NCBI RefSeq assembly: GCF_018145875.1
Contig: NZ_JAGSSV010000002.1
Location: forward strand, 62,001-126,000
Source of the DNA: Marinomonas vulgaris
GTDB lineage: Bacteria; Pseudomonadota; Gammaproteobacteria; Pseudomonadales; Marinomonadaceae
DNA: 64,000 nucleotides
Reading direction: 5' to 3'
In this document: positions 1 through 64,000 of the stretch, piece by piece
Layout of the letters: every line of letters begins with the position of its first letter
How positions within the stretch are numbered: position 1 is the first letter of the stretch
Notes under the pieces: model-generated
Database searches by the model: none
Told to the model about the DNA's origin: nothing
The model's input: the letters and a program-made list of their open reading frames with translations, nothing else
Translations under genes and position numbers: made by a program

Positions 1-379
1 TGAGCTGGATGGCTTTTTCAACGGTTTTTAGCAGGCGGTTGGGGTCAAATGGTTTTTCTAAAAAATCAAAAGCACCGTCCCGTAAGGCATTTACGGCGGT
101 GTCCACGTCCCCATGACCTGTGATTAAGATAAAAGGAAATTCAGGCTCTCTTGTCAGGCAATGGGTCATCAATGACAAGCCGTCTATTGGCGTCATGCGT
201 ATGTCGCTGACGATGATGCAGGCATTACCAATGCAGAACCGATCGATAATGTCTTGTGCGGCTTCGAATTCTCTTACTGTGTATTCAGAAAGGCGCAGCC
301 ATTGCGCGGTGGTTGAGCGGACGATTTCGTCGTCATCGAGTAGCCAGATTTCAATAGATTGTGGATTTTTAGAGTCCAT
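1..379 (-). CDS. DctD-like response regulator, receiver domain (partial, runs off the left edge)
   Basis: Only the N-terminal 126 residues are in the window, and they form a CheY-like receiver domain. Visible landmarks are the acidic pocket LLDDDE near residue 13, phospho-acceptor Asp59 in IIVSDIRMTP, the conserved Thr in LITGHGD and Lys109 in FLEKPFDP. The FLEKPFD ending and pairing with a DctB-like kinase are typical of NtrC/DctD-class regulators, which continue into a sigma-54 activating AAA+ domain and an HTH; those parts lie outside the window. The ATG at 379 begins 2 bases after the kinase stop codon, so the two are co-transcribed. The likely role is activating a sigma-54 promoter in response to a carboxylate signal; the ligand cannot be read from the sequence. 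Confidence 0.85.
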   Translation of the reverse strand, partial: MDSKNPQSIEIWLLDDDEIVRSTTAQWLRLSEYTVREFEAAQDIIDRFCIGNACIIVSDIRMTPIDGLSLMTHCLTREPEFPFILITGHGDVDTAVNALRDGAFDFLEKPFDPNRLLKTVEKAIQL

Positions 380-381
380 AT

Positions 382-2463
382 TTACGCCTTTAGTAATGTT
401 AAGCGGAAAACCAGCGGCGCATTGTCGGTCTGACTGGCTTTGAGTGTTCCGTTCATGTCTTTCGCAAGGTTTGCGCTGATAGCAAGTCCTAGCCCTAAGC
501 CTTTGCCTATGGGTTTAGTAGTGAAGAAGGGCTCAAAAATATGCTTTATTTGAGCTGGGTCGATGCCAGGACCGTTGTCCTGATAATGAATAGTAAGATA
601 AGAGTCGTGGGGCTCAACATCAAGGTGAATACAGGTCTTGATACTGTGTTCTTTGCATGCCTGAATGGAGTTGCTGATTAAATTTGAAAAAATACGCTCC
701 AAACGGGTGGGCTCTGCGATTACTTTATCATTGTCATTGAGTAACACGTCCCATTGAATATCATGGGCATCGTCACCTAGGCTGTCGATGGCTTTGCTAA
801 GCGAAGATTTGATGGAGGTTGGTATCAGTTGTTCAGGGCGACGATAAGCAAGTACCTTTAATTCACTGGTGAGGCTTTGCATTCTGACCACTAGTAACTC
901 AAGGTCAGCCAATATTTTTAAAGCTTGTTCCGCGTCTTGTCGTTTCACAAGTAACTCGGCGGTATAAGCAAGAGTTCGAATTCCCGTTAGAGGCTGGTTT
1001 AACTCGTGGGCGATGGCGGTAGACATTTGCCCAATGGCCGCGAGCTTTTCGGTGCGTAATAGTTCTTTTTGCGCCGCTTCTAAAGCGCGAGTTCTTTCTA
1101 GCACCCGTTCCTCTAAACGCGAATTGGCTTCAAGTAGGCTTAGTTCGGCTTTTTTCCGCTTACTTATATTAATCAAGGTGACCAAGTAACCTTGGGAGTC
1201 GCTCCATTCTAAAGAAGAAATAGACAATAGTGCAGGGAATAGCTGACCATTATCCTTGCGTAAAACCACTTCTTGTTCTAACAAGTTGCTAGACAGCGGG
1301 AGACTATTTGACTCATGTTGGCAAAGAGATTGTACGAATTTTAAAGTGGTGTCGTTTTCAGGGCAACTTGGCAAGAACTCTTGCAAAGAATGACCGTTCA
1401 GTTGAGTTTTTTTGCCAAAGTAACGAAGTCCCATTGGATTTACAAAAGAAATATCGCCGTATTTTGTTAGCTGTAGCAGGCCAACGTGGGTGTTTTCTAT
1501 GACGACCCTTTGACGTTGTGCACTGTTGGCGATGAGAATTTCGTTTTCAACCTTAGAGGCTATTTTTAATGCCCGTTCGCGACGATACAGCCAGAATAGA
1601 AAAATCAATGCGAAAACACCTAGGCTGATAAACGCAATATTTTGTGCTTTTTTCTGTATGTCTTTTAAGTTTGATAGGTAATGAATTTGCCATCTCAAAT
1701 CGTCGAGAGTGACGTTTTGCACTAGGTAATTTTCACCTTGCAACAAATAGGTTTGTGAACGGGTATAGTTGAAAAAAGTCACTGGCTGCAAGCTGTCCAG
1801 CCAATTGCCCACTAGATGTCTATTGAGTTTATCCGCTAAAAAAATAAGGTTATTCTGATCTGTCATGACAACCAAATCATTGGACAAATTCCAACGCTCA
1901 ATCAAGTGATTCACACTAATGCGTACCGCGATAGCACCAGTCAAACGACCCGAACTGTACACTGGCGCAAGTACAAGGTGAGCGGACTGATTATGGTCAG
2001 CGCTGTAACCGGAAATCAAGATGTATTCGCCTTGCTGCTCTTTTAGAATTTGGCCAAGCCGTTTTTTGTCAAAATAATCATCTAGACTGAAATTTGGGGA
2101 CTGCTCACTTGAAACAAGCAGGTCACCTTGAACGGATAAGATATACCAGTCTTGTGTTTTTGATACGTGGGTTAAATCTTCCAGCTGGCGATGCAGACGC
2201 TGCGTAAGTACCTCGTCTTTTGGGTGCTCCATAAACGCCAAAATAGTGGGGTTATCGACGAGGGCAAAGGGGAGGATATGGTAGTTTTTTAATTCATTAC
2301 GTAACTCGATTACGTAATTCAGAAGTTGGTTTTGGCCTTCAGAATGCTTATCAATAATCAGTGCTTGATAAGCGATGGTATGAACCGCAAAGAACAGCGC
2401 TGTTAGCAGGCTAGAGCCTAAGGTGAGAAAAAAAAGCCTATGTTTACGGAACTGTGTAATCAA
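382..2463 (-). CDS. DctB-like membrane sensor histidine kinase
   Basis: This 693-residue inner-membrane kinase has a TM helix at about residues 10-32, a periplasmic sensor region to about 272, and a second TM at about 275-293. A PAS domain follows (about 316-435), then a coiled-coil linker (about 440-475), HisKA with phospho-acceptor His486 in AIAHELNQPL, and a HATPase domain (N box around Asn598, DNGPGI near 629, GKGLGLGLA near 653). This is the C4-dicarboxylate sensor (DctB) architecture with an extra PAS. It sits between an AEC permease (9-base gap) and a DctD-like regulator (2-base gap), so it probably reports on the permease substrate. No TRAP dctPQM genes, the usual DctBD targets, are in view. 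Confidence 0.85.
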   Translation of the reverse strand: MITQFRKHRLFFLTLGSSLLTALFFAVHTIAYQALIIDKHSEGQNQLLNYVIELRNELKNYHILPFALVDNPTILAFMEHPKDEVLTQRLHRQLEDLTHVSKTQDWYILSVQGDLLVSSEQSPNFSLDDYFDKKRLGQILKEQQGEYILISGYSADHNQSAHLVLAPVYSSGRLTGAIAVRISVNHLIERWNLSNDLVVMTDQNNLIFLADKLNRHLVGNWLDSLQPVTFFNYTRSQTYLLQGENYLVQNVTLDDLRWQIHYLSNLKDIQKKAQNIAFISLGVFALIFLFWLYRRERALKIASKVENEILIANSAQRQRVVIENTHVGLLQLTKYGDISFVNPMGLRYFGKKTQLNGHSLQEFLPSCPENDTTLKFVQSLCQHESNSLPLSSNLLEQEVVLRKDNGQLFPALLSISSLEWSDSQGYLVTLINISKRKKAELSLLEANSRLEERVLERTRALEAAQKELLRTEKLAAIGQMSTAIAHELNQPLTGIRTLAYTAELLVKRQDAEQALKILADLELLVVRMQSLTSELKVLAYRRPEQLIPTSIKSSLSKAIDSLGDDAHDIQWDVLLNDNDKVIAEPTRLERIFSNLISNSIQACKEHSIKTCIHLDVEPHDSYLTIHYQDNGPGIDPAQIKHIFEPFFTTKPIGKGLGLGLAISANLAKDMNGTLKASQTDNAPLVFRLTLLKA

Positions 2464-2472
2464 GAAAAGCTA

Positions 2473-3429
2473 CTATATAAGATTAAAACTGCGCAACACA
2501 GTAACGCCAATGCTGGTGGTGAGCAAGGAGACAATGGTCGTAATGACTATGATATTGGCCGCCAGAGCGGAGTTGCCATTCATGGCGCGAACCATGATGT
2601 AGCTTGCGGAGGCGGTTGGGGCGGAGGACATAAGGAAAAGTACACCCAGCTCCATTCCGCGATAACCTAATAAAAAGCCACCGAAGGTAAGAACAAAGGG
2701 AACAAAAATCAGCTTGCCGCAAGACGCTAAGATAGGGCCAGCTAATCCACTTTTTAAAGAGCTAAAGCTTAAGGACGCACCTGCACACAAAAGGGCAAGG
2801 GGAAGTGTCATTTGAGCAAAGTAATCGCCTGCTTTGTAAAGTGTAGAAGGAAGTGTAAAGCCGGTAATGGACGTCGCAAACGCGGCAGCAATGGCAATAA
2901 TAAGCGGATTTTTTGCAATCCCTTTTAAAATGCCTTTAACGCTTGCGTTTTTACCCAAACCACGACTTAAACCTATCACCGACAATATATTAAACAGAAC
3001 AGTGACACCGCCTAGGTACAAAGACGCCACAAGAAACACATCGTTACCATAGGCGTTGACACAATAGGCCAGACCAATGATACCCATGTTGGATCGAAAA
3101 GCACCTTGCACCAGCACCGCTCGATCGGCTTTGTCAGGTACCCAAAAAGACATGAGTATTTCCAGAGCCAGATAAGTCGCCAGCACGGCGATCATCGCAT
3201 ACACCACTAAGGAAAAGTCGGTGTCGCTGCTTAAATCGGTTTTGGAAATGCTGATAAAAAGTAATGCGGGAAGTGTGACGTTGAACACCAGTTTAGAGGC
3301 TGTATCAATGAAATTATCATTGATGACTCGCATTCGATACAAGATCACCCCCAGCACCAAAATAAGGAAAATGGGCATGGTGATCGAAAAAGAGAATACC
3401 AGTACGTCTAAAAAGTTGTCCAAAGTCAT
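2473..3429 (-). CDS. AEC (auxin efflux carrier) family permease
   Basis: The 318-residue protein is very hydrophobic with about ten predicted membrane segments. It has the AEC-family N-terminus (SITMPIFLILVLGVILYR) and the two-repeat layout in which helical bundles flank a loop near residues 160-175. Bacterial AEC proteins transport organic anions such as malate or malonate, or act as efflux carriers; the substrate here is unknown. It lies 28 bases after the BaeR-like gene and 9 bases before the DctB-like kinase, all on the minus strand, which suggests a transporter controlled by its own sensor. An AGGA stretch directly abuts the ATG, closer than a usual ribosome binding site, but the next Met would remove part of the first helix. 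Confidence 0.85.
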   Translation of the reverse strand: MTLDNFLDVLVFSFSITMPIFLILVLGVILYRMRVINDNFIDTASKLVFNVTLPALLFISISKTDLSSDTDFSLVVYAMIAVLATYLALEILMSFWVPDKADRAVLVQGAFRSNMGIIGLAYCVNAYGNDVFLVASLYLGGVTVLFNILSVIGLSRGLGKNASVKGILKGIAKNPLIIAIAAAFATSITGFTLPSTLYKAGDYFAQMTLPLALLCAGASLSFSSLKSGLAGPILASCGKLIFVPFVLTFGGFLLGYRGMELGVLFLMSSAPTASASYIMVRAMNGNSALAANIIVITTIVSLLTTSIGVTVLRSFNLI

Positions 3430-3457
3430 TCCTTAAAGCAATGGTTAAAGTCGATGA

Positions 3458-4135
3458 TCAATCGTTATTTTCGAAGCGATAGCCTGCACCGTACACAGAG
3501 TGAATAACATTAAGTTCAGGCGCCACGGTCGAAATTTTCTTACGTAACTTTTTGATGTGGCTGTCGATAGTACGGTCACTCACGACACGACTGTCAGTAT
3601 AAATGCTCTTCATGATCAAATCACGACCAAATACACGACCAGGCTCTTTGATCAATAACTGCAGCAACTGAAATTCTACTGTGGTTAGGTCGATCAGTTC
3701 GCCTTTATAAGTGGCGCGTAGACGATCTACATCAAGATCAAAACCATCAGTACGCGGCGATTCTGCTTGGTCCAGTTCAACACGACGTAAGTTAGCTTTG
3801 ACACGAGCAACAATTTCGCGAGGGCTAAAAGGTTTGCATACGTAATCGTCTGCGCCCATTTCTAATCCAATCAAGCGATCAATCTCTTCTGCTTTTGCGG
3901 TAACCATTATGATGGGAACACCGCTGAATTGACGAACTTGCTTACAGATCTCAATGCCGTCTAACCCTGGTAGCATTAGATCCAACAAAACGATGTCGAC
4001 GTGGTTGTTTTTAATGTAGTTTACCGCGATATCACCGCGATCAAGGTGATGATGTTCGTAGCCTGCTTGTTCTAAGTAGGCAGCCATCAACTCAGCTAAT
4101 TTAGGTTCATCTTCAACAATCAGTACTTTGCTCAT
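3458..4135 (-). CDS. baeR: BaeR-like OmpR-family response regulator
   Basis: The 225-residue protein has a receiver domain (1-120) with phospho-acceptor Asp52 in LLDLMLPGLDG and Lys in CKPFSPRE, plus an OmpR/PhoB winged helix (about 130-222) containing DRTIDSHIKKLRKK. The motifs EEIDRLIGLEMGADDY and VVSDRTIDSHIK are those of BaeR, the envelope-stress regulator of multidrug efflux in enterobacteria. It starts 18 bases after the BaeS-like kinase stop. The usual mdtABC efflux targets are not nearby; an AEC permease and a second two-component pair follow instead, so the target set may differ from E. coli. The gene symbol rests on resemblance only. Confidence 0.82.
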   Translation of the reverse strand: MSKVLIVEDEPKLAELMAAYLEQAGYEHHHLDRGDIAVNYIKNNHVDIVLLDLMLPGLDGIEICKQVRQFSGVPIIMVTAKAEEIDRLIGLEMGADDYVCKPFSPREIVARVKANLRRVELDQAESPRTDGFDLDVDRLRATYKGELIDLTTVEFQLLQLLIKEPGRVFGRDLIMKSIYTDSRVVSDRTIDSHIKKLRKKISTVAPELNVIHSVYGAGYRFENND

Positions 4136-4153
4136 AATTTTATTCGTTCCATA

Positions 4154-5560
4154 TTAAGTTATAGGAAATTCTACTTTTATGCCTAAACCACCATCGGGTG
4201 AATGGTAAGCACTAATGGAGCCTTGATGACCATCCACAATGCTGGCGCAGATAGCGAGACCTAACCCTCTACCACCCGTTGTTCTGTTTCTTGAGTTCTC
4301 GACACGGAAAAACTGCTCGAAAATTCTGTCTTTGTCTTCATCACAAACACCAGGCGCGGAATCTTCAAACAGTACAATGACTTTTTTCGATTTTCTCGCC
4401 AACTTAACCGTCAGTTTGCCGGGAGAATTGGTGTATTTTAGCGAGTTATTCATCAAGTTTGAAAACAGTTGATGCAATCGACTTGAATCAGCGTTCATTA
4501 TGATCGGTTTTTTCTGTAGATATTCGTATTCCAGTTCTAATCCCGCTTCATTAAACGGCAATGTCATAGATTGAACAGTTTGTTCAAGAATATCGTTAAT
4601 CGACACATCGTCCATTTCATAATTTAAACTTCCCATATCATGCATGGATAACTGGTTTAAGTCATCTATAAGGCGTGCAATATGAATGGTTTCTTGGTGC
4701 AATGAGGCAAGACTGTCAGGCGAAGGTTTAATAATGCCGTCTTGCATGGCCTCAATTTCCCCCCGCAAAATAGCGACGGGTGTTCTAAGTTCATGAGCCG
4801 TATCAGCCACCCAGCGCTTTCGAGCTTCTCTTGTGTGTTCAAGAGTGCAAGCGAGGTTATTAAAGTCACAACTTAAGCTCGCCAGTTCATCAGATCCTTT
4901 CACCGCAATACGAGTGTCGTATTTTCCAGCGGCAAGTTTTTTAGTCGCTCTTTGCATTGATGTAATCGGTCGACTTAACCACTGGGCAAGTGGCCAAGTT
5001 AATAAAGCGGCAATGGTCAGCATAAAAGCTGAAATTAACAAAAAGGCTTCTCCTTGCTGGCGAACGAAGCGCAAGGTTTGATCTTGTACTAATTCTCGTA
5101 TGGAGCGAAGCCCTACATAACCGACGATTTCTTTATCGACTTTTACGGCGTAAGTTTCCGCATCACTAAAGCGTATTTTGCCGATTATCGGTTGTTGATT
5201 TTGATCAAACAGTAAAAAACGCTGGCGATAGTATTGTGATGGGTAAATTAGGTCTAAATTTGGCGTGCTTGGTGGTGGTACTAGATCACGTAAGTTTTCC
5301 AGCTTTGCTTGATACCACTCACGTTCCATGCGGCTTTCTTGTACTAAGAAATACCAATCGTCGTAGTAGATATACAAATTAGCGGTTCGATTGGCCATCT
5401 GCTCTAGGAAATCTCGATCGCGCTCTGTGGCATAGGATACAAATCCTCTATCAAAACTCCATTGAAAAACCTGCCACATGGACACGATAAGAAGAATATT
5501 GCTCAACACAAAAACGGCAAACAATTTGTGTCGGATTTTTAACCCTTTTGTGATGGCCAT
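4154..5560 (-). CDS. baeS: BaeS-like sensor histidine kinase
   Basis: This 468-residue membrane kinase has a TM helix at about 11-30, a periplasmic region to about 170 and a second TM at about 172-192. HAMP follows (about 192-245), then HisKA with His256 in VADTAHELRTP and a HATPase domain with N box NLMNNSLKYT and G2 box GGRGLGLAI. The order TM-periplasm-TM-HAMP-HisKA-HATPase and the WVADTAHELRTP motif match BaeS. It is the first gene of the minus-strand string, followed by its regulator after 18 bases. The ATG at 5560 puts a short basic stretch before TM1, which suits inside topology. The periplasmic signal is unknown. Confidence 0.82.
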   Translation of the reverse strand: MAITKGLKIRHKLFAVFVLSNILLIVSMWQVFQWSFDRGFVSYATERDRDFLEQMANRTANLYIYYDDWYFLVQESRMEREWYQAKLENLRDLVPPPSTPNLDLIYPSQYYRQRFLLFDQNQQPIIGKIRFSDAETYAVKVDKEIVGYVGLRSIRELVQDQTLRFVRQQGEAFLLISAFMLTIAALLTWPLAQWLSRPITSMQRATKKLAAGKYDTRIAVKGSDELASLSCDFNNLACTLEHTREARKRWVADTAHELRTPVAILRGEIEAMQDGIIKPSPDSLASLHQETIHIARLIDDLNQLSMHDMGSLNYEMDDVSINDILEQTVQSMTLPFNEAGLELEYEYLQKKPIIMNADSSRLHQLFSNLMNNSLKYTNSPGKLTVKLARKSKKVIVLFEDSAPGVCDEDKDRIFEQFFRVENSRNRTTGGRGLGLAICASIVDGHQGSISAYHSPDGGLGIKVEFPIT

Positions 5561-5874
5561 AAATGGGGAATGTTTTCCTGTTTTTTTGATGGTAGTAGCT
5601 TATACCTTGATGTGTTTCAGCTACAGCACTAGATATCTGTTTACTATACAGTTTTTCGGTAAATTATGGCTACTTGACACGGGTGTAAATAATGAGGAAT
5701 TTCATTGCATTAAAACCTTTAATGGCGAGGTATCGAAAACTGAGGGCTATTTTAGTCTTACGCTGACCTATATAGGGCAGGTTTTATGGTATTTAAGCTG
5801 GGCTAGCAGTTCCTTCTTTTTGGGCGACACGTTAGAATCAGTTTTTTTAAGACAGTAAATAATAGGAATATGTA
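5561..5874. promoter_or_regulatory. Divergent intergenic region, baeS-like / yeeN-like
   Basis: These 314 bases separate a minus-strand and a plus-strand gene, so promoters for both should lie here. A perfect TTGACA occurs at 5674-5679 on the plus strand, but no good -10 box lies 16-18 bases downstream. I see no gene, repeat or terminator that I can support. Confidence 0.3.
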
Positions 5875-6591
5875 ATGGGCAGAGCCTTTCAAAACCGCAA
5901 AGAGTCCATGGCAAAAACGTCTGACCAAAAAGCCAAGGTGTACAGTAAATACGGCCGTGAGATTTATGTTTGCGCAAAATCCGGTGGTATCGACCCGAAT
6001 GGTAATTTGGCGTTGCGTTCTCTTATTGATCGAGCCAAAAAAGATCAAGTGCCAACTCACGTCATTGATAAAGCGCTAGACAAGGCGAAAGGTGGTGGTG
6101 GAGAAGATTTTGATACGGCCCGTTATGAAGGGTTTGGCCCTGGTAATACCATGGTGATTGTTGATTGTTTGTCCGACAATCCTAACCGTACCTTTGGCGA
6201 TGTGCGCACCTGCTTTAATAAGGTGAAATGTAAAATTGGTAGCCAAGGCAGTGTGAGTCATATGTTTGACCACAGTGCTATCTTTGTTTTTTCTGGGACA
6301 GATGAAGAAGTTGTTCTAGAGGCTCTAATGATGGCCGATGTAGACGTAACAGATATTGAGCTAGAAGATGGTAAGGTTACCGTGTTTGCACCTCATACTG
6401 ATTACAGCAAAGCCAAAACCGCTTTGACAGATGCTTTGGGCGATATTGAATTTGATGTGGATGAAATTCAATTTGTCGCGCAAAATATGACAGAGATTCA
6501 AGGCGAAGAAGTGGAGCAATTTGACCGTTTCTTAGATTTGCTAAATGACCTTGACGATGTGCAGCGTGTTTATCATAACGCCGAATACTAG
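5875..6591 (+). CDS. yeeN: YebC/TACO1-family protein, YeeN type
   Basis: The protein is 238 residues, the same length as E. coli YeeN. Family signatures are the N-terminal [28 protein letters not shown] near residue 67, [32 protein letters not shown] and the end [12 protein letters not shown]. YebC-family proteins are described as transcriptional regulators or as translation factors that help ribosomes at difficult sequences; the YeeN branch is poorly characterised. It appears to be a single-gene unit with its own terminator downstream. The ATG at 5875 has GGAATATGTA just upstream. No DNA-binding specificity can be read from the sequence. Confidence 0.85.
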
Positions 6592-6620
6592 TTTTTAGGT
6601 TTTTAAAAAAATCGCCTAAT

Positions 6621-6657
6621 CAAAAGCTCTGACAAGTTATGTTGTTGGGGCTTTTTG
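6621..6657 (+). terminator. Rho-independent terminator after yeeN-like gene
   Basis: AAAAGCTC pairs with GGGCTTTT (one G-T wobble) around an 18-base loop and is followed by a T-rich tail. The long loop makes it only moderately convincing. Confidence 0.5.
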
Positions 6658-6734
6658 TTTATGGGCAGTGAACTATTAAGCCCCGTTATCAAAAAACATA
6701 AAGCTATCAAGTAATTTAAAGCCTAAGGAAAATC

Positions 6735-6929
6735 ATGTCAGATTCAAAACCTCAAGTTGCCTCTCCTTGCGTCAGTGTATGTTTGTTAAACGATGAAGAT
6801 GTGTGCGTGGGTTGTTATCGAACAGGTCAAGAAATTACCCTATGGGGGCGGCTGGACTACGACGCCCAGCTTGCTGTGATGGAAAAAGTACGCGAGCGAG
6901 AAGCAAGCAGCCAGTTTGTCAGCAAATAA
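6735..6929 (+). CDS. DUF1289 family small protein
   Basis: This 64-residue protein has the DUF1289 cysteine pattern: SPCVSVCLLN, then CVGCYRTGQEI followed by W and a short helix. The four Cys arranged as C-x3-C and C-x2-C suggest a small metal-binding (probably zinc) fold. Function is unknown; DUF1289 proteins often sit beside fumarate, quinone or tRNA-modification genes. A TAAGGAAA ribosome binding site precedes the ATG. It stands alone and converges with the glycosyltransferase gene. Confidence 0.8.
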   Translation: MSDSKPQVASPCVSVCLLNDEDVCVGCYRTGQEITLWGRLDYDAQLAVMEKVREREASSQFVSK

Positions 6930-6959
6930 TGCTTCGGCTGCTTGTTTCCCCTGCAGTCT

Positions 6960-8201
6960 TTAATTTTTGTCATTATTTATTGCCGCGTTTTTAAGCTCAA
7001 TCCACTGAGACATGTATTGGGTGCTTTTTAAAGTGTGATGACGCAGCATAAGTCCCATAAAGTGAGACTGTCTTAAGGTTTCTTTTAGCGTAACCTGAAG
7101 TGTTAGGCGGTCAATCAGTTTGGGTTGCCACTCACTTGCTTGATAGCGTGATTCCAATAGTTGGTTGCCATTCTTTTGCATCAATTGCCAGCTGGTTTTG
7201 TCGTTATAAAGTGAAACAGCGGCATCAACAAAGGTGTCTATGTCGTCTGTGATCACACCATTCCAAGGCCATTCACCGTGCATGGATTCAGCGCCGACAG
7301 AGGTGGTGATACTGGGCGTGCCCATTTGCATGGCTTCTACCAATTTTCCCTTAATGCCTGCACCAAAGCGAAGTGGCGCCAAACAAAGGCGAGCTTGCTG
7401 CATTACGGCGTGGGCGTCTTCGGCCCAACCTTTTACCAAAAAACCTTCTTTTGGGTTATGCAATTGAGTGGCTTTTGGTGGTGGATAAGCGCCATAAATG
7501 TGTAATTCGGCCTTGGGCAGACGTTTGCGTATAGCGGGCCAGATGTCTGCCTTTAGGTGCAGTACGGCATCCCAATTCGGTCCGTGGCGAAAATTACCAA
7601 TGCTAATGAAATGTTGTCTGTCCTCAAAGGGTTTGAGTGTCTCTAAAACAGCTGGTTTGGGCAGCATGAAAGGCAAATGAAACACGTGCGTTTCTGGTAC
7701 ATGAAAGTGCTCGATCAGCAACTGGGTTTCGACTTCTGAGATCATCAAGGTTAAGTCACAACGGTGAATGGCCGCGATTTCACGAATGCCCACATCACTG
7801 TAAAGGTCCTTGGTCTGAAATTCACGCTGCTGTTTCAAGGCTTGATGTCTGGCTTGTCTTAAAGAATGTAGATCTTCTGTGTTTAATACTCGCAATGAGT
7901 CTGGACTGTGTTTCTCGACTCGCCAACCAAACTGTTCTTCCATCATGAAGCGATCGAATACCACGATGTCCGGTTTTTTGTCGGCGATATAGAGATCAAA
8001 CGAGGCGTCGTTTAACGCGATGTGTTCGGCGCTAATACCCAAAAGAGATAAATCGGCCATGTGCTCGGTTTGTTGAGCAGGGCTGGCGAAAGTGACTTGC
8101 CAGCCTTGTTGACGAAAACAGGTGAGCAATTGCATCATTCGGCTGCCGGCGGCGGAGGAGTTCGGTTCTGGCCAGACATAGCCGATGACAAGTAGGTTCA
8201 C
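6960..8201 (-). CDS. GT-B fold glycosyltransferase (GT4-like)
   Basis: The 413-residue protein is a cytosolic two-Rossmann glycosyltransferase. The N-terminal half begins MNLLVIGYVWPEPNSSAAGSR, typical of GT4-like acceptor domains. The C-terminal half has LHIYGAYPP, FLVKGWAEDAHAVM and the donor-site motif APLRFGAGIKGKLVEAM near residues 280-296. GT4 enzymes transfer a sugar from a nucleotide-sugar donor to glycans, lipids or proteins. No other polysaccharide genes are adjacent, so donor and acceptor are unknown. The last 50 residues are basic and helical. It is monocistronic and convergent with the DUF1289 gene. Confidence 0.8.
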   Translation of the reverse strand: MNLLVIGYVWPEPNSSAAGSRMMQLLTCFRQQGWQVTFASPAQQTEHMADLSLLGISAEHIALNDASFDLYIADKKPDIVVFDRFMMEEQFGWRVEKHSPDSLRVLNTEDLHSLRQARHQALKQQREFQTKDLYSDVGIREIAAIHRCDLTLMISEVETQLLIEHFHVPETHVFHLPFMLPKPAVLETLKPFEDRQHFISIGNFRHGPNWDAVLHLKADIWPAIRKRLPKAELHIYGAYPPPKATQLHNPKEGFLVKGWAEDAHAVMQQARLCLAPLRFGAGIKGKLVEAMQMGTPSITTSVGAESMHGEWPWNGVITDDIDTFVDAAVSLYNDKTSWQLMQKNGNQLLESRYQASEWQPKLIDRLTLQVTLKETLRQSHFMGLMLRHHTLKSTQYMSQWIELKNAAINNDKN

Positions 8202-8378
8202 AGTGTTCTCTCACAGTCAAATGGGGTTTTCGATTCTGTATTTTGAGGAGAATCAGGACATATTCTTTTGGCTATTGTATCATGGCGAACAGATTTGTAT
8301 TGGCTGGCTCTCTTGTATTAATGGTGAGTATCAACAGCGAAGCAATACGTAAGCAAAACATGACATTGAGACGATATT

Positions 8379-9581
8379 ATGATCATTAAACCTAAGATTC
8401 GCGGATTTATTTGTACAACCACGCACCCAGTTGGTTGTGAACAAAATGTAAGAGACCAAATTGCTTTTACAAAGAGCAAGGGTGCGGTAGAAAACGGCCC
8501 TAAAAAAGTCTTGGTCATCGGCGCATCCAGTGGTTATGGCTTATCTTCTCGTATCGCCGCGGCGTTCGGTTCTGGCGCTGCCACCATTGGTGTGTTCTTT
8601 GAGAAACCAGGTACTGAGAAAAAGACTGGCACAGCGGGTTGGTACAACTCGGCTGCGTTTGACAAGGCCGCGAAAGAAGAAGGCTTGTACGCTAAGAGCA
8701 TCAATGGCGATGCCTTTTCTCATGAAGCCCGTGCGAAAGTCATTGAACTGATCAAGCAAGATTTAGGCGAAATTGACATGGTGGTTTACTCATTGGCGTC
8801 ACCGGTGCGTAAAATGCCTGATACTGGCGAAGTGGTTCGCTCGGTATTGAAGCCGATTGGTCAGCCTTATCGCTCTACGGCCATTGATACTAATAAAGAC
8901 GTGATCATTGAAGCGGAAATTGAGCCGGCGACTGAAGAAGAAGTGGCTGCAACGACCACAGTAATGGGCGGTCAGGATTGGGAGTTATGGATGTCTGCGT
9001 TGAATGATGCAGGTGTTTTGGCGAAAGGGGTTCGTACGGTAGCCTACTCTTATATAGGCTCAGACATTACTTGGCCGATTTATTGGCATGGTGCACTGGG
9101 CAAAGCAAAAGAAGATTTGGATCGTGCTTCTGGAGCGATCAATGCTCAATTAGCTGCACTTGACGGTGGCGCTAACGTCGCGGTGCTTAAATCGGTTGTG
9201 ACTCAGGCGTCTTCTGCCATTCCAGTGATGCCGTTGTACTTGGCGATGGTGTTTCGTGTGATGCGTGAAAAAGGTCTACACGAAGGTTGTATGGACCAGA
9301 TTTATCGACTATTTTCTGAGCGCTTGTATAACAACAACACGCCAGCGGAATTGACCGATGAGATGAATCGTCTACGCCTTGATGACTGGGAATTGCGTGA
9401 CGACGTGCAGCAAGCATGTCGTGACCTTTGGCCACAAATCAATGATGCAAACTTGTTTGCCGAAACCGATTATCAGCTTTATAAAGATGAGTTTTTGAAA
9501 TTGTTCGGTTTTGGTTTGGATGGCGTTGATTATGACGCGGATGCGAACCCAGAAGCTGACTTTGATGTCATCACACTGTAA
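8379..9581 (+). CDS. fabV: Trans-2-enoyl-ACP/CoA reductase FabV
   Basis: The 400-residue protein catalyses the last reduction of each fatty-acid elongation cycle, turning enoyl-ACP into acyl-ACP with NADH. FabV features are all present: the N-terminal [20 protein letters not shown], the NADH-binding [15 protein letters not shown] (residues 44-58), and the FabV-specific Tyr-x8-Lys pair at Tyr235 and Lys244 in [11 protein letters not shown], wider than the Tyr-x6-Lys of FabI. Length matches the family. It is transcribed alone and has a clear terminator. FabV enzymes are generally insensitive to triclosan; that property is inferred from the family. Confidence 0.95.
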
Positions 9582-9600
9582 GCTAGATTAGCGTGTATCG

Positions 9601-9634
9601 AAGGAGTCCGAGCGTCGCTTTGGCTCCTTTTTTG
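9601..9634 (+). terminator. Rho-independent terminator after fabV
   Basis: AAGGAGTC (9601-9608) pairs with GGCTCCTT (9622-9629) with one wobble around a 13-base loop, followed by a run of T. Confidence 0.8.
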
Positions 9635-9671
9635 TTGGCTGTATTTAACGATAGTGAGTGTTAAGGTGCTT

Positions 9672-10271
9672 ATGAAATATTCATTTGGATGGTGTTTGTT
9701 GGTGTCCGGTGTGGTAAATGCACAGACGATTGAGCGCCAGCCAGTGGACATTATTTACGGTGATCAAGTGATTCATTCGCAGCATCAGGTGGTTGTTAGT
9801 TCTGGCCCTGAAGTCGCCGTGATTCCAGCCGATAAATCGACGTCGACATTAGGCCCCAATTTAGTTATTTCATCAGACGGTAAAACACTGCCTTATCTAG
9901 AACAAAATAAAATAGCGGCTCGTGAGCAAGAGATTTACGACGAAGTAAATCAAAGAACGGAAGAGTCCCCTTTTACTGTGTTGTTTACCGGCAATATTCC
10001 AGACGATATTCAAGAAAAACGCTTGCGTATGATGCCTGAAATTGGTGTCTTTGCAGATGAAATACGTTCTGATGGTAACTCTTTCTCTGATGGATCATTT
10101 GTAAATGAAGCGGATTCAGACGTAGCGGGCTCTGCAGAAATATCCCCTGATGCTGGTGATTTCTCTCCTATTGGCAAAGGGGTTATTCCCATTCAACCAA
10201 GTGCATCTGAAGAGGTTGAGGCGGTAGAGGAGACCAATGAAGAAAAATTAGAAAAGCTCATTGGTGGTTAA
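9672..10271 (+). CDS. Unknown secreted or periplasmic protein
   Basis: I do not recognise this family. The start at ATG 9672 is preferred over an in-frame start 18 bases earlier because AAGGTG lies just upstream and the protein then begins with a clean signal peptide (MKYSFGWCLLVSGVVNA, cleavage before QT). The mature protein of about 180 residues is acidic and low in cysteine. It has a possible small folded part (residues about 20-130) and a disordered Glu/Ser/Asp-rich tail ending EETNEEKLEKLIGG. It follows the fabV terminator and converges with the M16 protease gene. It may be a periplasmic accessory protein; no function can be assigned. Confidence 0.7.
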   Translation: MKYSFGWCLLVSGVVNAQTIERQPVDIIYGDQVIHSQHQVVVSSGPEVAVIPADKSTSTLGPNLVISSDGKTLPYLEQNKIAAREQEIYDEVNQRTEESPFTVLFTGNIPDDIQEKRLRMMPEIGVFADEIRSDGNSFSDGSFVNEADSDVAGSAEISPDAGDFSPIGKGVIPIQPSASEEVEAVEETNEEKLEKLIGG

Positions 10272-10278
10272 GGTTTTT

Positions 10279-10320
10279 GTTTTGAGTCTATCGTTTTAAG
10301 TCTATTGTTTTAAGTTAATT
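10279..10320. repeat. Three imperfect 14-bp tandem repeats
   Basis: Units at 10279-10292, 10293-10306 and 10307-10320 follow the pattern GTTTTRAGTYWATY. They sit in the 55-base gap between two converging genes. No stem or U-tract terminator is evident. Confidence 0.6.
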
Positions 10321-10326
10321 GTCTTG

Positions 10327-13275
10327 TTATAAATTTTGCGTATCTGTGTTTGCCTCTTTCCACTCTGATTGATCGTCAATATCCTGGGGGAAGGGCTTAT
10401 TATGTGTCATGATCTTAACTGTTTCATTTAGTGCTAATTTGTGGCTAATAAAGGCGATAAAGTCTTTTCGCTTAATGTTTCCAACTTCTTTAATCCATTC
10501 TTCTCTGGCATCAAAGTCGGGTTCAGTTTTGGCGATCTGATGCCATTCTTCTAATGCGTTGTCACTCAAGTTTTTTGCTTTCATGCTCAATTCATTTAAC
10601 AGCGAATGTTTGATGTCATCAAAAGTGTCTTGTGGGACGGTCGGTAGCCATTTTTTCTGTTCTTCTAAAAAGGCTTCCATAGCATTAATAATAGTGCGAG
10701 TGCTTTTGTTAGGGGATTGCACAAGCAAGCCCAAAATAGGGGTGTTTCTTGTGCTTAGGTTTTGCACGCCAACAATGTAGCCAAGCTGCTGCTGAGTGCG
10801 CAGTGATTGATAAAAGCGACTGCCAATGAGCTTGGTTAAAATGGCAAAATAGGCTTTTTCGGTCACGGCGTTGCTTTTAATTTGTGAGCTTGTGTCCAAG
10901 AGGGCGTATAGCACCACGCTATCGTCGCTGGTGGATTCAAACTGATAATGATGCTTTGTTTGCGTGGTTAGTGGCTTGGTTTCTATTTTGATAGGGTCTT
11001 TTGCGATTAAGCGCCCAACGAAGCGTTGGTAGACAGAGTCGGCAAAAGCCTGGGTTTGTTCTTTTGTGATGTTGCCTGTACTGTAACCGACCACACTAAA
11101 TTGTTGGCGCGCGGCTTTGATGTAGCCTTGTAAATCGTCAAAAGTGAGTGAAGGCAGTGTGGCTTCTAACTGTTCTATAGTGAAGCTGTTTTTGGTGATC
11201 AGCATGGTTAATGCGCTGCTGGCGTTATGGTACGCTTGGCGGCTTTTTTGGTTGCTGAGATCTTTACTAAGTTGAATTTTTGCTTGTTCAAAGCGCGCTA
11301 AATTGGGTCGAAACAAGAATAACTGATCGATAAGCCAGGCGTTGTAAGTGTTTTGTTTATCGGAATATCCGCTGGTTCTTAGTGTGAGCCCATTGCTGTG
11401 CGGGTACAGTGAATAACCCAGTCCAGCTACGTAAGGTGCGTAAGTTGACTCGCTCACGCTGTCATTAAAAAGGCGAGTCCAAAGTCGATTCAGCAATGTG
11501 TTGCGTTCAGTATCGGCCGCGTGATCATAGCGCAGGGCTAAAAATGTCATAGCGGTAGGCTTGCCAAACTCAGCATCAGACTTGTTCCAATATACGAAAC
11601 CATCCTTTTCAAATACGATCGATGGGGTGTCTTGGTGTTCGTCAATTAATGCTAATGATGTTGGAATAAAGCGATTTTTTTCTGGCAAGCTGACGTGTGT
11701 ACTTTGGACTGACGTTTGTATCTCGTTTAAAAAGTCGGCACTGAAAAAGTGATTGCTGTATTGGCTGTGATACCACTTTTCTGTCTGCCAATTTAATGCC
11801 GAGCTTGCCCAATTCTCTGGCATGTCTTTTTTGCTGATAACTTGGACTAGCAGGTTTTCTGGGGTCAATTGTTGTAATAATCGACGTACTTGTTGGGTGT
11901 CTGCCATGGTGTCAAGTCGGAAGCAACTTAATATGTCGACATAAGGGATGGTCAGCATTTTGGCGGATAGGGATCGAGCAAGATCTTGTGGGTTAACGTA
12001 GTTTTGATGATTAAACATCAGCTGACTAAGTTGTAAGCCTTCTTCTAGATACATTGGATTAATGGGTGTCGACTGCAGCAAGCTCAAGGTGGCAAAGAAG
12101 CGCTTGGCTACCACATTAATGTTATCCATGCCCTCATTGGTCAGTCTTATGGTGATGACAAATAAGGCGTTGTTACCGTAATCTGCTGTCAGACCCGCGC
12201 TAAGACCATTAATGAAACCATCCGATTTGAGGGAAGCGTACAAAGAGCCTTTATTTTCATTGCCTAGAATGTGAGACAAATATCGAGTTGGTTGTGTTTT
12301 GTAATTTTGCTCTTGGGCGTCTATTTGGTAGTAGAATTTTAATGTGTGGCCATCTACTAGAGGGCGCATAAATTGCAACTGAGGTTGTTTGTCAGTAAGC
12401 AAGGCAGGGAAGTCCGCTGCTTTTTTGGGCTCTTTTTGAGGGATTTCTACGAAATAACGTTTTGCTAGGTTGGCCATTTTCTGATATGGCATGTTAGCGA
12501 CCAATACCAGCGCCATATTGCTACTGTGATAATAGGCGTTGTACATATTCAACAGTTGTTCTCGTAATGGGCTGTTGGGGCGGTCTTTTAAAGTATCTAA
12601 GTTGCCGACAGTGAAGTCGCTGTAGGGGTGTTCGGGATTGATTAAGGTTTTCAGTGCTTGACCATTACGACGACCTTCGTCTTTAAGTTTGGCCTTGTAC
12701 TCGGCATCGACAGCGTTTTTTTCTCGTTGTGTAAGTGACTCGCTAAAAAGAGGGGAGATGAAGAATTGCGAAAAGCGATCGAGCGCGCCTTCAAAGGCGG
12801 ATGGTTTGATATCAAAGTAGAAATTGGTGGTATTAGTGCTGGTGTAGGCGTTATGTGAGCCACCATTGGTGTTGATGAAGCCTTGGTAGTCACCTGCTTC
12901 TGGGTATTTTTCGGTGCCGAGAAATAGCATGTGTTCTAGAAAATGCGCCAAGCCTTGTTGTTCTGGAGGGTCTTGGAAGTTACCGACGTTCACCGAAAGA
13001 GAAGCGGCAAAGCGCTCGGCCTGGGGATCGTTAATTAGTAGCACGCGCAGTCCATTTTCCAGCACAAGATGATGATAGTTATTCTTGTCCGTTAAGCTTT
13101 TATTAAAAATGCCATTGATGTCATTTTGACTAAAAGGGTAGGCGCCAACCACATTGGAAAAGTTTGTGTTTGATGTTGTCATAGAAGAATGGGTGTCGTG
13201 CGCGTGACTGGTCGGTGACGTCCACGCGATTAAAAAAAAGAGGGTGTAAAGTAATCTGCTTCTTAATGAGTTCAT
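10327..13275 (-). CDS. ptrA: M16 family zinc metalloprotease (pitrilysin/insulinase-like)
   Basis: The protein is 982 residues with a signal peptide (about 1-25), so it is periplasmic. The inverted zinc motif HxxEH is His111-Phe-Leu-Glu114-His115 in AHFLEHMLFLG, and the distal ligand lies in EKNAVDAEYKAKL about 70 residues later. A second M16 half and the C-terminal domain with YIVGVQNLSTR complete the four-domain clamshell. Size and order match protease III (PtrA, about 960 residues), which degrades small peptides in the periplasm. The usual recBCD neighbours of ptrA are absent. It is a single-gene unit on the minus strand. Confidence 0.9.
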   Translation of the reverse strand: MNSLRSRLLYTLFFLIAWTSPTSHAHDTHSSMTTSNTNFSNVVGAYPFSQNDINGIFNKSLTDKNNYHHLVLENGLRVLLINDPQAERFAASLSVNVGNFQDPPEQQGLAHFLEHMLFLGTEKYPEAGDYQGFINTNGGSHNAYTSTNTTNFYFDIKPSAFEGALDRFSQFFISPLFSESLTQREKNAVDAEYKAKLKDEGRRNGQALKTLINPEHPYSDFTVGNLDTLKDRPNSPLREQLLNMYNAYYHSSNMALVLVANMPYQKMANLAKRYFVEIPQKEPKKAADFPALLTDKQPQLQFMRPLVDGHTLKFYYQIDAQEQNYKTQPTRYLSHILGNENKGSLYASLKSDGFINGLSAGLTADYGNNALFVITIRLTNEGMDNINVVAKRFFATLSLLQSTPINPMYLEEGLQLSQLMFNHQNYVNPQDLARSLSAKMLTIPYVDILSCFRLDTMADTQQVRRLLQQLTPENLLVQVISKKDMPENWASSALNWQTEKWYHSQYSNHFFSADFLNEIQTSVQSTHVSLPEKNRFIPTSLALIDEHQDTPSIVFEKDGFVYWNKSDAEFGKPTAMTFLALRYDHAADTERNTLLNRLWTRLFNDSVSESTYAPYVAGLGYSLYPHSNGLTLRTSGYSDKQNTYNAWLIDQLFLFRPNLARFEQAKIQLSKDLSNQKSRQAYHNASSALTMLITKNSFTIEQLEATLPSLTFDDLQGYIKAARQQFSVVGYSTGNITKEQTQAFADSVYQRFVGRLIAKDPIKIETKPLTTQTKHHYQFESTSDDSVVLYALLDTSSQIKSNAVTEKAYFAILTKLIGSRFYQSLRTQQQLGYIVGVQNLSTRNTPILGLLVQSPNKSTRTIINAMEAFLEEQKKWLPTVPQDTFDDIKHSLLNELSMKAKNLSDNALEEWHQIAKTEPDFDAREEWIKEVGNIKRKDFIAFISHKLALNETVKIMTHNKPFPQDIDDQSEWKEANTDTQNL

Positions 13276-13352
13276 AGAAGGAGACTAACTGAAGCCGACG
13301 ACCAGATGCAATGGCTAAGTTGTTGTGCATTGTATCTGGATCGTCAAGAAAG

Positions 13353-14096
13353 TTACTGGGCGTCGAGAGACTGACCGTTTACCGACAAGCTATCTTGTCC
13401 CATTAGGTAAAGATAGAGCGGCATGATTTCATTTGGTGTGGGTAGTGTGTTTGGGTCTTCGTTTGGATAAGCCTTGGCGCGCATATTGGTTTGAGTGGCG
13501 CCTGGATTAATGGCGTTGGCGCGGATGGAAGGCGAAAGTTCGGCCAATTCACTTGCAAGCAACTGCATCATGGCTTCCGTTGCAAACTTTGATACGGCGT
13601 AAGCGCCCCAATTGGCTTTCGCCTGTCGACCGACACCTGATGAGGTAAAAACAATGGATGCCTGATCAGCGTTTTGCATCAGGGGTAAAAGAGCTTGGTT
13701 GAGCATGAGTTGGCTGGTCACATTAACGCGCATTACTTGTTCGTACAAAATAGGATCATAAGCGGCAATGGGCTTTCTTTCGCCGAGCAAACTGGCGTTG
13801 TGCAAAATGCCATCGAGTCGACCAAACTCGGTTTTCAGTGTGTTGGCAAGCTCTGTGTAATCATGCTCCGCTGCGCCGTCTAAATTGAGTGGCACTATGG
13901 CGGCTTGAGGGTATTGTTGCTTTTCTATGTAATCATAAACGGCTTCAAGCTTCTTTTGGGTGCGGCCTAATAAAACAACAGTAGCGCCATGTTCGGCATA
14001 CGTTATGGCGGCAGCTTTGCCTATGCCGTCGCCTGCACCTGTGACCAGAATGACCTTGTCTTTTAATAATTGGCTTGGGGCTTGATAATGAAACAT
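13353..14096 (-). CDS. yciK: YciK-like short-chain dehydrogenase
   Basis: The 247-residue SDR has the NAD(P) motif VTGAGDGIGKAAA (residues about 18-30), NAS around residue 100, catalytic Ser in IVFTSSGVG, and Tyr-x3-Lys in WGAYAVSKFA, followed by NPGATQTNMRA. The N-terminal FHYQAPSQLLKDK and the end PLYLYLMGQDS match YciK, whose physiological substrate is unknown. It starts 22 bases after ubiG, so the two are probably co-transcribed. In pseudomonads a phosphatase gene (mupP) lies between ubiG and yciK; here it is missing. Confidence 0.88.
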   Translation of the reverse strand: MFHYQAPSQLLKDKVILVTGAGDGIGKAAAITYAEHGATVVLLGRTQKKLEAVYDYIEKQQYPQAAIVPLNLDGAAEHDYTELANTLKTEFGRLDGILHNASLLGERKPIAAYDPILYEQVMRVNVTSQLMLNQALLPLMQNADQASIVFTSSGVGRQAKANWGAYAVSKFATEAMMQLLASELAELSPSIRANAINPGATQTNMRAKAYPNEDPNTLPTPNEIMPLYLYLMGQDSLSVNGQSLDAQ

Positions 14097-14118
14097 ATCT
14101 CCTCCTAGCGCCTTTCTA

Positions 14119-14841
14119 TTAGGCGTCGAGTTTTTGGGTGTGCATCAAATAATTAACGGAAACATCCCGCTCGTTTAACTTGTATACTTTTGTAATCGGG
14201 TTGTACGTCATGCCAGTCATGTGAGTGACTTCAAGCCCAGCTTGACGGGCGTAATTGCTTAATTCGGCAGGCTGAATGAATTTGGCGTAATCATGAGTGC
14301 CTTTAGGGAGCATTTTTAGCACATATTCGGCGCCGACAATGGCAAACAGGTAAGCCTTCGGGTTGCGGTTGATGGTTGAGAAGAACACGTGGCCACCGGG
14401 TTTGACTAGCGTCATACAGGCTTTGATAACGGACGCGGGGTCAGGGACATGCTCCAACATTTCTAAGCAGGTAACCACATCGTATTGACCAGCGTCGCGT
14501 TCAGCGATTTCTTCAGCTGTGATTCGTTCGTAATCAATGTCTAGTTGCGATTCTTCTTTATGAAGTTTGGCCACTGCAAGAGGCGCTTCACCCATGTCAA
14601 TGCCTTTTACCTTAGCGCCAAGTGTTGCCATGGCTTCAGACAAAATACCACCGCCACAGCCCACGTCGATCACTTTTTTGTCCTTCAAGCCGCCAGATCG
14701 TTCATTCACGTAATTTGTGCGAAGAGGGTTGATGTCGTGTAATGGCTTGAATTCATTTTCAGTGTCCCACCAACGGCTTGCCAGTGCTTCAAATTTTGCC
14801 ACTTCGTCTAAATCTACATTCTTGTGTTGGTTGCCGGTCAT
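14119..14841 (-). CDS. ubiG: Ubiquinone biosynthesis O-methyltransferase UbiG
   Basis: The 240-residue SAM-dependent methyltransferase carries out both O-methylations in ubiquinone synthesis. The start [19 protein letters not shown] and the SAM-binding motif [17 protein letters not shown] (about residues 54-70) are diagnostic. Also present are [12 protein letters not shown], the [13 protein letters not shown] segment and a membrane-associating helix near 165-185. E. coli UbiG is 240 residues, an exact length match. It is divergent from gyrA, an arrangement also found in E. coli, and is followed by yciK after 22 bases. Confidence 0.95.
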
Positions 14842-15206
14842 TTTTACTGTCCATTATAAAGTTTGCTGAAAATGCAAAAGTCGGGCTCGATAAAGTGTTA
14901 AAAAGCGCATCGACTTGCTGTTTTGTGCGTGTTTTGTATTGAGTCTCGGTACTAAGATATATGACGCTAGTATAACGCCACCTTAAGGGTCGACCAATAA
15001 TAAACTGAGTTAGTTGTCTTTCTTCGGCTTTTTACGCAGACCTTATTGATTTAGATCGATTTAGGCGGTCGGTAAAATTCTATTATAGACGAACAAAACA
15101 TCCTGCTTGCAGAGGTGTTATTTATTTCCTTATGGTACAATGCCGCGCTTATAAAAAGAGATTAAGGCGTCTTCCAGACTCCAAGGCATAAGGATCGATT
15201 GTATCT
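14842..15206. promoter_or_regulatory. Divergent ubiG / gyrA promoter region
   Basis: These 365 bases separate divergent genes. The best plus-strand -10 candidate for gyrA is TACAAT at 15136-15141, about 65 bases before the ATG. The nearest -35-like TTGCAG (15107-15112) is 23 bases away, too far to pair well, so the promoter is only tentative. I found no gene or terminator here. Confidence 0.4.
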
Positions 15207-17885
15207 ATGGGTGAATTAGCCAGAGAAATTATTCCCGTCAGTATCGAAAATGAACTGAAGGGATCTTACCTTGATTACGCCATGAGCGTAATTGTTGGTC
15301 GAGCATTACCTGATGTACGTGATGGGTTGAAGCCTGTTCATCGTCGTGTTTTATTTGCGATGAACGAACTTAAAAACGATTGGAATAAACCGTACAAAAA
15401 ATCGGCGCGTATCGTCGGTGATGTGATCGGTAAATATCACCCACATGGTGATTCTGCCGTTTACGATACGATTGTTCGTATGGCGCAGCCTTTCTCAATG
15501 CGTTACACCTTGGTTGACGGACAAGGCAACTTCGGTTCTGTCGATGGAGACAGTGCTGCTGCGATGCGTTACACCGAGATTCGCATGGCGAAGATTTCCC
15601 ATCATCTCCTTATGGATCTTGAGAAAGAAACCGTGGATTTTGTGCCGAACTACGACGGTACGGAATTTATGCCAGAAGTGCTGCCAGCACGCGTACCTGG
15701 TTTGCTTGTCAATGGATCAGCCGGTATCGCCGTTGGTATGGCGACCAATATTCCGCCCCATAATTTAGGTGAAATTATCGATGGCTGCTTGGCGGTTATT
15801 GATAACGCTGAGGTGACAGTTGATGAGCTTATCGAGCACATTCCTGGTCCAGATTTCCCAACAGGCGCTTTTATCAATGGTCGTGCTGGAATTATTGAAG
15901 CTTACAAAACGGGCCGTGGGCGTATCTACATGCGTGCTCGTCACCACTTTGAAGATATGGAAAAAGGCAATCGCCAAGCTATCGTCTTTACTGAAATTCC
16001 TTATCAATTAAACAAAGCCAAAGTGATCGAAAAGATCGCTGAATTGGTGAAAGAGAAAAAGCTCGAAGGCATCAGTGAGCTGCGTGACGAATCTGATAAA
16101 GATGGTATGCGTATCGTGATAGAGCTACGTCGTGGCGAAAATGCAGATGTGGTTGTCAATAACATATTTGCGCAAACTCAGTTGCAGTCTGTGTTTGGTA
16201 TTAACATGGTGGCCTTGGTTGATGGCCGTCCGCAGTTATTGAATCTTAAGCAGATTCTTGAGTGCTTTGTTAAGCACCGCCGTGAAGTGGTGACCCGTCG
16301 TACTATTTATGAACTTCGTAAAGCGCGTGAGCGTGGTCATATTCTAGAAGGTTTGGCGGTATCTCTAGCGAACATCGATCGCGTGATTGAGTTGATTCGT
16401 ACTTCGCCAACCTCGGCTGAAGCCAAAGAAAAAATTGTCAGTGAGTCGTGGGAGCCGGGTAACGTGGTTGCCATGCTTGAGCGCGCAGGCGCAGACGCTT
16501 GCCGTCCAGATGACCTAGAAGCAGGTTATGGATTTGTTGACGGTGCTTATCACTTGTCTCCAGACCAAGCGCAAGCCATTTTGGATTTGCGTCTACATCG
16601 CTTAACGGGCTTAGAGCACGATAAATTACTGGGCGAATACAAGGCATTGATCGAAACGATCGGTGAGTTGTTGAATATTTTGTCTAATCCTGATCGTTTG
16701 ATGGAAGTCATTCGTGAAGAGTTAGAAGAAGTTCGCGATACCTTCGGCGATGCTCGCCGTACTGAAATTCTGACGTCTCGCCAAGATCTGACCATTGCCG
16801 ATTTAATCGACGAAGCGCCTATGGTGGTGACCATCTCTAACACTGGCTACGCCAAATCTCAGCCGTTAGAAGAGTATCAAGCTCAGCGTCGTGGTGGTCG
16901 TGGTAAATCGTCAGCTAGCATGAAAGACGAAGACCACATAGAACATCTATTAGTGACCAGCAGTCATGACACCATCATGTTGTTCAGTAATTTTGGTAAG
17001 GTCTACTGGTTGCGCGTGTTTGAAATTCCTGTTGCAAGTCGCGGCGCGAAAGGTCGCCCTATTGTTAACTTGTTGCCATTGCGCGAAGGTGAATCTATTT
17101 CGGCGCTCTTGCCGCTGCCAGTGGTTGAGGCCATAGAAAGCGATGACGACGTCGAAGAGGTGTCAGATGAAGCCTTGGTCGAAGCAAGTAGTTACATCTT
17201 TATGGCTACTGCGAACGGCACGGTGAAGAAAACCGCCATGCAACATTTTGCTCGTCCTCGTTCGACAGGTTTGATTGCCTTAAGTCTTGATGATACTGAC
17301 GAGTTGGTCGGTGTTTCTGTGACCAATGGCGAAAACGACATTATGTTGGTGTCGTCATCTGGTAAGACTATTCGCTTTAAAGAGTCCGATGTTCGTCCTA
17401 TGGGTCGTACAGCAGCGGGTGTACGTGGTATTCGTTTGGGTGAAGATGCGAAAGTTGTGTCTTTAATCGTTCCACAAGAAGGCTTGGCTGTCTTGATGGC
17501 GTGCGAAAACGGCTATGGCAAACGTACCTCGGTTGACGATTTCCCTGTGTATGGTCGTGGTGGTCAAGGGGTGATTGGTATTCAGGTATCTGATCGTAAC
17601 GGGCCAGTTATCGGCGCGACTCAGGTAGATGAAACCGATGAAATTATCTTGATTACCGACCAGGGAACCTTGGTTCGTACTCGAGTGACCGAAGTATCTT
17701 GTCAAGGACGTAACACCCAAGGTGTGACCTTGATTCGTCTAACCAACGACGAACATCTTGTTGGTATCGAGCGTGTCGTCGAAGATGATGAGCATCTTGA
17801 TGAAGACGATGTTGATGATGTGGCTGAAGAGCAAGTTGTGAATGATGGTGATGAAACGCCTGATATCACAGACACAGACGTATAA
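15207..17885 (+). CDS. gyrA: DNA gyrase subunit A
   Basis: The 892-residue subunit is the cleavage and wrapping component of the gyrase A2B2 complex, which introduces negative supercoils. The catalytic Arg121-Tyr122 is in MRYTEIRM and the winged-helix region is around [18 protein letters not shown]. Quinolone-determining positions are Ser83 and Asp87, the sensitive wild-type residues. The GyrA box QRRGGRGKS starts the C-terminal beta-pinwheel, confirming gyrase rather than topoisomerase IV. An acidic insertion lies near residues 640-660, and the C-terminal tail of about 35 residues is strongly acidic. It has its own perfect terminator. Confidence 0.98.
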
Positions 17886-17893
17886 TAGAAAAG

Positions 17894-17924
17894 AAAGCGA
17901 CGCACCTCGGTGCGTCGCTTTTGT
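17894..17924 (+). terminator. Strong Rho-independent terminator after gyrA
   Basis: AAAGCGACGCACC (17894-17906) and GGTGCGTCGCTTT (17909-17921) form a perfect 13-bp inverted repeat with a 2-base centre, followed by a short T tract. Confidence 0.92.
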
Positions 17925-18008
17925 TGTAAATGGCTTTGGTAAACAGTAGCTCTGGAAAATAATAGCTCTGAAAATGATGGCTGAAAGCAGTTAGGAGTAA
18001 TACGCAGA

Positions 18009-19097
18009 ATGAGTCGAGTATACAATTTTTGTTCTGGCCCCGCCGCGCTTCCCGAAGCGGTGTTGAAAAAAGCACAAGCTGAGATGTTAGATTGGCATGG
18101 TGCGGGTGTCTCTGTTATGGAAATGAGTCACAGAAGCACGGAATTTATGTCCATTTTGGCGTCGGCAAAAGCGCGATTAATGCGTTTGTTGGACATCAGT
18201 GATGACTATGAAGTGCTGTTTGTTCAGGGTGGCGCATCGACTTTGTTTGCTCAAATTCCAGCGAATTTAACCAATGGTTTTGATTCTGCTTGTTATTTAG
18301 ACACAGGTGCTTGGTCGACTAAAGCTATTAAAGAAGCGAAGAAATACACCAAGGTCAACGTGGTTGCGTCTTCAAAAGAGCAAAATTACACCACTGTGCC
18401 AGCTTTTGCTGACCTAGAGCTTGATGAAAGTGCGGCGTATTTGCATGTATGTCCCAACGAAACCATTGGTGGTTTAGAGTTTGCGGATTTGCCTGAAACC
18501 AATTTGCCAATCATTGCGGATTTGTCGTCCACTATTTTGTCACGAAAAATTGATGTGTCTAAATATGGCATGATTTACGCGGGTGCTCAGAAAAACGTGG
18601 GGCCAGCGGGTGTGGTCATCTGTATTATTCGTAAGGATTTGTTGGCTCGTTGCAGCGATAGCCTACCAACGGTGTGGAATTTTGCCAACTTAGCAGCGAA
18701 CGATTCCATGATCAATACACCACCAACTTTTGCCATTTATCTGGCGGATTTGGTGTTTGAGTGGCTGGAAGAGCAAGGTGGCGTTGAAGCCATTGAAGCG
18801 GTGAATATCGCTAAAGCCAAGGTGTTGTATGATTTTATTGATGCCAGTGATTTCTACGCGAACCCTATTGACCCTGCTTATCGTTCTCGAATGAATGTGC
18901 CCTTTACGTTAGCGGATGCGTCGTTAGAGTCGCTTTTCTTAGAAGAGTCTGAAGCGGCTGGGTTACGTACTTTGGCTGGTCACCGTTCTGTTGGTGGTAT
19001 GCGTGCGAGTATCTATAATGCGATGCCGATGGCAGGCATTGAAGCCTTGATCCAGTTTATGCGTGAGTTTGAAAATCGCCACGCACAAGGAAAGTAA
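18009..19097 (+). CDS. serC: Phosphoserine aminotransferase
   Basis: The 362-residue PLP enzyme converts 3-phosphohydroxypyruvate and glutamate to phosphoserine in serine synthesis, and also serves pyridoxal phosphate synthesis. The start MSRVYNFCSGPAALP, the phosphate-binding GGASTLF (74-80) and PLP Lys195 in YAGAQKNVGPAG are diagnostic. The C-terminal AGHRSVGGMRASIYNAMP motif is intact and the length equals E. coli SerC. It heads a probable serC-pheA-tyrA/aroA-cmk run after the gyrA terminator. A window-internal partner is pdxJ at 44932, which uses a product of the SerC branch. Confidence 0.97.
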   Translation: MSRVYNFCSGPAALPEAVLKKAQAEMLDWHGAGVSVMEMSHRSTEFMSILASAKARLMRLLDISDDYEVLFVQGGASTLFAQIPANLTNGFDSACYLDTGAWSTKAIKEAKKYTKVNVVASSKEQNYTTVPAFADLELDESAAYLHVCPNETIGGLEFADLPETNLPIIADLSSTILSRKIDVSKYGMIYAGAQKNVGPAGVVICIIRKDLLARCSDSLPTVWNFANLAANDSMINTPPTFAIYLADLVFEWLEEQGGVEAIEAVNIAKAKVLYDFIDASDFYANPIDPAYRSRMNVPFTLADASLESLFLEESEAAGLRTLAGHRSVGGMRASIYNAMPMAGIEALIQFMREFENRHAQGK

Positions 19098-19149
19098 TAC
19101 AGGCTTGATAAACGCTTACGAGAAAGAACTACACGGATAATAAAAAACT

Positions 19150-20271
19150 ATGTCGAATTCAAAACAGGCTGTGCCAGAGACGCTGCCATTATTGCGCGAT
19201 CGCATTGATTCCATTGACTCGCAAATTCAGGTGTTGATCAATGAGCGTGCACGCTGCGCTCAAAAAGTCGCTGAAGTGAAATTGGCTGAGCAAGGCGGTG
19301 AGGCCGTGGTGTTTTACCGACCAGAGCGAGAAGCACAGGTGTTGCGTCGCGTGATGGAGCGCAATGAAGGGCCGCTTGGCAACGAAGAAATGGCGAAAAT
19401 TTTCCGCCAAGTGATGTCGTCTTGCTTGGCGCTTGAAAAGCCGATGCGCATTGCGTTTTTGGGGCCAGAAGGTACCTTTACGCAGCAGGCAGCATTGAAG
19501 CACTTTGGTAAGTCCATCATCAGTGCGCCCATGGCGGCCATTGATGAAGTGTTTCGTGAAGTGGAATCAGGCGCGGCGAATTATGGTGTTGTGCCCGTTG
19601 AAAATTCGACAGAGGGTGTGGTGAATCACACCTTAGACAGTTTCCGTGATTCGCGTTTAAAGATCTGCGGCGAAGTGGAAGAACGTATACATCATCACTT
19701 GCTGATCAGTCCAAACATTCATGCGGAAGATGTGACGCACATTTATTCCCATCAGCAGTCTTTGGCGCAATGTCGTGCTTGGTTAGATCGCTACTGGCCC
19801 CATGTTGAGCGCGTTGCGGTGAGTTCCAATGCTGAGGCGGCTCGCTTAGCGGCTGATGCGGGTCGCAGTGGCAAAGCCATTGCTGCCATTGCGGGTGAAG
19901 TGGCCTGTGAACTGTACGGCCTAACGAAAGTGTCAGCAAACATAGAAGATCGTCCTGATAACACCACGCGCTTCTTGATCGTCGGTCATGAAGATGTACC
20001 GCAAAGTGGTAAAGATAAGACTTCGTTATTGATCAGTGCGAAAAATGAGCCGGGTGCCTTGTATCACTTGCTTGAAGCTTTTGAGCGTCATGGTGTTGAT
20101 ATGACGCGGTTAGAAACGCGCCCATCCTTGATGAGTCGTTGGGGATACATTTTTTACATCGACTTCGTTGGGCATTATCTTGATGACGCTTGCCAAGTAG
20201 TCATTGAAGAGCTGCGTGAACGTGCTTCAGAGGTTAAGGTATTGGGTTCTTACCCCGTCGCTGTGCTCTAG
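19150..20271 (+). CDS. pheA: Chorismate mutase / prephenate dehydratase (P-protein)
   Basis: The 373-residue bifunctional enzyme makes phenylpyruvate from chorismate. Its AroQ chorismate mutase helix bundle spans about 10-95 (LLRDRIDSIDSQIQVLINER). The prephenate dehydratase domain is at about 100-280, starting IAFLGPEGTFTQQAA and including the DNTTRFLIVG motif. The ACT regulatory domain is at about 290-365, with KNEPGALYHLLEAF and the ESRP-like ETRPS, so phenylalanine feedback is expected. It lies 52 bases after serC. In pseudomonads hisC follows pheA; here the TyrA-AroA fusion follows directly. Confidence 0.96.
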   Translation: MSNSKQAVPETLPLLRDRIDSIDSQIQVLINERARCAQKVAEVKLAEQGGEAVVFYRPEREAQVLRRVMERNEGPLGNEEMAKIFRQVMSSCLALEKPMRIAFLGPEGTFTQQAALKHFGKSIISAPMAAIDEVFREVESGAANYGVVPVENSTEGVVNHTLDSFRDSRLKICGEVEERIHHHLLISPNIHAEDVTHIYSHQQSLAQCRAWLDRYWPHVERVAVSSNAEAARLAADAGRSGKAIAAIAGEVACELYGLTKVSANIEDRPDNTTRFLIVGHEDVPQSGKDKTSLLISAKNEPGALYHLLEAFERHGVDMTRLETRPSLMSRWGYIFYIDFVGHYLDDACQVVIEELRERASEVKVLGSYPVAVL

Positions 20272-20315
20272 CCCTTGATTGTGAGGGCGAATCTTACTGG
20301 TTTGATGTCGCTAAT

Positions 20316-22544
20316 TTGAAAGAGTGTTGTGCTTTGACGGGTGAAGAAAAAAAGAAATTCGGTAATGTCATGATCATAGGGCTTGGCATGATAGGCGGCT
20401 CTTTTGCTAAGGCGTTAAAAGAGCGTGGCTTAGCGACGTTATACGGTGTTGATCGTCGTGAAGGCGAATTGGCGCTGGGCGTGTCAACAGGAGTGATTGA
20501 TTATCCTGCGCAATTAAACGCTGACTATCTGTCTAAAATGGACGTGATTGTGTTGGCGACGCCGGTTCGAGCAATGGAGTCGGTTGTGGCTGATTTAAAG
20601 CCGTTTTTGTCCGAAAAAACTTTGGTGACCGATGTGGGTTCTACCAAGGGAAGTGTGGTGGAAGCGGTGCGTCGTGTTTATGGTTTTATGCCATCAAACT
20701 TTATTCCTGGTCACCCCATTGCTGGGGCGGAAAAAAGTGGCGTGCTGGCGTCTAACTCTAGTCTGTTTGAAAAGCACATGGCCATTGTGACGCCCTTGCC
20801 TGATAGCAACCCGGTATTGCTGGATAAGTTACATCGACTTTGGCGAGCGGTGGGTTCTGATGTGGTGAGCATGGATGTGGAGCATCACGATCATGTGTTG
20901 GCGTCATCCAGCCATTTACCACATTTACTGGCTTACACACTGGTAGACGCTTTGGCCAATGGAGAGCGTAGTCAAGATATATTTAAATTTGCGGCGGGTG
21001 GCTTCCGTGACTTTACACGTATTGCTTCAAGCGACCCTGTTATGTGGCGCGATGTTTTTATGGCCAATAAAGACGCCACATTGGCTACTTTAGACCATTT
21101 TACGGACCGATTAGCGGATATGCGTCATGCCATTGAGCAGGGTGATGGTGCCAGTATGTTCGGTGTCTTTACCAGGGCGAAATCGGCGCGAGATCATTTT
21201 TTACGCTTATTAGAGCAGCGTACCCTTGGCTCCATCAAAGAGGTTCGACCTGTTTCCATTGCTGTGTTACCTGCTTCAGTCATAAAAGGGCAAATATCTT
21301 TGCTGGGTGACAAATCTTTGTCACATAAAGTGATTACGATAGCGGCGCTCTCAGAAGGTGTGAGTGATCTACGCAATATTGATCTTGCTGGTGATGTGAA
21401 AATTACCATCCAAGCTTTTCGCGACATGGGTGTGGTTATCGAAGAGGCGGCCAATGATCATTTGCGCGTACATGGTGTCGGGTTACGTGGTTTAAAAGCG
21501 CCTATTGCGCCGATTAACGTGCATCAGTCTAGAGAAACCTTGTACCTTTTGTTGCCAGTGTTGGCAGGGCAGTCTTTTCCTGTTTCCGTAACGGCAGAAG
21601 GCGAATTGCTGAATCAGTCGATGAAAGATGTGTTTTCTGTGGTTCGACAGATGGGTGGCAAGGTGGAATCGGCGGTTGAAGATTGTTTGCCTGTGTATTT
21701 GGAGCCAGGCGACGCGCTCAATTTGTCCGTGACTCTGCAAGCGGGCTCTGAACGGCTTCGTATGGCCGCTTTGTTGGCGAGTTTGTACTCGCCTGAAAAA
21801 AGCCAAGTGGTGCCGTTTTTGTCGGGGTTATCTCACTGCGAAGTATTGCTTCGACAATTTAAAATGTCGATTGAGTCTAGTGAAGCAGGGTTGACCATTT
21901 TACCTTCTCCGTTAACGGCCACTAACGTGGTGTTGACTGGGGATGAATATGAAATGGCTTGGTTGGTGTTGTTGGCTAATATTTTACCAGGTTCTGAGTT
22001 AATCATTGAGAATGTGGGTTTGGATTCTGTATCGGTTGCCTTGTTGATGTTTATGGCGTCGATAGGTGCAGATGTGTCTTTGCCGCAACAGAGTGCATCG
22101 GGTTTGTATGAGGGTTCTGTTTCAGCGGGTTTTGCCGAGTTACACGCTTTCACTTTGAGCGCGGAGCAAAGTTATCAATTCAGAGACGAGTTGCCTTTGT
22201 TGTGTGTAGCAGCGGCGTACGCAACAGGTCAGAGCTGCATTAAAGGCATAAATGCATTGCCTTATTACTACGAAGACAGAGTATTGGGTTTGATTGATGC
22301 CCTTGAGCATATGGGTCTTTCAGTCACTTACGAGAAGGGCGACTTGTTTGTTCAAGGTGGTCTTCCACAGGGTGGAGAATTAGACAGCGCTGGCGACGAT
22401 AAAGTGGCATTGGCGATGATTGCCCTGGGGGCTCGCAGTCATGCTTTGACAAAAGTGCATGATTGCCAAAAGTTATTAGAAGAATTTAATGAGTTAGAGG
22501 GTGTTGCTAGGCAATTAGGTTTTCATTGCACAGTAACGCAATAG
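20316..22544 (+). CDS. tyrA: TyrA-AroA fusion: prephenate dehydrogenase with a motif-eroded EPSP synthase domain
   Basis: The 742-residue fusion starts with a normal TyrA domain (about 17-300): VMIIGLGMIGGSF, GHPIAGAEKSGV, the HHDHVLASSSHLPH catalytic His region and GFRDFTRIA. It makes hydroxyphenylpyruvate for tyrosine. Residues about 318-742 have EPSP synthase length and fold cues (LLGDKSLSHK, FRDMG, RDELPLLCVAAAYA) but lack most active-site motifs. GNSGTT is replaced at 401-409, the RPM Arg at 433-436 is gone, SAQVKS reads SERLRM at 478-483, KESDR reads YYEDR at 651-655, and DHR reads DDK at 694-696. I infer AroA activity is doubtful. The reading frame is intact. The start is uncertain: TTG 20316 is the longest, TTG 20334 has AAAGAG upstream, ATG 20370 is the first Met. 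Confidence 0.88.
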   Translation: MKECCALTGEEKKKFGNVMIIGLGMIGGSFAKALKERGLATLYGVDRREGELALGVSTGVIDYPAQLNADYLSKMDVIVLATPVRAMESVVADLKPFLSEKTLVTDVGSTKGSVVEAVRRVYGFMPSNFIPGHPIAGAEKSGVLASNSSLFEKHMAIVTPLPDSNPVLLDKLHRLWRAVGSDVVSMDVEHHDHVLASSSHLPHLLAYTLVDALANGERSQDIFKFAAGGFRDFTRIASSDPVMWRDVFMANKDATLATLDHFTDRLADMRHAIEQGDGASMFGVFTRAKSARDHFLRLLEQRTLGSIKEVRPVSIAVLPASVIKGQISLLGDKSLSHKVITIAALSEGVSDLRNIDLAGDVKITIQAFRDMGVVIEEAANDHLRVHGVGLRGLKAPIAPINVHQSRETLYLLLPVLAGQSFPVSVTAEGELLNQSMKDVFSVVRQMGGKVESAVEDCLPVYLEPGDALNLSVTLQAGSERLRMAALLASLYSPEKSQVVPFLSGLSHCEVLLRQFKMSIESSEAGLTILPSPLTATNVVLTGDEYEMAWLVLLANILPGSELIIENVGLDSVSVALLMFMASIGADVSLPQQSASGLYEGSVSAGFAELHAFTLSAEQSYQFRDELPLLCVAAAYATGQSCIKGINALPYYYEDRVLGLIDALEHMGLSVTYEKGDLFVQGGLPQGGELDSAGDDKVALAMIALGARSHALTKVHDCQKLLEEFNELEGVARQLGFHCTVTQ

Positions 22545-22562
22545 TTTTTAAGAGGAAAAGTT

Positions 22563-23246
22563 ATGATCAACCAAGGCCCGGTTATTACGATTGATGGTCC
22601 AAGTGGTGCGGGTAAAGGCACAGTCAGTCAATTAATCGCAGAAAAACTGGGATGGCACATACTTGACAGTGGTGCTCTGTATCGACTGTTGGCGCTAGCT
22701 GTAGCGCACCATGGCATGTCGGCTGACGATGTAGATACGCTTAAGGTATTGGCAGAGCATCTGGATATTCAATTTCAACAAACTGAACAAGGTGCGATAG
22801 ATATCGTGCTGGAAGGCGAGGTGGTTACTCAGGCCATTCGCACAGAAGAGGTAGGTAATTGCGCGTCTAAATTGGCTGCAATCCCTGCAGTGCGTGAAGG
22901 CTTATTATTACGCCAGCGTGCTTTTTCTCAGTCGCCTGGTTTGGTGGCGGATGGTCGTGATATGGGCACCGTAGTGTTTCCTTCCGCGCAGATTAAAATA
23001 TTTTTAACCGCCTCTGCTCAAGAGCGTGCCCAAAGGCGTGCTCAGCAATTGCAGCAAAAAGGTGAAACTGTTAATCTCGAAGCACTTATTAAGGTCATTG
23101 AGGAGCGAGATGAGCGAGACGCAAACCGAGCAATTGCGCCTCTTGTTCCAGCAGCTGGCGCTTTAGTGATTGACAGTACAGAATTGACCATAGAGCAGGT
23201 TGTCGAGATCATTTTTGCTGAAGCAGTAAAAGCGGGTCTGGTATAA
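22563..23246 (+). CDS. cmk: Cytidylate kinase
   Basis: The 227-residue kinase phosphorylates CMP and dCMP with ATP. The P-loop is [17 protein letters not shown] (residues about 9-25). [13 protein letters not shown] follows, then [22 protein letters not shown] for CMP binding and the lid with RRAQQL, and [17 protein letters not shown]. Length equals E. coli Cmk. It follows the TyrA-AroA fusion after 18 bases with AGAGGAAA upstream of the ATG, so it belongs to the same transcript. Its 3' end contains a promoter-like sequence for rpsA. Confidence 0.97.
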
Positions 23247-23247
23247 T
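23239..23247 (+). promoter_or_regulatory. Extended -10 promoter candidate for rpsA
   Basis: TGGTATAAT matches the extended -10 consensus TGnTATAAT exactly and overlaps the cmk stop codon. No good -35 is needed for this class. It would give a leader of about 170 bases before rpsA. Confidence 0.5.
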
Positions 23248-23313
23248 CTGTTCTTTTTTGCGTCTACTTTTTTCTATCTAGAATGTGCTAGAATAGATCA
23301 ATTGTTATCCAAG

Positions 23314-23405
23314 TCGATAAGGGTGCCAGCAAGCCTTTATCGCATCATTCAAAAAATTGACCCGCATCTGCTGGCGGTGTGGATATGACCTAGAGTTTTT
23401 AGGTC
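23314..23405 (+). promoter_or_regulatory. Structured rpsA leader (candidate S1 autoregulatory region)
   Basis: Three hairpins can be drawn between the promoter candidate and the start codon. The first is CGATAAGGG (23314-23322) with CCTTTATCG (23333-23341), 9 bp with one wobble. The second is CCGC (23362-23365) with GCGG (23374-23377). The third is GACCTA (23387-23392) with TAGGTC (23400-23405). In E. coli, folded hairpins in this place let S1 repress its own translation. A role here is inferred from position and structure. Confidence 0.5.
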
Positions 23406-23423
23406 GACTATATAGGAAATACA

Positions 23424-25106
23424 ATGACTCAAAGCTTCGCAGAACTGTTTGAAGAAAGCCTGTTAACCGTCGAAATGGCGCCAGGCTCAATTGTTACCGG
23501 TATTATTGTTGATATCGACAGTGAGTGGGTAACTGTTCATGCAGGTCTTAAATCTGAAGGCGTAATTCCTCGTTCTCAGTTTCTAACGGAAAGTGGTGAG
23601 TTCAACTTAAACATCGGTGACGAAGTAAAAGTTGCACTTGACGCTGTTGAAGATGGTTTCGGTGAGACTAAATTGTCTCGTGAAAAAGCAAAACGTGCAG
23701 AGACTTGGTCTGTGCTTGAAAAAGCTTACGAAGAAAACGCCATTGTTCATGGTGTTATCAACGGTAAAGTCAAAGGTGGCTTCACAGTTGATATCGCAAA
23801 TATCCGTGCCTTCTTGCCAGGTTCTTTGGTAGATGTTCGCCCAATCCGCGACACATCACACTTGGAAGGTGTTGATCTAGAGTTCAAACTTATCAAGCTT
23901 GATCAAAAACGTAACAACGTTGTTGTATCTCGTCGTGCCGTTATGGAAGCGACTAACAGCGCTGAACGCGAAACACTACTTGCTTCTCTTGAAGAAGGTC
24001 AAGAAGTTAAAGGTATCGTTAAGAACCTTACAGACTACGGTGCGTTCGTTGATCTTGGTGGTGTTGACGGTCTTCTACACATCACTGACATGGCTTGGAA
24101 ACGCATTAAGCACCCAAGCGAAATCATTGCTGTTGGCGATGAAATTGATGTTAAAGTCCTTAAATTTGACCGCGAACGTAACCGTGTGTCTCTAGGTCTT
24201 AAGCAATTGGGTGAAGATCCATGGGTTGCTATTAAAGCCCGTTACCCAGAAAACACAAAAGTTACTGCTAAAGTAACTAACTTGACTGATTACGGTTGCT
24301 TCGCTGAATTAGAAGAAGGCGTAGAAGGTCTAGTACACGTATCTGAAATGGATTGGACTAACAAAAACATTCACCCATCTAAAGTTGTTCAGATCGGTGA
24401 TGAAGTTGAAGTTATGGTTCTTGACATTGACGAAGAGCGTCGTCGTATTTCTTTGGGTATCAAGCAGTGCACCATGAACCCATGGGAAGAGTTTGCTACT
24501 TCTTTCAACAAAGGCGATAAAATCTCTGGCGCAATCAAGTCTATCACTGACTTTGGTGTGTTCATTGGTCTTGACGGCGGTATCGACGGCCTTGTTCATC
24601 TTTCTGACCTATCTTGGGACGAAACAGGCGAAGAAGCAGTACGTCAATACAAGAAAGGCGATATGCTAGAAACAGTGGTATTGTCTATCGATGCTGAGCG
24701 TGAGCGTATTTCTCTAGGTGTTAAACAACTAGAAGAAGATCCGTTCCTAGCTTTCGTTGCAGAAAATGACAAAGGCACTATCGTAAACGGTACTGTTTCT
24801 ACAGTAGATGCGAAAGGCGCTGTTGTTGTTCTTGCTGAAGGCGTTGAAGCAACGTTGAAAGTATCTGAAATCAGCCGCGAGCGTGTTGAAGATGCTTCCA
24901 CTGTATTGAAAGAAGGCGACAAAGTAGAAGCAGCGATCATCAATGTTGATCGTAAAGCTCGTACTATTGCGCTATCTATCAAGCAGAAAGATGCAACTGA
25001 AGAAAAAGCAGCGTTGAAATCTCATTCTGAGAAGCAACAAACAGAGTCTAATGGTCCTACCACTATTGGTGATTTGATCAAAGCTCAACTAGAAAACCAA
25101 AACTAA
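23424..25106 (+). CDS. rpsA: 30S ribosomal protein S1
   Basis: The 560-residue protein has six S1 (OB-fold) RNA-binding repeats, with repeat cores starting near residues 20, 105, 190, 275, 362 and 450. [20 protein letters not shown] and later copies of the VSLGLKQ-type ending are visible. S1 binds mRNA 5' regions and delivers them to the 30S subunit. E. coli S1 is 557 residues. Codon use is clearly that of a highly expressed gene (GGT, CGT, GAA favoured). The SD is TAGGA nine bases before the ATG. A strong terminator follows directly; ihfB, often next in gammaproteobacteria, is absent. Confidence 0.98.
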
Positions 25107-25126
25107 GTTTTGATTTCTTGGTAATG

Positions 25127-25153
25127 AAAAAGCGGGCCTAGCCCGCTTTTTTT
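25127..25153 (+). terminator. Strong Rho-independent terminator after rpsA
   Basis: AAAAAGCGGGC (25127-25137), loop CTA, and GCCCGCTTTTT with a seven-T tail form a near-perfect terminator. A-rich and T-rich flanks make it potentially bidirectional. Confidence 0.93.
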
Positions 25154-25251
25154 ATGTCTATTTTTTGTGAATTTATTGACAGAAAAACTATACACATAAC
25201 GTGTGGATAACCATGGGTATAGGCTTTGCGTATGTCGGTTAGCAATAGAGT

Positions 25252-25500
25252 TTAGCGCAGAGATTTTAGTAAGGTCTCCACGTCTTCGTTGTCCCATTGT
25301 TCCTTTTCTAGAAGTGCTTTTAGTGCGGCGTTGTTTTGTGCACTTTGGCGATTTTTTTGGAACTTCGCGAAATGGTAGTCTTTAATGAGGCGTTCGTCTT
25401 GTTTCGAGCGGTAAATGGGCGGGTTCTCGGCTTTGTTTTTGTTGGTCTCGTCGAGCTGGTCAATTTTTTTGTAAGTGTTTAAGAACTGTTTTTTGTTCAT
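25252..25500 (-). CDS. Small unknown protein downstream of trmO
   Basis: I do not recognise this 82-residue protein. The chosen start, ATG at 25500, begins MNKKQFLNTYKKIDQLDE; a longer in-frame version would overlap the end of trmO. It is highly charged, mostly helical in appearance, rich in Lys, Gln and Asn, with no signal peptide or membrane segment. The C-terminus LEKEQWDNEDVETLLKSLR looks amphipathic. It starts 11 bases after the trmO stop on the same strand, so it is probably translated from the same mRNA. Confidence 0.55.
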   Translation of the reverse strand: MNKKQFLNTYKKIDQLDETNKNKAENPPIYRSKQDERLIKDYHFAKFQKNRQSAQNNAALKALLEKEQWDNEDVETLLKSLR

Positions 25501-25511
25501 AAAGGCCTCGC

Positions 25512-26225
25512 TTACTGGTATTCGACTCGAATTATTTCGAAGTGATCGTTTCTTGCACACCACTTGATATTGGCATTCCATAAAGTGATGCCATGCTCTC
25601 TATCTAGCTGTTTTGCCATATATGAAGGCCTAGGGTCTTGACTCACCACTTGTTCAATTAAGGCCTTAATAGGGCGATTGTGCAAGGCTTCATATTCTGC
25701 ACAGTGCACATTTGCTTGCTGAGTAAAGCAAACCTGTTTTGTTTGAACCGGACGCGGTGTTAATTCCGCTTTGGCTTCGTTAATTTGGTCAGCATAGGGT
25801 AAGTAAGGTTTTATATCCAGAACCGGTGTGCCATCAAGCAGGTCTGCTCCATGTAGGTCGATAAAAACCTTGTTGTTTTCTTGGTAGATACGTCCGATCT
25901 TTATCGCAGACAAGCCGATGGGATTGGGTCTGTGGGTCGCTCTTGTGGCGAAAACCCCCATTTTTTCTTTTCCGCCTAAACGAGGGGGGCGTATTTTTGC
26001 TTTCCAGTTTTCTGTCATGCAGGCATGAAAGACAAACTGCACCCAAATGTGAGAAAAGTTTTCAAGTCCATCTAGGGTGTCCATGCGATTGAAGGGCGGT
26101 AAAAGCTCAAGTCTAGCTGTCGCCTCAGTTACAAGTCCCGGTTGTCGCGGAATGCCGAATTTTTCTTTATAGCAAGAATGGACTATGCCAATGGTGTGAA
26201 ATTGAAAAGAGTTAGGCAACGACAA
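25512..26225 (-). CDS. trmO: tRNA (N6-threonylcarbamoyladenosine-37-N6)-methyltransferase TrmO
   Basis: The 237-residue protein belongs to the TsaA/YaeB family of beta-barrel SAM methyltransferases that methylate t6A37 in tRNA-Thr. Family motifs are IGIVHSCYKEKFGIPRQPGL at the N-terminus, the THRPNPIGLSAIKI segment near residue 100 and the DLLDGTPVLDIKPYLPYAD segment near 130. A C-terminal extension ends YMAKQLDREHGITLWNANIK, as in E. coli TrmO (235 residues). The gene is divergent from proA and is followed by a small unknown gene. Confidence 0.92.
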   Translation of the reverse strand: MSLPNSFQFHTIGIVHSCYKEKFGIPRQPGLVTEATARLELLPPFNRMDTLDGLENFSHIWVQFVFHACMTENWKAKIRPPRLGGKEKMGVFATRATHRPNPIGLSAIKIGRIYQENNKVFIDLHGADLLDGTPVLDIKPYLPYADQINEAKAELTPRPVQTKQVCFTQQANVHCAEYEALHNRPIKALIEQVVSQDPRPSYMAKQLDREHGITLWNANIKWCARNDHFEIIRVEYQ

Positions 26226-26356
26226 TGTGGGGTCCTTTCGTAGGAATATGCGCTAAATTGAATAAAATTGTGTGATATTATACTGCTTTGATTGAATGCG
26301 TCGCGACTTATTTACCGGTCTGCAATTTGTTTTTTTACTTTTAATAGAGCACAAAC

Positions 26357-27616
26357 ATGTCTTTAGAATCCTATATGAATCAAGTTGGTCTGCAAGCGAG
26401 ATTTGCTTCTCGTCTGCTTGCAAAAGCATCCACACAGCAAAAGAACAGCGCATTGTTTGCCATGGCTGAGGCTTTAGAGCAAGCGCGACCTCGATTGATA
26501 GAAGAAAACGCCAAAGACATTAAAAATGGCGAAGAGAAAGGACTAGATGCGGCTTTACTGGATCGGTTGTTATTAGACGATGCTCGTATTAATGGCATGA
26601 TTGAAGGGCTAAAACAGGTGGCTTCTTTACCTGATCCAATTGGTGAGATTTCCGATATGGTGTATCTACCATCAGGCATTCAGCGTGGCCAAATGCGCGT
26701 GCCTTTGGGGGTAATTGGTATTATTTACGAATCACGCCCTAATGTGACCATCGATGCGGCGAGTCTGTGCTTGAAGTCTGGCAACGCAACCATATTACGA
26801 GGTGGCTCTGAAGCGTTTTACTCGAATCAAGCCATTGCTCAAGCGGTAACGGCGGGTATTGTGGAGGCCGGTTTGCCTGAAAATGCGGTGCAGGTGTTAA
26901 ATACCACAGACCGAGATGCGGTGGGTAAATTGATTACCATGCCTGAGTTTGTCGATGTGATCGTCCCTCGTGGCGGCAAAGGGTTGATTGAGCGTATTAG
27001 TAAAGATGCTCGAGTGCCGGTAATCAAGCATCTTGATGGTAATTGCCATGTATACATTGATAACGAAGCGGATTTAGAAAAAGCTTTTGCTATTGCCATG
27101 AATGCCAAAACACGTCGATATGGCGTGTGCAATGCTATGGAATCTTTGTTGATTCACGAGACCATTGTAAACAAAATTCTACCGAAACTGGCTGCTGCTT
27201 ATCAAGAAAAAGGGGTGGCGCTAGTAGGTTGTGAATCGGCTCGTGCTGTCTGCCCTGACATTGATGTGGCCACAGAAGAAGACTGGTACACAGAATATTT
27301 AGCACCAAAATTATCCATTAAAGTTGTTTCTGATATGGCTCAAGCCATCGCTCATATTAATCAATATGGCTCTCATCATACCGACGCCATAGTGACGAAT
27401 AACTATGTAAAAACACGAGCTTTTATGACAGAGGTGGATTCTTCTTCTGTCATGGTGAATGCGTCAACCTCGTTCGCCGATGGCTTTGAATACGGCTTCG
27501 GTGCAGAAATTGGTATTTCGACAGATAAAATCCACGCTCGCGGCCCTGTCGGTTTGCTTGGTCTGACTAGCCAAAAATACATCGTATTGGGTGATGGTCA
27601 TACTCGTGACAACTAA
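26357..27616 (+). CDS. proA: Gamma-glutamyl phosphate reductase
   Basis: The 419-residue aldehyde dehydrogenase-fold enzyme reduces gamma-glutamyl phosphate to glutamate semialdehyde in proline synthesis. Diagnostic segments are [28 protein letters not shown], the [12 protein letters not shown] loop and catalytic Cys in [12 protein letters not shown] (near residue 257), plus the C-terminal [17 protein letters not shown]. Length matches the family. proB is not adjacent. It is the first gene of a long plus-strand run and overlaps nadD. Confidence 0.96.
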
Positions 27617-28274
27617 TACTCGGTTTATTGGTAAAAGCACTTCTGGGTTAGCAATTATGGGTGGAACTTTCGATCCAGTCCATAACGGTCACCTTCGAAC
27701 GGCAGTTGAAATTTTAGACCGATATGGCTATTCAACACTGAAGTTGGTGCCCTGTTATCAACCCGTTCATAAAGGGCAGCCTGGTGTATCAGCGTCGCAA
27801 CGGCTTGAGATGGTTAAGCTGGCGATTTCTGGCGATGTGCGTTTGAGTGTTGACGCTCGCGAAATTGACCGAGAAGGCCCAAGCTACACAGTCGATACGT
27901 TGCGCGATATTCGTGCTGAAATAGGGCCAGACGAACCGCTGATTATGGTGTTAGGGATGGACAGTTTCTTATCCTTGCCTACATGGTATGACTGGTCGAC
28001 ATTGATCGAATACGCACACCTTTTGATTGTATCTCGCCCCGGTTGGGAGCCTGATTTGATCTCCGAGTTGAGTGCATTTTGCGAAAAGCATCGTGCCGCT
28101 TCGTCGCATGAGTTACAATGCGCGCCTTCAGGACGGATCTGGTTCGAAACACTGACACCCTTGGGTATCTCTTCTAGCATGATTAGGTCATTGGCTCACA
28201 AGAACGAGTCGATCGCTTACCTGTTGCCGGAGCCCGTTCAAGAATACATAGAGCAACATCAATTATATCGATAG
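27594..28274 (+). CDS. nadD: Nicotinate-mononucleotide adenylyltransferase
   Basis: The 226-residue enzyme makes nicotinate adenine dinucleotide from NaMN and ATP in NAD synthesis. The nucleotidyltransferase motif is [13 protein letters not shown] and the second motif is [19 protein letters not shown] and [14 protein letters not shown] are also family hallmarks. Translation from ATG 27594 overlaps proA by 23 bases, indicating coupling. An internal ATG at 27657 would start immediately before GGTFDP and is less likely. The gene order proA-nadD-rsfS-rlmH is conserved in pseudomonads. Confidence 0.95.
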
Positions 28275-28288
28275 GATAACGTAACACT

Positions 28289-28642
28289 ATGAGTCAGCTT
28301 AATCTTACAGCAGATCAAATTTTAGCTTTTGCTGTTGAAGCATTGGAAGATGTCAAAGGGGACAAAATTACAGTGCTAAATGTGGGAAACCATACCGACA
28401 TGATGGATTACATGGTTATCTGCACGGGTACGTCTAAACGTCATGTTAACGCATTGGGTCAGAATGTATTTGAACATTTGAAGTCAAAGGGTCTTCAGCC
28501 ACTGGGGTCTGAAGGTCGCGGCATGGGAAGTGACTGGGTATTAGTTGACCTGCATGATGTTGTGGTTCATGTGATGACCGAAGAAGCACGTGCGTTTTAT
28601 GATTTGGAAAAACTTTGGGATATTCAACCTGAACAATTATAA
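28289..28642 (+). CDS. rsfS: Ribosome silencing factor RsfS
   Basis: The 117-residue Iojap/RsfS protein binds ribosomal protein L14 and blocks subunit joining under nutrient limitation. Motifs include [41 protein letters not shown] and [16 protein letters not shown]. It lies 14 bases after nadD and 11 bases before rlmH, the standard order, with ATAGGATAAC before the ATG. Confidence 0.96.
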
Positions 28643-28653
28643 AGGCTAGGTTC

Positions 28654-29121
28654 ATGCGCGTTCGTTTGATAGCGGTTGGCAGTAAGATGCCAAAGTGGGT
28701 AACAGAAGGTTACGAGGAATATGCCAAACGTCTACCAAAAGACTTTGCGCTGGAGCTTGTGGAAATACCCATGTCACCTCGTGGTAAAAACACCGACATC
28801 CCCAAAGCGATTCGCAAAGAAGGCGATGCCATGTTGGAAGCCATTCCAGCAGGCGACAAGGTCATTGCCATGGAAGTGCTGGGTAAAGAATGGTCGACGG
28901 AGCAATTGGCTGATCAAACCGAGCAGTGGCGTATGGATGGTTATAATGTGAGCTTGTTGGTGGGTGGGCCAGATGGTTTAGACCCGAGGTGCACCGCAAG
29001 CGCAGACCAAGTTTGGTCTTTATCGCGTTTGACCTTGCCACACCCTATGGTGAGAATTTTGCTGGCTGAACAAATTTATCGAGCTTGGACGCTGATGAAT
29101 AATCACCCATATCATAGGTAG
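28654..29121 (+). CDS. rlmH: 23S rRNA pseudouridine-1915 N3-methyltransferase
   Basis: The 155-residue SPOUT-class enzyme methylates m3Psi1915 in helix 69 of 23S rRNA. It starts [16 protein letters not shown] and has the trefoil-knot SAM site [13 protein letters not shown] near residue 100. It ends with [20 protein letters not shown]. Length equals E. coli RlmH (155). It is positioned between rsfS and mrdA as usual. Confidence 0.97.
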
Positions 29122-29130
29122 GGTGAAACG

Positions 29131-31011
29131 GTGAGTCGTCGACATCAAAACTTTCGTAATTATCGTCAAGAACAGCGTTTAACTCAGCGTCGCGTAATAG
29201 CGGCCGCTGTGTTTGTGTTTTTGTTGGTAGCTGTATTGATAGGCCGCTTGTTTTATTTGCAGGTTATCGAATACGAACGCTACCAAACCAAAGCCGATGA
29301 CAATCGGGTCATGCTGGTGACTGAGCCACCGCCTAGGGGGCTAATCTATGACCGAAACGGTGTAGTTCTGGCAGATAACCGACCGATACACAGTTTAACT
29401 GTGATTCCAGAACGTGTTGCAGATATGTCAGAGTTAAAAACCATCTTGTCTAGCATTGTCAGCATCACAGATGGTGAGTGGGATGATTTTGACCGAGCTT
29501 TGCAAGAGTACCGACGGCCTTATCAATCTATTACATTAAAATCACAACTGACGGATGAAGAGTGGGCTAAAGTTTCCGTTGATCTTTATAAATTAGATGG
29601 TATTCAGGTTGAAGCGCAGCTTACACGGTACTACCCCTATGGTGAAGCCTTTGCCCATGCGATTGGTTACGTAGGGCGAATTACCTCGAAAGATTTGGAA
29701 ACCGTGGATCGTTTAGCCTATCAGGGTGCCTTGTTTATCGGCAAAACTGGCGTGGAAGGCTACTATGAGAAAACCCTGTTTGGTGAAGCTGGGCTGAATA
29801 AAGTGGAAGTGAACGCGCGCGGTCGAATTATGTCCGAGTTAGAGCGACAAACCCCAACCCCTGGAAAAGATCTTCATCTTTATTTAGACGCTAGGCTTCA
29901 GCAATACGCGTATGATTTACTGGGCGATTATACCGGTTCGGTTGTAGCCATTGATCCTGATACGGGGGGCATTCTTGCTTTAGTCTCTAAGCCTGGTTAC
30001 GACCCGAATCTGTTTGTGCGTGGTATTTCCGTTAAAGATTACAGTTTGCTAAGGCAGTCTAAAAAACTCCCTTTGTTCAATCGAGCACTGCGTGGTGGTT
30101 ATCCTCCTGCATCAACGATCAAGCCGTTTATGGCATTGGCGGGTTTAGAGTACGGCTTTGCGTCTTGGAGCGAGCAATATTATGCCAAAGGCTACTATCA
30201 AATTAATCCGGATGGGCGCCGCTACCGAGATTGGAAGCGAACGGGTCATGGCTGGATTGATCTAGAGCGTTCTATCATAGAATCAGTGGACACCTATTAT
30301 TATCAACTTGCCAATAAAATGGGCATTACCCCTATTCATAACTTTTTGACCCGATTTGGTTTTGGTCAAGGTAACTTGCTGGATTTAAGAGGGGAAAGTT
30401 ATGGACTATTGCCTTCCAATGAATGGAAAAAAGCCAAATACAAAGAGCCATGGTATCCAGGAGATTCGGTAAACGTTGGTATTGGTCAAGGGTTTATGGT
30501 GGCTACACCGGTTCAAATTGCATCGGCTACCTCGGCGTTGGCAGGCAAAGGGCATTATTTTTACCCCCGTATGGCAGAAACTATCAATGGCCTGCCGGCT
30601 GAATTTGATGATGGCCTTGGCGATGAGCATGAGATTGTGTTGAAAGATTCGCGTAACTGGGATCGTATGACCGACGCCATGCGTAAAGTTATCACTGACT
30701 CAAAGGGCACTGCGCGTCGATTGCGTGGTACAGAATATGACATTGCCGGTAAAACAGGCACAGGCCAGGTATTTAGTTTACAAGAAGATCAGGAGTACGA
30801 CGCCGATACGCTAGATAGGCGTTTACACGATCACGCTCTGTTTATTGGTTATGCTCCAGCGAAAAAGCCTAAAATTTCTGTATTTGCTATTTTTGAAAAT
30901 GGCGGCAGTAGTTCTAAGCCCGCTGACCTAACTCGACAATTGTTCGATGCGTATCTTCTCGATGATTACCCATCAAAATACGACTATTTAAAAGGCAATC
31001 CAGATGAGTGA
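29131..31011 (+). CDS. mrdA: Penicillin-binding protein 2 (elongasome transpeptidase)
   Basis: The 626-residue class B PBP cross-links peptidoglycan during cell elongation together with RodA. One TM anchor spans about residues 22-43, the PBP dimer domain about 60-240, and the transpeptidase domain about 260-610. The active-site Ser328 is in PPASTIKPF, the second motif is SVD in ESVDTYYYQL, and the third is KTGT in AGKTGTGQVF. The start is GTG 29131 with TAGGGTGAAAC upstream. It overlaps rodA by 8 bases, so the two are coupled. Confidence 0.97.
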   Translation: MSRRHQNFRNYRQEQRLTQRRVIAAAVFVFLLVAVLIGRLFYLQVIEYERYQTKADDNRVMLVTEPPPRGLIYDRNGVVLADNRPIHSLTVIPERVADMSELKTILSSIVSITDGEWDDFDRALQEYRRPYQSITLKSQLTDEEWAKVSVDLYKLDGIQVEAQLTRYYPYGEAFAHAIGYVGRITSKDLETVDRLAYQGALFIGKTGVEGYYEKTLFGEAGLNKVEVNARGRIMSELERQTPTPGKDLHLYLDARLQQYAYDLLGDYTGSVVAIDPDTGGILALVSKPGYDPNLFVRGISVKDYSLLRQSKKLPLFNRALRGGYPPASTIKPFMALAGLEYGFASWSEQYYAKGYYQINPDGRRYRDWKRTGHGWIDLERSIIESVDTYYYQLANKMGITPIHNFLTRFGFGQGNLLDLRGESYGLLPSNEWKKAKYKEPWYPGDSVNVGIGQGFMVATPVQIASATSALAGKGHYFYPRMAETINGLPAEFDDGLGDEHEIVLKDSRNWDRMTDAMRKVITDSKGTARRLRGTEYDIAGKTGTGQVFSLQEDQEYDADTLDRRLHDHALFIGYAPAKKPKISVFAIFENGGSSSKPADLTRQLFDAYLLDDYPSKYDYLKGNPDE

Positions 31012-32125
31012 TAGCGTATATCGTCGTGTGATTGCGTTTACCAACGCGCGGCTATGGAAACTTGTCCACATAGATGTGTTGCTCATGGCATCTTTGTTGA
31101 TTTTAATTGGCGGCGGCCTGTTTATCTTGTATTCGGCGTCGGGCCAAAATGTTGCCATGGTAGAAAGACAGGTCTTTCGACTGGCAATTGGGTTGATGGT
31201 GTGTTTGGTTTTGGCTCAGCTACCGCCTAAATACATGCGGCGCGCATCGCCTGCGTTGTTTGCTTTTCTCACGCTGTTGTTGGTTGGGGTCTTACTATTT
31301 GGCGTCGGTGCCAAAGGTGCTCAGCGCTGGTTGTCTTTGCCGGGTGGTTTGCGTTTTCAGCCTTCTGAAATTATGAAAATCGTTATGCCGATGATGATAG
31401 CTTGGTATTTTGCTCATAGGCAGTTACCACCGACCTTGAAACACATCTTGATTGTGCTGAGTTTGATTGCGATCCCCGTGGTGATGATTGCTAAGCAACC
31501 GGACTTAGGGACGTCTTTACTGGTCGCCGTGTCCGGTATTTTTGTATTGTTTCTGGCTGGTTTAGGATGGCGATATATTTTAGGGGCCGCTGCGATTGCG
31601 CCGCTTGCTGGTTATACTCTTTGGCAATTCATGCGCGATTATCAACGTCAGCGAGTGTTGACGTTTTTAAATCCAGAAAGCGATCCACTGGGGGCTGGCT
31701 GGAATATTATTCAGTCGAAAACTGCCATTGGTTCTGGCGGCCTATATGGAAAAGGGTGGCTGGAAGGCACTCAGGCTCAGTTGGATTTCTTACCCGAAAG
31801 TCATACGGATTTTATCATTGCCGTATTAGCTGAAGAGTTCGGCATGTTGGGCTGTGGTATGTTGATCTTGGCGTATTTGTTGGTGATTGGGCGTGGTTTG
31901 TATATTGCGGCTAACGCAGCTGATAACTATGCGCGCCTGCTGGCGGGCAGTTTGACTTTAACCTTCTTTGTTTACATGTTTGTAAATATTGGCATGGTAT
32001 CAGGCATTCTCCCTGTGGTTGGGGTACCCTTACCTCTGGTAAGTTATGGCGGTACTTCTATCATTACCATCATGGCCACCTTTGGGATTTTAATGTCCAT
32101 ACAAACGCATAAGAGGGCAGTGTAA
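31004..32125 (+). CDS. rodA: Rod-shape peptidoglycan glycosyltransferase RodA
   Basis: The 373-residue SEDS-family protein has about ten membrane segments and polymerises lipid II glycan strands with PBP2. Family motifs are LILIGGGLFILYSASGQ, the AQRWLSLPGGLRFQPSE loop with essential residues, KQPDLGTSL and the C-terminal GVPLPLVSYGGTS. The ATG lies inside the end of mrdA, and its stop shares one base with the mltB start. Confidence 0.97.
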   Translation: MSDSVYRRVIAFTNARLWKLVHIDVLLMASLLILIGGGLFILYSASGQNVAMVERQVFRLAIGLMVCLVLAQLPPKYMRRASPALFAFLTLLLVGVLLFGVGAKGAQRWLSLPGGLRFQPSEIMKIVMPMMIAWYFAHRQLPPTLKHILIVLSLIAIPVVMIAKQPDLGTSLLVAVSGIFVLFLAGLGWRYILGAAAIAPLAGYTLWQFMRDYQRQRVLTFLNPESDPLGAGWNIIQSKTAIGSGGLYGKGWLEGTQAQLDFLPESHTDFIIAVLAEEFGMLGCGMLILAYLLVIGRGLYIAANAADNYARLLAGSLTLTFFVYMFVNIGMVSGILPVVGVPLPLVSYGGTSIITIMATFGILMSIQTHKRAV

Positions 32126-33180
32126 TGAAAAAGCCAGTCATACTATTGTCATTGGTATTGGGTTTGACAGCATGTGCTTCTGTTAAGCCGATACCCTCCG
32201 TTCAACAGCTGGCCGTGAGTGACGCCTTACTTGAGGACATGCCATCAGAGTACACAGACTCCTACGCGGCCAACCCTGAAGTGCAGCAATTTATCACCCG
32301 TTTAACAAAAGAGCACGGCTACGACAAAGCCACATTGGAGCTGGCTTTTTCGCGTATTAAAGTCAGACCCAAGGTCATCGAGAAATCAGACAGCCAACCT
32401 GAAGTGATCACACCGTATTATCAGTATAAAACACGGTTTGTGAATGAAAATAGAGCCAAATTAGGTCGAGAATTTGCGCAACGTAATGCCAAGTGGCTGC
32501 AAAAAGCCGAGCAAGAATTTGGTGTGGAATCCAATGTGATTGTGGCGCTGATTGGTGTCGAAACTTACTACGGACGTATTACAGGCTCCAAAGATGTGTT
32601 CACTTCATTAACGACTCTTGCCTTTGACTACCCAAGAAGAAAAGCCTATTTTCAAAGCGAATTAGAGGCTTATTTGTTATTGGTAAAGCAAGAAGGTTGG
32701 CGAATTGGGGATACCAAGGGTTCGTACAGTGGCGCCATGGGCATGGTTCAATTCATGCCAAGTAATTATCAAAAGTTAGCAATAGATTATGACCAAGATG
32801 GCCATATTGATTTGTGGTATTCAGACGCCGACGCCATAGGCAGTGTGGCAAATTATTTGAAGCATCATCAATGGCAGTTTGAACAGCCTTGGTTTGTTAC
32901 CGCTTATGTCACAGACCCGGTTGCGGTTGAGCAATATGTCAACCGAGGCCGTGAGCCGAGTGCTCAAATGAGTGAGTGGTCTGCACTAAATGTATTGCCA
33001 ACGCAGACTTTCTTATCTCAAAAAACCGGATTGATTGGATTGCGTACATCCGAAGAAACCGTGTCTTATTGGTTAGCGTATAATAATTTTTTCACCATAA
33101 TGGATTACAACCCCAGTCGACGGTACGCCATGTCTGTTTTGGAACTGGCTATGAGTATAGGGCGTTATGAAGGTCATTAA
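32125..33180 (+). CDS. mltB: Membrane-bound lytic transglycosylase B
   Basis: The 351-residue lipoprotein has a signal peptide and lipobox LTAC with lipidated Cys17. It cleaves peptidoglycan to 1,6-anhydromuropeptides. The catalytic Glu146 is in ALIGVETYYGRITG and the family GAMGMVQFMPSNYQ segment is intact, as is an EF-hand-like DYDQDGHIDLW loop that in E. coli Slt35 binds calcium. It overlaps rodA by one base and rlpA by 14 bases, which implies tight translational coupling in the elongation operon. Confidence 0.96.
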   Translation: MKKPVILLSLVLGLTACASVKPIPSVQQLAVSDALLEDMPSEYTDSYAANPEVQQFITRLTKEHGYDKATLELAFSRIKVRPKVIEKSDSQPEVITPYYQYKTRFVNENRAKLGREFAQRNAKWLQKAEQEFGVESNVIVALIGVETYYGRITGSKDVFTSLTTLAFDYPRRKAYFQSELEAYLLLVKQEGWRIGDTKGSYSGAMGMVQFMPSNYQKLAIDYDQDGHIDLWYSDADAIGSVANYLKHHQWQFEQPWFVTAYVTDPVAVEQYVNRGREPSAQMSEWSALNVLPTQTFLSQKTGLIGLRTSEETVSYWLAYNNFFTIMDYNPSRRYAMSVLELAMSIGRYEGH

Positions 33181-34102
33181 ACTTCTGTGTATTGCAGGCA
33201 TGAGTCTGTTGTTTTTAAGTGGCTGCATGAGCACTCGTCATGTGTTGGGCAAAGATGATGTAGATTACGACAAAGCCTCTGGCGGCGGACGTTATTCAAT
33301 TCTGCAAGATCATGCGCCCAGCGGTGATATTAAGGTCGATCATCTACCAGATTTGGTGCCCAAGTGGGAACCCAAAAGTCGTGGTGGTAATAAAAGTCCA
33401 TACGAAGTGTGGGGGAAAAAGTATTGGGTAATGGAGTCTGCACAAGGCTACAGCGCGGAAGGTACGGCGTCTTGGTATGGTAAGAAATTTCACGGTCATA
33501 AAACCTCAAATGGGGAAACATATGATATGTACGCCTTTTCGGCGGCGCATAAATCCTTACCATTACCGACTTATCTTAAGGTGACGAACCTTGAAAACCA
33601 GCGTTCAGTTATTGTTCGCGTAAACGACCGAGGCCCTTTTCATGGTGATCGTTTGATCGATTTGTCTTATGCCGCGGCAGCGCGTTTGGACTACCATAAA
33701 AAAGGTTTGGCGAGAGTACGAATTGAAGCCATAAACCCGGTTCAAGGGCAAACTTATCAAGCCCCAAGCAATATAGTGGTTGAACCTAAAACACCTATGA
33801 ACGTCATAGCTTCTCAGGCTTCCACTGCTCCTGCCGTCGAATCCTCAAGCGTGACACCGACATTAACGTTTTCTCATTTACAAGTGGGAGCTTTCAGTGT
33901 TGAGGCGTCGGCTACTCAGCTAAAAACGCGACTTTTTGAGTCGTTTGATACCCAGGTTAGAGTCACCACCAATAAGCAGAACGATGGTTTATACAAGGTG
34001 CTGGTTGGCCCGTTTGAGAACGAAAACGAACTCACGCAATGGCAGCAAAAACTGCAACAAGAGGGTTTTGGTTCGCCTGTTCGAGTGGCGTTGGTTCCTT
34101 AA
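33167..34102 (+). CDS. rlpA: Septal-ring lytic transglycosylase RlpA
   Basis: The 311-residue lipoprotein has lipobox LSGC with Cys20. A double-psi beta-barrel RlpA domain spans about 100-190, with GTASWYGKKFHGHKTSNGE and catalytic-site cues in AAHKSLP and VRVNDRGPF. A linker and a C-terminal SPOR domain (about 235-310) follow, binding denuded glycan at the septum. In Pseudomonas aeruginosa RlpA is a lytic transglycosylase active on naked glycan; that activity is inferred here. It follows mltB with overlap and precedes dacA by about 80 bases. Confidence 0.94.
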   Translation: MKVIKLLCIAGMSLLFLSGCMSTRHVLGKDDVDYDKASGGGRYSILQDHAPSGDIKVDHLPDLVPKWEPKSRGGNKSPYEVWGKKYWVMESAQGYSAEGTASWYGKKFHGHKTSNGETYDMYAFSAAHKSLPLPTYLKVTNLENQRSVIVRVNDRGPFHGDRLIDLSYAAAARLDYHKKGLARVRIEAINPVQGQTYQAPSNIVVEPKTPMNVIASQASTAPAVESSSVTPTLTFSHLQVGAFSVEASATQLKTRLFESFDTQVRVTTNKQNDGLYKVLVGPFENENELTQWQQKLQQEGFGSPVRVALVP

Positions 34103-34182
34103 GTCTGAGCGTTTGGGCTAGAGATTCCTTGAGTGCTCTAGTATTATTCATTCACATTTTTTATAAGACGACATATTTGAGT

Positions 34183-35331
34183 ATGAAAAAACTCCTAGTT
34201 ACTTTATCCCTACTTTTTTGCTTTGGCAGCGGTTCGGTTTTCGCCGCCCCTTCCTTGATCCCAGCTCCCCCGCAATTATCAGCCAGCAGCTATATTTTGA
34301 TGGATGCCTTTACCGGTGACATCTTAGTGGAGCACAATGCTGATGAAGCTTTGCCGCCAGCAAGTTTAACCAAGCTGATGACCGCTTACATCATCGAGTA
34401 TGAATTGGCTCGCGGTAACTTGTCATTTGACGACATGGTGACCATCAGTGAAAAAGCATGGCGCATGGGTGGTTCACGTATGTTTATTCGTGAAGGTACT
34501 CAGGTTAGCTTAGAAGATCTGATGCGTGGCATCATTATTCAATCCGGTAACGACGCTAGTGTCGCGGCAGCTGAATACGTTGCGGGCAGTGAGTCAGCTT
34601 TCACGGATCTGATGAACCAGCACGCTCAATTGCTTGGCATGAACAATTCAAACTTTGTGAATGCAACCGGCTTTCCTGCAGAGAACCATTACTCCAGTGC
34701 GCACGATCTTGCTAAATTGTCTCGTGCCACCATTTTGCAGTTCCCTGAGAACTATACTATGTACGCGGAGAAAGAATTTACCTACAACAACATTCGTCAG
34801 CCAAACCGTAATCGTTTGTTATGGCGTGATAAAACCGTTGACGGCTTGAAGACGGGCCACACAGAAGCCGCAGGGTATTGTTTGGCGGCGTCAGCTGTTC
34901 GAAATGGCACACGCCTGATTACTGTTGTTATGGGCACTAAATCCGATGCCGCACGAGCCGCAGAGGCACAAAAATTATTGGATTACGGTTTCCGCTACTA
35001 CGAGACTCGCAAACTTTATAGCCGTGGCCAAGTGGTGAATAACGCCACTGTTTGGGGCGGAAGTCAGCCAACGGTTAAAGTGGGTTTTGCTGAAGACGTA
35101 TTAGTCACTATGCCACGTCAGCAAGGGGATTCGATCCCAGCAACACTGGATATGCAACAAGAAATTATCGCACCGATTGCTGTGGGTGATGTTCTTGGCA
35201 CTATTGTGGTGGGTTCAGATGGCAATGTTTTGCTAGAGCGCCCTGTAGTGGCATTGGAAGCGGTTGAGGAAGGTGGGTTCTTTAAGCGCCTGTTTGATAA
35301 AATCAAACTCTTCTTTATGAACTTGTTTTAA
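34183..35331 (+). CDS. dacA: D-alanyl-D-alanine carboxypeptidase (PBP5/6 type)
   Basis: The 382-residue protein trims the terminal D-Ala from pentapeptide stems. I chose ATG 34183 because it begins a clean signal peptide (MKKLLVTLSLLFCFGSGSVFA); the open frame extends 144 bases upstream but overlaps rlpA. The catalytic Ser61-x2-Lys64 is in PASLTKLMTAYI, SGN in IQSGNDASVAA (near 121) and KTG in GLKTGHTEAAGY. A beta-rich C-terminal domain ends in an amphipathic membrane anchor FKRLFDKIKLFFMNLF. Length fits PBP5. Confidence 0.96.
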   Translation: MKKLLVTLSLLFCFGSGSVFAAPSLIPAPPQLSASSYILMDAFTGDILVEHNADEALPPASLTKLMTAYIIEYELARGNLSFDDMVTISEKAWRMGGSRMFIREGTQVSLEDLMRGIIIQSGNDASVAAAEYVAGSESAFTDLMNQHAQLLGMNNSNFVNATGFPAENHYSSAHDLAKLSRATILQFPENYTMYAEKEFTYNNIRQPNRNRLLWRDKTVDGLKTGHTEAAGYCLAASAVRNGTRLITVVMGTKSDAARAAEAQKLLDYGFRYYETRKLYSRGQVVNNATVWGGSQPTVKVGFAEDVLVTMPRQQGDSIPATLDMQQEIIAPIAVGDVLGTIVVGSDGNVLLERPVVALEAVEEGGFFKRLFDKIKLFFMNLF

Positions 35332-35356
35332 GCCGAACGAGGCGAATGGTAAATAA

Positions 35357-35662
35357 ATGGCACTTATTACAAAAAATGGCGATCAGGCGGAAAACGCAGT
35401 AGATGCCCCTAAAATTGAATTTCCATGTGAAAACTATGTAATCAAAGTGGTTTCATTGGACGCAGATGGCATTCATACCGAGATAACCAACTGTCTCTTG
35501 TGTCATGCACCAGAGATGAACACCACGGCAGAGAAAAGTAATCGCTCTAGCAAAGGTCGCTTTGTTAGCTTTAGTTTTCGTATTGTGGCACAGAGTGAAG
35601 GTCAGCTGGCGGCATTGCATCGTGATCTTATGGCGATTGAATCCGTTAAGATGGTTCTGTAA
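35357..35662 (+). CDS. ybeD: YbeD family (DUF493) protein
   Basis: The 101-residue protein matches the YbeD/DUF493 family: IEFPCENYVIKVV near the start, the SSKGRFVSFSFRIVAQSE core, and HRDLMAIESVKMVL at the end. It has an ACT-like ferredoxin fold in known homologues and no established activity. It lies between dacA and lipB, exactly as in E. coli, and its stop directly abuts the lipB start. An N-terminal extension of about 15 residues is longer than the E. coli protein. Confidence 0.92.
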   Translation: MALITKNGDQAENAVDAPKIEFPCENYVIKVVSLDADGIHTEITNCLLCHAPEMNTTAEKSNRSSKGRFVSFSFRIVAQSEGQLAALHRDLMAIESVKMVL

Positions 35663-36307
35663 ATGGCACTGGAGCTTATTTGTCGTGACCTAGGTGTGAT
35701 TGATTATCAAGACACTTGGGAGCGTATGAAAACCTTTACTCAGACTCGCACCAAAGAAGATGCTGATGAGATTTGGTTGCTGGAGCATCCTGCTTTGTTT
35801 ACTCAGGGGCAAGCTGGAAAAGCAGAGCATCTTTTAGCGCCTGGTGATATCCCGGTGATTCAAGTCGACCGCGGTGGTCAGGTCACGTACCATGGCCCCG
35901 GGCAACTAGTCGCTTATGTGCTGGTGGACTTGAAACGATTGGGTATTGGCGTCCGCGATTTGGTCACCGTGTTAGAGCAGTCGGTTGTGAATACGGTAAA
36001 AATGAATGGCATTGACGCTTACCCTAAGCCAGATGCGCCTGGGGTTTATGTAGCTGAGCAAAAAATTGCCTCATTAGGGCTGCGAGTGCGACGCGGTTGT
36101 TCATTTCATGGACTTGCATTGAATGTCGACATGGATTTGACACCGTTTCAGCGCATCAATCCTTGTGGCTATCAAGGCTTACAAATGGTCGATATGAAAC
36201 GTCTGAATCAAGAAACGACACTATCAAATACTAAGCGTCAGCTGGCCAGTCAGTTAGCTGAACATCTTGGATATACCTATCCTGCTATCCAACAAGGGTG
36301 GAATTAG
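35663..36307 (+). CDS. lipB: Octanoyl-ACP:protein octanoyltransferase
   Basis: The 214-residue enzyme transfers octanoate from ACP to lipoyl domains, the first step of lipoate synthesis. [18 protein letters not shown] is the family signature near residue 72. Lys is in the [23 protein letters not shown] segment and the catalytic Cys in [10 protein letters not shown]. It begins on the base after the ybeD stop and ends 1 base before lipA. Confidence 0.96.
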
Positions 36308-36308
36308 A

Positions 36309-37268
36309 ATGACAGTAGAACGCAAACGCGTTGTTCAAGGGGAAAAACTTCGTGGCGCTGACAAAATGGCGCGCATCCCTGTAAAAATCGTACCAACAGA
36401 AGAAATCCCTCGTAAACCAGATTGGTTGCGTGTGCGCATGCCAGCGTCGCCTGAAATTGCGCGCATCAAAGCGACTCTGCGTGAACACAAGTTAGCGTCT
36501 GTGTGTGAAGAGGCCAACTGTCCGAATTTGGGCGAGTGCTTTAGTAACGGCACAGCGACCTTTATGATCATGGGTGAGATTTGTACTCGCCGTTGCCCGT
36601 TTTGTGATGTGGCTCACGGTCGCCCTAATCCTCTTAGCGTGGACGAGCCGAAAGAGCTTGCTGCGGCTATTCGTGATATGAAACTAAAATATGTGGTGAT
36701 TACCTCGGTAGATCGTGATGATTTACGTGACGGTGGCGCCCAGCATTTTGTTGATTGTATTCGTGAGACTCGTGCAGAAAGCCCAAATATCGAAATTGAA
36801 ACCTTGGTGCCTGATTTCCGTGGTCGTATGGAAGTAGCGGTTGATACCTTGTCTATCGCGCCGCCGGATGTGTTCAACCACAACCTAGAGTCGATCCCTC
36901 GTTTGTATCGCCAAGTGCGCCCCGGTTCTGATTATCAATGGTCATTAGATTTGTTGAAGAATTTCAAAGACCGTTGCCCAGATGTGCCAACAAAATCTGG
37001 TTTGATGGTTGGAATGGGTGAAACCTTTGAAGAAATCGTTGAGGTTCTAAAAGACCTACGCGCTCACAATGTCGACATGTTGACCATCGGTCAGTATTTG
37101 CAGCCTTCTAAACATCACTTTCCAATGGCGCGATTTGTACCGCCAGAAGAATTTGCCCGTTATGAAGAAGTAGCAAAAGAGCTTGGCTTTAAACATGCGG
37201 CATGCGGCCCATTAGTGCGTTCGTCTTACCATGCGGATAAGCAAGCCCACGGTGAACACGTTTCTTAA
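36309..37268 (+). CDS. lipA: Lipoyl synthase
   Basis: The 319-residue radical-SAM enzyme inserts two sulfurs into octanoyl groups. The auxiliary cluster cysteines are in [12 protein letters not shown], the radical-SAM cluster in [10 protein letters not shown], and the C-terminal Ser ligand region is [11 protein letters not shown]. The start is ATG 36309; an in-frame upstream start would overlap lipB by 41 bases and adds no conserved residues. The gene closes the proA-lipA run and is followed by a good terminator. Confidence 0.97.
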
Positions 37269-37286
37269 CCAGTGTATTTATTGACT

Positions 37287-37325
37287 AAAAGCGGGGTTAA
37301 GTTATGTCTTAGCCTCGCTTTTTTG
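37287..37325 (+). terminator. Rho-independent terminator after lipA
   Basis: AAAAGCGGGGTTAAG (37287-37301) pairs with CTTAGCCTCGCTTTT (37308-37322) over 15 bp with two G-T wobbles, loop TTATGT, then a T tail. Confidence 0.9.
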
Positions 37326-37384
37326 TTTGGAAATTTGAAGTAAGAACATCAGTTTTTGATGTTATGAAAACGCTTGGAGATGAT

Positions 37385-39283
37385 ATGAAACCTTGGTCAA
37401 TCAAAGAATCCATGGAACTTTACAATGTGAGCCACTGGAGCAGTGGTTTTTTCTCAATCAACGATAAAGGGCGAGTGATTGCTTTGCCAGATCGTGAAAA
37501 CAGCATTGATTTGACAGAATTATCTTTGGCGCTGAAAGAGCAAGGCATTCCTTATCCATGCTTGGTGCGTTTTCCAAATATTTTGCATTCCCGTATTGAG
37601 AAAATTACCAACTCTTTCCAACAAGCCATCGAGTATTATGATTATCAAGCGGAATACGCCATTGTTTATCCGATTAAAGTCAATCAACAACGCCGAGTGG
37701 TTGAAGAAATCGCCGCTTGTCAGCCTGACAATGCATCGACTGTCGGTCTAGAAGCGGGCAGTAAGCCTGAATTAATGGCGGTGTTAGCGATGCACAAAAA
37801 TGCCGATGGCATCATTGTGTGTAACGGCTACAAAGATCGTGAATTCATTCATCTGGCGTTAATGGCTGAAAAAATGGGTCATCGAGTGTTTATCGTCGTC
37901 GAAAAGATGCACGAGCTCGATTGGATTTTAGAAGAAGCTGAGAAGATCGGCGTGCAGCCTCGTATAGGCATTCGTATTCGCTTGGCGTCTACTTGTACGA
38001 CGCACTGGGGCAACAGCGGCGGCGAGAAATCTAAATTTGGATTAACAACCTCTCAGTTATTGCGCGCTATTGATCGTTTGCGTGAGTTGGATTTATTACA
38101 TTGTTTGGAATTGATCCATTTCCATTTAGGGTCACAAATTACCCGTATTCGCGACATTCAAAATAGCCTCAAAGAGTGTGCTCGCTATTATGCGGAATTG
38201 CATCAAATGGGTGTGAAAGTGCAATGGGTCGACGTAGGTGGCGGTTTGGGCGTTGATTACGAAGGAACCCGTTGTCAAAACGATTTCTCTGCTAACTACA
38301 GCATTGGTGAGTATGCCAATAACGTGGTGTTTGCGTTTCACAATGTGTGTGAACAATATGATCTGCCTCATCCGCATATTATTTCAGAGTCGGGTCGAGC
38401 CGTTACCGCTCACCATGCGATGATGATTGCCGATGTGTTCTCTCATGGCGCTGAGTTGCTGCCTATTGAAGAACCGGCGGAAGAAGGGGAGTTGGAATTA
38501 CAGCGTCTGTGGGCGTCGTACCAAAGCTTAAAAGTGGGCAACGATGAAGAGAGCCGTTCATTGGTCGAGATCTACCATGATCTGCTGGACGACTTTAACG
38601 ACAGTTTAACCCTATACAGCCATGGCCAATTAAACTTGTCCCAGCGGGCGCAAGCTGAAAATCTGTTCTTGTCGTCGTGCCGCAATTTATTGCCCCGTTT
38701 GGACAATCGTAACCGTGGTCATCGCGCGGTGATCGATGAGTTGAATGAGCGATTAGCGGAAAAATTGTTTGTGAATTTGTCTGTGTTTCAATCTATGCCG
38801 GACGCTTGGGGGATTGATCAACTCTTTCCGGTTTTACCGCTACAAGGCCTAGATCAAGCGCCGTCGTTCCGAGGGAAAATTCAGGACGTAACCTGTGACT
38901 CTGATGGCTGTTTGTACAGCTATGTGGACGGTCAAGGGATTGAATCATCACTGCCTTTGCCACCTCCACCGCCAAAAGGCGAAGATTATTTGATGGGATT
39001 CTTTTTGGTCGGTGCTTATCAAGAAACCCTTGGGGATTTGCACAACTTATTTGGCGATACCTGCTCTGTTGATGTGTATTTAACCGATGATGGTTTCCGT
39101 ATTGATCACGTATTGAAGGGTGACAGTGTTCAAGATGTGCTGAAATCCGTCAGCTATAACGAACATGAGTTGATTAAGCGCTATGAAGACAAAATAGCTA
39201 CCAGCCCACTGAATGCCGATGAGCAAGTCAGCCTAATGGCGACGTACAAAAAGGTCTTAGCGGGAACGACTTATTTGTCATAG
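37385..39283 (+). CDS. speA: Biosynthetic arginine decarboxylase
   Basis: The 632-residue PLP enzyme (alanine-racemase-like fold III) makes agmatine from arginine for polyamine synthesis. PLP Lys is in AIVYPIKVNQQRRVVEE, glycine-rich phosphate binding in WVDVGGGLGVDYEG, and the active-site Cys region is QDVTCDSDGC near residue 510. Length matches E. coli SpeA (about 632-658). ATG 37385 has GGAG five bases upstream; the in-frame ATG at 37364 has no SD. speB is not adjacent. No plus-strand terminator with a U-tract follows. Confidence 0.96.
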   Translation: MKPWSIKESMELYNVSHWSSGFFSINDKGRVIALPDRENSIDLTELSLALKEQGIPYPCLVRFPNILHSRIEKITNSFQQAIEYYDYQAEYAIVYPIKVNQQRRVVEEIAACQPDNASTVGLEAGSKPELMAVLAMHKNADGIIVCNGYKDREFIHLALMAEKMGHRVFIVVEKMHELDWILEEAEKIGVQPRIGIRIRLASTCTTHWGNSGGEKSKFGLTTSQLLRAIDRLRELDLLHCLELIHFHLGSQITRIRDIQNSLKECARYYAELHQMGVKVQWVDVGGGLGVDYEGTRCQNDFSANYSIGEYANNVVFAFHNVCEQYDLPHPHIISESGRAVTAHHAMMIADVFSHGAELLPIEEPAEEGELELQRLWASYQSLKVGNDEESRSLVEIYHDLLDDFNDSLTLYSHGQLNLSQRAQAENLFLSSCRNLLPRLDNRNRGHRAVIDELNERLAEKLFVNLSVFQSMPDAWGIDQLFPVLPLQGLDQAPSFRGKIQDVTCDSDGCLYSYVDGQGIESSLPLPPPPPKGEDYLMGFFLVGAYQETLGDLHNLFGDTCSVDVYLTDDGFRIDHVLKGDSVQDVLKSVSYNEHELIKRYEDKIATSPLNADEQVSLMATYKKVLAGTTYLS

Positions 39284-39319
39284 ATACGCCTCGTTATAGT
39301 AGAGGGCTTTATTAAAGGT

Positions 39320-39530
39320 AAAAAAGTGCCCGCGAAAGGCGGGCACAATGCTATCCATATCCTTATTGATCAAAGGGGAGGTCAATAAGGGAGACCTAGG
39401 CTGCACTTGGCTTCAAATGCCTGACAAGATAAGGAGTGCATAAGAGCTTGTCATGTACCTTGCTGAAAAAATAAAAGCGCTCGATGCAATCGGCTTTACC
39501 AATATCCACAAGGAATCACTCTTTTAATGA
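39320..39530 (-). ncRNA. Candidate trans-acting small RNA on the minus strand
   Basis: Between speA and the next gene, the minus strand carries three successive hairpins. The first has stem GACAAG/CTTGTC (39423-39428 and 39447-39452) with CUCCUU in its loop. The second is a 9-bp stem CCTTATTGA/TCAATAAGG (39361-39369, 39382-39390) whose loop reads CCUCCCCUUUGA. The third is GTGCCCGC/GCGGGCAC (39326-39346), which on this strand is followed by six U, a textbook terminator. Loop-exposed anti-Shine-Dalgarno sequence plus a terminator is typical of Hfq-type regulators. The 5' end and promoter are not assigned; the range is approximate. It is not one of the sRNA families I know by sequence. Confidence 0.42.
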
Positions 39531-39639
39531 TATAGGTCTGTCCCGAATCTGATAATTAACTATAGTTGATCAAATCAAAAAATGTGTAGATTTTTATCGT
39601 CGAACGCCGATTAAACAGAATCTTTAAATAAGAGAGTCT

Positions 39640-40530
39640 ATGAAGATATTTAGTTCTCCAGACGCTTTGCCCTATTTTGCGGTTAACTTGTCTTGTGAAT
39701 TGCTCACTAACGACGTGATGTATCGTGTTATGTCTGACAAGTTATTGGGCTTGGCGAAAAGCCAGTTTGGGTATCTTGGAGCAGAATGTTCAGCTAGTGA
39801 AATCGACACCATGATCACCTACTGGCAAACTCAAGAAAGCGCACAATCTTGGCTTGAGCATGATATGCAGCGTAAGATTTTATCGATTGGTGAAAGCATT
39901 TGGTATGAATCTTATTCGTTAAAATTGTTTGCAGTGATCAAAGACATGAACTTTAAACGACCCTTACAAGACAACAGACATACGTCACGTTTCCCTCGTA
40001 TTGTGACAAAAAGAGGGGTGCTAAAGGTGTTGGATGAATCCCAAGCGTCTCTTTTGTACGATTACATCAATGAAGAGAAAGCGTTTCTTGCACCATGGGA
40101 ACCAACACGATCTGAGGGGTATTATTCGTTGGAAACCTGTCAGCTACGTATACGAGAAATGCGCCGCGATTTCCTAGAAGATCGAGGGGTAGCGTTTTGT
40201 TTTCTGTCATCGGATGAAACAAAAATGCTCGCTTACAGTAATTATTCCAATATCATTCGCGGCGTTTTTCAATCGTGTAATTTAGGCTACAGCTTACGTG
40301 AAAGTGAGCAGGGTAAAGGCATGATGCAGGAAGCGTTGAGCGCAGGATTGGATTACCTCCACAAAGAGCTGCATATTGACCGTATACAAGCCAGTTATAT
40401 GCCGAGAAATGCTCGAAGTGCGGCCGTGTTGCAGCGTTTAGGCTTCGACAAAGAAGGCTTAGCGCGAGATTATTTGAAGATCAATGGTGAATGGGAGGAC
40501 CATGTTTTAACCGCTTTAGTATTGCGCTGA
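39640..40530 (+). CDS. RimJ/RimL-type N-acetyltransferase with an N-terminal ABM-like domain
   Basis: The 296-residue protein joins two domains. Residues about 12-103 resemble the antibiotic biosynthesis monooxygenase (dimeric ferredoxin-like) fold: FGYLGAECSASEI, then TYWQTQESAQSWLEHD and ESIWYESYSLKLFAVIKD, in the order seen in heme-degrading or quinone-type ABM proteins. Residues about 118-294 are a GNAT domain of the ribosomal-protein acetyltransferase type, with acetyl-CoA loop QGKGMMQEAL (224-233) and NARSAAVLQRLGFDKEG. The GNAT part probably acetylates an amine or a protein N-terminus; the substrate is unknown. It is monocistronic between speA and parC. Confidence 0.8.
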   Translation: MKIFSSPDALPYFAVNLSCELLTNDVMYRVMSDKLLGLAKSQFGYLGAECSASEIDTMITYWQTQESAQSWLEHDMQRKILSIGESIWYESYSLKLFAVIKDMNFKRPLQDNRHTSRFPRIVTKRGVLKVLDESQASLLYDYINEEKAFLAPWEPTRSEGYYSLETCQLRIREMRRDFLEDRGVAFCFLSSDETKMLAYSNYSNIIRGVFQSCNLGYSLRESEQGKGMMQEALSAGLDYLHKELHIDRIQASYMPRNARSAAVLQRLGFDKEGLARDYLKINGEWEDHVLTALVLR

Positions 40531-40678
40531 GCAAGCAAAACATGAGATCGGCAGGCTTTCCGTGATAATCTTAGTCATTAAATCGTATTGAAAGAAAAGT
40601 ACATTTTAAACACTGCTTTGTAAAAATCGTGATCGCCAATAGAGCGCTCACGCCACTGATCGTAGAAAGGAAGTTTCC

Positions 40679-42943
40679 TTGAGTGAATTGTCAAATTTTG
40701 AGTCGAATGAAACACTTTCATTAAAAGACTACACCGAAAAAGCGTACCTTAATTATTCTATGTATGTGATTTTGGATCGAGCCTTGCCACACATAGGCGA
40801 TGGTTTGAAGCCAGTTCAGCGCCGAATTATTTACGCGATGAGCGAATTGGGTTTAAAAGCCAGCGCCAAATACAAAAAGTCAGCTCGTACTGTGGGTGAT
40901 GTATTAGGTAAGTTTCACCCCCACGGCGACAGCGCTTGTTATGAAGCCATGGTGTTGATGGCTCAGCCGTTTTCTTATCGTTACCCATTAGTGGACGGTC
41001 AAGGGAACTGGGGCGCACCGGATGACCCTAAGTCCTTCGCGGCGATGCGTTATACCGAATCGCGCTTGTCAAAATACGCCGATGTTTTATTGCGTGAAGT
41101 CAGCCAAGGCACCGTTGATTGGGTGCCAAACTTTGACGGCACCTTGCAAGAGCCTTCCGTGTTACCGGCGCGCTTACCGAACTTATTATTAAATGGCACG
41201 ACAGGAATCGCCGTAGGCATGGCGACGGATATTCCACCGCATAATTTGCGTGAAATTGGTGGCGCCTGTATTCATTTACTGAACAACCCTAAAGCTGAGT
41301 TGGATGATTTACTCAACTTTGTACAAGGCCCTGATTTTCCAACCGGTGGTGAAATCATTACGCCGCGTAGCGACATAGTAAAGCTTTATGAAACAGGCAA
41401 AGGGCAAATCAAGGCCAGAGCCCGTTTCACAGTAGAAGAAGGTGAAGTGGTGGTAAATGAGCTGCCGCATCAAGTGTCGGGCAGCAAAATCCTTGAGCAA
41501 ATCGCTGCGCAGATGCAAGCGAAGAAGCTGCCTATGGTTGTAGATTTGCGGGATGAATCGGATCATGAAAACCCCACACGATTGGTCATAGTACCCAAGT
41601 CAAATCGTGTGGATATTGATGCGGTGATGACTCACTTATTTGCCACCACAGATCTCGAAAAATCCTATCGTGTGAACATGAATGTGATTGGTCTGGATGG
41701 ATTGCCGCAAGTTAAACCGTTGAAAAACTTTTTGTCTGAATGGCTGCGTTTTCGTATCGATGTGGTGCGCCGTCGTTTGCAATTTCGTCTTGATAAGGTG
41801 ATGAACAGACTGCATATTTTAGAAGGCTTGTTAATCGCCTATCTAAATATTGACGAAGTGATCGACATTATCCGCACTGAAGAAAAGCCAAAAGTAGAGT
41901 TGATGACTCGGTTTGGTTTAACAGACATACAAGCCGAATCCATACTTGAGTTAAAGTTGCGCCATCTTGCTAAGCTTGAAGAAATGCGCATCAAGGGCGA
42001 ACAGGATGAGCTGGAAAAAGAGCGTAAAAAACTGGAAGGCTTGTTGTCTTCAGATCGTAAACTGAAAAAGCTTATCAGCGATGAAATTCAAGACGCCATC
42101 GACGCGTTTGGTGACGAGCGTCGCACGCCCATTGTGTCGCGAAAAGAAGCTCAAGCGTTTAGCGAAGAAGACCTATTGTCGAATGACCCCATCACCGTAG
42201 TGATTTCCAAACTAGGCTGGATTCGAGCTGCTAAAGGTCACGATGTAGATGTTGAAGGTCTAAGTTATAAATCTGGCGATGAATTTTTAGTCAGTACTAA
42301 GGGGCGTTCAAATCAAACCTTGGTGTTGTTCGCGTCGAATGGTCGAACGTATTCGATTAAAGCTCACACCTTGCCATCGGCGCGCGGTCAGGGAGAACCG
42401 ATTACCGGTCGCATATCCCTAGAGAAAGACGCCACTATTGTTTCTGCTGTATTAGACAGCGAAGACGCTCATTATCTGGTCGCCAGTGACGCCGGTTACG
42501 GCTTTGTGGCACAGCTTAAAGATTTGTATGCCAAAAATAAAGCTGGTAAAGCGACCTTAACCTTACCCCGTGGTGCTCGAGTGATGTCGCCTGTTTTGGT
42601 TACGAATCCACAACTGGGTCGTGTGGTGGCGATTTCCAACGAAGGGCGTATGCTGGCGTTTGATGTGGCGTCTTTGCCGCAAATGGCGAAAGGCAAAGGC
42701 AATAAAATGTTGAGTATTCCGAGCAACCGAGCCACAGAACGAGAAGAGCTGGTGGTGGCACTGGCTTGCGTTCAACCAGATGATCTATTAACCGCCAATG
42801 CAGGTAAGCGTTTTATTTCGTTTGCGCAAAAAGAGTTAGAGGAATATCTAGGAGAACGAGGCCGTAGGGGGTTAAAACTTCCGCGAGGTTTTCAGCGTAT
42901 CGACAGCCTTGAAGTTAAAACAGGTGAAGGCAAATCGAATTAA
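40679..42943 (+). CDS. parC: DNA topoisomerase IV subunit A
   Basis: The 754-residue subunit decatenates daughter chromosomes as part of ParC2ParE2. The catalytic Arg-Tyr125 is in [10 protein letters not shown] and the winged-helix region is [18 protein letters not shown]. Ser85 and Glu89 correspond to the quinolone-determining E. coli Ser80 and Glu84 and are wild type. The C-terminal pinwheel lacks a GyrA box, as expected for ParC. The start is TTG 40679; the only early ATG would delete conserved YLNYS. The AAGGAA ribosome site can pair with TTCCTT that runs into the start codon. parE is not adjacent. Confidence 0.97.
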
Positions 42944-42960
42944 ACTTTACATTAGTGAAT

Positions 42961-43023
42961 TGTGTGGTGTTTTAGCGCCACACTAATTGTTTTTAGGTAG
43001 CTTAAGGGTATTTTAAGCTACCT
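42961..43023. terminator. Convergent terminator pair between parC and bfd
   Basis: GTGTGGTG...CGCCACAC with one wobble, followed by TAATTGTTTTT, serves parC. Immediately after it, AGGTAGCTTAA (42995-43005) and TTAAGCTACCT (43013-43023) form a perfect 11-bp inverted repeat that contains the bfd stop codon at 43013-43015. Confidence 0.75.
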
Positions 43024-43207
43024 GCACTTGTGTGGTGGCGATACTGATTAACTCACTATTAAGTAGCTTCTTAGCGCACTGACAACATTTCCCACACTGA
43101 TTGCCAAGACTGTGTTTTTTATACAGCTCACGCATAGTAGTCGCCCCTTCCTGAATAGAAGCTTTGATATCTTTGTCCGAGACTTGGTTGCAAATACAAA
43201 TGTACAT
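43013..43207 (-). CDS. bfd: Bacterioferritin-associated ferredoxin
   Basis: The 64-residue [2Fe-2S] protein delivers electrons to bacterioferritin to release stored iron. Its Fe-S ligands are in MYICICNQVSD (Cys4, Cys6) and CGKCCQCAKKL (C-x2-C), the Bfd pattern. E. coli Bfd is 64 residues. A Fur-box-like sequence lies just upstream of the start, consistent with iron-repressed expression. No bacterioferritin gene is adjacent. Confidence 0.93.
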   Translation of the reverse strand: MYICICNQVSDKDIKASIQEGATTMRELYKKHSLGNQCGKCCQCAKKLLNSELISIATTQVQVA

Positions 43208-43210
43208 AAA

Positions 43211-43225
43211 TGAAAATCACTCTCA
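43211..43225 (-). promoter_or_regulatory. Fur-box-like operator of bfd
   Basis: On the minus strand TGAGAGTGATTTTCA matches the 7-1-7 Fur consensus TGATAATnATTATCA at 11 of 14 arm positions. It lies 4 bases upstream of the bfd ATG, so Fur binding would block initiation. A second AT-rich stretch with TTGATAACCATT lies about 45 bases further upstream. Confidence 0.5.
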
Positions 43226-43338
43226 CTAATAATCTTATATAGCGATTCTATTTTCAATGTGAATGGTTATCAATAATAATTAATTTATCTATTTTTGAGC
43301 ATTAATAGTTTTTTTGATGTTTGTCTTTCTGGAGAAAG

Positions 43339-43376
43339 CACTGAACGAGTGATTTTGCCTTATTGCTCGTCCAGTG
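43339..43376. repeat. 11-bp inverted repeat in the bfd / frnE-like gap
   Basis: CACTGAACGAG (43339-43349) and CTCGTCCAGTG (43366-43376) pair with one wobble around a 16-base loop. No U-tract follows on either strand, so it may be an mRNA 3'-end hairpin or a protein site. Confidence 0.4.
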
Positions 43377-43427
43377 GTGTTTAGAAAAGGTATAGAGAAG
43401 TGTTGAAATGGATAAAAATGTAATCTG

Positions 43428-44069
43428 TTAGGGCGTTTTTTGTGCGATGTCATTCAACACTTTAAGGAATGACTCCGGATCATGGGCGCCTTGAATCATA
43501 AATTTATCATTGATCACATAAGTGGGTACGGAGTTTATGTCTATGCTTCTTAGATGCGCGAGCTTCTTTTCTGTCAGACGTTGCGCGTTTGAGCTCAATG
43601 CGTATTCAACGTCTGCTTTTTGCATGCCGACGCCAGTCGCTATTTCTTCTAACACGCTGGTCAATCCTATGTCTTTACCATCGGTGAAATAGGCACGAAA
43701 AGTAGCCAATACAAAGGGCGTTGCCAAATTCACTTTAGTAGCCGCCAGAATAAATTGGTGAGCCAGTTTCGTGTTGGGCAAACGGCCTTTTTCTGAAAAA
43801 TTAAACTGCAGTCCTGCTTCAATACCAACTTGCTGTAAAGCATGTGTTGCTTCGTTTAGTCGCTCTGGGCTGCCAAAACGTTCTGTTAAATAGGTTTCTC
43901 GGTTAGCACCGTTTTTTGGCATGTCCGGGTGTAACTCAAAAGGCTGCCAACGAATATCAATACGGTAATCGTCGCCTAGTTGTTCAATGGCTTGTTTGAG
44001 TCGTGTGTACCCTAAATAACACCAAGGGCAAACCACATCTGCCATAATGTCGATACGAAGATCGGCCAT
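43428..44069 (-). CDS. DsbA-family (FrnE-like) oxidoreductase
   Basis: The 213-residue cytosolic thioredoxin-fold protein has active site CPWC (Cys14, Cys17) in MADVVCPWCYLGYTRL and the cis-Pro region IDINSVPTYVIND. The helical insertion includes LPNTKLAHQFILAA, as in FrnE and 2-hydroxychromene-2-carboxylate isomerase relatives. The start is ATG 44069 because AGGAGA lies at ideal distance upstream; an earlier ATG at 44096 has none. There is no signal peptide. FrnE proteins are disulfide isomerases implicated in oxidative stress; the substrate is unknown. It lies 42 bases downstream of the glycosylase gene. Confidence 0.85.
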   Translation of the reverse strand: MADLRIDIMADVVCPWCYLGYTRLKQAIEQLGDDYRIDIRWQPFELHPDMPKNGANRETYLTERFGSPERLNEATHALQQVGIEAGLQFNFSEKGRLPNTKLAHQFILAATKVNLATPFVLATFRAYFTDGKDIGLTSVLEEIATGVGMQKADVEYALSSNAQRLTEKKLAHLRSIDINSVPTYVINDKFMIQGAHDPESFLKVLNDIAQKTP

Positions 44070-44111
44070 GTTCTCTCCTAAAAATATAGTAATCAAATGT
44101 CTTTATGAGTC

Positions 44112-44786
44112 TTAATTCACGCTCATGGCAATGCATTGGCTGATTTCAGTGTACGAGCGACCACTTTCTGTATGCCAGTGATTAAAGGCTTGTTGTGCCG
44201 CTTTCCATGCTGATTGAGTGTCTCGGCCAGTAGTGATAATCCCATGATGGCGCAGATAGCCTTCCACATCCTTGGTCAACATAAAGGTATCTTTACCCAT
44301 AGTGCGCAAAGTGTATGGCCCCGTATTGCCACCGAGTCGAGCACCGTTTTTTTTCAAATAGGCCCAAAGGTGGATGATGTCGTCACTGGGCCAATCGGCC
44401 ACGAAAGACGCAAAGGACCCATGGCTGGCTTGACATTCGCTGATCATAAGAGCGTTTTCTCGAATGGTCATCACCTTGCCAAAGTTACGGATAATTCGTA
44501 TATCTTTGGCTTTTTCTTCCCACATCTCATCGTGAATCAAGAGCATTTTCTCAATGTCAAAATCAAAAAAAACGGTTTCAAAGCCAGGCCATTTATTGCG
44601 AACCACTTGCCAATTAATACCCGATTGAAAGACTTTTTGTGTAAAAGCAGACAGCCATTGAGCGTCACTGTGCTGCTTCAGTTTTGCCGTGGAAAAAGGG
44701 CGCGACAAGCGGCGTTCGAGTAAAGCCGGTCCTCCGTGTCGCATGGCGGCACGATCGTAAATGGTTTGAAAGAGTTCGTATGTCAT
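44112..44786 (-). CDS. DNA-3-methyladenine glycosylase I-like protein
   Basis: The 224-residue HhH-type protein resembles the TAG family over QSGINWQVVRNKWPGFETVFFDFD (near residues 54-77, written in part), RIIRNFGKVMTIRENA and LGGNTGPYTLRTMGKDTF. TAG removes 3-methyladenine from alkylated DNA. The N-terminal MxRCxW and C-terminal HxxxC zinc ligands of E. coli TAG are absent, so this belongs to the divergent pseudomonad branch of unproven activity. It precedes the frnE-like gene on the minus strand and is divergent from pdxJ. Confidence 0.75.
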   Translation of the reverse strand: MTYELFQTIYDRAAMRHGGPALLERRLSRPFSTAKLKQHSDAQWLSAFTQKVFQSGINWQVVRNKWPGFETVFFDFDIEKMLLIHDEMWEEKAKDIRIIRNFGKVMTIRENALMISECQASHGSFASFVADWPSDDIIHLWAYLKKNGARLGGNTGPYTLRTMGKDTFMLTKDVEGYLRHHGIITTGRDTQSAWKAAQQAFNHWHTESGRSYTEISQCIAMSVN

Positions 44787-44894
44787 AATGGACTCCTATT
44801 AAATTGCAGGCAGTTTACCATAAGCCTCACCGTGTCGCGGGACTCTAACAGTAACAAGCTGGGTATTTTAGTGCTGAGCCCCGTTAATTTGTCT

Positions 44895-44900
44895 TATAAT
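44895..44900 (+). promoter_or_regulatory. -10 box candidate for pdxJ
   Basis: A perfect TATAAT lies 31 bases before the pdxJ ATG. No convincing -35 box is seen 17 bases upstream (TGCTGA). Confidence 0.4.
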
Positions 44901-44931
44901 GGGGCGAAATAATCCAGACAAGAGACGTGAC

Positions 44932-45657
44932 ATGACACATTTAAGCGTGAATTTGAATAAAATTGGGTTGCTGCGTAATTCTCGCGGTCGAGATTACCCC
45001 AATATGGTTGCTATGGCGCAAAGAACTCTCGAATTGGGCGCGTTTGGTGTTACGATCCACCCAAGACCAGATCAGCGCCATGCTACTTATCAAGATGCTC
45101 ATGATTTAAAAGCCTTGTTAAAGCGCTTTCCTGGTACTGAGCTTAATGTGGAAGGCTTCCCCGATGCGCAGTTTTTAGAGGTAGTACTGGCGGTTGAGCC
45201 GGATCAATGCACCTTGGTCCCCGATGATCCTAATCAATTGACGTCGGATCATGGCTGGAATTTATCACGAGACCAAGACGCGTTGCGTCCTGTTATTGCC
45301 AAGTTAAAAGATAAAGGCATTCGCGTGGCTTTGTTTATGGATCCTGAGCCAGACAACATGGTCTTAGCGAAAGAAATCGGTGCCGATCGTGTTGAGCTTT
45401 ACACAGAAGCTTACGCCAATGCCTTTGGTACAGAGCGTTTTGCCGAGGTTTTAGAAATGTACCAAGTGGCGGCACAGGCGGCCTTGGATGCAGGTCTTGA
45501 GGTCAACGCAGGTCACGACTTAGATCTGGAAAATGTCCAAGCTTTGTGCGATCAGGGTCGAATTATGGAAGTCTCGATTGGTCATGCATTGACCGCTGAG
45601 GCCTTAGACTTAGGCTGGGATAATGTTGTGAAAGCCTACCTTGCTAAATTGTCATAA
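44932..45657 (+). CDS. pdxJ: Pyridoxine 5'-phosphate synthase
   Basis: The 241-residue TIM-barrel enzyme condenses 1-deoxyxylulose-5-phosphate with aminoacetone phosphate to form pyridoxine phosphate. MTHLSVNLNKIGLLRNSRG, the TIHPRPDQRH segment, LVPDDPNQLTSDHGW and VNAGHDLDLENV are diagnostic. ATG 44932 is used because the TATAAT promoter candidate overlaps the longer reading frame that begins at 44899. recO and acpS, common neighbours, are absent. It overlaps the possible longer start of the DTW gene. Confidence 0.96.
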   Translation: MTHLSVNLNKIGLLRNSRGRDYPNMVAMAQRTLELGAFGVTIHPRPDQRHATYQDAHDLKALLKRFPGTELNVEGFPDAQFLEVVLAVEPDQCTLVPDDPNQLTSDHGWNLSRDQDALRPVIAKLKDKGIRVALFMDPEPDNMVLAKEIGADRVELYTEAYANAFGTERFAEVLEMYQVAAQAALDAGLEVNAGHDLDLENVQALCDQGRIMEVSIGHALTAEALDLGWDNVVKAYLAKLS

Positions 45658-45667
45658 CGCTACTGAA

Positions 45668-46276
45668 ATGGCAGACGAACAGGATAAAAGACGATTATGT
45701 CAACACTGTTGTTTTCTGATTAGCATGTGCGTCTGCCCTTGGCGACCGACCGTATCGACGCGACTGCATATTCTGGTGCTTCAAGATCCCAAAGAAGCCA
45801 AGCACGCGAAAAATACGGTAACACTTTTGCAGCTTGCTCTGCCTTTGTCTGTCGAGTGCGTGTCCATTGCTGATCAAGCGAACGTGGGAAAAGTATTGCA
45901 AGAAAAAGATCCTGCCAAGTGGCGTTTGCTGTTTCCGAGCGACAATGCGATGCCTGTCGAATCTTTGTCTCTTGGCGAATCCACGGCCATTGAAGGTCTA
46001 ATAGTACTCGATGCTACTTGGCGCAAAGCAAAAAAACTGTACTTTACCGAGTCACTGTTACAAGCTTTTCAATCAATTAGTTTTGAACAGCCACCTGCAA
46101 GTCAATATGCGATACGTAAAGCACCTAAAGAGGGCGCTTTGTCGACGTTAGAGGCCTGCGCCTACGCAATTGAAACCATAGCAAAGGAAGACATGCAGCC
46201 ACTAAGAAATTTTATGGTGGCGGCGCAAAACTTGCAGTGGCGTCAACAACCGGAAGATCATCGTCAAAGTCGTTGA
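45668..46276 (+). CDS. DTW-domain tRNA-uridine aminocarboxypropyltransferase
   Basis: The 202-residue protein has the N-terminal zinc-type cysteines LCQHCCFLISMCVCPWRP and the DTW motif as DATWRKAKKLY near residue 118, followed by RKAPKEGALSTLEACAYAI. DTW proteins such as TapT use SAM to add a 3-amino-3-carboxypropyl group to uridine 47 in tRNA. I chose ATG 45668; a TTG at 45641 would overlap pdxJ. It is 10 bases after pdxJ, so probably co-transcribed. Confidence 0.87.
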   Translation: MADEQDKRRLCQHCCFLISMCVCPWRPTVSTRLHILVLQDPKEAKHAKNTVTLLQLALPLSVECVSIADQANVGKVLQEKDPAKWRLLFPSDNAMPVESLSLGESTAIEGLIVLDATWRKAKKLYFTESLLQAFQSISFEQPPASQYAIRKAPKEGALSTLEACAYAIETIAKEDMQPLRNFMVAAQNLQWRQQPEDHRQSR

Positions 46277-46311
46277 ACAACAACGGCTTTATTTATCAGA
46301 GAGTATTGGGT

Positions 46312-46602
46312 ATGGATAAGCAAACTGAAATTGAAGCGGCGGTATTACGTCGTTTATTGAAGCATTTGGATGATAATAAATCCGTTCAGAATATCGATCT
46401 GATGAACTTGGCGGGCTTTTGTCGAAACTGCTTGAGCAAATGGTATATGGCTGAGGCGGAAGCCAGAGATGTGTCGATAAATTATGATTCGGCTCGCGAG
46501 TTTGTGTATGGTGAACCTTATGAGACATGGAAAGAAAAATATCAGCCGAAAGCCACGGCAGAGCAGTTAGCGGCCTTTGATGCCAAGTCGTCAGACAAGT
46601 GA
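46312..46602 (+). CDS. DUF1244 family protein
   Basis: The 96-residue protein is a DUF1244 member, with VQNIDLMNLAGFCRNCLSKW, EAREIVYG-like SAREFVYGEPYETWK and KATAEQLAAFDAK. Two invariant cysteines (C-x2-C) in GFCRNCLSKW may bind metal; the function is unknown. The start at ATG 46312 gives the family length. It lies 35 bases after the DTW gene and its end overlaps the lapG start by 23 bases, which couples it to the lap cluster. Confidence 0.88.
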   Translation: MDKQTEIEAAVLRRLLKHLDDNKSVQNIDLMNLAGFCRNCLSKWYMAEAEARDVSINYDSAREFVYGEPYETWKEKYQPKATAEQLAAFDAKSSDK

Positions 46603-47299
46603 TAACCGCGTGTTAAAACGATTTTATTCGTTTTTAGCTCATTTAAAGTGCATTAAACGTCTGTTTTTTGCGCTTGCTTTTGTTGGTTTAATTACCCACT
46701 GGTGCTTGTATGCGGATGTGTCTCCTAAGTATCGTAAATTAGCCGCTCAAGCTGGCAATGTGTATGGCGCCAATGCAGAAAAGCGCATTTTGGCCTGGCG
46801 CAGATTAGTAGACGAGGCTAAGCCTTTACCCATTATCGATCAATTAGCTCAAGTAAATAATTTTTTTAACCAAATGGAATTTGTGGACGATATAGATCTG
46901 TGGAAGCAGGAAGATTATTGGGCCACGCCGATCGAGTTTTTGGGCATGCAGGCAGGTGATTGTGAAGACTTTACCATTGCCAAATATTTCACCTTACGAG
47001 AAATGGGCGTGCCGGATGAGAAACTGCGTCTTGTGTATGTAAAGGCTTTAAAGTTGAATCAGCATCACATGGTTTTGGCGTATTATCACAAACCGACTTC
47101 CATTCCAGTGTTGCTTGATAACCTAGACAAAGAGTTGAAACCCGCTTCCAAACGCAATGATCTCTTACCGATTTATTCCTTTAATGCAGAGAACTTGTGG
47201 TTATCAAAAGAAAAAGGTCGTGGTGTGTTGGTCGGGGGCTCATCGCGATTGAGCTTGTGGACAGATTTAAATAATCGTTTTGATACGATGAAAAATTAG
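46580..47299 (+). CDS. lapG: LapG-like periplasmic cysteine protease
   Basis: The 239-residue protein is a bacterial transglutaminase-like cysteine protease of the LapG type. An N-terminal signal or anchor is at about 20-45, then the papain-like triad: Cys128 in MQAGDCEDFTIAKYF, His163 in QHHMVLAYY and Asp180 in VLLDNLDK. LapG cleaves the N-terminus of the giant adhesin LapA and releases it when c-di-GMP is low. It lies 10 bases upstream of lapD, its inhibitor, the canonical arrangement. LapG is calcium-dependent in Pseudomonas; that is inferred here. Confidence 0.92.
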   Translation: MPSRQTSDNRVLKRFYSFLAHLKCIKRLFFALAFVGLITHWCLYADVSPKYRKLAAQAGNVYGANAEKRILAWRRLVDEAKPLPIIDQLAQVNNFFNQMEFVDDIDLWKQEDYWATPIEFLGMQAGDCEDFTIAKYFTLREMGVPDEKLRLVYVKALKLNQHHMVLAYYHKPTSIPVLLDNLDKELKPASKRNDLLPIYSFNAENLWLSKEKGRGVLVGGSSRLSLWTDLNNRFDTMKN

Positions 47300-47309
47300 G
47301 AGAACTTGG

Positions 47310-49259
47310 ATGACACTGTTCCGCCAATTAATGATGACGATTATTGCCATATTCTCATTAATGCTCGCCGTGGTCATGGGCATAAACTTTAACACTACAA
47401 AAGGTTATTTGATTAATCAGCTGGAATCGACCACGCAAGATTCTGCCACCTCCTTGAGCATGTCGATCTCCGACTTTATGGCGTTTGAAGATTATGCCTC
47501 CGTGCAAAGCAGTGTGAATGCGGTGTTTGACAGTGGTTACTTTTCGCAAGTGAGAATTCATGTTTACAACAATGATCAAAATATCACCCGTGCCAATGAA
47601 ACCAAAATAGATGGTGTGCCATCTTGGTTTGTTCAGCTCATCGATTTCAAAGTCCCGGTGGCAAAAGCTGTGATTTCTAGTGGTTGGAGTGAGTTAGGTC
47701 AGGTGTACATAACAGGCAGTGCCGGTTATGGCTATCACCAGCTTTGGTTAGCGACACGAGATTTATTAATTTCGTTTTTTGTGATTGGTGCGATTACTTT
47801 GGTATTAGGCAGCATTGCCTTGCGTTATTTGTTTCGACCGCTTGTTGAGCTTGAACGACAAGCAGAAGCCATTCAACAACGTCGTTTTATAAAAATGACC
47901 AATGTTCCTAAAACTCGGGAACTGAAATCCGTGGTTTTATCCATGAATCGTATGGCTGATAAACTGGAAAAAGAATTTGCAGCGGAAGTTGAAACTGCCC
48001 ATTGGTTGCAAGCGAAAGCATTTAAAGACCCTGTGAGTGGCTTGGGTAATCGGAACTTTTTTGAAAGCCAAGCCAAGTCGCATTTTTCAGAACGAGAACG
48101 TGGCACAGACAGTTTGATCATGGTCAGCTTACTGGACCTTGGTAAGCTGAATAACGAGCGTGGTTACGAATCGGCCGATATGTTTATTCAATCTGTGGCG
48201 GATATTTTGTCGAAAAAAGCCACTACGATAACGCCGTCTTCGGTATTGGCTCGAATGTCTGGTGCAGATTTCGTGCTGTTAATTCCTAACTTTGATCACA
48301 GACAATTAATGCAATTTGTCAGCGAGGTTATGGCTGAATTGGTGGAATTGAATTCGACTGGTATGAGTTACTCCGACGCTGTTGCGAATATTGGGGCGGT
48401 CACCATAGATGGAACCATAGAACGCGCCACCGCCTTGTCACAAGCTGATGCGGCTGTGCGTGAGGCGAAACGCGAAGGCGAGAACACCTATCGAGTAGTG
48501 GAACTTAATTCGATGAACAACGTTATGCTGACGCGTGTGGAATGGCGAAAAGCGCTCGATGCAGCGATTGCCAAACGCTCTTTTAAGCTGAAAATGCAAA
48601 AAGTGGCTCGATTGGAGTCTGTCAGTTCCATACTGCATGAAGAGGTATTTATGGGGCTTGAATACAAAGGAAAAGATTACCATGCAGGCTTTTTTGTTGG
48701 TCTAGCGGAGCAGTTTGGTCTGGGCAGTCAGATTGATCAGGTGATCATTGAACGGGTAATAGATTTTATAAAGAAAAGACAAGTGGCTGTGCCCTTAACA
48801 GTAAATATTGCCGTGTCTTCCTATACCAAATCCGAATTTATCGAGTGGTTAAATAAAACCCTATCGCATTTGTCGCCAGCGATCAAAAGTAAGCTGATGT
48901 TTGAAATTACAGAACAGGGCGTTTTGGCTGAAGAAGAGAGTGCTCAGCAGTTTGTGCAAATGCTTAAAAAGCAACGAGTGTCTTTTGGTATTGATAACGT
49001 GGGTAAGCAGTTCTCAGCGTTTAAATATTTACAAACATTAATACCAGACTATGTAAAAGTCGATTCTTCTTACACCCGGATGGCAGCAGGTAAAGAGTCT
49101 GAGTCTTTTTTCATGCATACCTTATGTAAAATGTTTAACAGCTTAAATATTGAGGTAATTGCAACGGGCGTGGAAAGCGAGAAACAGTTGGTTGCCTTAA
49201 AACGTTTTGATGTAAGTGGAACGCAAGGGTTTTACATCGATCGCACTCATGAAATGTGA
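47310..49259 (+). CDS. lapD: LapD-like c-di-GMP receptor (degenerate HAMP-GGDEF-EAL)
   Basis: The 649-residue inner-membrane protein has a TM at about 5-24, a LapD/MoxY periplasmic domain, a TM at about 150-172, HAMP (about 172-225), GGDEF-like (about 240-395) and EAL-like (about 410-645). Catalytic motifs are lost: GGDEF reads SGADF, EAL reads GLE in VFMGLEYKG, and the DDFG motif reads IDNVG. This matches LapD, which binds c-di-GMP in its EAL domain and sequesters LapG. Pseudomonas LapD is about 648 residues. It follows lapG after 10 bases with AGGAGAA upstream. Confidence 0.93.
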   Translation: MTLFRQLMMTIIAIFSLMLAVVMGINFNTTKGYLINQLESTTQDSATSLSMSISDFMAFEDYASVQSSVNAVFDSGYFSQVRIHVYNNDQNITRANETKIDGVPSWFVQLIDFKVPVAKAVISSGWSELGQVYITGSAGYGYHQLWLATRDLLISFFVIGAITLVLGSIALRYLFRPLVELERQAEAIQQRRFIKMTNVPKTRELKSVVLSMNRMADKLEKEFAAEVETAHWLQAKAFKDPVSGLGNRNFFESQAKSHFSERERGTDSLIMVSLLDLGKLNNERGYESADMFIQSVADILSKKATTITPSSVLARMSGADFVLLIPNFDHRQLMQFVSEVMAELVELNSTGMSYSDAVANIGAVTIDGTIERATALSQADAAVREAKREGENTYRVVELNSMNNVMLTRVEWRKALDAAIAKRSFKLKMQKVARLESVSSILHEEVFMGLEYKGKDYHAGFFVGLAEQFGLGSQIDQVIIERVIDFIKKRQVAVPLTVNIAVSSYTKSEFIEWLNKTLSHLSPAIKSKLMFEITEQGVLAEEESAQQFVQMLKKQRVSFGIDNVGKQFSAFKYLQTLIPDYVKVDSSYTRMAAGKESESFFMHTLCKMFNSLNIEVIATGVESEKQLVALKRFDVSGTQGFYIDRTHEM

Positions 49260-49288
49260 CATGGCTTGCTCAGTATCGCAGCGATACG

Positions 49289-49660
49289 TCAGATTAACGT
49301 GTCGTTGTCGATGCCAAGTATGTCGTCCGTTTCCATAATCAATCCTTCTTCGTGTTTGTTGTGCACACCACGCACCCATTTTCGGCTGAGCAATTTTTTC
49401 TGTGCAGCAGGAGGGAGTTCTGTAAATTGGATGAGGCGCTTTTTAGTAAGAAGGTCAACAAGATCCTCCAAAATACGCATCATTTCCGAATCGGAGTCAG
49501 TGAGTATTTCTTGAGTCTGAGTACTTTCTGCTTTGAACTTTGTCGCTAATATTTCTGCAACGTTTGGGTCATTGGGAGCAACGAGAAGCGAGTAATCGTC
49601 CGATTGTGAAGTCGCAACGTCAATAACCACACCGTTATCATTAACTTTTGCGTATAGCAT
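49289..49660 (-). CDS. Conserved unknown protein inside the lap cluster
   Basis: The 123-residue protein has ATG 49660 with GAGGA at good distance; a longer frame to 49726 lacks an SD. The core MMRILEDLVDLLTKKRLIQFTELPPAAQKKLLSRK is mostly helical (read in two pieces: MRILEDLVDLL and FTELPPAAQKKLL). It resembles short proteins in pseudomonads that databases often mislabel as tryptophan synthase beta-like; no synthase motif is visible. It is acidic, with no signal peptide. It is transcribed against lapD and lies between lapD and lapB. Function unknown. Confidence 0.75.
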   Translation of the reverse strand: MLYAKVNDNGVVIDVATSQSDDYSLLVAPNDPNVAEILATKFKAESTQTQEILTDSDSEMMRILEDLVDLLTKKRLIQFTELPPAAQKKLLSRKWVRGVHNKHEEGLIMETDDILGIDNDTLI

Positions 49661-49796
49661 ATTGATTTTCCTCAGTTGATTGGGAGTAAGGTGATGTGAA
49701 TGCTTCCTATCTAATCCAATAACCACTATTCTACATGAATGTTATGAATTGCAACGGTAAAAAAACAGATTTTTGTGGTTTAGGAGAGAGTAGAGT

Positions 49797-52061
49797 ATGT
49801 CTGATACAGACCGCTCAGAACAAAATACTTCGGCGTTAACCGGTAATGGCATTGATCTAGATCATGAAAACCATGATGAGCAACTAGATGTTCCGGTAAG
49901 TGACGAAGCAAAACAATGGCGTATTGACGGTGCGTCATTGGAATACCCCAATCCTTTACTCGATTGTTTGGTGTTACTTAGTAAATATTTTTTTAATCCT
50001 CATACTGCCGATGGTATTGCTGCGGGCTTACCAATAACCGACAACGCCATGACGCCGGCTCTTTTTAAACGTGCTGCAAAGCGCATTGGTATCAGTTCAC
50101 GCTTTGTGAAGCGTCCATTGGTAAAAATACCCGACATGGTGATGCCCGTGGTCATGCTGCTTAAAGACGAGCAAGCTTGCGTATTATTAAGTGTCGATAA
50201 AGTGAAAGGCGAAGCTAAGCTGCTTAGACCCGAATCTGGTGAAGGTGAGGTGGTGATTGCTCTTGACGCATTAGCCGAGTCTTATACGGGGTATTGTTTT
50301 TTTGTTCGTCCGCTTTATCAGTTTGATAAACGTTCTGAACACAAAGACGAACAAAAAACGAAAAAAGGCCATTGGTTCTGGGGAACCATTTCTGGTTCTT
50401 GGCGTATTTATCGCGATGTGTTTATTGCTTCTTTGATGATCAATATTTTTGCCGTTGCCAGCCCCTTGTTTGTGATGAACGTGTACGACCGAGTGGTGCC
50501 AAATAATGCTTTTGATACGCTTTGGGTGTTAGCGATTGGTGCGGCCGTGGTGTATTTGTTTGATTTTCTATTGCGAACATTACGAGCTTACTTTATCGAT
50601 ATTGCTGGTAAGAAATCCGACATTTTGATTTCAGCCAGCATATTTTCTAAAGTGAACAATATCACCATGGCATCTCGACCCAAGTCAGTGGGTGCTTTTG
50701 CCAAAAACCTTCAAGAGTTTGAAAGTATTCGTGATTTTATTACTTCGGCGTCGATCACTACCTTGGTAGACATCCCCTTTATGTTTCTTATTGTTGGCGT
50801 GATCTGGCTGATCGGTGGCCCTGTTGGCTATATTCCTATGATCACCATTGCGCTGATTTTGTTGTACAGCCTGATTATCCAAATACCATTGCGACGTTCT
50901 ATTGAGGAAAGCCAAAAAACAGCCTCACAAAAGAACGCAGTTTTGGTTGAAAGTCTCTATAACGCTGAGAGTGTGAAGCTGAATAATGCTGAAGGTGTGA
51001 TGCAAAAACAGTGGGAAAACGCTGTTGGTAATATTGCAGATTGGGGCGTGAAAACGCGTCAGTTGTCTCAATCATCGTCTTCGTTTGCCATGGTGGCTCA
51101 GCAACTCACCACGGTTATTATTGTTATCGTTGGGGTTTACCAAATAGCGGAAGGCAATATGAGTATGGGAGCCTTGGTCGCCTGTGTCATGTTGACCGGC
51201 CGAGCGCTCGGTCCAATGGCGCAAGTGGCTAGCTTGGCGACCCGTTATAATCAGGCAAAAACCGCGTTCTCGTCTCTGAATGAGATTATGTCTTCACCGG
51301 TAGAAAATCCAGATGACATTAATTTTGTGCATCGCCCAGTGTTTAAAGGCGATTTTCAGTTTGAAGCGGTGGATTTTTCTTACCCTGAACAAGAACAGGC
51401 TGCAGTCAGCGCCATTAATATCACCATCAAGCAAGGTGAGAAGGTCGCTATTATTGGTCGAATTGGCTCGGGTAAATCCACATTGGGTAAACTGATGACG
51501 GGGTTGTATGTGCCAGATAAGGGGGCAGTACGAGTAGATGGTGTTGATCTTCGCCAAGTAAACCCAACAGATTTGCGTCGTAATGTTGGTTCCGTGTCCC
51601 AAGACGTCAGTCTTTTTTATGGTTCCATCAAAGACAACATTGTTATGGGGGTGCCTTATATGGAAGACGATGCCATTTTAAGAGCGGCCGATTTGTCTGG
51701 TGTTTCTGAGTTTGCTAACCGCAAAGCAAACGGTTTAGACAGTATTGTTGGCGAGCGCGGAGCGTTACTATCAGGCGGTCAGCGTCAGAGCATTGCTATT
51801 GCAAGAGCCTTGTTATTTGATCCGCCCATTTTGATTCTCGACGAGCCAACAGCTTCCATGGACAACACCACTGAGTCCAGAATGAAGCGTCGCTTGATCG
51901 AAGGGGTAAAAGATAAAACGGTGATTTTGATTACTCATAAAGCGTCGATGCTGGATATGGTTGATCGTATTATCGTTATGGACAATGGTCGTTTAATCGC
52001 GGATGGTCCGAAAGAGCAGGTGCACGAAGCGCTTCGCCAAGGCAAGTTGAAGGTCAGTTGA
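49797..52061 (+). CDS. lapB: Type I secretion ABC transporter (LapB-like)
   Basis: The 754-residue inner-membrane exporter starts with a C39-like domain (about 45-170) that lacks the catalytic Cys, as in RTX-type transporters. Six TM helices follow (about 205-480), then the ATPase with Walker A IGRIGSGKSTLGK, signature LLSGGQRQSIAIARAL and Walker B ILILDEPTASMD. It exports the large LapA-type adhesin with LapC and an outer-membrane TolC-like protein; neither the adhesin nor the TolC gene is in the window. lapC starts 3 bases after its stop. Confidence 0.93.
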   Translation: MSDTDRSEQNTSALTGNGIDLDHENHDEQLDVPVSDEAKQWRIDGASLEYPNPLLDCLVLLSKYFFNPHTADGIAAGLPITDNAMTPALFKRAAKRIGISSRFVKRPLVKIPDMVMPVVMLLKDEQACVLLSVDKVKGEAKLLRPESGEGEVVIALDALAESYTGYCFFVRPLYQFDKRSEHKDEQKTKKGHWFWGTISGSWRIYRDVFIASLMINIFAVASPLFVMNVYDRVVPNNAFDTLWVLAIGAAVVYLFDFLLRTLRAYFIDIAGKKSDILISASIFSKVNNITMASRPKSVGAFAKNLQEFESIRDFITSASITTLVDIPFMFLIVGVIWLIGGPVGYIPMITIALILLYSLIIQIPLRRSIEESQKTASQKNAVLVESLYNAESVKLNNAEGVMQKQWENAVGNIADWGVKTRQLSQSSSSFAMVAQQLTTVIIVIVGVYQIAEGNMSMGALVACVMLTGRALGPMAQVASLATRYNQAKTAFSSLNEIMSSPVENPDDINFVHRPVFKGDFQFEAVDFSYPEQEQAAVSAINITIKQGEKVAIIGRIGSGKSTLGKLMTGLYVPDKGAVRVDGVDLRQVNPTDLRRNVGSVSQDVSLFYGSIKDNIVMGVPYMEDDAILRAADLSGVSEFANRKANGLDSIVGERGALLSGGQRQSIAIARALLFDPPILILDEPTASMDNTTESRMKRRLIEGVKDKTVILITHKASMLDMVDRIIVMDNGRLIADGPKEQVHEALRQGKLKVS

Positions 52062-52063
52062 TC

Positions 52064-53395
52064 ATGAGCAATAAACAATCCATATCACAGCATGATTTAG
52101 AGTATTTAACCGATCGTAATGCCGCATTGATGCTGAAAACGCCTCGCGGTGGACGCATCATTTTATGGGTGATTTTTGTGTTCGTGTCTGTGGCACTGGT
52201 CTGGGCTCACTACACCTCCCTAGATGAAGTGACAGTCGGAGAAGGCAAAGTCATCCCTTCGAGTCAGGTACAGCAAATTCAAAACTTAGAAGGCGGTATT
52301 TTAAAAGAAATCAATGTTCAGGTTGGCCAAGTGGTGGACAGTCGTCAAATCCTGATGACCATCGAAAACACCGAAGCTTTATCATCACTGCGCGAGCAGC
52401 AAGCCGAGTTTGTTAATTTACAGGTACGCGCAACTCGCTTACAGGCCGAATCCTATGGGGTAACGCCGGAATTTGATGAAGAAATTGGTAAGCAATACCC
52501 CTTGGTCGTGAATCGCGAGCTTGATCTTTATCGCAGTCGTTTGGAGTCTTTGCGTGTTAATCAGGTCGGTTTTCAACAACAAATAGAACAAAAGCGACAA
52601 GAAATTGTTGAGCTGCAAGCTAAGTTCGATAATTTGAAACAAAGTTATGCTTTTTCTAAGGAAGAGTTGGACCTGACCCGCCCTGCGTTTCAGCAAGGTG
52701 CGGTATCTCGGGTAGAGTTACTTCAGCTAGAGCGTCAAGTTAACCAATTACAGGGCGATTTAGAAGCCACGCAATTAGCGATTCCGCGAGCACGTTCCGC
52801 ATTACGAGAAGCGCAAAGTAAGTTTGAAGAAAGCGATGCCCAGTTTCGTGCTGAGGCGCAAGAAGATTTAACGGCGGTGAAAAGTAAGTTGGATCAGTTA
52901 AAAGAAGCCAGTGTTTCTTTAGAAGATAAGGTTTCAAGGACACAAGTTCGGTCTCCGGTGAAAGGGATTGTGAAGCAAATTCAGCTCAATACCGTCGGTG
53001 GTGTAATTAAGCCTGGGATGAATTTGATGGAGATAGTACCCATTGAAGATTCTTTGCTGATAGAGGCCAAAGTCAGACCCGAAAATATTGGTTTTATACA
53101 GCCGAATTTTAGTGCCGTGGTGAAGTTATCCGCGTATGATTTTGCTATCTTCGGTGGTTTAAAAGGCGTGGTGGAAAACATCAGTGCGGACACTATTTTG
53201 GACGAAGAAGGCAACAGTTTTTATTTGGTTCGGGTAAGAACCGAGAAAAACTATTTGGGTACAGAAAAAGCGCCATTGCCTATCATTCCTGGTATGCAGG
53301 CGACTGTGGATATTTTAACAGGTAAGAAAACTCTGTTGGATTATCTGTTAAAGCCAATTTTAAAAGCCCAGCAAAACGCACTTCGTGAACGTTGA
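52064..53395 (+). CDS. lapC: Type I secretion membrane fusion protein (LapC-like, HlyD family)
   Basis: The 443-residue adaptor has a single TM near residues 27-47, a lipoyl/barrel-sandwich half (GEGKVIPSSQVQQIQNLEGG), a long coiled-coil hairpin (about 95-290, Gln/Glu/Leu-rich) and the second lipoyl half (VRSPVKGIVKQIQLNTVGG). A C-terminal beta-barrel ends with IIPGMQATVDILTGKKTLLDYLLKP, the HlyD signature. It bridges LapB to the outer-membrane channel. ATG 52064 starts 3 bases after lapB. Confidence 0.93.
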   Translation: MSNKQSISQHDLEYLTDRNAALMLKTPRGGRIILWVIFVFVSVALVWAHYTSLDEVTVGEGKVIPSSQVQQIQNLEGGILKEINVQVGQVVDSRQILMTIENTEALSSLREQQAEFVNLQVRATRLQAESYGVTPEFDEEIGKQYPLVVNRELDLYRSRLESLRVNQVGFQQQIEQKRQEIVELQAKFDNLKQSYAFSKEELDLTRPAFQQGAVSRVELLQLERQVNQLQGDLEATQLAIPRARSALREAQSKFEESDAQFRAEAQEDLTAVKSKLDQLKEASVSLEDKVSRTQVRSPVKGIVKQIQLNTVGGVIKPGMNLMEIVPIEDSLLIEAKVRPENIGFIQPNFSAVVKLSAYDFAIFGGLKGVVENISADTILDEEGNSFYLVRVRTEKNYLGTEKAPLPIIPGMQATVDILTGKKTLLDYLLKPILKAQQNALRER

Positions 53396-53500
53396 TTACA
53401 AATAATATTTCGTGGTTGAGAGATGGTTACAATTGTTTACATTTCTTAAAGTATCACTGATTACAATACTTGGATCGCACTCAATAGGACGAGACCCATT

Positions 53501-54142
53501 TTGAAAATATTAGGTTGGAACACAGACAGCGCCGTATGGAAGCACTGGAATAAAGTCATCCCAGTGGGCGCAGATATGGTCAGAGTATCGTCTGTTGAAC
53601 AAGTATCAGCTGCGCTTAATACACAGCAAGCGACTTTTTCATATTGTTTTATCTATTTAGGCGATGATGCCTTTTCTCAGCAAGTGGAAGACGTAGTCGC
53701 CTTGTGTACGGCTTTTCCTCAGCAAAAGTTTATTGTCTTCCCCAATCGTTCTAGTCAAGCCGCGGCATTAAGACTTTTTTCCGTCGGTGTAAGTGGTCAG
53801 TGTGCGCCTTACATTGGTAAAGAACAGTTAGATTTGGTGTTGTCTGTAGTGGAGTCTGGCGAAATATGGGGCGGAAAAGCCTTTATCCAGCAGCTCATTA
53901 TGCAGTCATCGGGTCAAGTTCCTGTCGCCGATTCGAAAAATGCCTTGGGTGACTTATCTGAACGGGAATTAACCGTGGCGCAACATATTGCTCAAGGGCA
54001 GTCTAACAAACAGATCGCATTAGATATGGAAATCACCGAACGAACGGTGAAGGCACATTTAACGTCTATCTTTAAGAAAACCAACACGAAAGACAGGCTC
54101 GCACTGGCCTTGCTTGCGCAAACTCAAATACCTTCCGTTTGA
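53501..54142 (+). CDS. LuxR-type regulator with a degenerate receiver domain
   Basis: The 213-residue protein has a C-terminal LuxR/FixJ HTH (about 148-210): LSERELTVAQHIAQGQSNKQ and ITERTVKAHLTSIFKKTN. The N-terminal 120 residues fold like a receiver but the acidic pocket is absent (GWNTDSAV) and the phospho-site region reads IYLGDDAF, so phosphorylation is doubtful. The longest start is TTG 53501, with AGGAC upstream. It lies about 105 bases after lapC and may control the adhesin system. A strong terminator follows. Confidence 0.8.
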   Translation: MKILGWNTDSAVWKHWNKVIPVGADMVRVSSVEQVSAALNTQQATFSYCFIYLGDDAFSQQVEDVVALCTAFPQQKFIVFPNRSSQAAALRLFSVGVSGQCAPYIGKEQLDLVLSVVESGEIWGGKAFIQQLIMQSSGQVPVADSKNALGDLSERELTVAQHIAQGQSNKQIALDMEITERTVKAHLTSIFKKTNTKDRLALALLAQTQIPSV

Positions 54143-54252
54143 GTGTCACGTCTGTGAGCAATTTTATGTTGCGTTTTTGTGGTGCTTAATAAAAATTATA
54201 CCCGCTTACTTTTTGTGCAGATCACTTCTTAACCCTATCTCAACACTATTTT

Positions 54253-54276
54253 AAGGCTCTTTAAGGAGCCTTTTTT
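54253..54276 (+). terminator. Rho-independent terminator after the LuxR-type gene
   Basis: AAGGCTC (54253-54259), loop TTTAAG and GAGCCTT (54266-54272) form a perfect 7-bp stem ending in six T. Confidence 0.9.
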
Positions 54277-54364
54277 GTTTTTATATGTTTCTCAAATGAT
54301 CTTTAATGGCGCATAAATTGCATTGTCTTATTCATATTACTTCGTTGTTTTAAGAGAGTGCACC

Positions 54365-54970
54365 ATGCTTGCGCGTCCTGAAAAAGAGTTAACGGTGATG
54401 ATTGTCGACAATGAGCCAGCCAGAGCGGCCATTGTTGAGCAAGCCATGGCCGACAGCGGTTATCGAGTTATTAGGCGCCTTGAAAATGCCAAAAATTTAA
54501 CCGAAGCGGTCAATAAATATCAGCCAGATATGGTGATCATAGATATCGAATCGCCGGATCGGGACATGCTGGAAAATATGTCTCGATTAACCAAAGACAA
54601 TCCCAGACCCATTGTGATGTTTGCAGAAGAAGACGATTCAAAACACGTTGAAGCCGCGATTCGTGCAGGCGTGAGTGCCTATGTGGTTGATGGCGTAAAT
54701 AGCGGCAGTGTGAAGGCATTATTGCAAGTGGCGATTGCACGGTTTCGGGAGTTCCAAGCATTGCGGTCTGAGCTTGAATCGGTAAAAAGTCAGCTTGAAG
54801 ATAGAAAGTTAATCGATAAGGCAAAAGGATTGATTATGAAGCATCAAAAATGCGATGAACCAGCGGCCTATCAGGCGTTGAGGAAATTGGCGATGGACCG
54901 CAGTCAGCGCATGACCGATGTGGCACGTAATATTATTTCCGTTATGGAATTGATGGGAGACGCCAAATGA
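54365..54970 (+). CDS. nasT: ANTAR-domain nitrate antitermination regulator NasT
   Basis: The 201-residue protein has a receiver domain (about 10-125; Asp in MVIIDIESPDRD) and a C-terminal ANTAR RNA-binding domain (about 140-200) with RKLIDKAKGLIMKHQKCDE and AYQALRKLAMDRSQRMTDVA. NasT binds paired hairpins in nitrate-assimilation leaders and prevents termination; NasS holds it inactive without nitrate. A matching leader is present 1.4 kb downstream before nrtA. ATG 54365 has GAGAG upstream. The stop overlaps the nasS start as ATGA. Confidence 0.93.
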   Translation: MLARPEKELTVMIVDNEPARAAIVEQAMADSGYRVIRRLENAKNLTEAVNKYQPDMVIIDIESPDRDMLENMSRLTKDNPRPIVMFAEEDDSKHVEAAIRAGVSAYVVDGVNSGSVKALLQVAIARFREFQALRSELESVKSQLEDRKLIDKAKGLIMKHQKCDEPAAYQALRKLAMDRSQRMTDVARNIISVMELMGDAK

Positions 54971-56169
54971 TGATCAATTCTACTGCTATTCTGCTTAATG
55001 GCGGCGCCCCCGTACGGGTTGGTTTTATCCCTCTCATTGACTGCGCGCCATTTGTGATTGCGCACGAAAAAGGCTTTTTCAAAGAAGAAGGCGTTGATGT
55101 GGTGTTATCGAAAGAGGCCTCATGGGCGAGCATTCGAGACAAGGTGGCGTTTAATGTTTTGGACGGAGCTCATATGTTGGCTTCCATGCCGATTGCCGCC
55201 ACTTTAGGTATAGGCACTATCAAAACGTCGATGCAGACCAGTTTTACGGTCAGCCATAATGGCAATGGCATCACCATTGGTAATGCCTTGTATGAACAAT
55301 TACAAGAATTTGCTCAAACACCGGCTGATATTCCCTCGGGTCTAGCATTGAAACGCTTAATCGACCATCGCGGTGAGCAGCTGCCACCTTTGCGTTTTGC
55401 CATGGTGTACCCTTATTCTTCCCATAATTATCAACTACGAGATTGGTTGAGCAGAGCCGGTATCGATGTGGACAAAGACGTACAGATCATAGTGGTTCCG
55501 CCGGTGAAAATGGTCGACAGCTTAAAGCTGGGTGACATTGACGGGTATTGTGTGGGTGAGCCTTGGAACAGCCTTGCGGTTGAGCAGGGTGTGGGTCACA
55601 TGCTGGTAACAGGTTATGACATTTGGGGCAGTACGCCAGAAAAAGTGTTTGGTGTGAATACTTTATGGGCGGAACAAAATCCAATGGTTCACTTCGCGAT
55701 GATACGTGCCTTGGAAAAAGCCTGTCGATGGGTGGACGATCCCGAGAACAAAACAGAGTTACTGAATCTATTGAGTCAGCCAGATTACCTCAATTGCACC
55801 GTCGAACAACTCGTTTATGGTTTTGGCTCTGTGAAGCCCAAAGGGCAGTTTAACTGGCCGATGCAGGCTTATCAGCGCTTCTCTGGAGGGGACATTAATA
55901 AGCCATTGCCAAGTTACGCCTTGTGGATCATGGCGCAAATGCATCGCTGGCAGCAATTGGGTCATGTGGAATCTCTCAACGCCATTGCCGAGCAGGTCTA
56001 TCGTCAAGACGTATACTTCGAGGCATTTGGGCTAGATAAACCGGTTGAGCGAACTTGGTGTTTATCATCTCAAGAGGAAGCTATTTGGTTGGATTCTGTA
56101 GCGTCAGGAAAGATAACCCTGCACCCAGAAGGCATTCAAAAAGGGTTTGTGAAAAGCTCCCCTTTTTAG
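54967..56169 (+). CDS. nasS: Cytoplasmic nitrate sensor NasS (NrtA-like)
   Basis: The 400-residue protein resembles nitrate-binding NrtA ([46 protein letters not shown]) but has no signal peptide, as expected for NasS. It senses nitrate or nitrite in the cytoplasm and sequesters NasT in their absence. Its start overlaps the nasT stop by 4 bases (ATGA), so the partners are made in a fixed ratio. It is followed by the nrtA leader region. Confidence 0.9.
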   Translation: MMINSTAILLNGGAPVRVGFIPLIDCAPFVIAHEKGFFKEEGVDVVLSKEASWASIRDKVAFNVLDGAHMLASMPIAATLGIGTIKTSMQTSFTVSHNGNGITIGNALYEQLQEFAQTPADIPSGLALKRLIDHRGEQLPPLRFAMVYPYSSHNYQLRDWLSRAGIDVDKDVQIIVVPPVKMVDSLKLGDIDGYCVGEPWNSLAVEQGVGHMLVTGYDIWGSTPEKVFGVNTLWAEQNPMVHFAMIRALEKACRWVDDPENKTELLNLLSQPDYLNCTVEQLVYGFGSVKPKGQFNWPMQAYQRFSGGDINKPLPSYALWIMAQMHRWQQLGHVESLNAIAEQVYRQDVYFEAFGLDKPVERTWCLSSQEEAIWLDSVASGKITLHPEGIQKGFVKSSPF

Positions 56170-56278
56170 TGCGTTGTGCCAGATGATTGGGCGTCATATT
56201 TAATGATCCGATCAAAAGTTGCATAAAATACGCACGAAGAAACTATAAAAATGATAAAAATCAATAGTTTGGTTTTTC

Positions 56279-56293
56279 TGGCACAGTGTGTGC
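56279..56293 (+). promoter_or_regulatory. Sigma-54 promoter of the nitrate assimilation operon
   Basis: TGGCAC-N5-GTGC at 56279-56293 matches the -24/-12 consensus TGGCACN5TTGC except for one base, with exact GG-GC spacing. Transcription would start near 56305, giving a leader of about 225 bases. NtrC-type imperfect repeats upstream (56174-56192 and 56220-56234) are weak. Confidence 0.6.
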
Positions 56294-56410
56294 TTTAGTA
56301 AAAGAATACAACAATGGTGTTCTCTCTAAACAAGATAATCAGCCATTGAATGAAACAGACAATTTAGTGAGATTAGCAACGTTAGTTAATTATCACTTAC
56401 ATTTTTGATG

Positions 56411-56442
56411 ACCCAATGTAGGGTTTTCTTTGAATGGCAAAG
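56411..56442 (+). promoter_or_regulatory. ANTAR (NasT) RNA target: paired small hairpins
   Basis: Hairpin 1 is ACCC-AATGTA-GGGT (56411-56424): a hexaloop with A at position 1 and G at position 4, the known ANTAR recognition rule. Hairpin 2 is CTTTG-AATGG-CAAAG (56428-56442), whose loop also begins A and has G at position 4. It can be drawn with five loop bases or, with a G-A closing pair, six. The second hairpin shares AAAG with the terminator that follows, so the two cannot coexist. Confidence 0.72.
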
Positions 56443-56486
56443 GCGCCTGCGATCACATGATATGTGACTCGCATGCGCCTTTTTTT
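56439..56486 (+). terminator. Leader terminator (attenuator) upstream of nrtA
   Basis: AAAGGCGC, one mismatch, TGCGA, TCACAT, loop GAT, ATGTGA, bulged C, TCGCA, mismatch, GCGCCTTT, then a T-run form a long stem ending 46 bases before the nrtA start. It follows a sigma-54 promoter and lies in an untranslated leader, so it is an attenuator. Its left arm overlaps the second ANTAR hairpin. Confidence 0.85.
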
Positions 56487-56531
56487 GTTTTTGAACATTA
56501 CTCACACCTTTTTATTAAGCGGAGCATGATG

Positions 56532-57941
56532 ATGAATTTACCATTTTTTAAAGCACTAAGGCCTTTAACAGAATTGACCACAACGAGCCGACGCGTTGGT
56601 TTGGCCGTTGTAATGGGGTCTGCTTTGTTGTCGTCTGCAGCCTACGCCGAGCTGGATTACGCCGAAAAAGAAGAGTTGAAATTTGGCTTTATCAAATTAA
56701 CCGATATGGCGCCATTGGCGATCGCTTATGAAAAAGGCTATTTCGAAGACGAAGGTTTGTACGTCACGTTAGAAGCCCAAGCCAACTGGAAAGTGCTGTT
56801 GGACAGAGTCATCGATGGTCAGCTTGATGGCGCGCACATGTTAGCTGGTCAACCGCTAGGGGCGACCATCGGATACGGTACAAAAGCGCACATAGTGACG
56901 GCCTTTAGTATGGATTTAAACGGCAACGGCATTACGGTTTCCAACGATGTTTGGGATGAAATGAAGAAAAATATCCCGAACGATGCCGATGGAAAGCCAG
57001 TTCACCCAATCAGCGCCAGTGCATTAAAGCCTGTTATCGATGGCTACAAAGCTCAGGGTAAGCCGTTCAAAATGGGCATGGTATTCCCTGTTTCTACCCA
57101 TAACTATGAGCTGCGTTATTGGTTAGCGGCCGGTGGTGTTCACCCTGGTTATTATGCGCCAGCGCGCGGTGATACCAGCGGCCAAATTAACGCCGATGCC
57201 TTGTTGTCAGTAACGCCGCCACCGCAAATGCCGGCCACCATGGAAGCCGGTACGATTTCTGGTTATTGCGTAGGCGAGCCTTGGAATCAGCAAGCCGTCT
57301 TTAAAGGTATTGGTGTGCCTGTCATTACCGATTATGAAATCTGGAAAAACAACCCAGAAAAAGTCTTCGGTGTTAGCAATGAGTGGGCGGAGCAATACCC
57401 TAATACCCACATTCGTGTAGTGAAAGCCATGATTCGTGCGGCCAAATGGCTAGACGATAACAACAACGGCAACCGACCAGAAGCCGTTGAGATTTTGTCC
57501 CGTAGCCAATACGTCGGCGCGGATTACGACGTCATAGCCAACAGCATGACCGGCACATTCGAATACGAAAAAGGCGACAAACGTGAGATTCCTGATTTCA
57601 ACGTCTTCTTCCGTCATCACGCTACTTACCCTTACTACAGCGATGCCATTTGGTATTTAACGCAAATGCGCCGTTGGGGACAAATTGCTGAACCTAAATC
57701 GGATGAGTGGTTTATGAAGATTGCCAAAGAAGTCTATCGTCCAGATATTTACGCTCAAGCGGCGCAATCCTTGATTGAAGACGGTGTGATGCAAGCCACA
57801 GAGTTTCCAGATTTCACGACCGAAGACGGTTTTAAACCACCACAAAGTGAATTTATTGACGGTGTGATGTACGACGGCAAATACCCAAATGAGTATTTAA
57901 AGCGTTTTGACATTGGCTTAAAGGGCGACGATCAAGTCTAA
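56532..57941 (+). CDS. nrtA: Periplasmic nitrate-binding protein NrtA/NasF
   Basis: The 469-residue solute-binding protein delivers nitrate to the NrtBD ABC importer. An N-terminal signal with [10 protein letters not shown] and an AYA cleavage site near residue 39 suggests Tat export, as for other nitrate-binding proteins. Family motifs are [41 protein letters not shown] and [15 protein letters not shown]. Three ATG codons are in tandem; the third (56532) has GGAG at ideal distance. It is the first structural gene behind the NasT attenuator. Confidence 0.93.
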
Positions 57942-57953
57942 ATAGGTTGGTAT

Positions 57954-57978
57954 GAGCGGCCGCGCACAGTGGCCGCTC
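57954..57978 (+). other. Perfect hairpin between nrtA and nrtB
   Basis: GAGCGGCC (57954-57961) and GGCCGCTC (57971-57978) form an 8-bp stem with a 9-base loop and no U-tract. Such intercistronic hairpins often stabilise the upstream mRNA so that binding protein exceeds permease; that role is inferred. Confidence 0.7.
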
Positions 57979-58016
57979 TCTGATCTACACATTACGAGTC
58001 ATACAAGGTGAAAAAA

Positions 58017-58988
58017 ATGATACTACCAACTCTAACCATGGCCAGTGTAAAAGAGAAGCTCAGCGCCTTTTCTTTTAAGGGGCTACTGCTGCCTCTGTTC
58101 GGCATCGTGATGTTTATTGTGTTGTGGCAAGCCGGAGCCAGCCGAGTGCACACTTCGTTGGGTGAGTTTCCGGGGCCTGTCGTGGTTTACGAGCAGTGGA
58201 ACAGCCTAGTAGCAGAGCACCAGCGTGAACGGGTAAAAGAAGACAAATTTTACGTCCGTCAAGAAGAGCGCATTGCTGAGCGTCAAGCGAAAGACCCAAG
58301 TTACGAAGGTAAGTTAAGAGATTACACCGGCAAGCCGACCTTTTTCGATCAAATATTTACTAGCCTTTATACGGTATTGGCAGGCTTTGGTTTGGCGAGC
58401 TTGATTGCGATTCCTCTGGGTATCTTGATTGGGTTGAATCGATCGGTTTACAGCGCATTAAACCCGGTGATTCAAGTGTTTAAGCCCGTATCTCCGTTAG
58501 CTTGGCTGCCCTTGGTGACCATGGTGGTCAGTGCCAGCTATGTCTCGGACGATCCCATGTTTTCGAAGTCTTTTCTGACGTCTATGTTTACCGTGACCTT
58601 GTGTTGCATGTGGCCGACCTTGATTAATACGGCCGTTGGCGTTGCGGCAATAGAAAAAGATTTACTCAATGTATCTAAGGTTTTGCAGCTTAACTGGGTG
58701 ACTCATGTGATGAAAATCGTCATCCCTTCTGCGATTCCACTGATGTTTACCGGTCTGCGCTTGTCTTTAGGGATCGCCTGGATGGTGCTGATCGCAGCGG
58801 AAATGCTGGCGCAAAACCCTGGCTTAGGGAAGTTTGTGTGGGATGAATTCCAAAACGGCAGTTCCAACTCCCTTGGTCGAATCATGGTGGCCGTGTTGAT
58901 GATTGGTTTTATCGGCTATTTATTAGATCGAGTCATGCTCACGATTCAACGTTTTGTTTCTTGGGATAAAACACAATTATTGCGCTAA
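58017..58988 (+). CDS. nrtB: Nitrate ABC transporter permease NrtB/NasE
   Basis: The 323-residue permease has about six TM segments with a periplasmic region between TM1 (about 26-42) and TM2 (about 115-135). The ABC permease EAA-like loop contains VAAIEKDLLNVSKVLQLNW, and the end has AAEMLAQNPGLGKFVWDEFQNGS, the nitrate/taurine family signature. ATG 58017 is preceded by AAGGTG; a GTG at 58008 is also in frame. It pairs with the nrtD ATPase. Confidence 0.92.
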   Translation: MILPTLTMASVKEKLSAFSFKGLLLPLFGIVMFIVLWQAGASRVHTSLGEFPGPVVVYEQWNSLVAEHQRERVKEDKFYVRQEERIAERQAKDPSYEGKLRDYTGKPTFFDQIFTSLYTVLAGFGLASLIAIPLGILIGLNRSVYSALNPVIQVFKPVSPLAWLPLVTMVVSASYVSDDPMFSKSFLTSMFTVTLCCMWPTLINTAVGVAAIEKDLLNVSKVLQLNWVTHVMKIVIPSAIPLMFTGLRLSLGIAWMVLIAAEMLAQNPGLGKFVWDEFQNGSSNSLGRIMVAVLMIGFIGYLLDRVMLTIQRFVSWDKTQLLR

Positions 58989-59048
58989 ATAACGGATAGA
59001 ACTCTCGTTAAACAGCAAGATTCATACATTTTATTGGAGATCCACAGC

Positions 59049-59894
59049 ATGGCCACACATTTAGACATTAGCCAAATTTCTATTGAGTTCCCAACAGCAA
59101 AAGGCTCCTTTAAAGCCTTAGATAACGTAAGTTTGAAAATTGAAAAAGGAGAATTTGTGTCACTGATTGGCCACTCTGGCTGTGGCAAATCTACCGTGTT
59201 GAACATAGTCGCCGGTTTGTACGATGCCACTGAGGGCGGCATTTTACTCGATGGAAAAGAAGTGAAAGGCCCAGGTCCAGAGCGTGCTGTAGTCTTCCAA
59301 AACCATTCGCTTTTGCCTTGGCTCACCGCTTACCAAAACGTCGAATTGGCCGTGAAGCAAGTGTTTAGAAAAACCAAAACCAAGAAAGAAATGCACGAGT
59401 GGATTATGCACAATCTTGAGTTGGTTCACATGACGCACGCCGCTGATAAGCGTCCCGATGAAATATCCGGCGGTATGAAACAGCGTGTTGGTATCGCCCG
59501 TGCCTTGGCGATGGAGCCAAGTGTTCTGTTAATGGATGAGCCTTTTGGTGCGCTAGACGCTCTAACACGAGCTCACCTACAAGACTCTCTGATGGAGATT
59601 CAAAAAGACCTCAATAATACCGTGATCATGATCACCCACGATGTGGACGAAGCCGTCTTGTTGTCAGATCGCATTGTGATGATGACGAATGGCCCCGCTG
59701 CTAGCGTGGGAGAAATTTTGCATGTGGATATAGAGCGACCAAGGGAGCGTTTGGCCTTGGCGAACGACCCTAGATACGTAGATTATCGCACGCAAGTCTT
59801 GACCTTTTTATACGAAAAACAACGCAAGGTTGAGCCTATTCATGCGGCTTCAGCGTCGACAAAGACAAAAACAGCGAAAGCCGCTCATGCCTAA
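59049..59894 (+). CDS. nrtD: Nitrate ABC transporter ATPase NrtD/NasD
   Basis: The 281-residue ATPase powers nitrate import. Walker A is GHSGCGKSTVLN, the Q-loop VFQNHSLLPWLTAYQNV, signature SGGMKQRVGIARALAM, Walker B VLLMDEPFGALD and switch His MITHDVDEAV. ATG 59049 has GGAG nine bases upstream; a TTG at 59034 is in frame but overlaps that SD. There is no C-terminal NrtA-like domain, so it is NrtD rather than NrtC. The stop overlaps the next start by 8 bases. Confidence 0.93.
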   Translation: MATHLDISQISIEFPTAKGSFKALDNVSLKIEKGEFVSLIGHSGCGKSTVLNIVAGLYDATEGGILLDGKEVKGPGPERAVVFQNHSLLPWLTAYQNVELAVKQVFRKTKTKKEMHEWIMHNLELVHMTHAADKRPDEISGGMKQRVGIARALAMEPSVLLMDEPFGALDALTRAHLQDSLMEIQKDLNNTVIMITHDVDEAVLLSDRIVMMTNGPAASVGEILHVDIERPRERLALANDPRYVDYRTQVLTFLYEKQRKVEPIHAASASTKTKTAKAAHA

Positions 59895-61128
59895 TTCGAC
59901 TGATTCTATCGTCAAGCGACGCCTCGTGATTGTGGGGGCTGGCATGGCGGGCAGCAAATTGGCCTATGATCTTCAGCTAGCCCATGGGGATCAGTTTGAG
60001 ATTGTACTGATCGGTGAAGAGCCGCAAGTGGGCTACAACCGCATTATGCTGTCGTCTTTGCTCGCTAAGGACATTACTGCAGCCGACATGCCACTGGTGG
60101 ATACGAAAAAAATGCAGCGGTTGGGTGTGCAAATTGTTTCTAACGACCCGGTTAAGCAAATCGATACCGCAACAAAATGCCTCCATTTAGCCAGTGGTGA
60201 GCGCATCGCTTATGACCAGTTGGTCATGGCCACAGGATCTCGCGCCAGCATCTTGCCCATAGCTGGCGCCGATGCTGAAAACGTCATGGGGTTTCGGACT
60301 TGGCAAGATGTGAATGTCATGACGGCGTTGCCTAGAACGCAATCTGTGTGTGTGATTGGTGGTGGTTTATTGGGTCTTGAAGCCGCGGTTGGTCTGATTA
60401 AGCGCGGTCACAAGGTAACAGTGTTTCATCGTTCTGCGTGGCTGTTAAATCGTCAGTTAGATGAACCGGCCGCCGCGCTATTGCAAGCTCGACTCGCGCA
60501 AATGGGCATTGAATTTCGCTTAGGGGAGTCACCGGCTTCGTTTGGGCAAGAACAGGCTGGTCGTGTGTCCCATGTGGTTTGTCAAAATGGCGACCATCTT
60601 CCGGTGGATTTGGTGGTGATGGCTGCAGGTATTACGCCGGAAACGACGGTCGCAGAAGCGGCCGGTTTAGAGGTCAATCGCGCCATTGTGGTGGATGCCC
60701 ACATGCAAACCTCGCAACACGATATTTATGCGTTGGGGGAATGTTGTGAATTTGACCAGCAAACCTTTGGCCTAGTCGCTCCCATTTGGACGCAAATAAA
60801 AGTACTTATAAAGGTGTTGGTGAAAGATATGGCGAATTTTTCCATCACTCCGACACCCACTAAATTAAAAGTATCTGGGGTGGATTTGTTCTCAGTGGGC
60901 AGAATCCATCCGCAAAACGACGATGCCTGCATTGTGTTACATGATGTGGCGGGCAATCACTACCGCAAACTGGTGATCAACGGCGGTCTACTGGTGGGCG
61001 TTATTTTGTATGGCAAGGTGGCCGATGGGAGCTGGTATTTCCAGCTCATTGAAAATAAGACCAATGTCTCTGACATGCTGGATTTACTGGTATTTGGTGA
61101 GGCGTATTGCCGCCCTCAAGTCGCTTAA
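59887..61128 (+). CDS. NasC-like FAD/NAD(P)H oxidoreductase
   Basis: The 413-residue flavoprotein resembles the N-terminal FAD/NADH half of NirB: LVIVGAGMAGSKLAYDL (FAD), VCVIGGGLLGLEAAVGLIKR (NADH) and DIYALGECCEF. No Bfd-type cysteine cluster or siroheme domain follows, unlike Klebsiella NasC. Position between nrtD and nirB equals nasC in nasFEDCBA, so it probably passes electrons from NADH to the assimilatory nitrate reductase NasA, which would lie beyond the right edge. ATG 59887 overlaps nrtD by 8 bases. Confidence 0.82.
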   Translation: MPNSTDSIVKRRLVIVGAGMAGSKLAYDLQLAHGDQFEIVLIGEEPQVGYNRIMLSSLLAKDITAADMPLVDTKKMQRLGVQIVSNDPVKQIDTATKCLHLASGERIAYDQLVMATGSRASILPIAGADAENVMGFRTWQDVNVMTALPRTQSVCVIGGGLLGLEAAVGLIKRGHKVTVFHRSAWLLNRQLDEPAAALLQARLAQMGIEFRLGESPASFGQEQAGRVSHVVCQNGDHLPVDLVVMAAGITPETTVAEAAGLEVNRAIVVDAHMQTSQHDIYALGECCEFDQQTFGLVAPIWTQIKVLIKVLVKDMANFSITPTPTKLKVSGVDLFSVGRIHPQNDDACIVLHDVAGNHYRKLVINGGLLVGVILYGKVADGSWYFQLIENKTNVSDMLDLLVFGEAYCRPQVA

Positions 61129-61184
61129 TTCAGGTGTTTAGAGTCTGTTAGCCATTTGGCAAGTATTAAAGCAAGGGGAATACA

Positions 61185-63743
61185 ATGACGTCTACAGTGT
61201 CTTTTCTTACAACCAAACCGCACCTCGTGGTGATCGGCAACGGTATGGTGGGCCACCATTTTGTTGAACAATTGATTGAGCAGTCAGGCCATCAAGTCTT
61301 TGATATTAGTGTCTTTGGCGAAGAGTCTTATCTCGCCTACGACCGTGTGCATCTGAGCGAATACTTTACTGGTAAGGGCGCCGCGGATTTGGCCATGACA
61401 GATGGTCGTTTGTACGACGAACATGGCATACGTTACTTTACCAACAGTTTGGTGACTGAGATCGATCGTGCGGAACATCGCTTAGTACTGCAAAACGGTG
61501 AAACTGTACCTTACGATAAGCTAATTTTAGCGACGGGTTCTTATCCTTTCGTTCCGCCGATTCCAGGTCACCAGCGTGACAATGCCTTTGTTTATCGTAC
61601 CTTGGATGATTTGGACGCTATTCGCGAGTGCGCCAATAAAGTGACACGCGGCACCGTCGTCGGTGGCGGTTTGCTTGGTTTAGAAGCCGCCAATGCATTA
61701 AAGAATTTAGGATTAGAAACCAGCGTGGTGGAATTTGCACCACGCCTAATGCCGGTGCAGCTGGATGACAAAGGCGGTTCGGTACTAAAAGGTATGATTG
61801 AAGGGCTAGGCGTTAAGGTCTACACAGACACGGCCACCAAAGAGATTGTGGCGGGTGATGACGCCTTTCATCGTATGAATTTTGCTGATGGCACGCACCT
61901 TGAAACCGATTTGATTTTGTTCTCTGCTGGTATTCGACCTCAAGATGCCTTGGCGCGCCAATCTGGTTTGGACATTGGTGAGCGCGGCGGCATTAGTGTG
62001 AATAATCACTGCTTGACGAGCGATGATCACATTTACGCGATTGGCGAATGTGCTCTGTGGGAAAACCGTATTTTTGGTCTAGTTGCGCCGGGTTATGCCA
62101 TGGCCAAAGCTGCGGTTGGCCATTTGTTGGGTCATGCAGGGGTGACCTTTATGGGCGCCGACATGAGCACCAAGTTGAAACTATTGGGATGCGATGTGGG
62201 TTCTGTGGGCGATGCCCATGCTCAATCTCAGGGTTGTAAAGTGTTTGTGTATCAAGACGAGATCAGTCAAAGCTATCGCAAAATGGTCGTGTCGGAAGAC
62301 GGTAAAAAATTGCTGGGTGCGGTCTTGGTTGGCGACAACAGTTATTACGACACCTTGTTGCAGTATTACTTAAATGCCATTGATTTACCCGATCAAGCCC
62401 AGTCGTTGATATTACCGACTATGGATGGCGCGCCAGCGGCGTTGGGCGTTGATGCTTTACCAGCTACAGCGTCAATTTGCAGTTGTCACAATGTGTCTAA
62501 ACAAGACATACATGACGCCGTGTGCAACGGAGCGTTGTCGGTGGCGGATGTAAAAGGCACAACCAAGGCGGGAACAGGGTGTGGCGGTTGCGCGGCTTTA
62601 TTAAAAAAGGTGGTTGATAATGAATTACTGGCGCTCGGGGTAGAAGTCAGTACCGACATTTGTGAGCACTTTGCCTATACCCGTCAGGATCTATACAACT
62701 TAGTCAAAGTGGAAGAAATCAAAAGCTTCGATGCCTTGTTGCATAAGCACGGTAAAGGCCATGGTTGTGAGATCTGTAAACCAGCCATTGGATCGATTTT
62801 AGCCAGTGTTTGGAACGATTATGTGTTGAAAAAAGAACACATTAGTTTGCAAGACACCAATGATCGCTTTTTAGCAAACATGCAAAAAGATGGCACTTAC
62901 TCCATTGTGCCGCGTATTCCTGGTGGTGAAATCACCCCAGATCGACTGATTGTATTAGGTCAGGTAGCCAAAGAGTATGGTCTTTATACTAAGGTCACAG
63001 GCGGTCAACGGATTGATTTATTTGGGGCTACCCTTCCGCAATTGCCTGAAATTTGGGGCAAATTAATCAAGGCTGGCTTTGAAACGGGACAAGCTTATGG
63101 CAAGTCCTTGCGCACGGTGAAATCTTGTGTCGGCAGTACCTGGTGTCGTTATGGGGTAAACGACAGCATGACCATGGCGATTGATTTGGAGAATCGTTAT
63201 AAGGGTTTGCGCTCGCCCCATAAAATCAAATTTGCTGTATCCGGCTGTACACGAGAATGCGCCGAAGCACAGAGCAAAGACATTGGTGTTATTGCCACCG
63301 AAGGCGGTTGGAACCTGTATGTGTGCGGAAATGGTGGCATGAAACCTCGACATGGGGACTTGTTCGCAACAGATTTAGACGACGCTACCTTGGTAAAATA
63401 CATCGACCGTGTGTTGATGTTTTACACCAAAACAGCCGATCGTCTGCAACGGACCTCCGTATGGATGGACGGTTTAGAAGGCGGCTTAGACTATCTAAAA
63501 AGTGTCGTGATTGATGACAAGTTGGGCTTATGTGCTGAGCTGGAAGCGCGCATGCAACATGTGGTCGATACCTTTCAATGTGAATGGAAAACAACACTTG
63601 AAGATGAAGACGCACTGCAGACGTTCCGTCAATTTGTGAACCATGACGGCGATGATAATAATGTGGTGTTTGTCGAAGAGCGCGATCAAATGCGCCCCGC
63701 AACCGCATTGGAAAAACAACAACTTATTGCGAAGGTGGGTTAA
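61185..63743 (+). CDS. nirB: NADH-dependent nitrite reductase large subunit NirB
   Basis: The 852-residue enzyme reduces nitrite to ammonium with six electrons from NADH in the cytosol. The FAD and NAD domains come first (VVIGNGMVGHHF; VVGGGLLGLEAANAL), then a Bfd-like [2Fe-2S] domain (SICSCHNVSKQD, TGCGGCAALL), the sulfite/nitrite reductase half-domain and the siroheme/[4Fe-4S] site (SCVGSTWCRYG and VSGCTRECAEAQ). Length matches E. coli NirB (847). Note the 4-base gap to nirD. Confidence 0.96.
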   Translation: MTSTVSFLTTKPHLVVIGNGMVGHHFVEQLIEQSGHQVFDISVFGEESYLAYDRVHLSEYFTGKGAADLAMTDGRLYDEHGIRYFTNSLVTEIDRAEHRLVLQNGETVPYDKLILATGSYPFVPPIPGHQRDNAFVYRTLDDLDAIRECANKVTRGTVVGGGLLGLEAANALKNLGLETSVVEFAPRLMPVQLDDKGGSVLKGMIEGLGVKVYTDTATKEIVAGDDAFHRMNFADGTHLETDLILFSAGIRPQDALARQSGLDIGERGGISVNNHCLTSDDHIYAIGECALWENRIFGLVAPGYAMAKAAVGHLLGHAGVTFMGADMSTKLKLLGCDVGSVGDAHAQSQGCKVFVYQDEISQSYRKMVVSEDGKKLLGAVLVGDNSYYDTLLQYYLNAIDLPDQAQSLILPTMDGAPAALGVDALPATASICSCHNVSKQDIHDAVCNGALSVADVKGTTKAGTGCGGCAALLKKVVDNELLALGVEVSTDICEHFAYTRQDLYNLVKVEEIKSFDALLHKHGKGHGCEICKPAIGSILASVWNDYVLKKEHISLQDTNDRFLANMQKDGTYSIVPRIPGGEITPDRLIVLGQVAKEYGLYTKVTGGQRIDLFGATLPQLPEIWGKLIKAGFETGQAYGKSLRTVKSCVGSTWCRYGVNDSMTMAIDLENRYKGLRSPHKIKFAVSGCTRECAEAQSKDIGVIATEGGWNLYVCGNGGMKPRHGDLFATDLDDATLVKYIDRVLMFYTKTADRLQRTSVWMDGLEGGLDYLKSVVIDDKLGLCAELEARMQHVVDTFQCEWKTTLEDEDALQTFRQFVNHDGDDNNVVFVEERDQMRPATALEKQQLIAKVG

Positions 63744-63746
63744 AAA

Positions 63747-64000
63747 ATGGCGATGGCATGGAAATCAATCTGTAAGCAAAGTGATTTGGTCGCTGGGGCT
63801 GGCGTCGCGGCCATGGTGAATGGCGAGCAAGTGGCGCTCTTTTATGTGCCTGAATCCGAGCATCAAGTATTTGCGATTGGTAACTGGGATCCGCTTGGCA
63901 AAGCCAATGTGTTGTCTCGCGGTCTGGTGGCGCATTTACAAGATAAATGGGTTGTGGCGAGCCCTTTATACAAGCAGCATTTTGAACTGACCTCTGGGCA
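63747..64000 (+). CDS. nirD: Nitrite reductase small subunit NirD (partial, runs off the right edge)
   Basis: The visible 84 residues form the Rieske-like beta fold of NirD (AMVNGEQVALFYVP, AIGNWDPLGKANVLSRGLV, PLYKQHFEL), lacking Rieske Cys-His ligands as expected. It supports NirB. It starts 3 bases after the nirB stop; ATG 63753 is an alternative. The remaining 25 residues or so, and presumably nasA and cobA-type genes, lie outside. Confidence 0.94.
   Translation, partial: MAMAWKSICKQSDLVAGAGVAAMVNGEQVALFYVPESEHQVFAIGNWDPLGKANVLSRGLVAHLQDKWVVASPLYKQHFELTSG

Follow-up and report, generated by a model that had tools for sequence, protein, structure and literature searches.

The AroA half of the TyrA-AroA fusion protein of Marinomonas vulgaris has, judged from its residues, nearly certainly no EPSP synthase (EPSPS) activity, and it is probably retained as a pseudo-EPSPS domain with a structural or regulatory role on TyrA in cis. 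The corresponding gene was analysed in a stretch of 64,000 nucleotides, termed the window, and the fusion gene and its parts lie on its forward (+) strand. A pseudoenzyme of preserved length and frame had been proposed in an earlier note made from the letters alone. This proposal agrees with the combination found here: the catalytic motifs are lost, the predicted fold is kept, and the domain is maintained by purifying selection.

The fusion gene and its locus

The longest open reading frame of the tyrA-(pseudo)aroA fusion gene begins with TTG and spans positions 20316–22544 (742 aa). It contains no internal stop, and the fusion is full length and in frame, as had been stated for the AroA half in the earlier note. 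The start of the gene is uncertain, with TTG at codon 1, TTG at codon 7 and ATG at codon 19 as candidates. By Pfam, residues 30–284 belong to TyrA (PF02153 and PF20463, both above cut-off) and residues 321–720 to EPSP synthase (PF00275). The prephenate dehydrogenase half (residues 15–295, positions 20358–21200) contains the motifs GxGxxG, HPIAG, SHLPH and GGFRDFTR. The claim that TyrA keeps its catalytic motifs was therefore correct; these residues do not vary across 40 aligned fusions, which comprise dead and other AroA halves. The pseudo-EPSPS half (residues 318–742, positions 21267–22541) yielded 137.7 bits with PF00275 (cut-off 22.8 bits) and 151.3 bits with the aroA model TIGR01356, which is below the curated cut-off of 287.25.

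The complete protein scored 904.9 bits with NF011381 and passed the cut-off of 902 by 3 bits. NF011381 / PRK14806, "bifunctional prephenate dehydrogenase/3-phosphoshikimate 1-carboxyvinyltransferase", represents the TyrA-AroA (TyrA-AroF) fusion of upper-gamma Proteobacteria. The window's fusion has the two-domain architecture of this family and resembles it in length and in the gene neighbours described for such fusions. Members of the family proper carry enzyme names for both halves; in the window, the AroA half has no EPSPS active site, and a second AroA backs it up. Two intact active sites, as the bifunctional name implies, were not found: the TyrA motifs are kept and the AroA residues are lost.

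The fusion is flanked by pheA (19150–20271) and cmk (22563–23246), and the local gene order is gyrA, serC, pheA, tyrA-aroA, cmk, rpsA; all these names were assigned by eye. No hisC (hisHb) ORF was found between pheA and tyrA in 19150–22544. This differs from the ancestral order in the accessible text of Song et al. 2005 (PMC1173090), which has hisC (hisHb) at this place. An ORF of 754 aa at 40679–42940 is by eye parC-like and would code for a second type II topoisomerase A subunit, gyrA being located at 15207–17885.

Active site of the AroA half

Seventeen diagnostic positions were scored after alignment with E. coli AroA and relatives. In E. coli numbering, these are K22, S23, R27, N94, G96, T97, R100, R124, S169, Q171, D242, D313, K340, E341, R344, H385 and R386. 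The AroA half of the window has kept six of the 17 residues (K22, S23, S169, D242, D313 and R344), which correspond to Lys333, Ser334, Ser478, Asp543, Asp624 and Arg655. The earlier note had listed Lys333, Ser334 and Asp624 as the only remaining ones. These three are indeed kept, but the restriction to them does not hold, as Ser478, Asp543 and Arg655 are present too. Asp694 (D384, not among the 17) is also kept. A misalignment or artefact as the source of the low score was ruled out: 38 intact relatives reach 17/17 in one alignment, and the residue mapping is therefore no alignment accident.

The altered motifs are distributed along the whole half. In GDKSLSHK (residues 331–338, positions 21306–21329) Lys333 and Ser334 are kept, and the R27 position is occupied by Lys338. 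Residues 401–413 read NVHQSRETLYLLL and lack GNSGT; here, HQSRETLY (403–410, positions 21522–21545) replaces the GNSGTxMR loop and places a Tyr at the R100 position, where 39 of the 40 fusions from the genus carry Tyr or His. Within ELLNQSMK (430–437), NQSM (433–436, positions 21612–21623) stands in place of (K)RPM, with Gln434 at the R124 position. Residues 476–485 are AGSERLRMAA, where SERLRM (478–483, positions 21747–21764) replaces SAQVKS. Residues 646–657 read NALPYYYEDRVL and contain LPYYYEDR (648–655, positions 22257–22280) instead of LRVKESDR; K340 has become Tyr651 and E341 has become Tyr652. In this segment, Pro649 (38/40) and Glu653 (40/40) are newly fixed in the genus. Finally, DHR is replaced by DDK (694–696, positions 22395–22403) within DSAGDDKVA (690–698). 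The direct reading thus matches what the earlier note had reported for this half, namely the absence of GNSGTT at 401–409, the missing Arg of RPM at 433–436, the change of SAQVKS to SERLRM, the Tyr652 in place of the Glu of KESDR, and the change of DHR to DDK.

We regard it as barely conceivable that the domain still makes EPSP through a rearranged active site. Lys333, Ser334, Ser478, Asp543 and Arg655 are kept and would be compatible with such a residual activity, as would Asp624, which the window and 16 of the 40 genus genomes have kept. Against this stand the alteration of all of R27, R100, R124, K340, E341, H385 and R386 in the window, residues that are required in E. coli AroA, and an intact second AroA in the same genome.

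A standalone AroA in the same genome

The earlier note had predicted that a second, intact aroA must exist elsewhere, and such a gene was found. The genome (3.45 Mb, 56 contigs, completeness 100) was searched with PF00275, which was positive in 14/14 control genomes. There are three matching places, all on the contig of the fusion: the fusion itself, a MurA-like protein with a weaker match to aroA (L002), and a standalone AroA (L001). The latter comprises 430 aa, has 17/17 active-site residues, lies about 184 kb from the fusion, and shares 66% identity with E. coli AroA over 419 residues.

A whole standalone AroA with 17/17 residues is present in 34 of the 35 genus genomes examined, including the one of the window. 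In the exception, G011, the standalone aroA (L089, G011:C45:83820-85608) is frameshifted at about codon 114, with 92–96% identity to the copy of a congener on either side of the frameshift. This is either an assembly error or a recent event. If it were real, the strain would be without EPSPS, since the fused domain is also dead. The strain should then require aromatic amino acids, and the case would count against the explanation proposed here.

State of the fusion across the genus

The fusion is complete in all 35 genus genomes, and in each of them the AroA domain is below the TIGR01356 cut-off (129–203 bits). Five further fusions from the genus were added for reading. All 40 consist of 724–753 aa without an internal stop, and their AroA domains have kept between four and eight of the 17 active-site residues. 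The NF011381 cut-off of 902 bits was passed in 13 of the 35 genomes, that is, in the window's genome and 12 others. The best 80 of 554 loci matching the domain include 12 Marinomonas records and Maribrevibacterium harenarium (35–74% identity); the remaining 67 of these 80 show 28–33% identity. Judged by the named matches among the best 80 of 554, the putatively dead fused domain is genus-wide, occurring in Marinomonas and a close relative.

Predicted fold

AF2 modelling of the AroA domain with 26 sequences resulted in a mean pLDDT of 93.8 and a pTM of 0.92. The top fold matches of the predicted models (Foldseek on the domain, VIA-align on the full model) are EPSP synthases, plus one designed protein (4n3p). 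VIA-align gave a Z of 46.0 and an rmsd of 2.0 over 418 residues for 3rmt, and a Z of 45.7 for 5bs5 from A. baumannii; the best MurA reached a Z of 37.5 on the full model. The model is therefore that of an EPSPS fold (Z 46) with changed motifs, and the catalytic residues were not recovered by the structural comparison suggested earlier. Among the closest solved folds are 5bs5 and 5buf, two EPSP synthase structures from A. baumannii (Z 45.4–45.7 over 426–430 residues); they share 26% identity with the window's domain and were compared by fold. Their chain numbering of 312–756 suggests that this EPSP synthase also comes from a fusion. In the full-length model of the window's protein (pTM 0.61), linker residues 303–309 have a pLDDT below 50. 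The orientation of the halves is unsure in this model, and thus no TyrA/AroA interface can be named.

Selection and new constraint

Pairwise codon maximum likelihood was applied to the 15 closest pairs of the genus, with no genome used twice. The dN/dS values were 0.003–0.046 for the TyrA half (15 pairs), 0.035–0.127 for the AroA half (14 of the 15 pairs; dS was not estimable for G011-G222), and 0.009–0.071 for the standalone AroA (12 pairs). Most values for the AroA half are rough, because dS exceeded 1 in most of the 15 pairs; the four pairs with the lowest divergence (dS < 0.8) gave 0.118–0.127. For the AroA half, ω = 1 was rejected in 15/15 pairs (2ΔlnL 78–344). The dead half is under purifying selection in the genus. 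The comparison of both halves that had been proposed earlier shows that the dead half evolves faster than TyrA and far below neutrality. Furthermore, the AroA/TyrA divergence ratio is 2.53 in the genus (5–95% 1.94–3.26; n = 40 genomes) compared to 0.64 in intact fusions (5–95% 0.53–0.82; n = 37 genomes), so that AroA is the faster-diverging half in the genus and TyrA in the intact fusions.

Constraint is unevenly distributed over the dead half. It is strongest at residues 318–421 (positions 21267–21578), with dN/dS of 0.011–0.134 (14 of 15 pairs estimable) and a mean majority fraction of 0.78–0.84 in 40 genomes. The least constrained part comprises residues 422–540 (dN/dS 0.047–0.201, 14 estimable pairs), and the mean majority fraction in the segments covering 422–600 is 0.46–0.58 versus 0.64–0.84 in the rest of the half. 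Such a pattern might also arise from a passive dependence, in which TyrA would have become structurally addicted to the domain for solubility, for the linker or for dimer packing; the domain would then be inert ballast that transmits no regulatory signal. This is possible, if somewhat doubtful. It is in line with the selection on the dead half, which is real yet weaker than that on TyrA, with the lower conservation of segments 422–600, and with the loss of the domain in other lineages. What argues against it is the position of newly fixed residues near the active site, which suggests a specific site and not bulk.

These residues were identified by means of 164 positions at which 36 or more of the 38 intact domains agree; since the intact set spans the order and the dead set the genus, the raw conservation levels of the two are not comparable. 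The same residue is found in at least 38 of the 40 dead domains at 34 of the 164 positions, and 75 are now below 75%. At 10 of the 164, both groups are conserved with differing residues: V329L, G343A, G354N, G414P, F549W, I623R, T640S, R649P, S653E and V720L. Six of these 10 lie at most four residues from a listed active-site position, compared to 125/436 positions overall (Fisher p 0.037, one weak test). The purifying selection and the newly fixed residues indicate that the dead half is no decaying pseudogene. The changes are spread over the domain, as the 75 positions below 75% show, and are not surgical at the active site; this counts against a role in cis.

The new residues could also be explained by a neofunctionalisation, in which the old cleft would bind a new ligand or catalyse a new reaction independently of TyrA. 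The conversion of LRVKESDR to LPYxxEDR with the fixation of Pro649 and Glu653, the Tyr or His at the R100 position, and the persistence of the predicted fold fit this explanation. It is nevertheless an unlikely one, as by eye no common new motif was seen among the eroded domains G254, G410, G247 and G404 of other families.

Pattern across the order

In a survey of 390 genomes of the order, an E. coli-type AroA (match with E < 1e-160) was found in 79. In these 79 genomes, the fused domain is eroded in 18 from the genus and in 23 others (1–16/17), intact in three (G041, G090 and G134), absent in 32, and unclassed in three (G181, G244 and G302). All 44 eroded and intact domains were scored, and absence was judged from the end of the match and a short open frame; part of the 32 domain-less genomes may never have had the fusion. 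The fused domains of family f37 retain 7–16 of the 17 residues, with one at 17, and those of f6 retain 3–16. In L291 (G181:C49:12-2090), a single match extends over TyrA and AroA parts with four in-frame stops; this is probably an adjacent pair of tyrA and E. coli-type aroA.

In six genomes of genus g44 of family f44 (L212-L216, L245) the domain consists of about 300 residues, is more than 100 residues shorter, and has 1–5/17 residues, the score varying with the alignment used. Their C-terminal region, which is barely recognisable as EPSPS and occurs beside an E. coli-type AroA, is a more extreme case. These shortened domains and the graded series of the other families, which runs from 16/17 down to loss, would be expected if the Marinomonas domain were a pseudogene-like passenger in ordinary decay before deletion. 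We consider this highly unlikely for the genus, where ω is far below 1, where 40/40 frames are open although many pairs approach saturation at synonymous positions, and where the fold is confidently predicted. For f37 genus g37 and f6 genus g46, ω = 1 was likewise rejected in 20/20 pairs (2ΔlnL 210–366), with many dS values saturated. In f44, five of the six genomes were compared and the dN/dS estimates are meaningless.

All 35 sole AroA copies that were scored have 17/17. They comprise 16 from a nearest-family sample, after exclusion of G045 (a fragment) and G036 (split between contigs), and 19 hand-picked strong matches, a choice that biases towards intact copies. An E. coli-type AroA is missing from 311 genomes. 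Of these, 287 gave a fused-type match at E <= 1e-160. The remaining 24 include G350 and nine genomes of f39, whose AroA is of a third kind (E 1e-58 to 1e-77), G229 (f39, unclassed), the broken or partial G045, G097, G102, G139 and G193, the lower-scoring G143 and G275 with motifs present, and G395 with a weak match only. The last five of the 24 gave no match at any strength. In a small alignment, the SAQ columns were shifted by one, even in the intact control G054, which scored 15 there; these scores were set aside and the motifs were checked. SAQ, KE[ST]DR, GN[AS]GT and DHR are all present in G362, G065, G143 and G275. The DKSxSHR pattern is unmatched in G143 and G275, yet the K22, S23 and R27 positions are kept. 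G380 contains unread bases. All five were treated as low-scoring AroAs of genomes that have no E. coli-type copy.

Against the E. coli-type model, the third-kind AroAs reach E values of 1e-58 to 1e-81; they occur in 14 genomes, namely nine of f39, four of f21, and G350. A search for a strong fused-type AroA was negative in the f39 genomes concerned (G072, G108, G136, G186, G208, G288, G340, G357 and G405) and in G350. In contrast to a strict rule linking a spare AroA to erosion, G240, G280, G317 and G333 of f21 have a strong fused-type match, judged by match strength only, beside a third-kind AroA. A spare AroA also does not always bring erosion as far as the residues indicate, since the fused domains of G041, G090 and G134 have stayed at 17/17.

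Eight tyrA-only loci were read, one of them in a genome without an E. coli-type AroA. In four (G039, G047, G106 and G235) tyrA ends at most 25 bp from a cmk-like ORF, and a clean deletion of the domain is therefore an available path. The gap is about 85 bp in G185 and about 145 bp in G274; the remaining two loci are G331 and G350. The tyrA ORF of G350 (L234) has just 315 aa and resembles the loss reported for P. syringae.

A TyrA tree was calculated from 78 rows, in which 9 of the 40 genus genomes were retained and the third-kind AroA of G350 was counted as a second copy. On this tree the second AroA needs nine changes, and erosion or loss needs 10. Among six independent pairs on well-supported branches, 4.9 on average agree and none opposes; with a median p of 0.0625, this test is not significant alone. 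A tree of 30 E. coli-type AroAs consists of several groups with weak deep branches. The copies of f1 and f37 cluster in it and may stem from one acquisition. Among the genomes examined, erosion or loss of the domain accompanies a spare AroA, and has apparently done so more than once.

Discussion

It is plausible to assume that the ancestor carried an active TyrA-AroA fusion, which is common in the order, and that an E. coli-type aroA, only distantly related, entered the lineage, presumably by transfer. The correlation across genomes suggests that the EPSPS activity of the fused domain would then have become dispensable; its shikimate-3-phosphate/PEP site, by its sequence, was lost. The domain has been retained at full length under purifying selection with newly fixed residues, whereas several other lineages have deleted it. 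Acting in cis on TyrA, it may serve as a scaffold for folding or oligomerisation, as an allosteric domain for prephenate dehydrogenase, or as both. Its removal would impair tyrosine synthesis. Other lineages have lost the domain, so TyrA can work without it; its retention here therefore reflects a lineage-specific dependence or use. A more specific version, which we put forward as a speculation that is probably not correct in full, is that the old EPSPS cleft is an allosteric sensor of tyrosine, prephenate or another aromatic compound for TyrA in cis, and that the route from aroA replacement to reuse was followed repeatedly within the order, with its stages present in living genera. The alternatives discussed above overlap with the role in cis, and their probabilities do not sum to one.

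The tyrA-aroF fusion of upper-gamma Proteobacteria has been described by Song et al. 2005 (PMC1173090). According to the accessible text, the fused EPSPS domain of P. syringae was disrupted after the gain of a stand-alone aroF, probably foreign, and the authors proposed that the remnant might turn into a regulatory domain. About 200 residues of that remnant are lost, whereas the Marinomonas domain is full length, has a predicted fold, is under selection and occurs genus-wide. Marinomonas and Oceanospirillum are not mentioned in the text of PMC1173090 as far as accessible. The prozyme of trypanosome AdoMetDC, as described in the accessible part of PMC5201418, is likewise a dead enzyme homologue that is retained to control an active enzyme. 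It is a paralogue of the enzyme it controls, whereas the active enzyme in the window is fused to a dead one that belongs to another reaction. In the open-licence literature, no EPSP synthase described as a pseudoenzyme was found, and nothing pertinent, judged by title, on the EPSP synthase of Marinomonas; among the open-licence matches listed, only PMC1173090 was pertinent by title and start of the abstract. What is new here is a pseudoenzyme domain joined to an enzyme from its own pathway, in a family without a described pseudoenzyme in the open-licence literature found.

The living genomes form a natural series of stages, from domains that are intact beside a spare copy, over those with 11–16/17 residues and those with 4–8/17 under selection, to those that are gone. 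This series makes the suggestion of 2005 (PMC1173090, accessible text) that an orphaned domain may become a regulatory domain directly testable. For the window and the 12 other genus genomes that pass the NF011381 cut-off, the name "bifunctional" probably misdescribes one half of the protein, and this misnaming bears on models of the shikimate pathway and on surveys of the glyphosate target.
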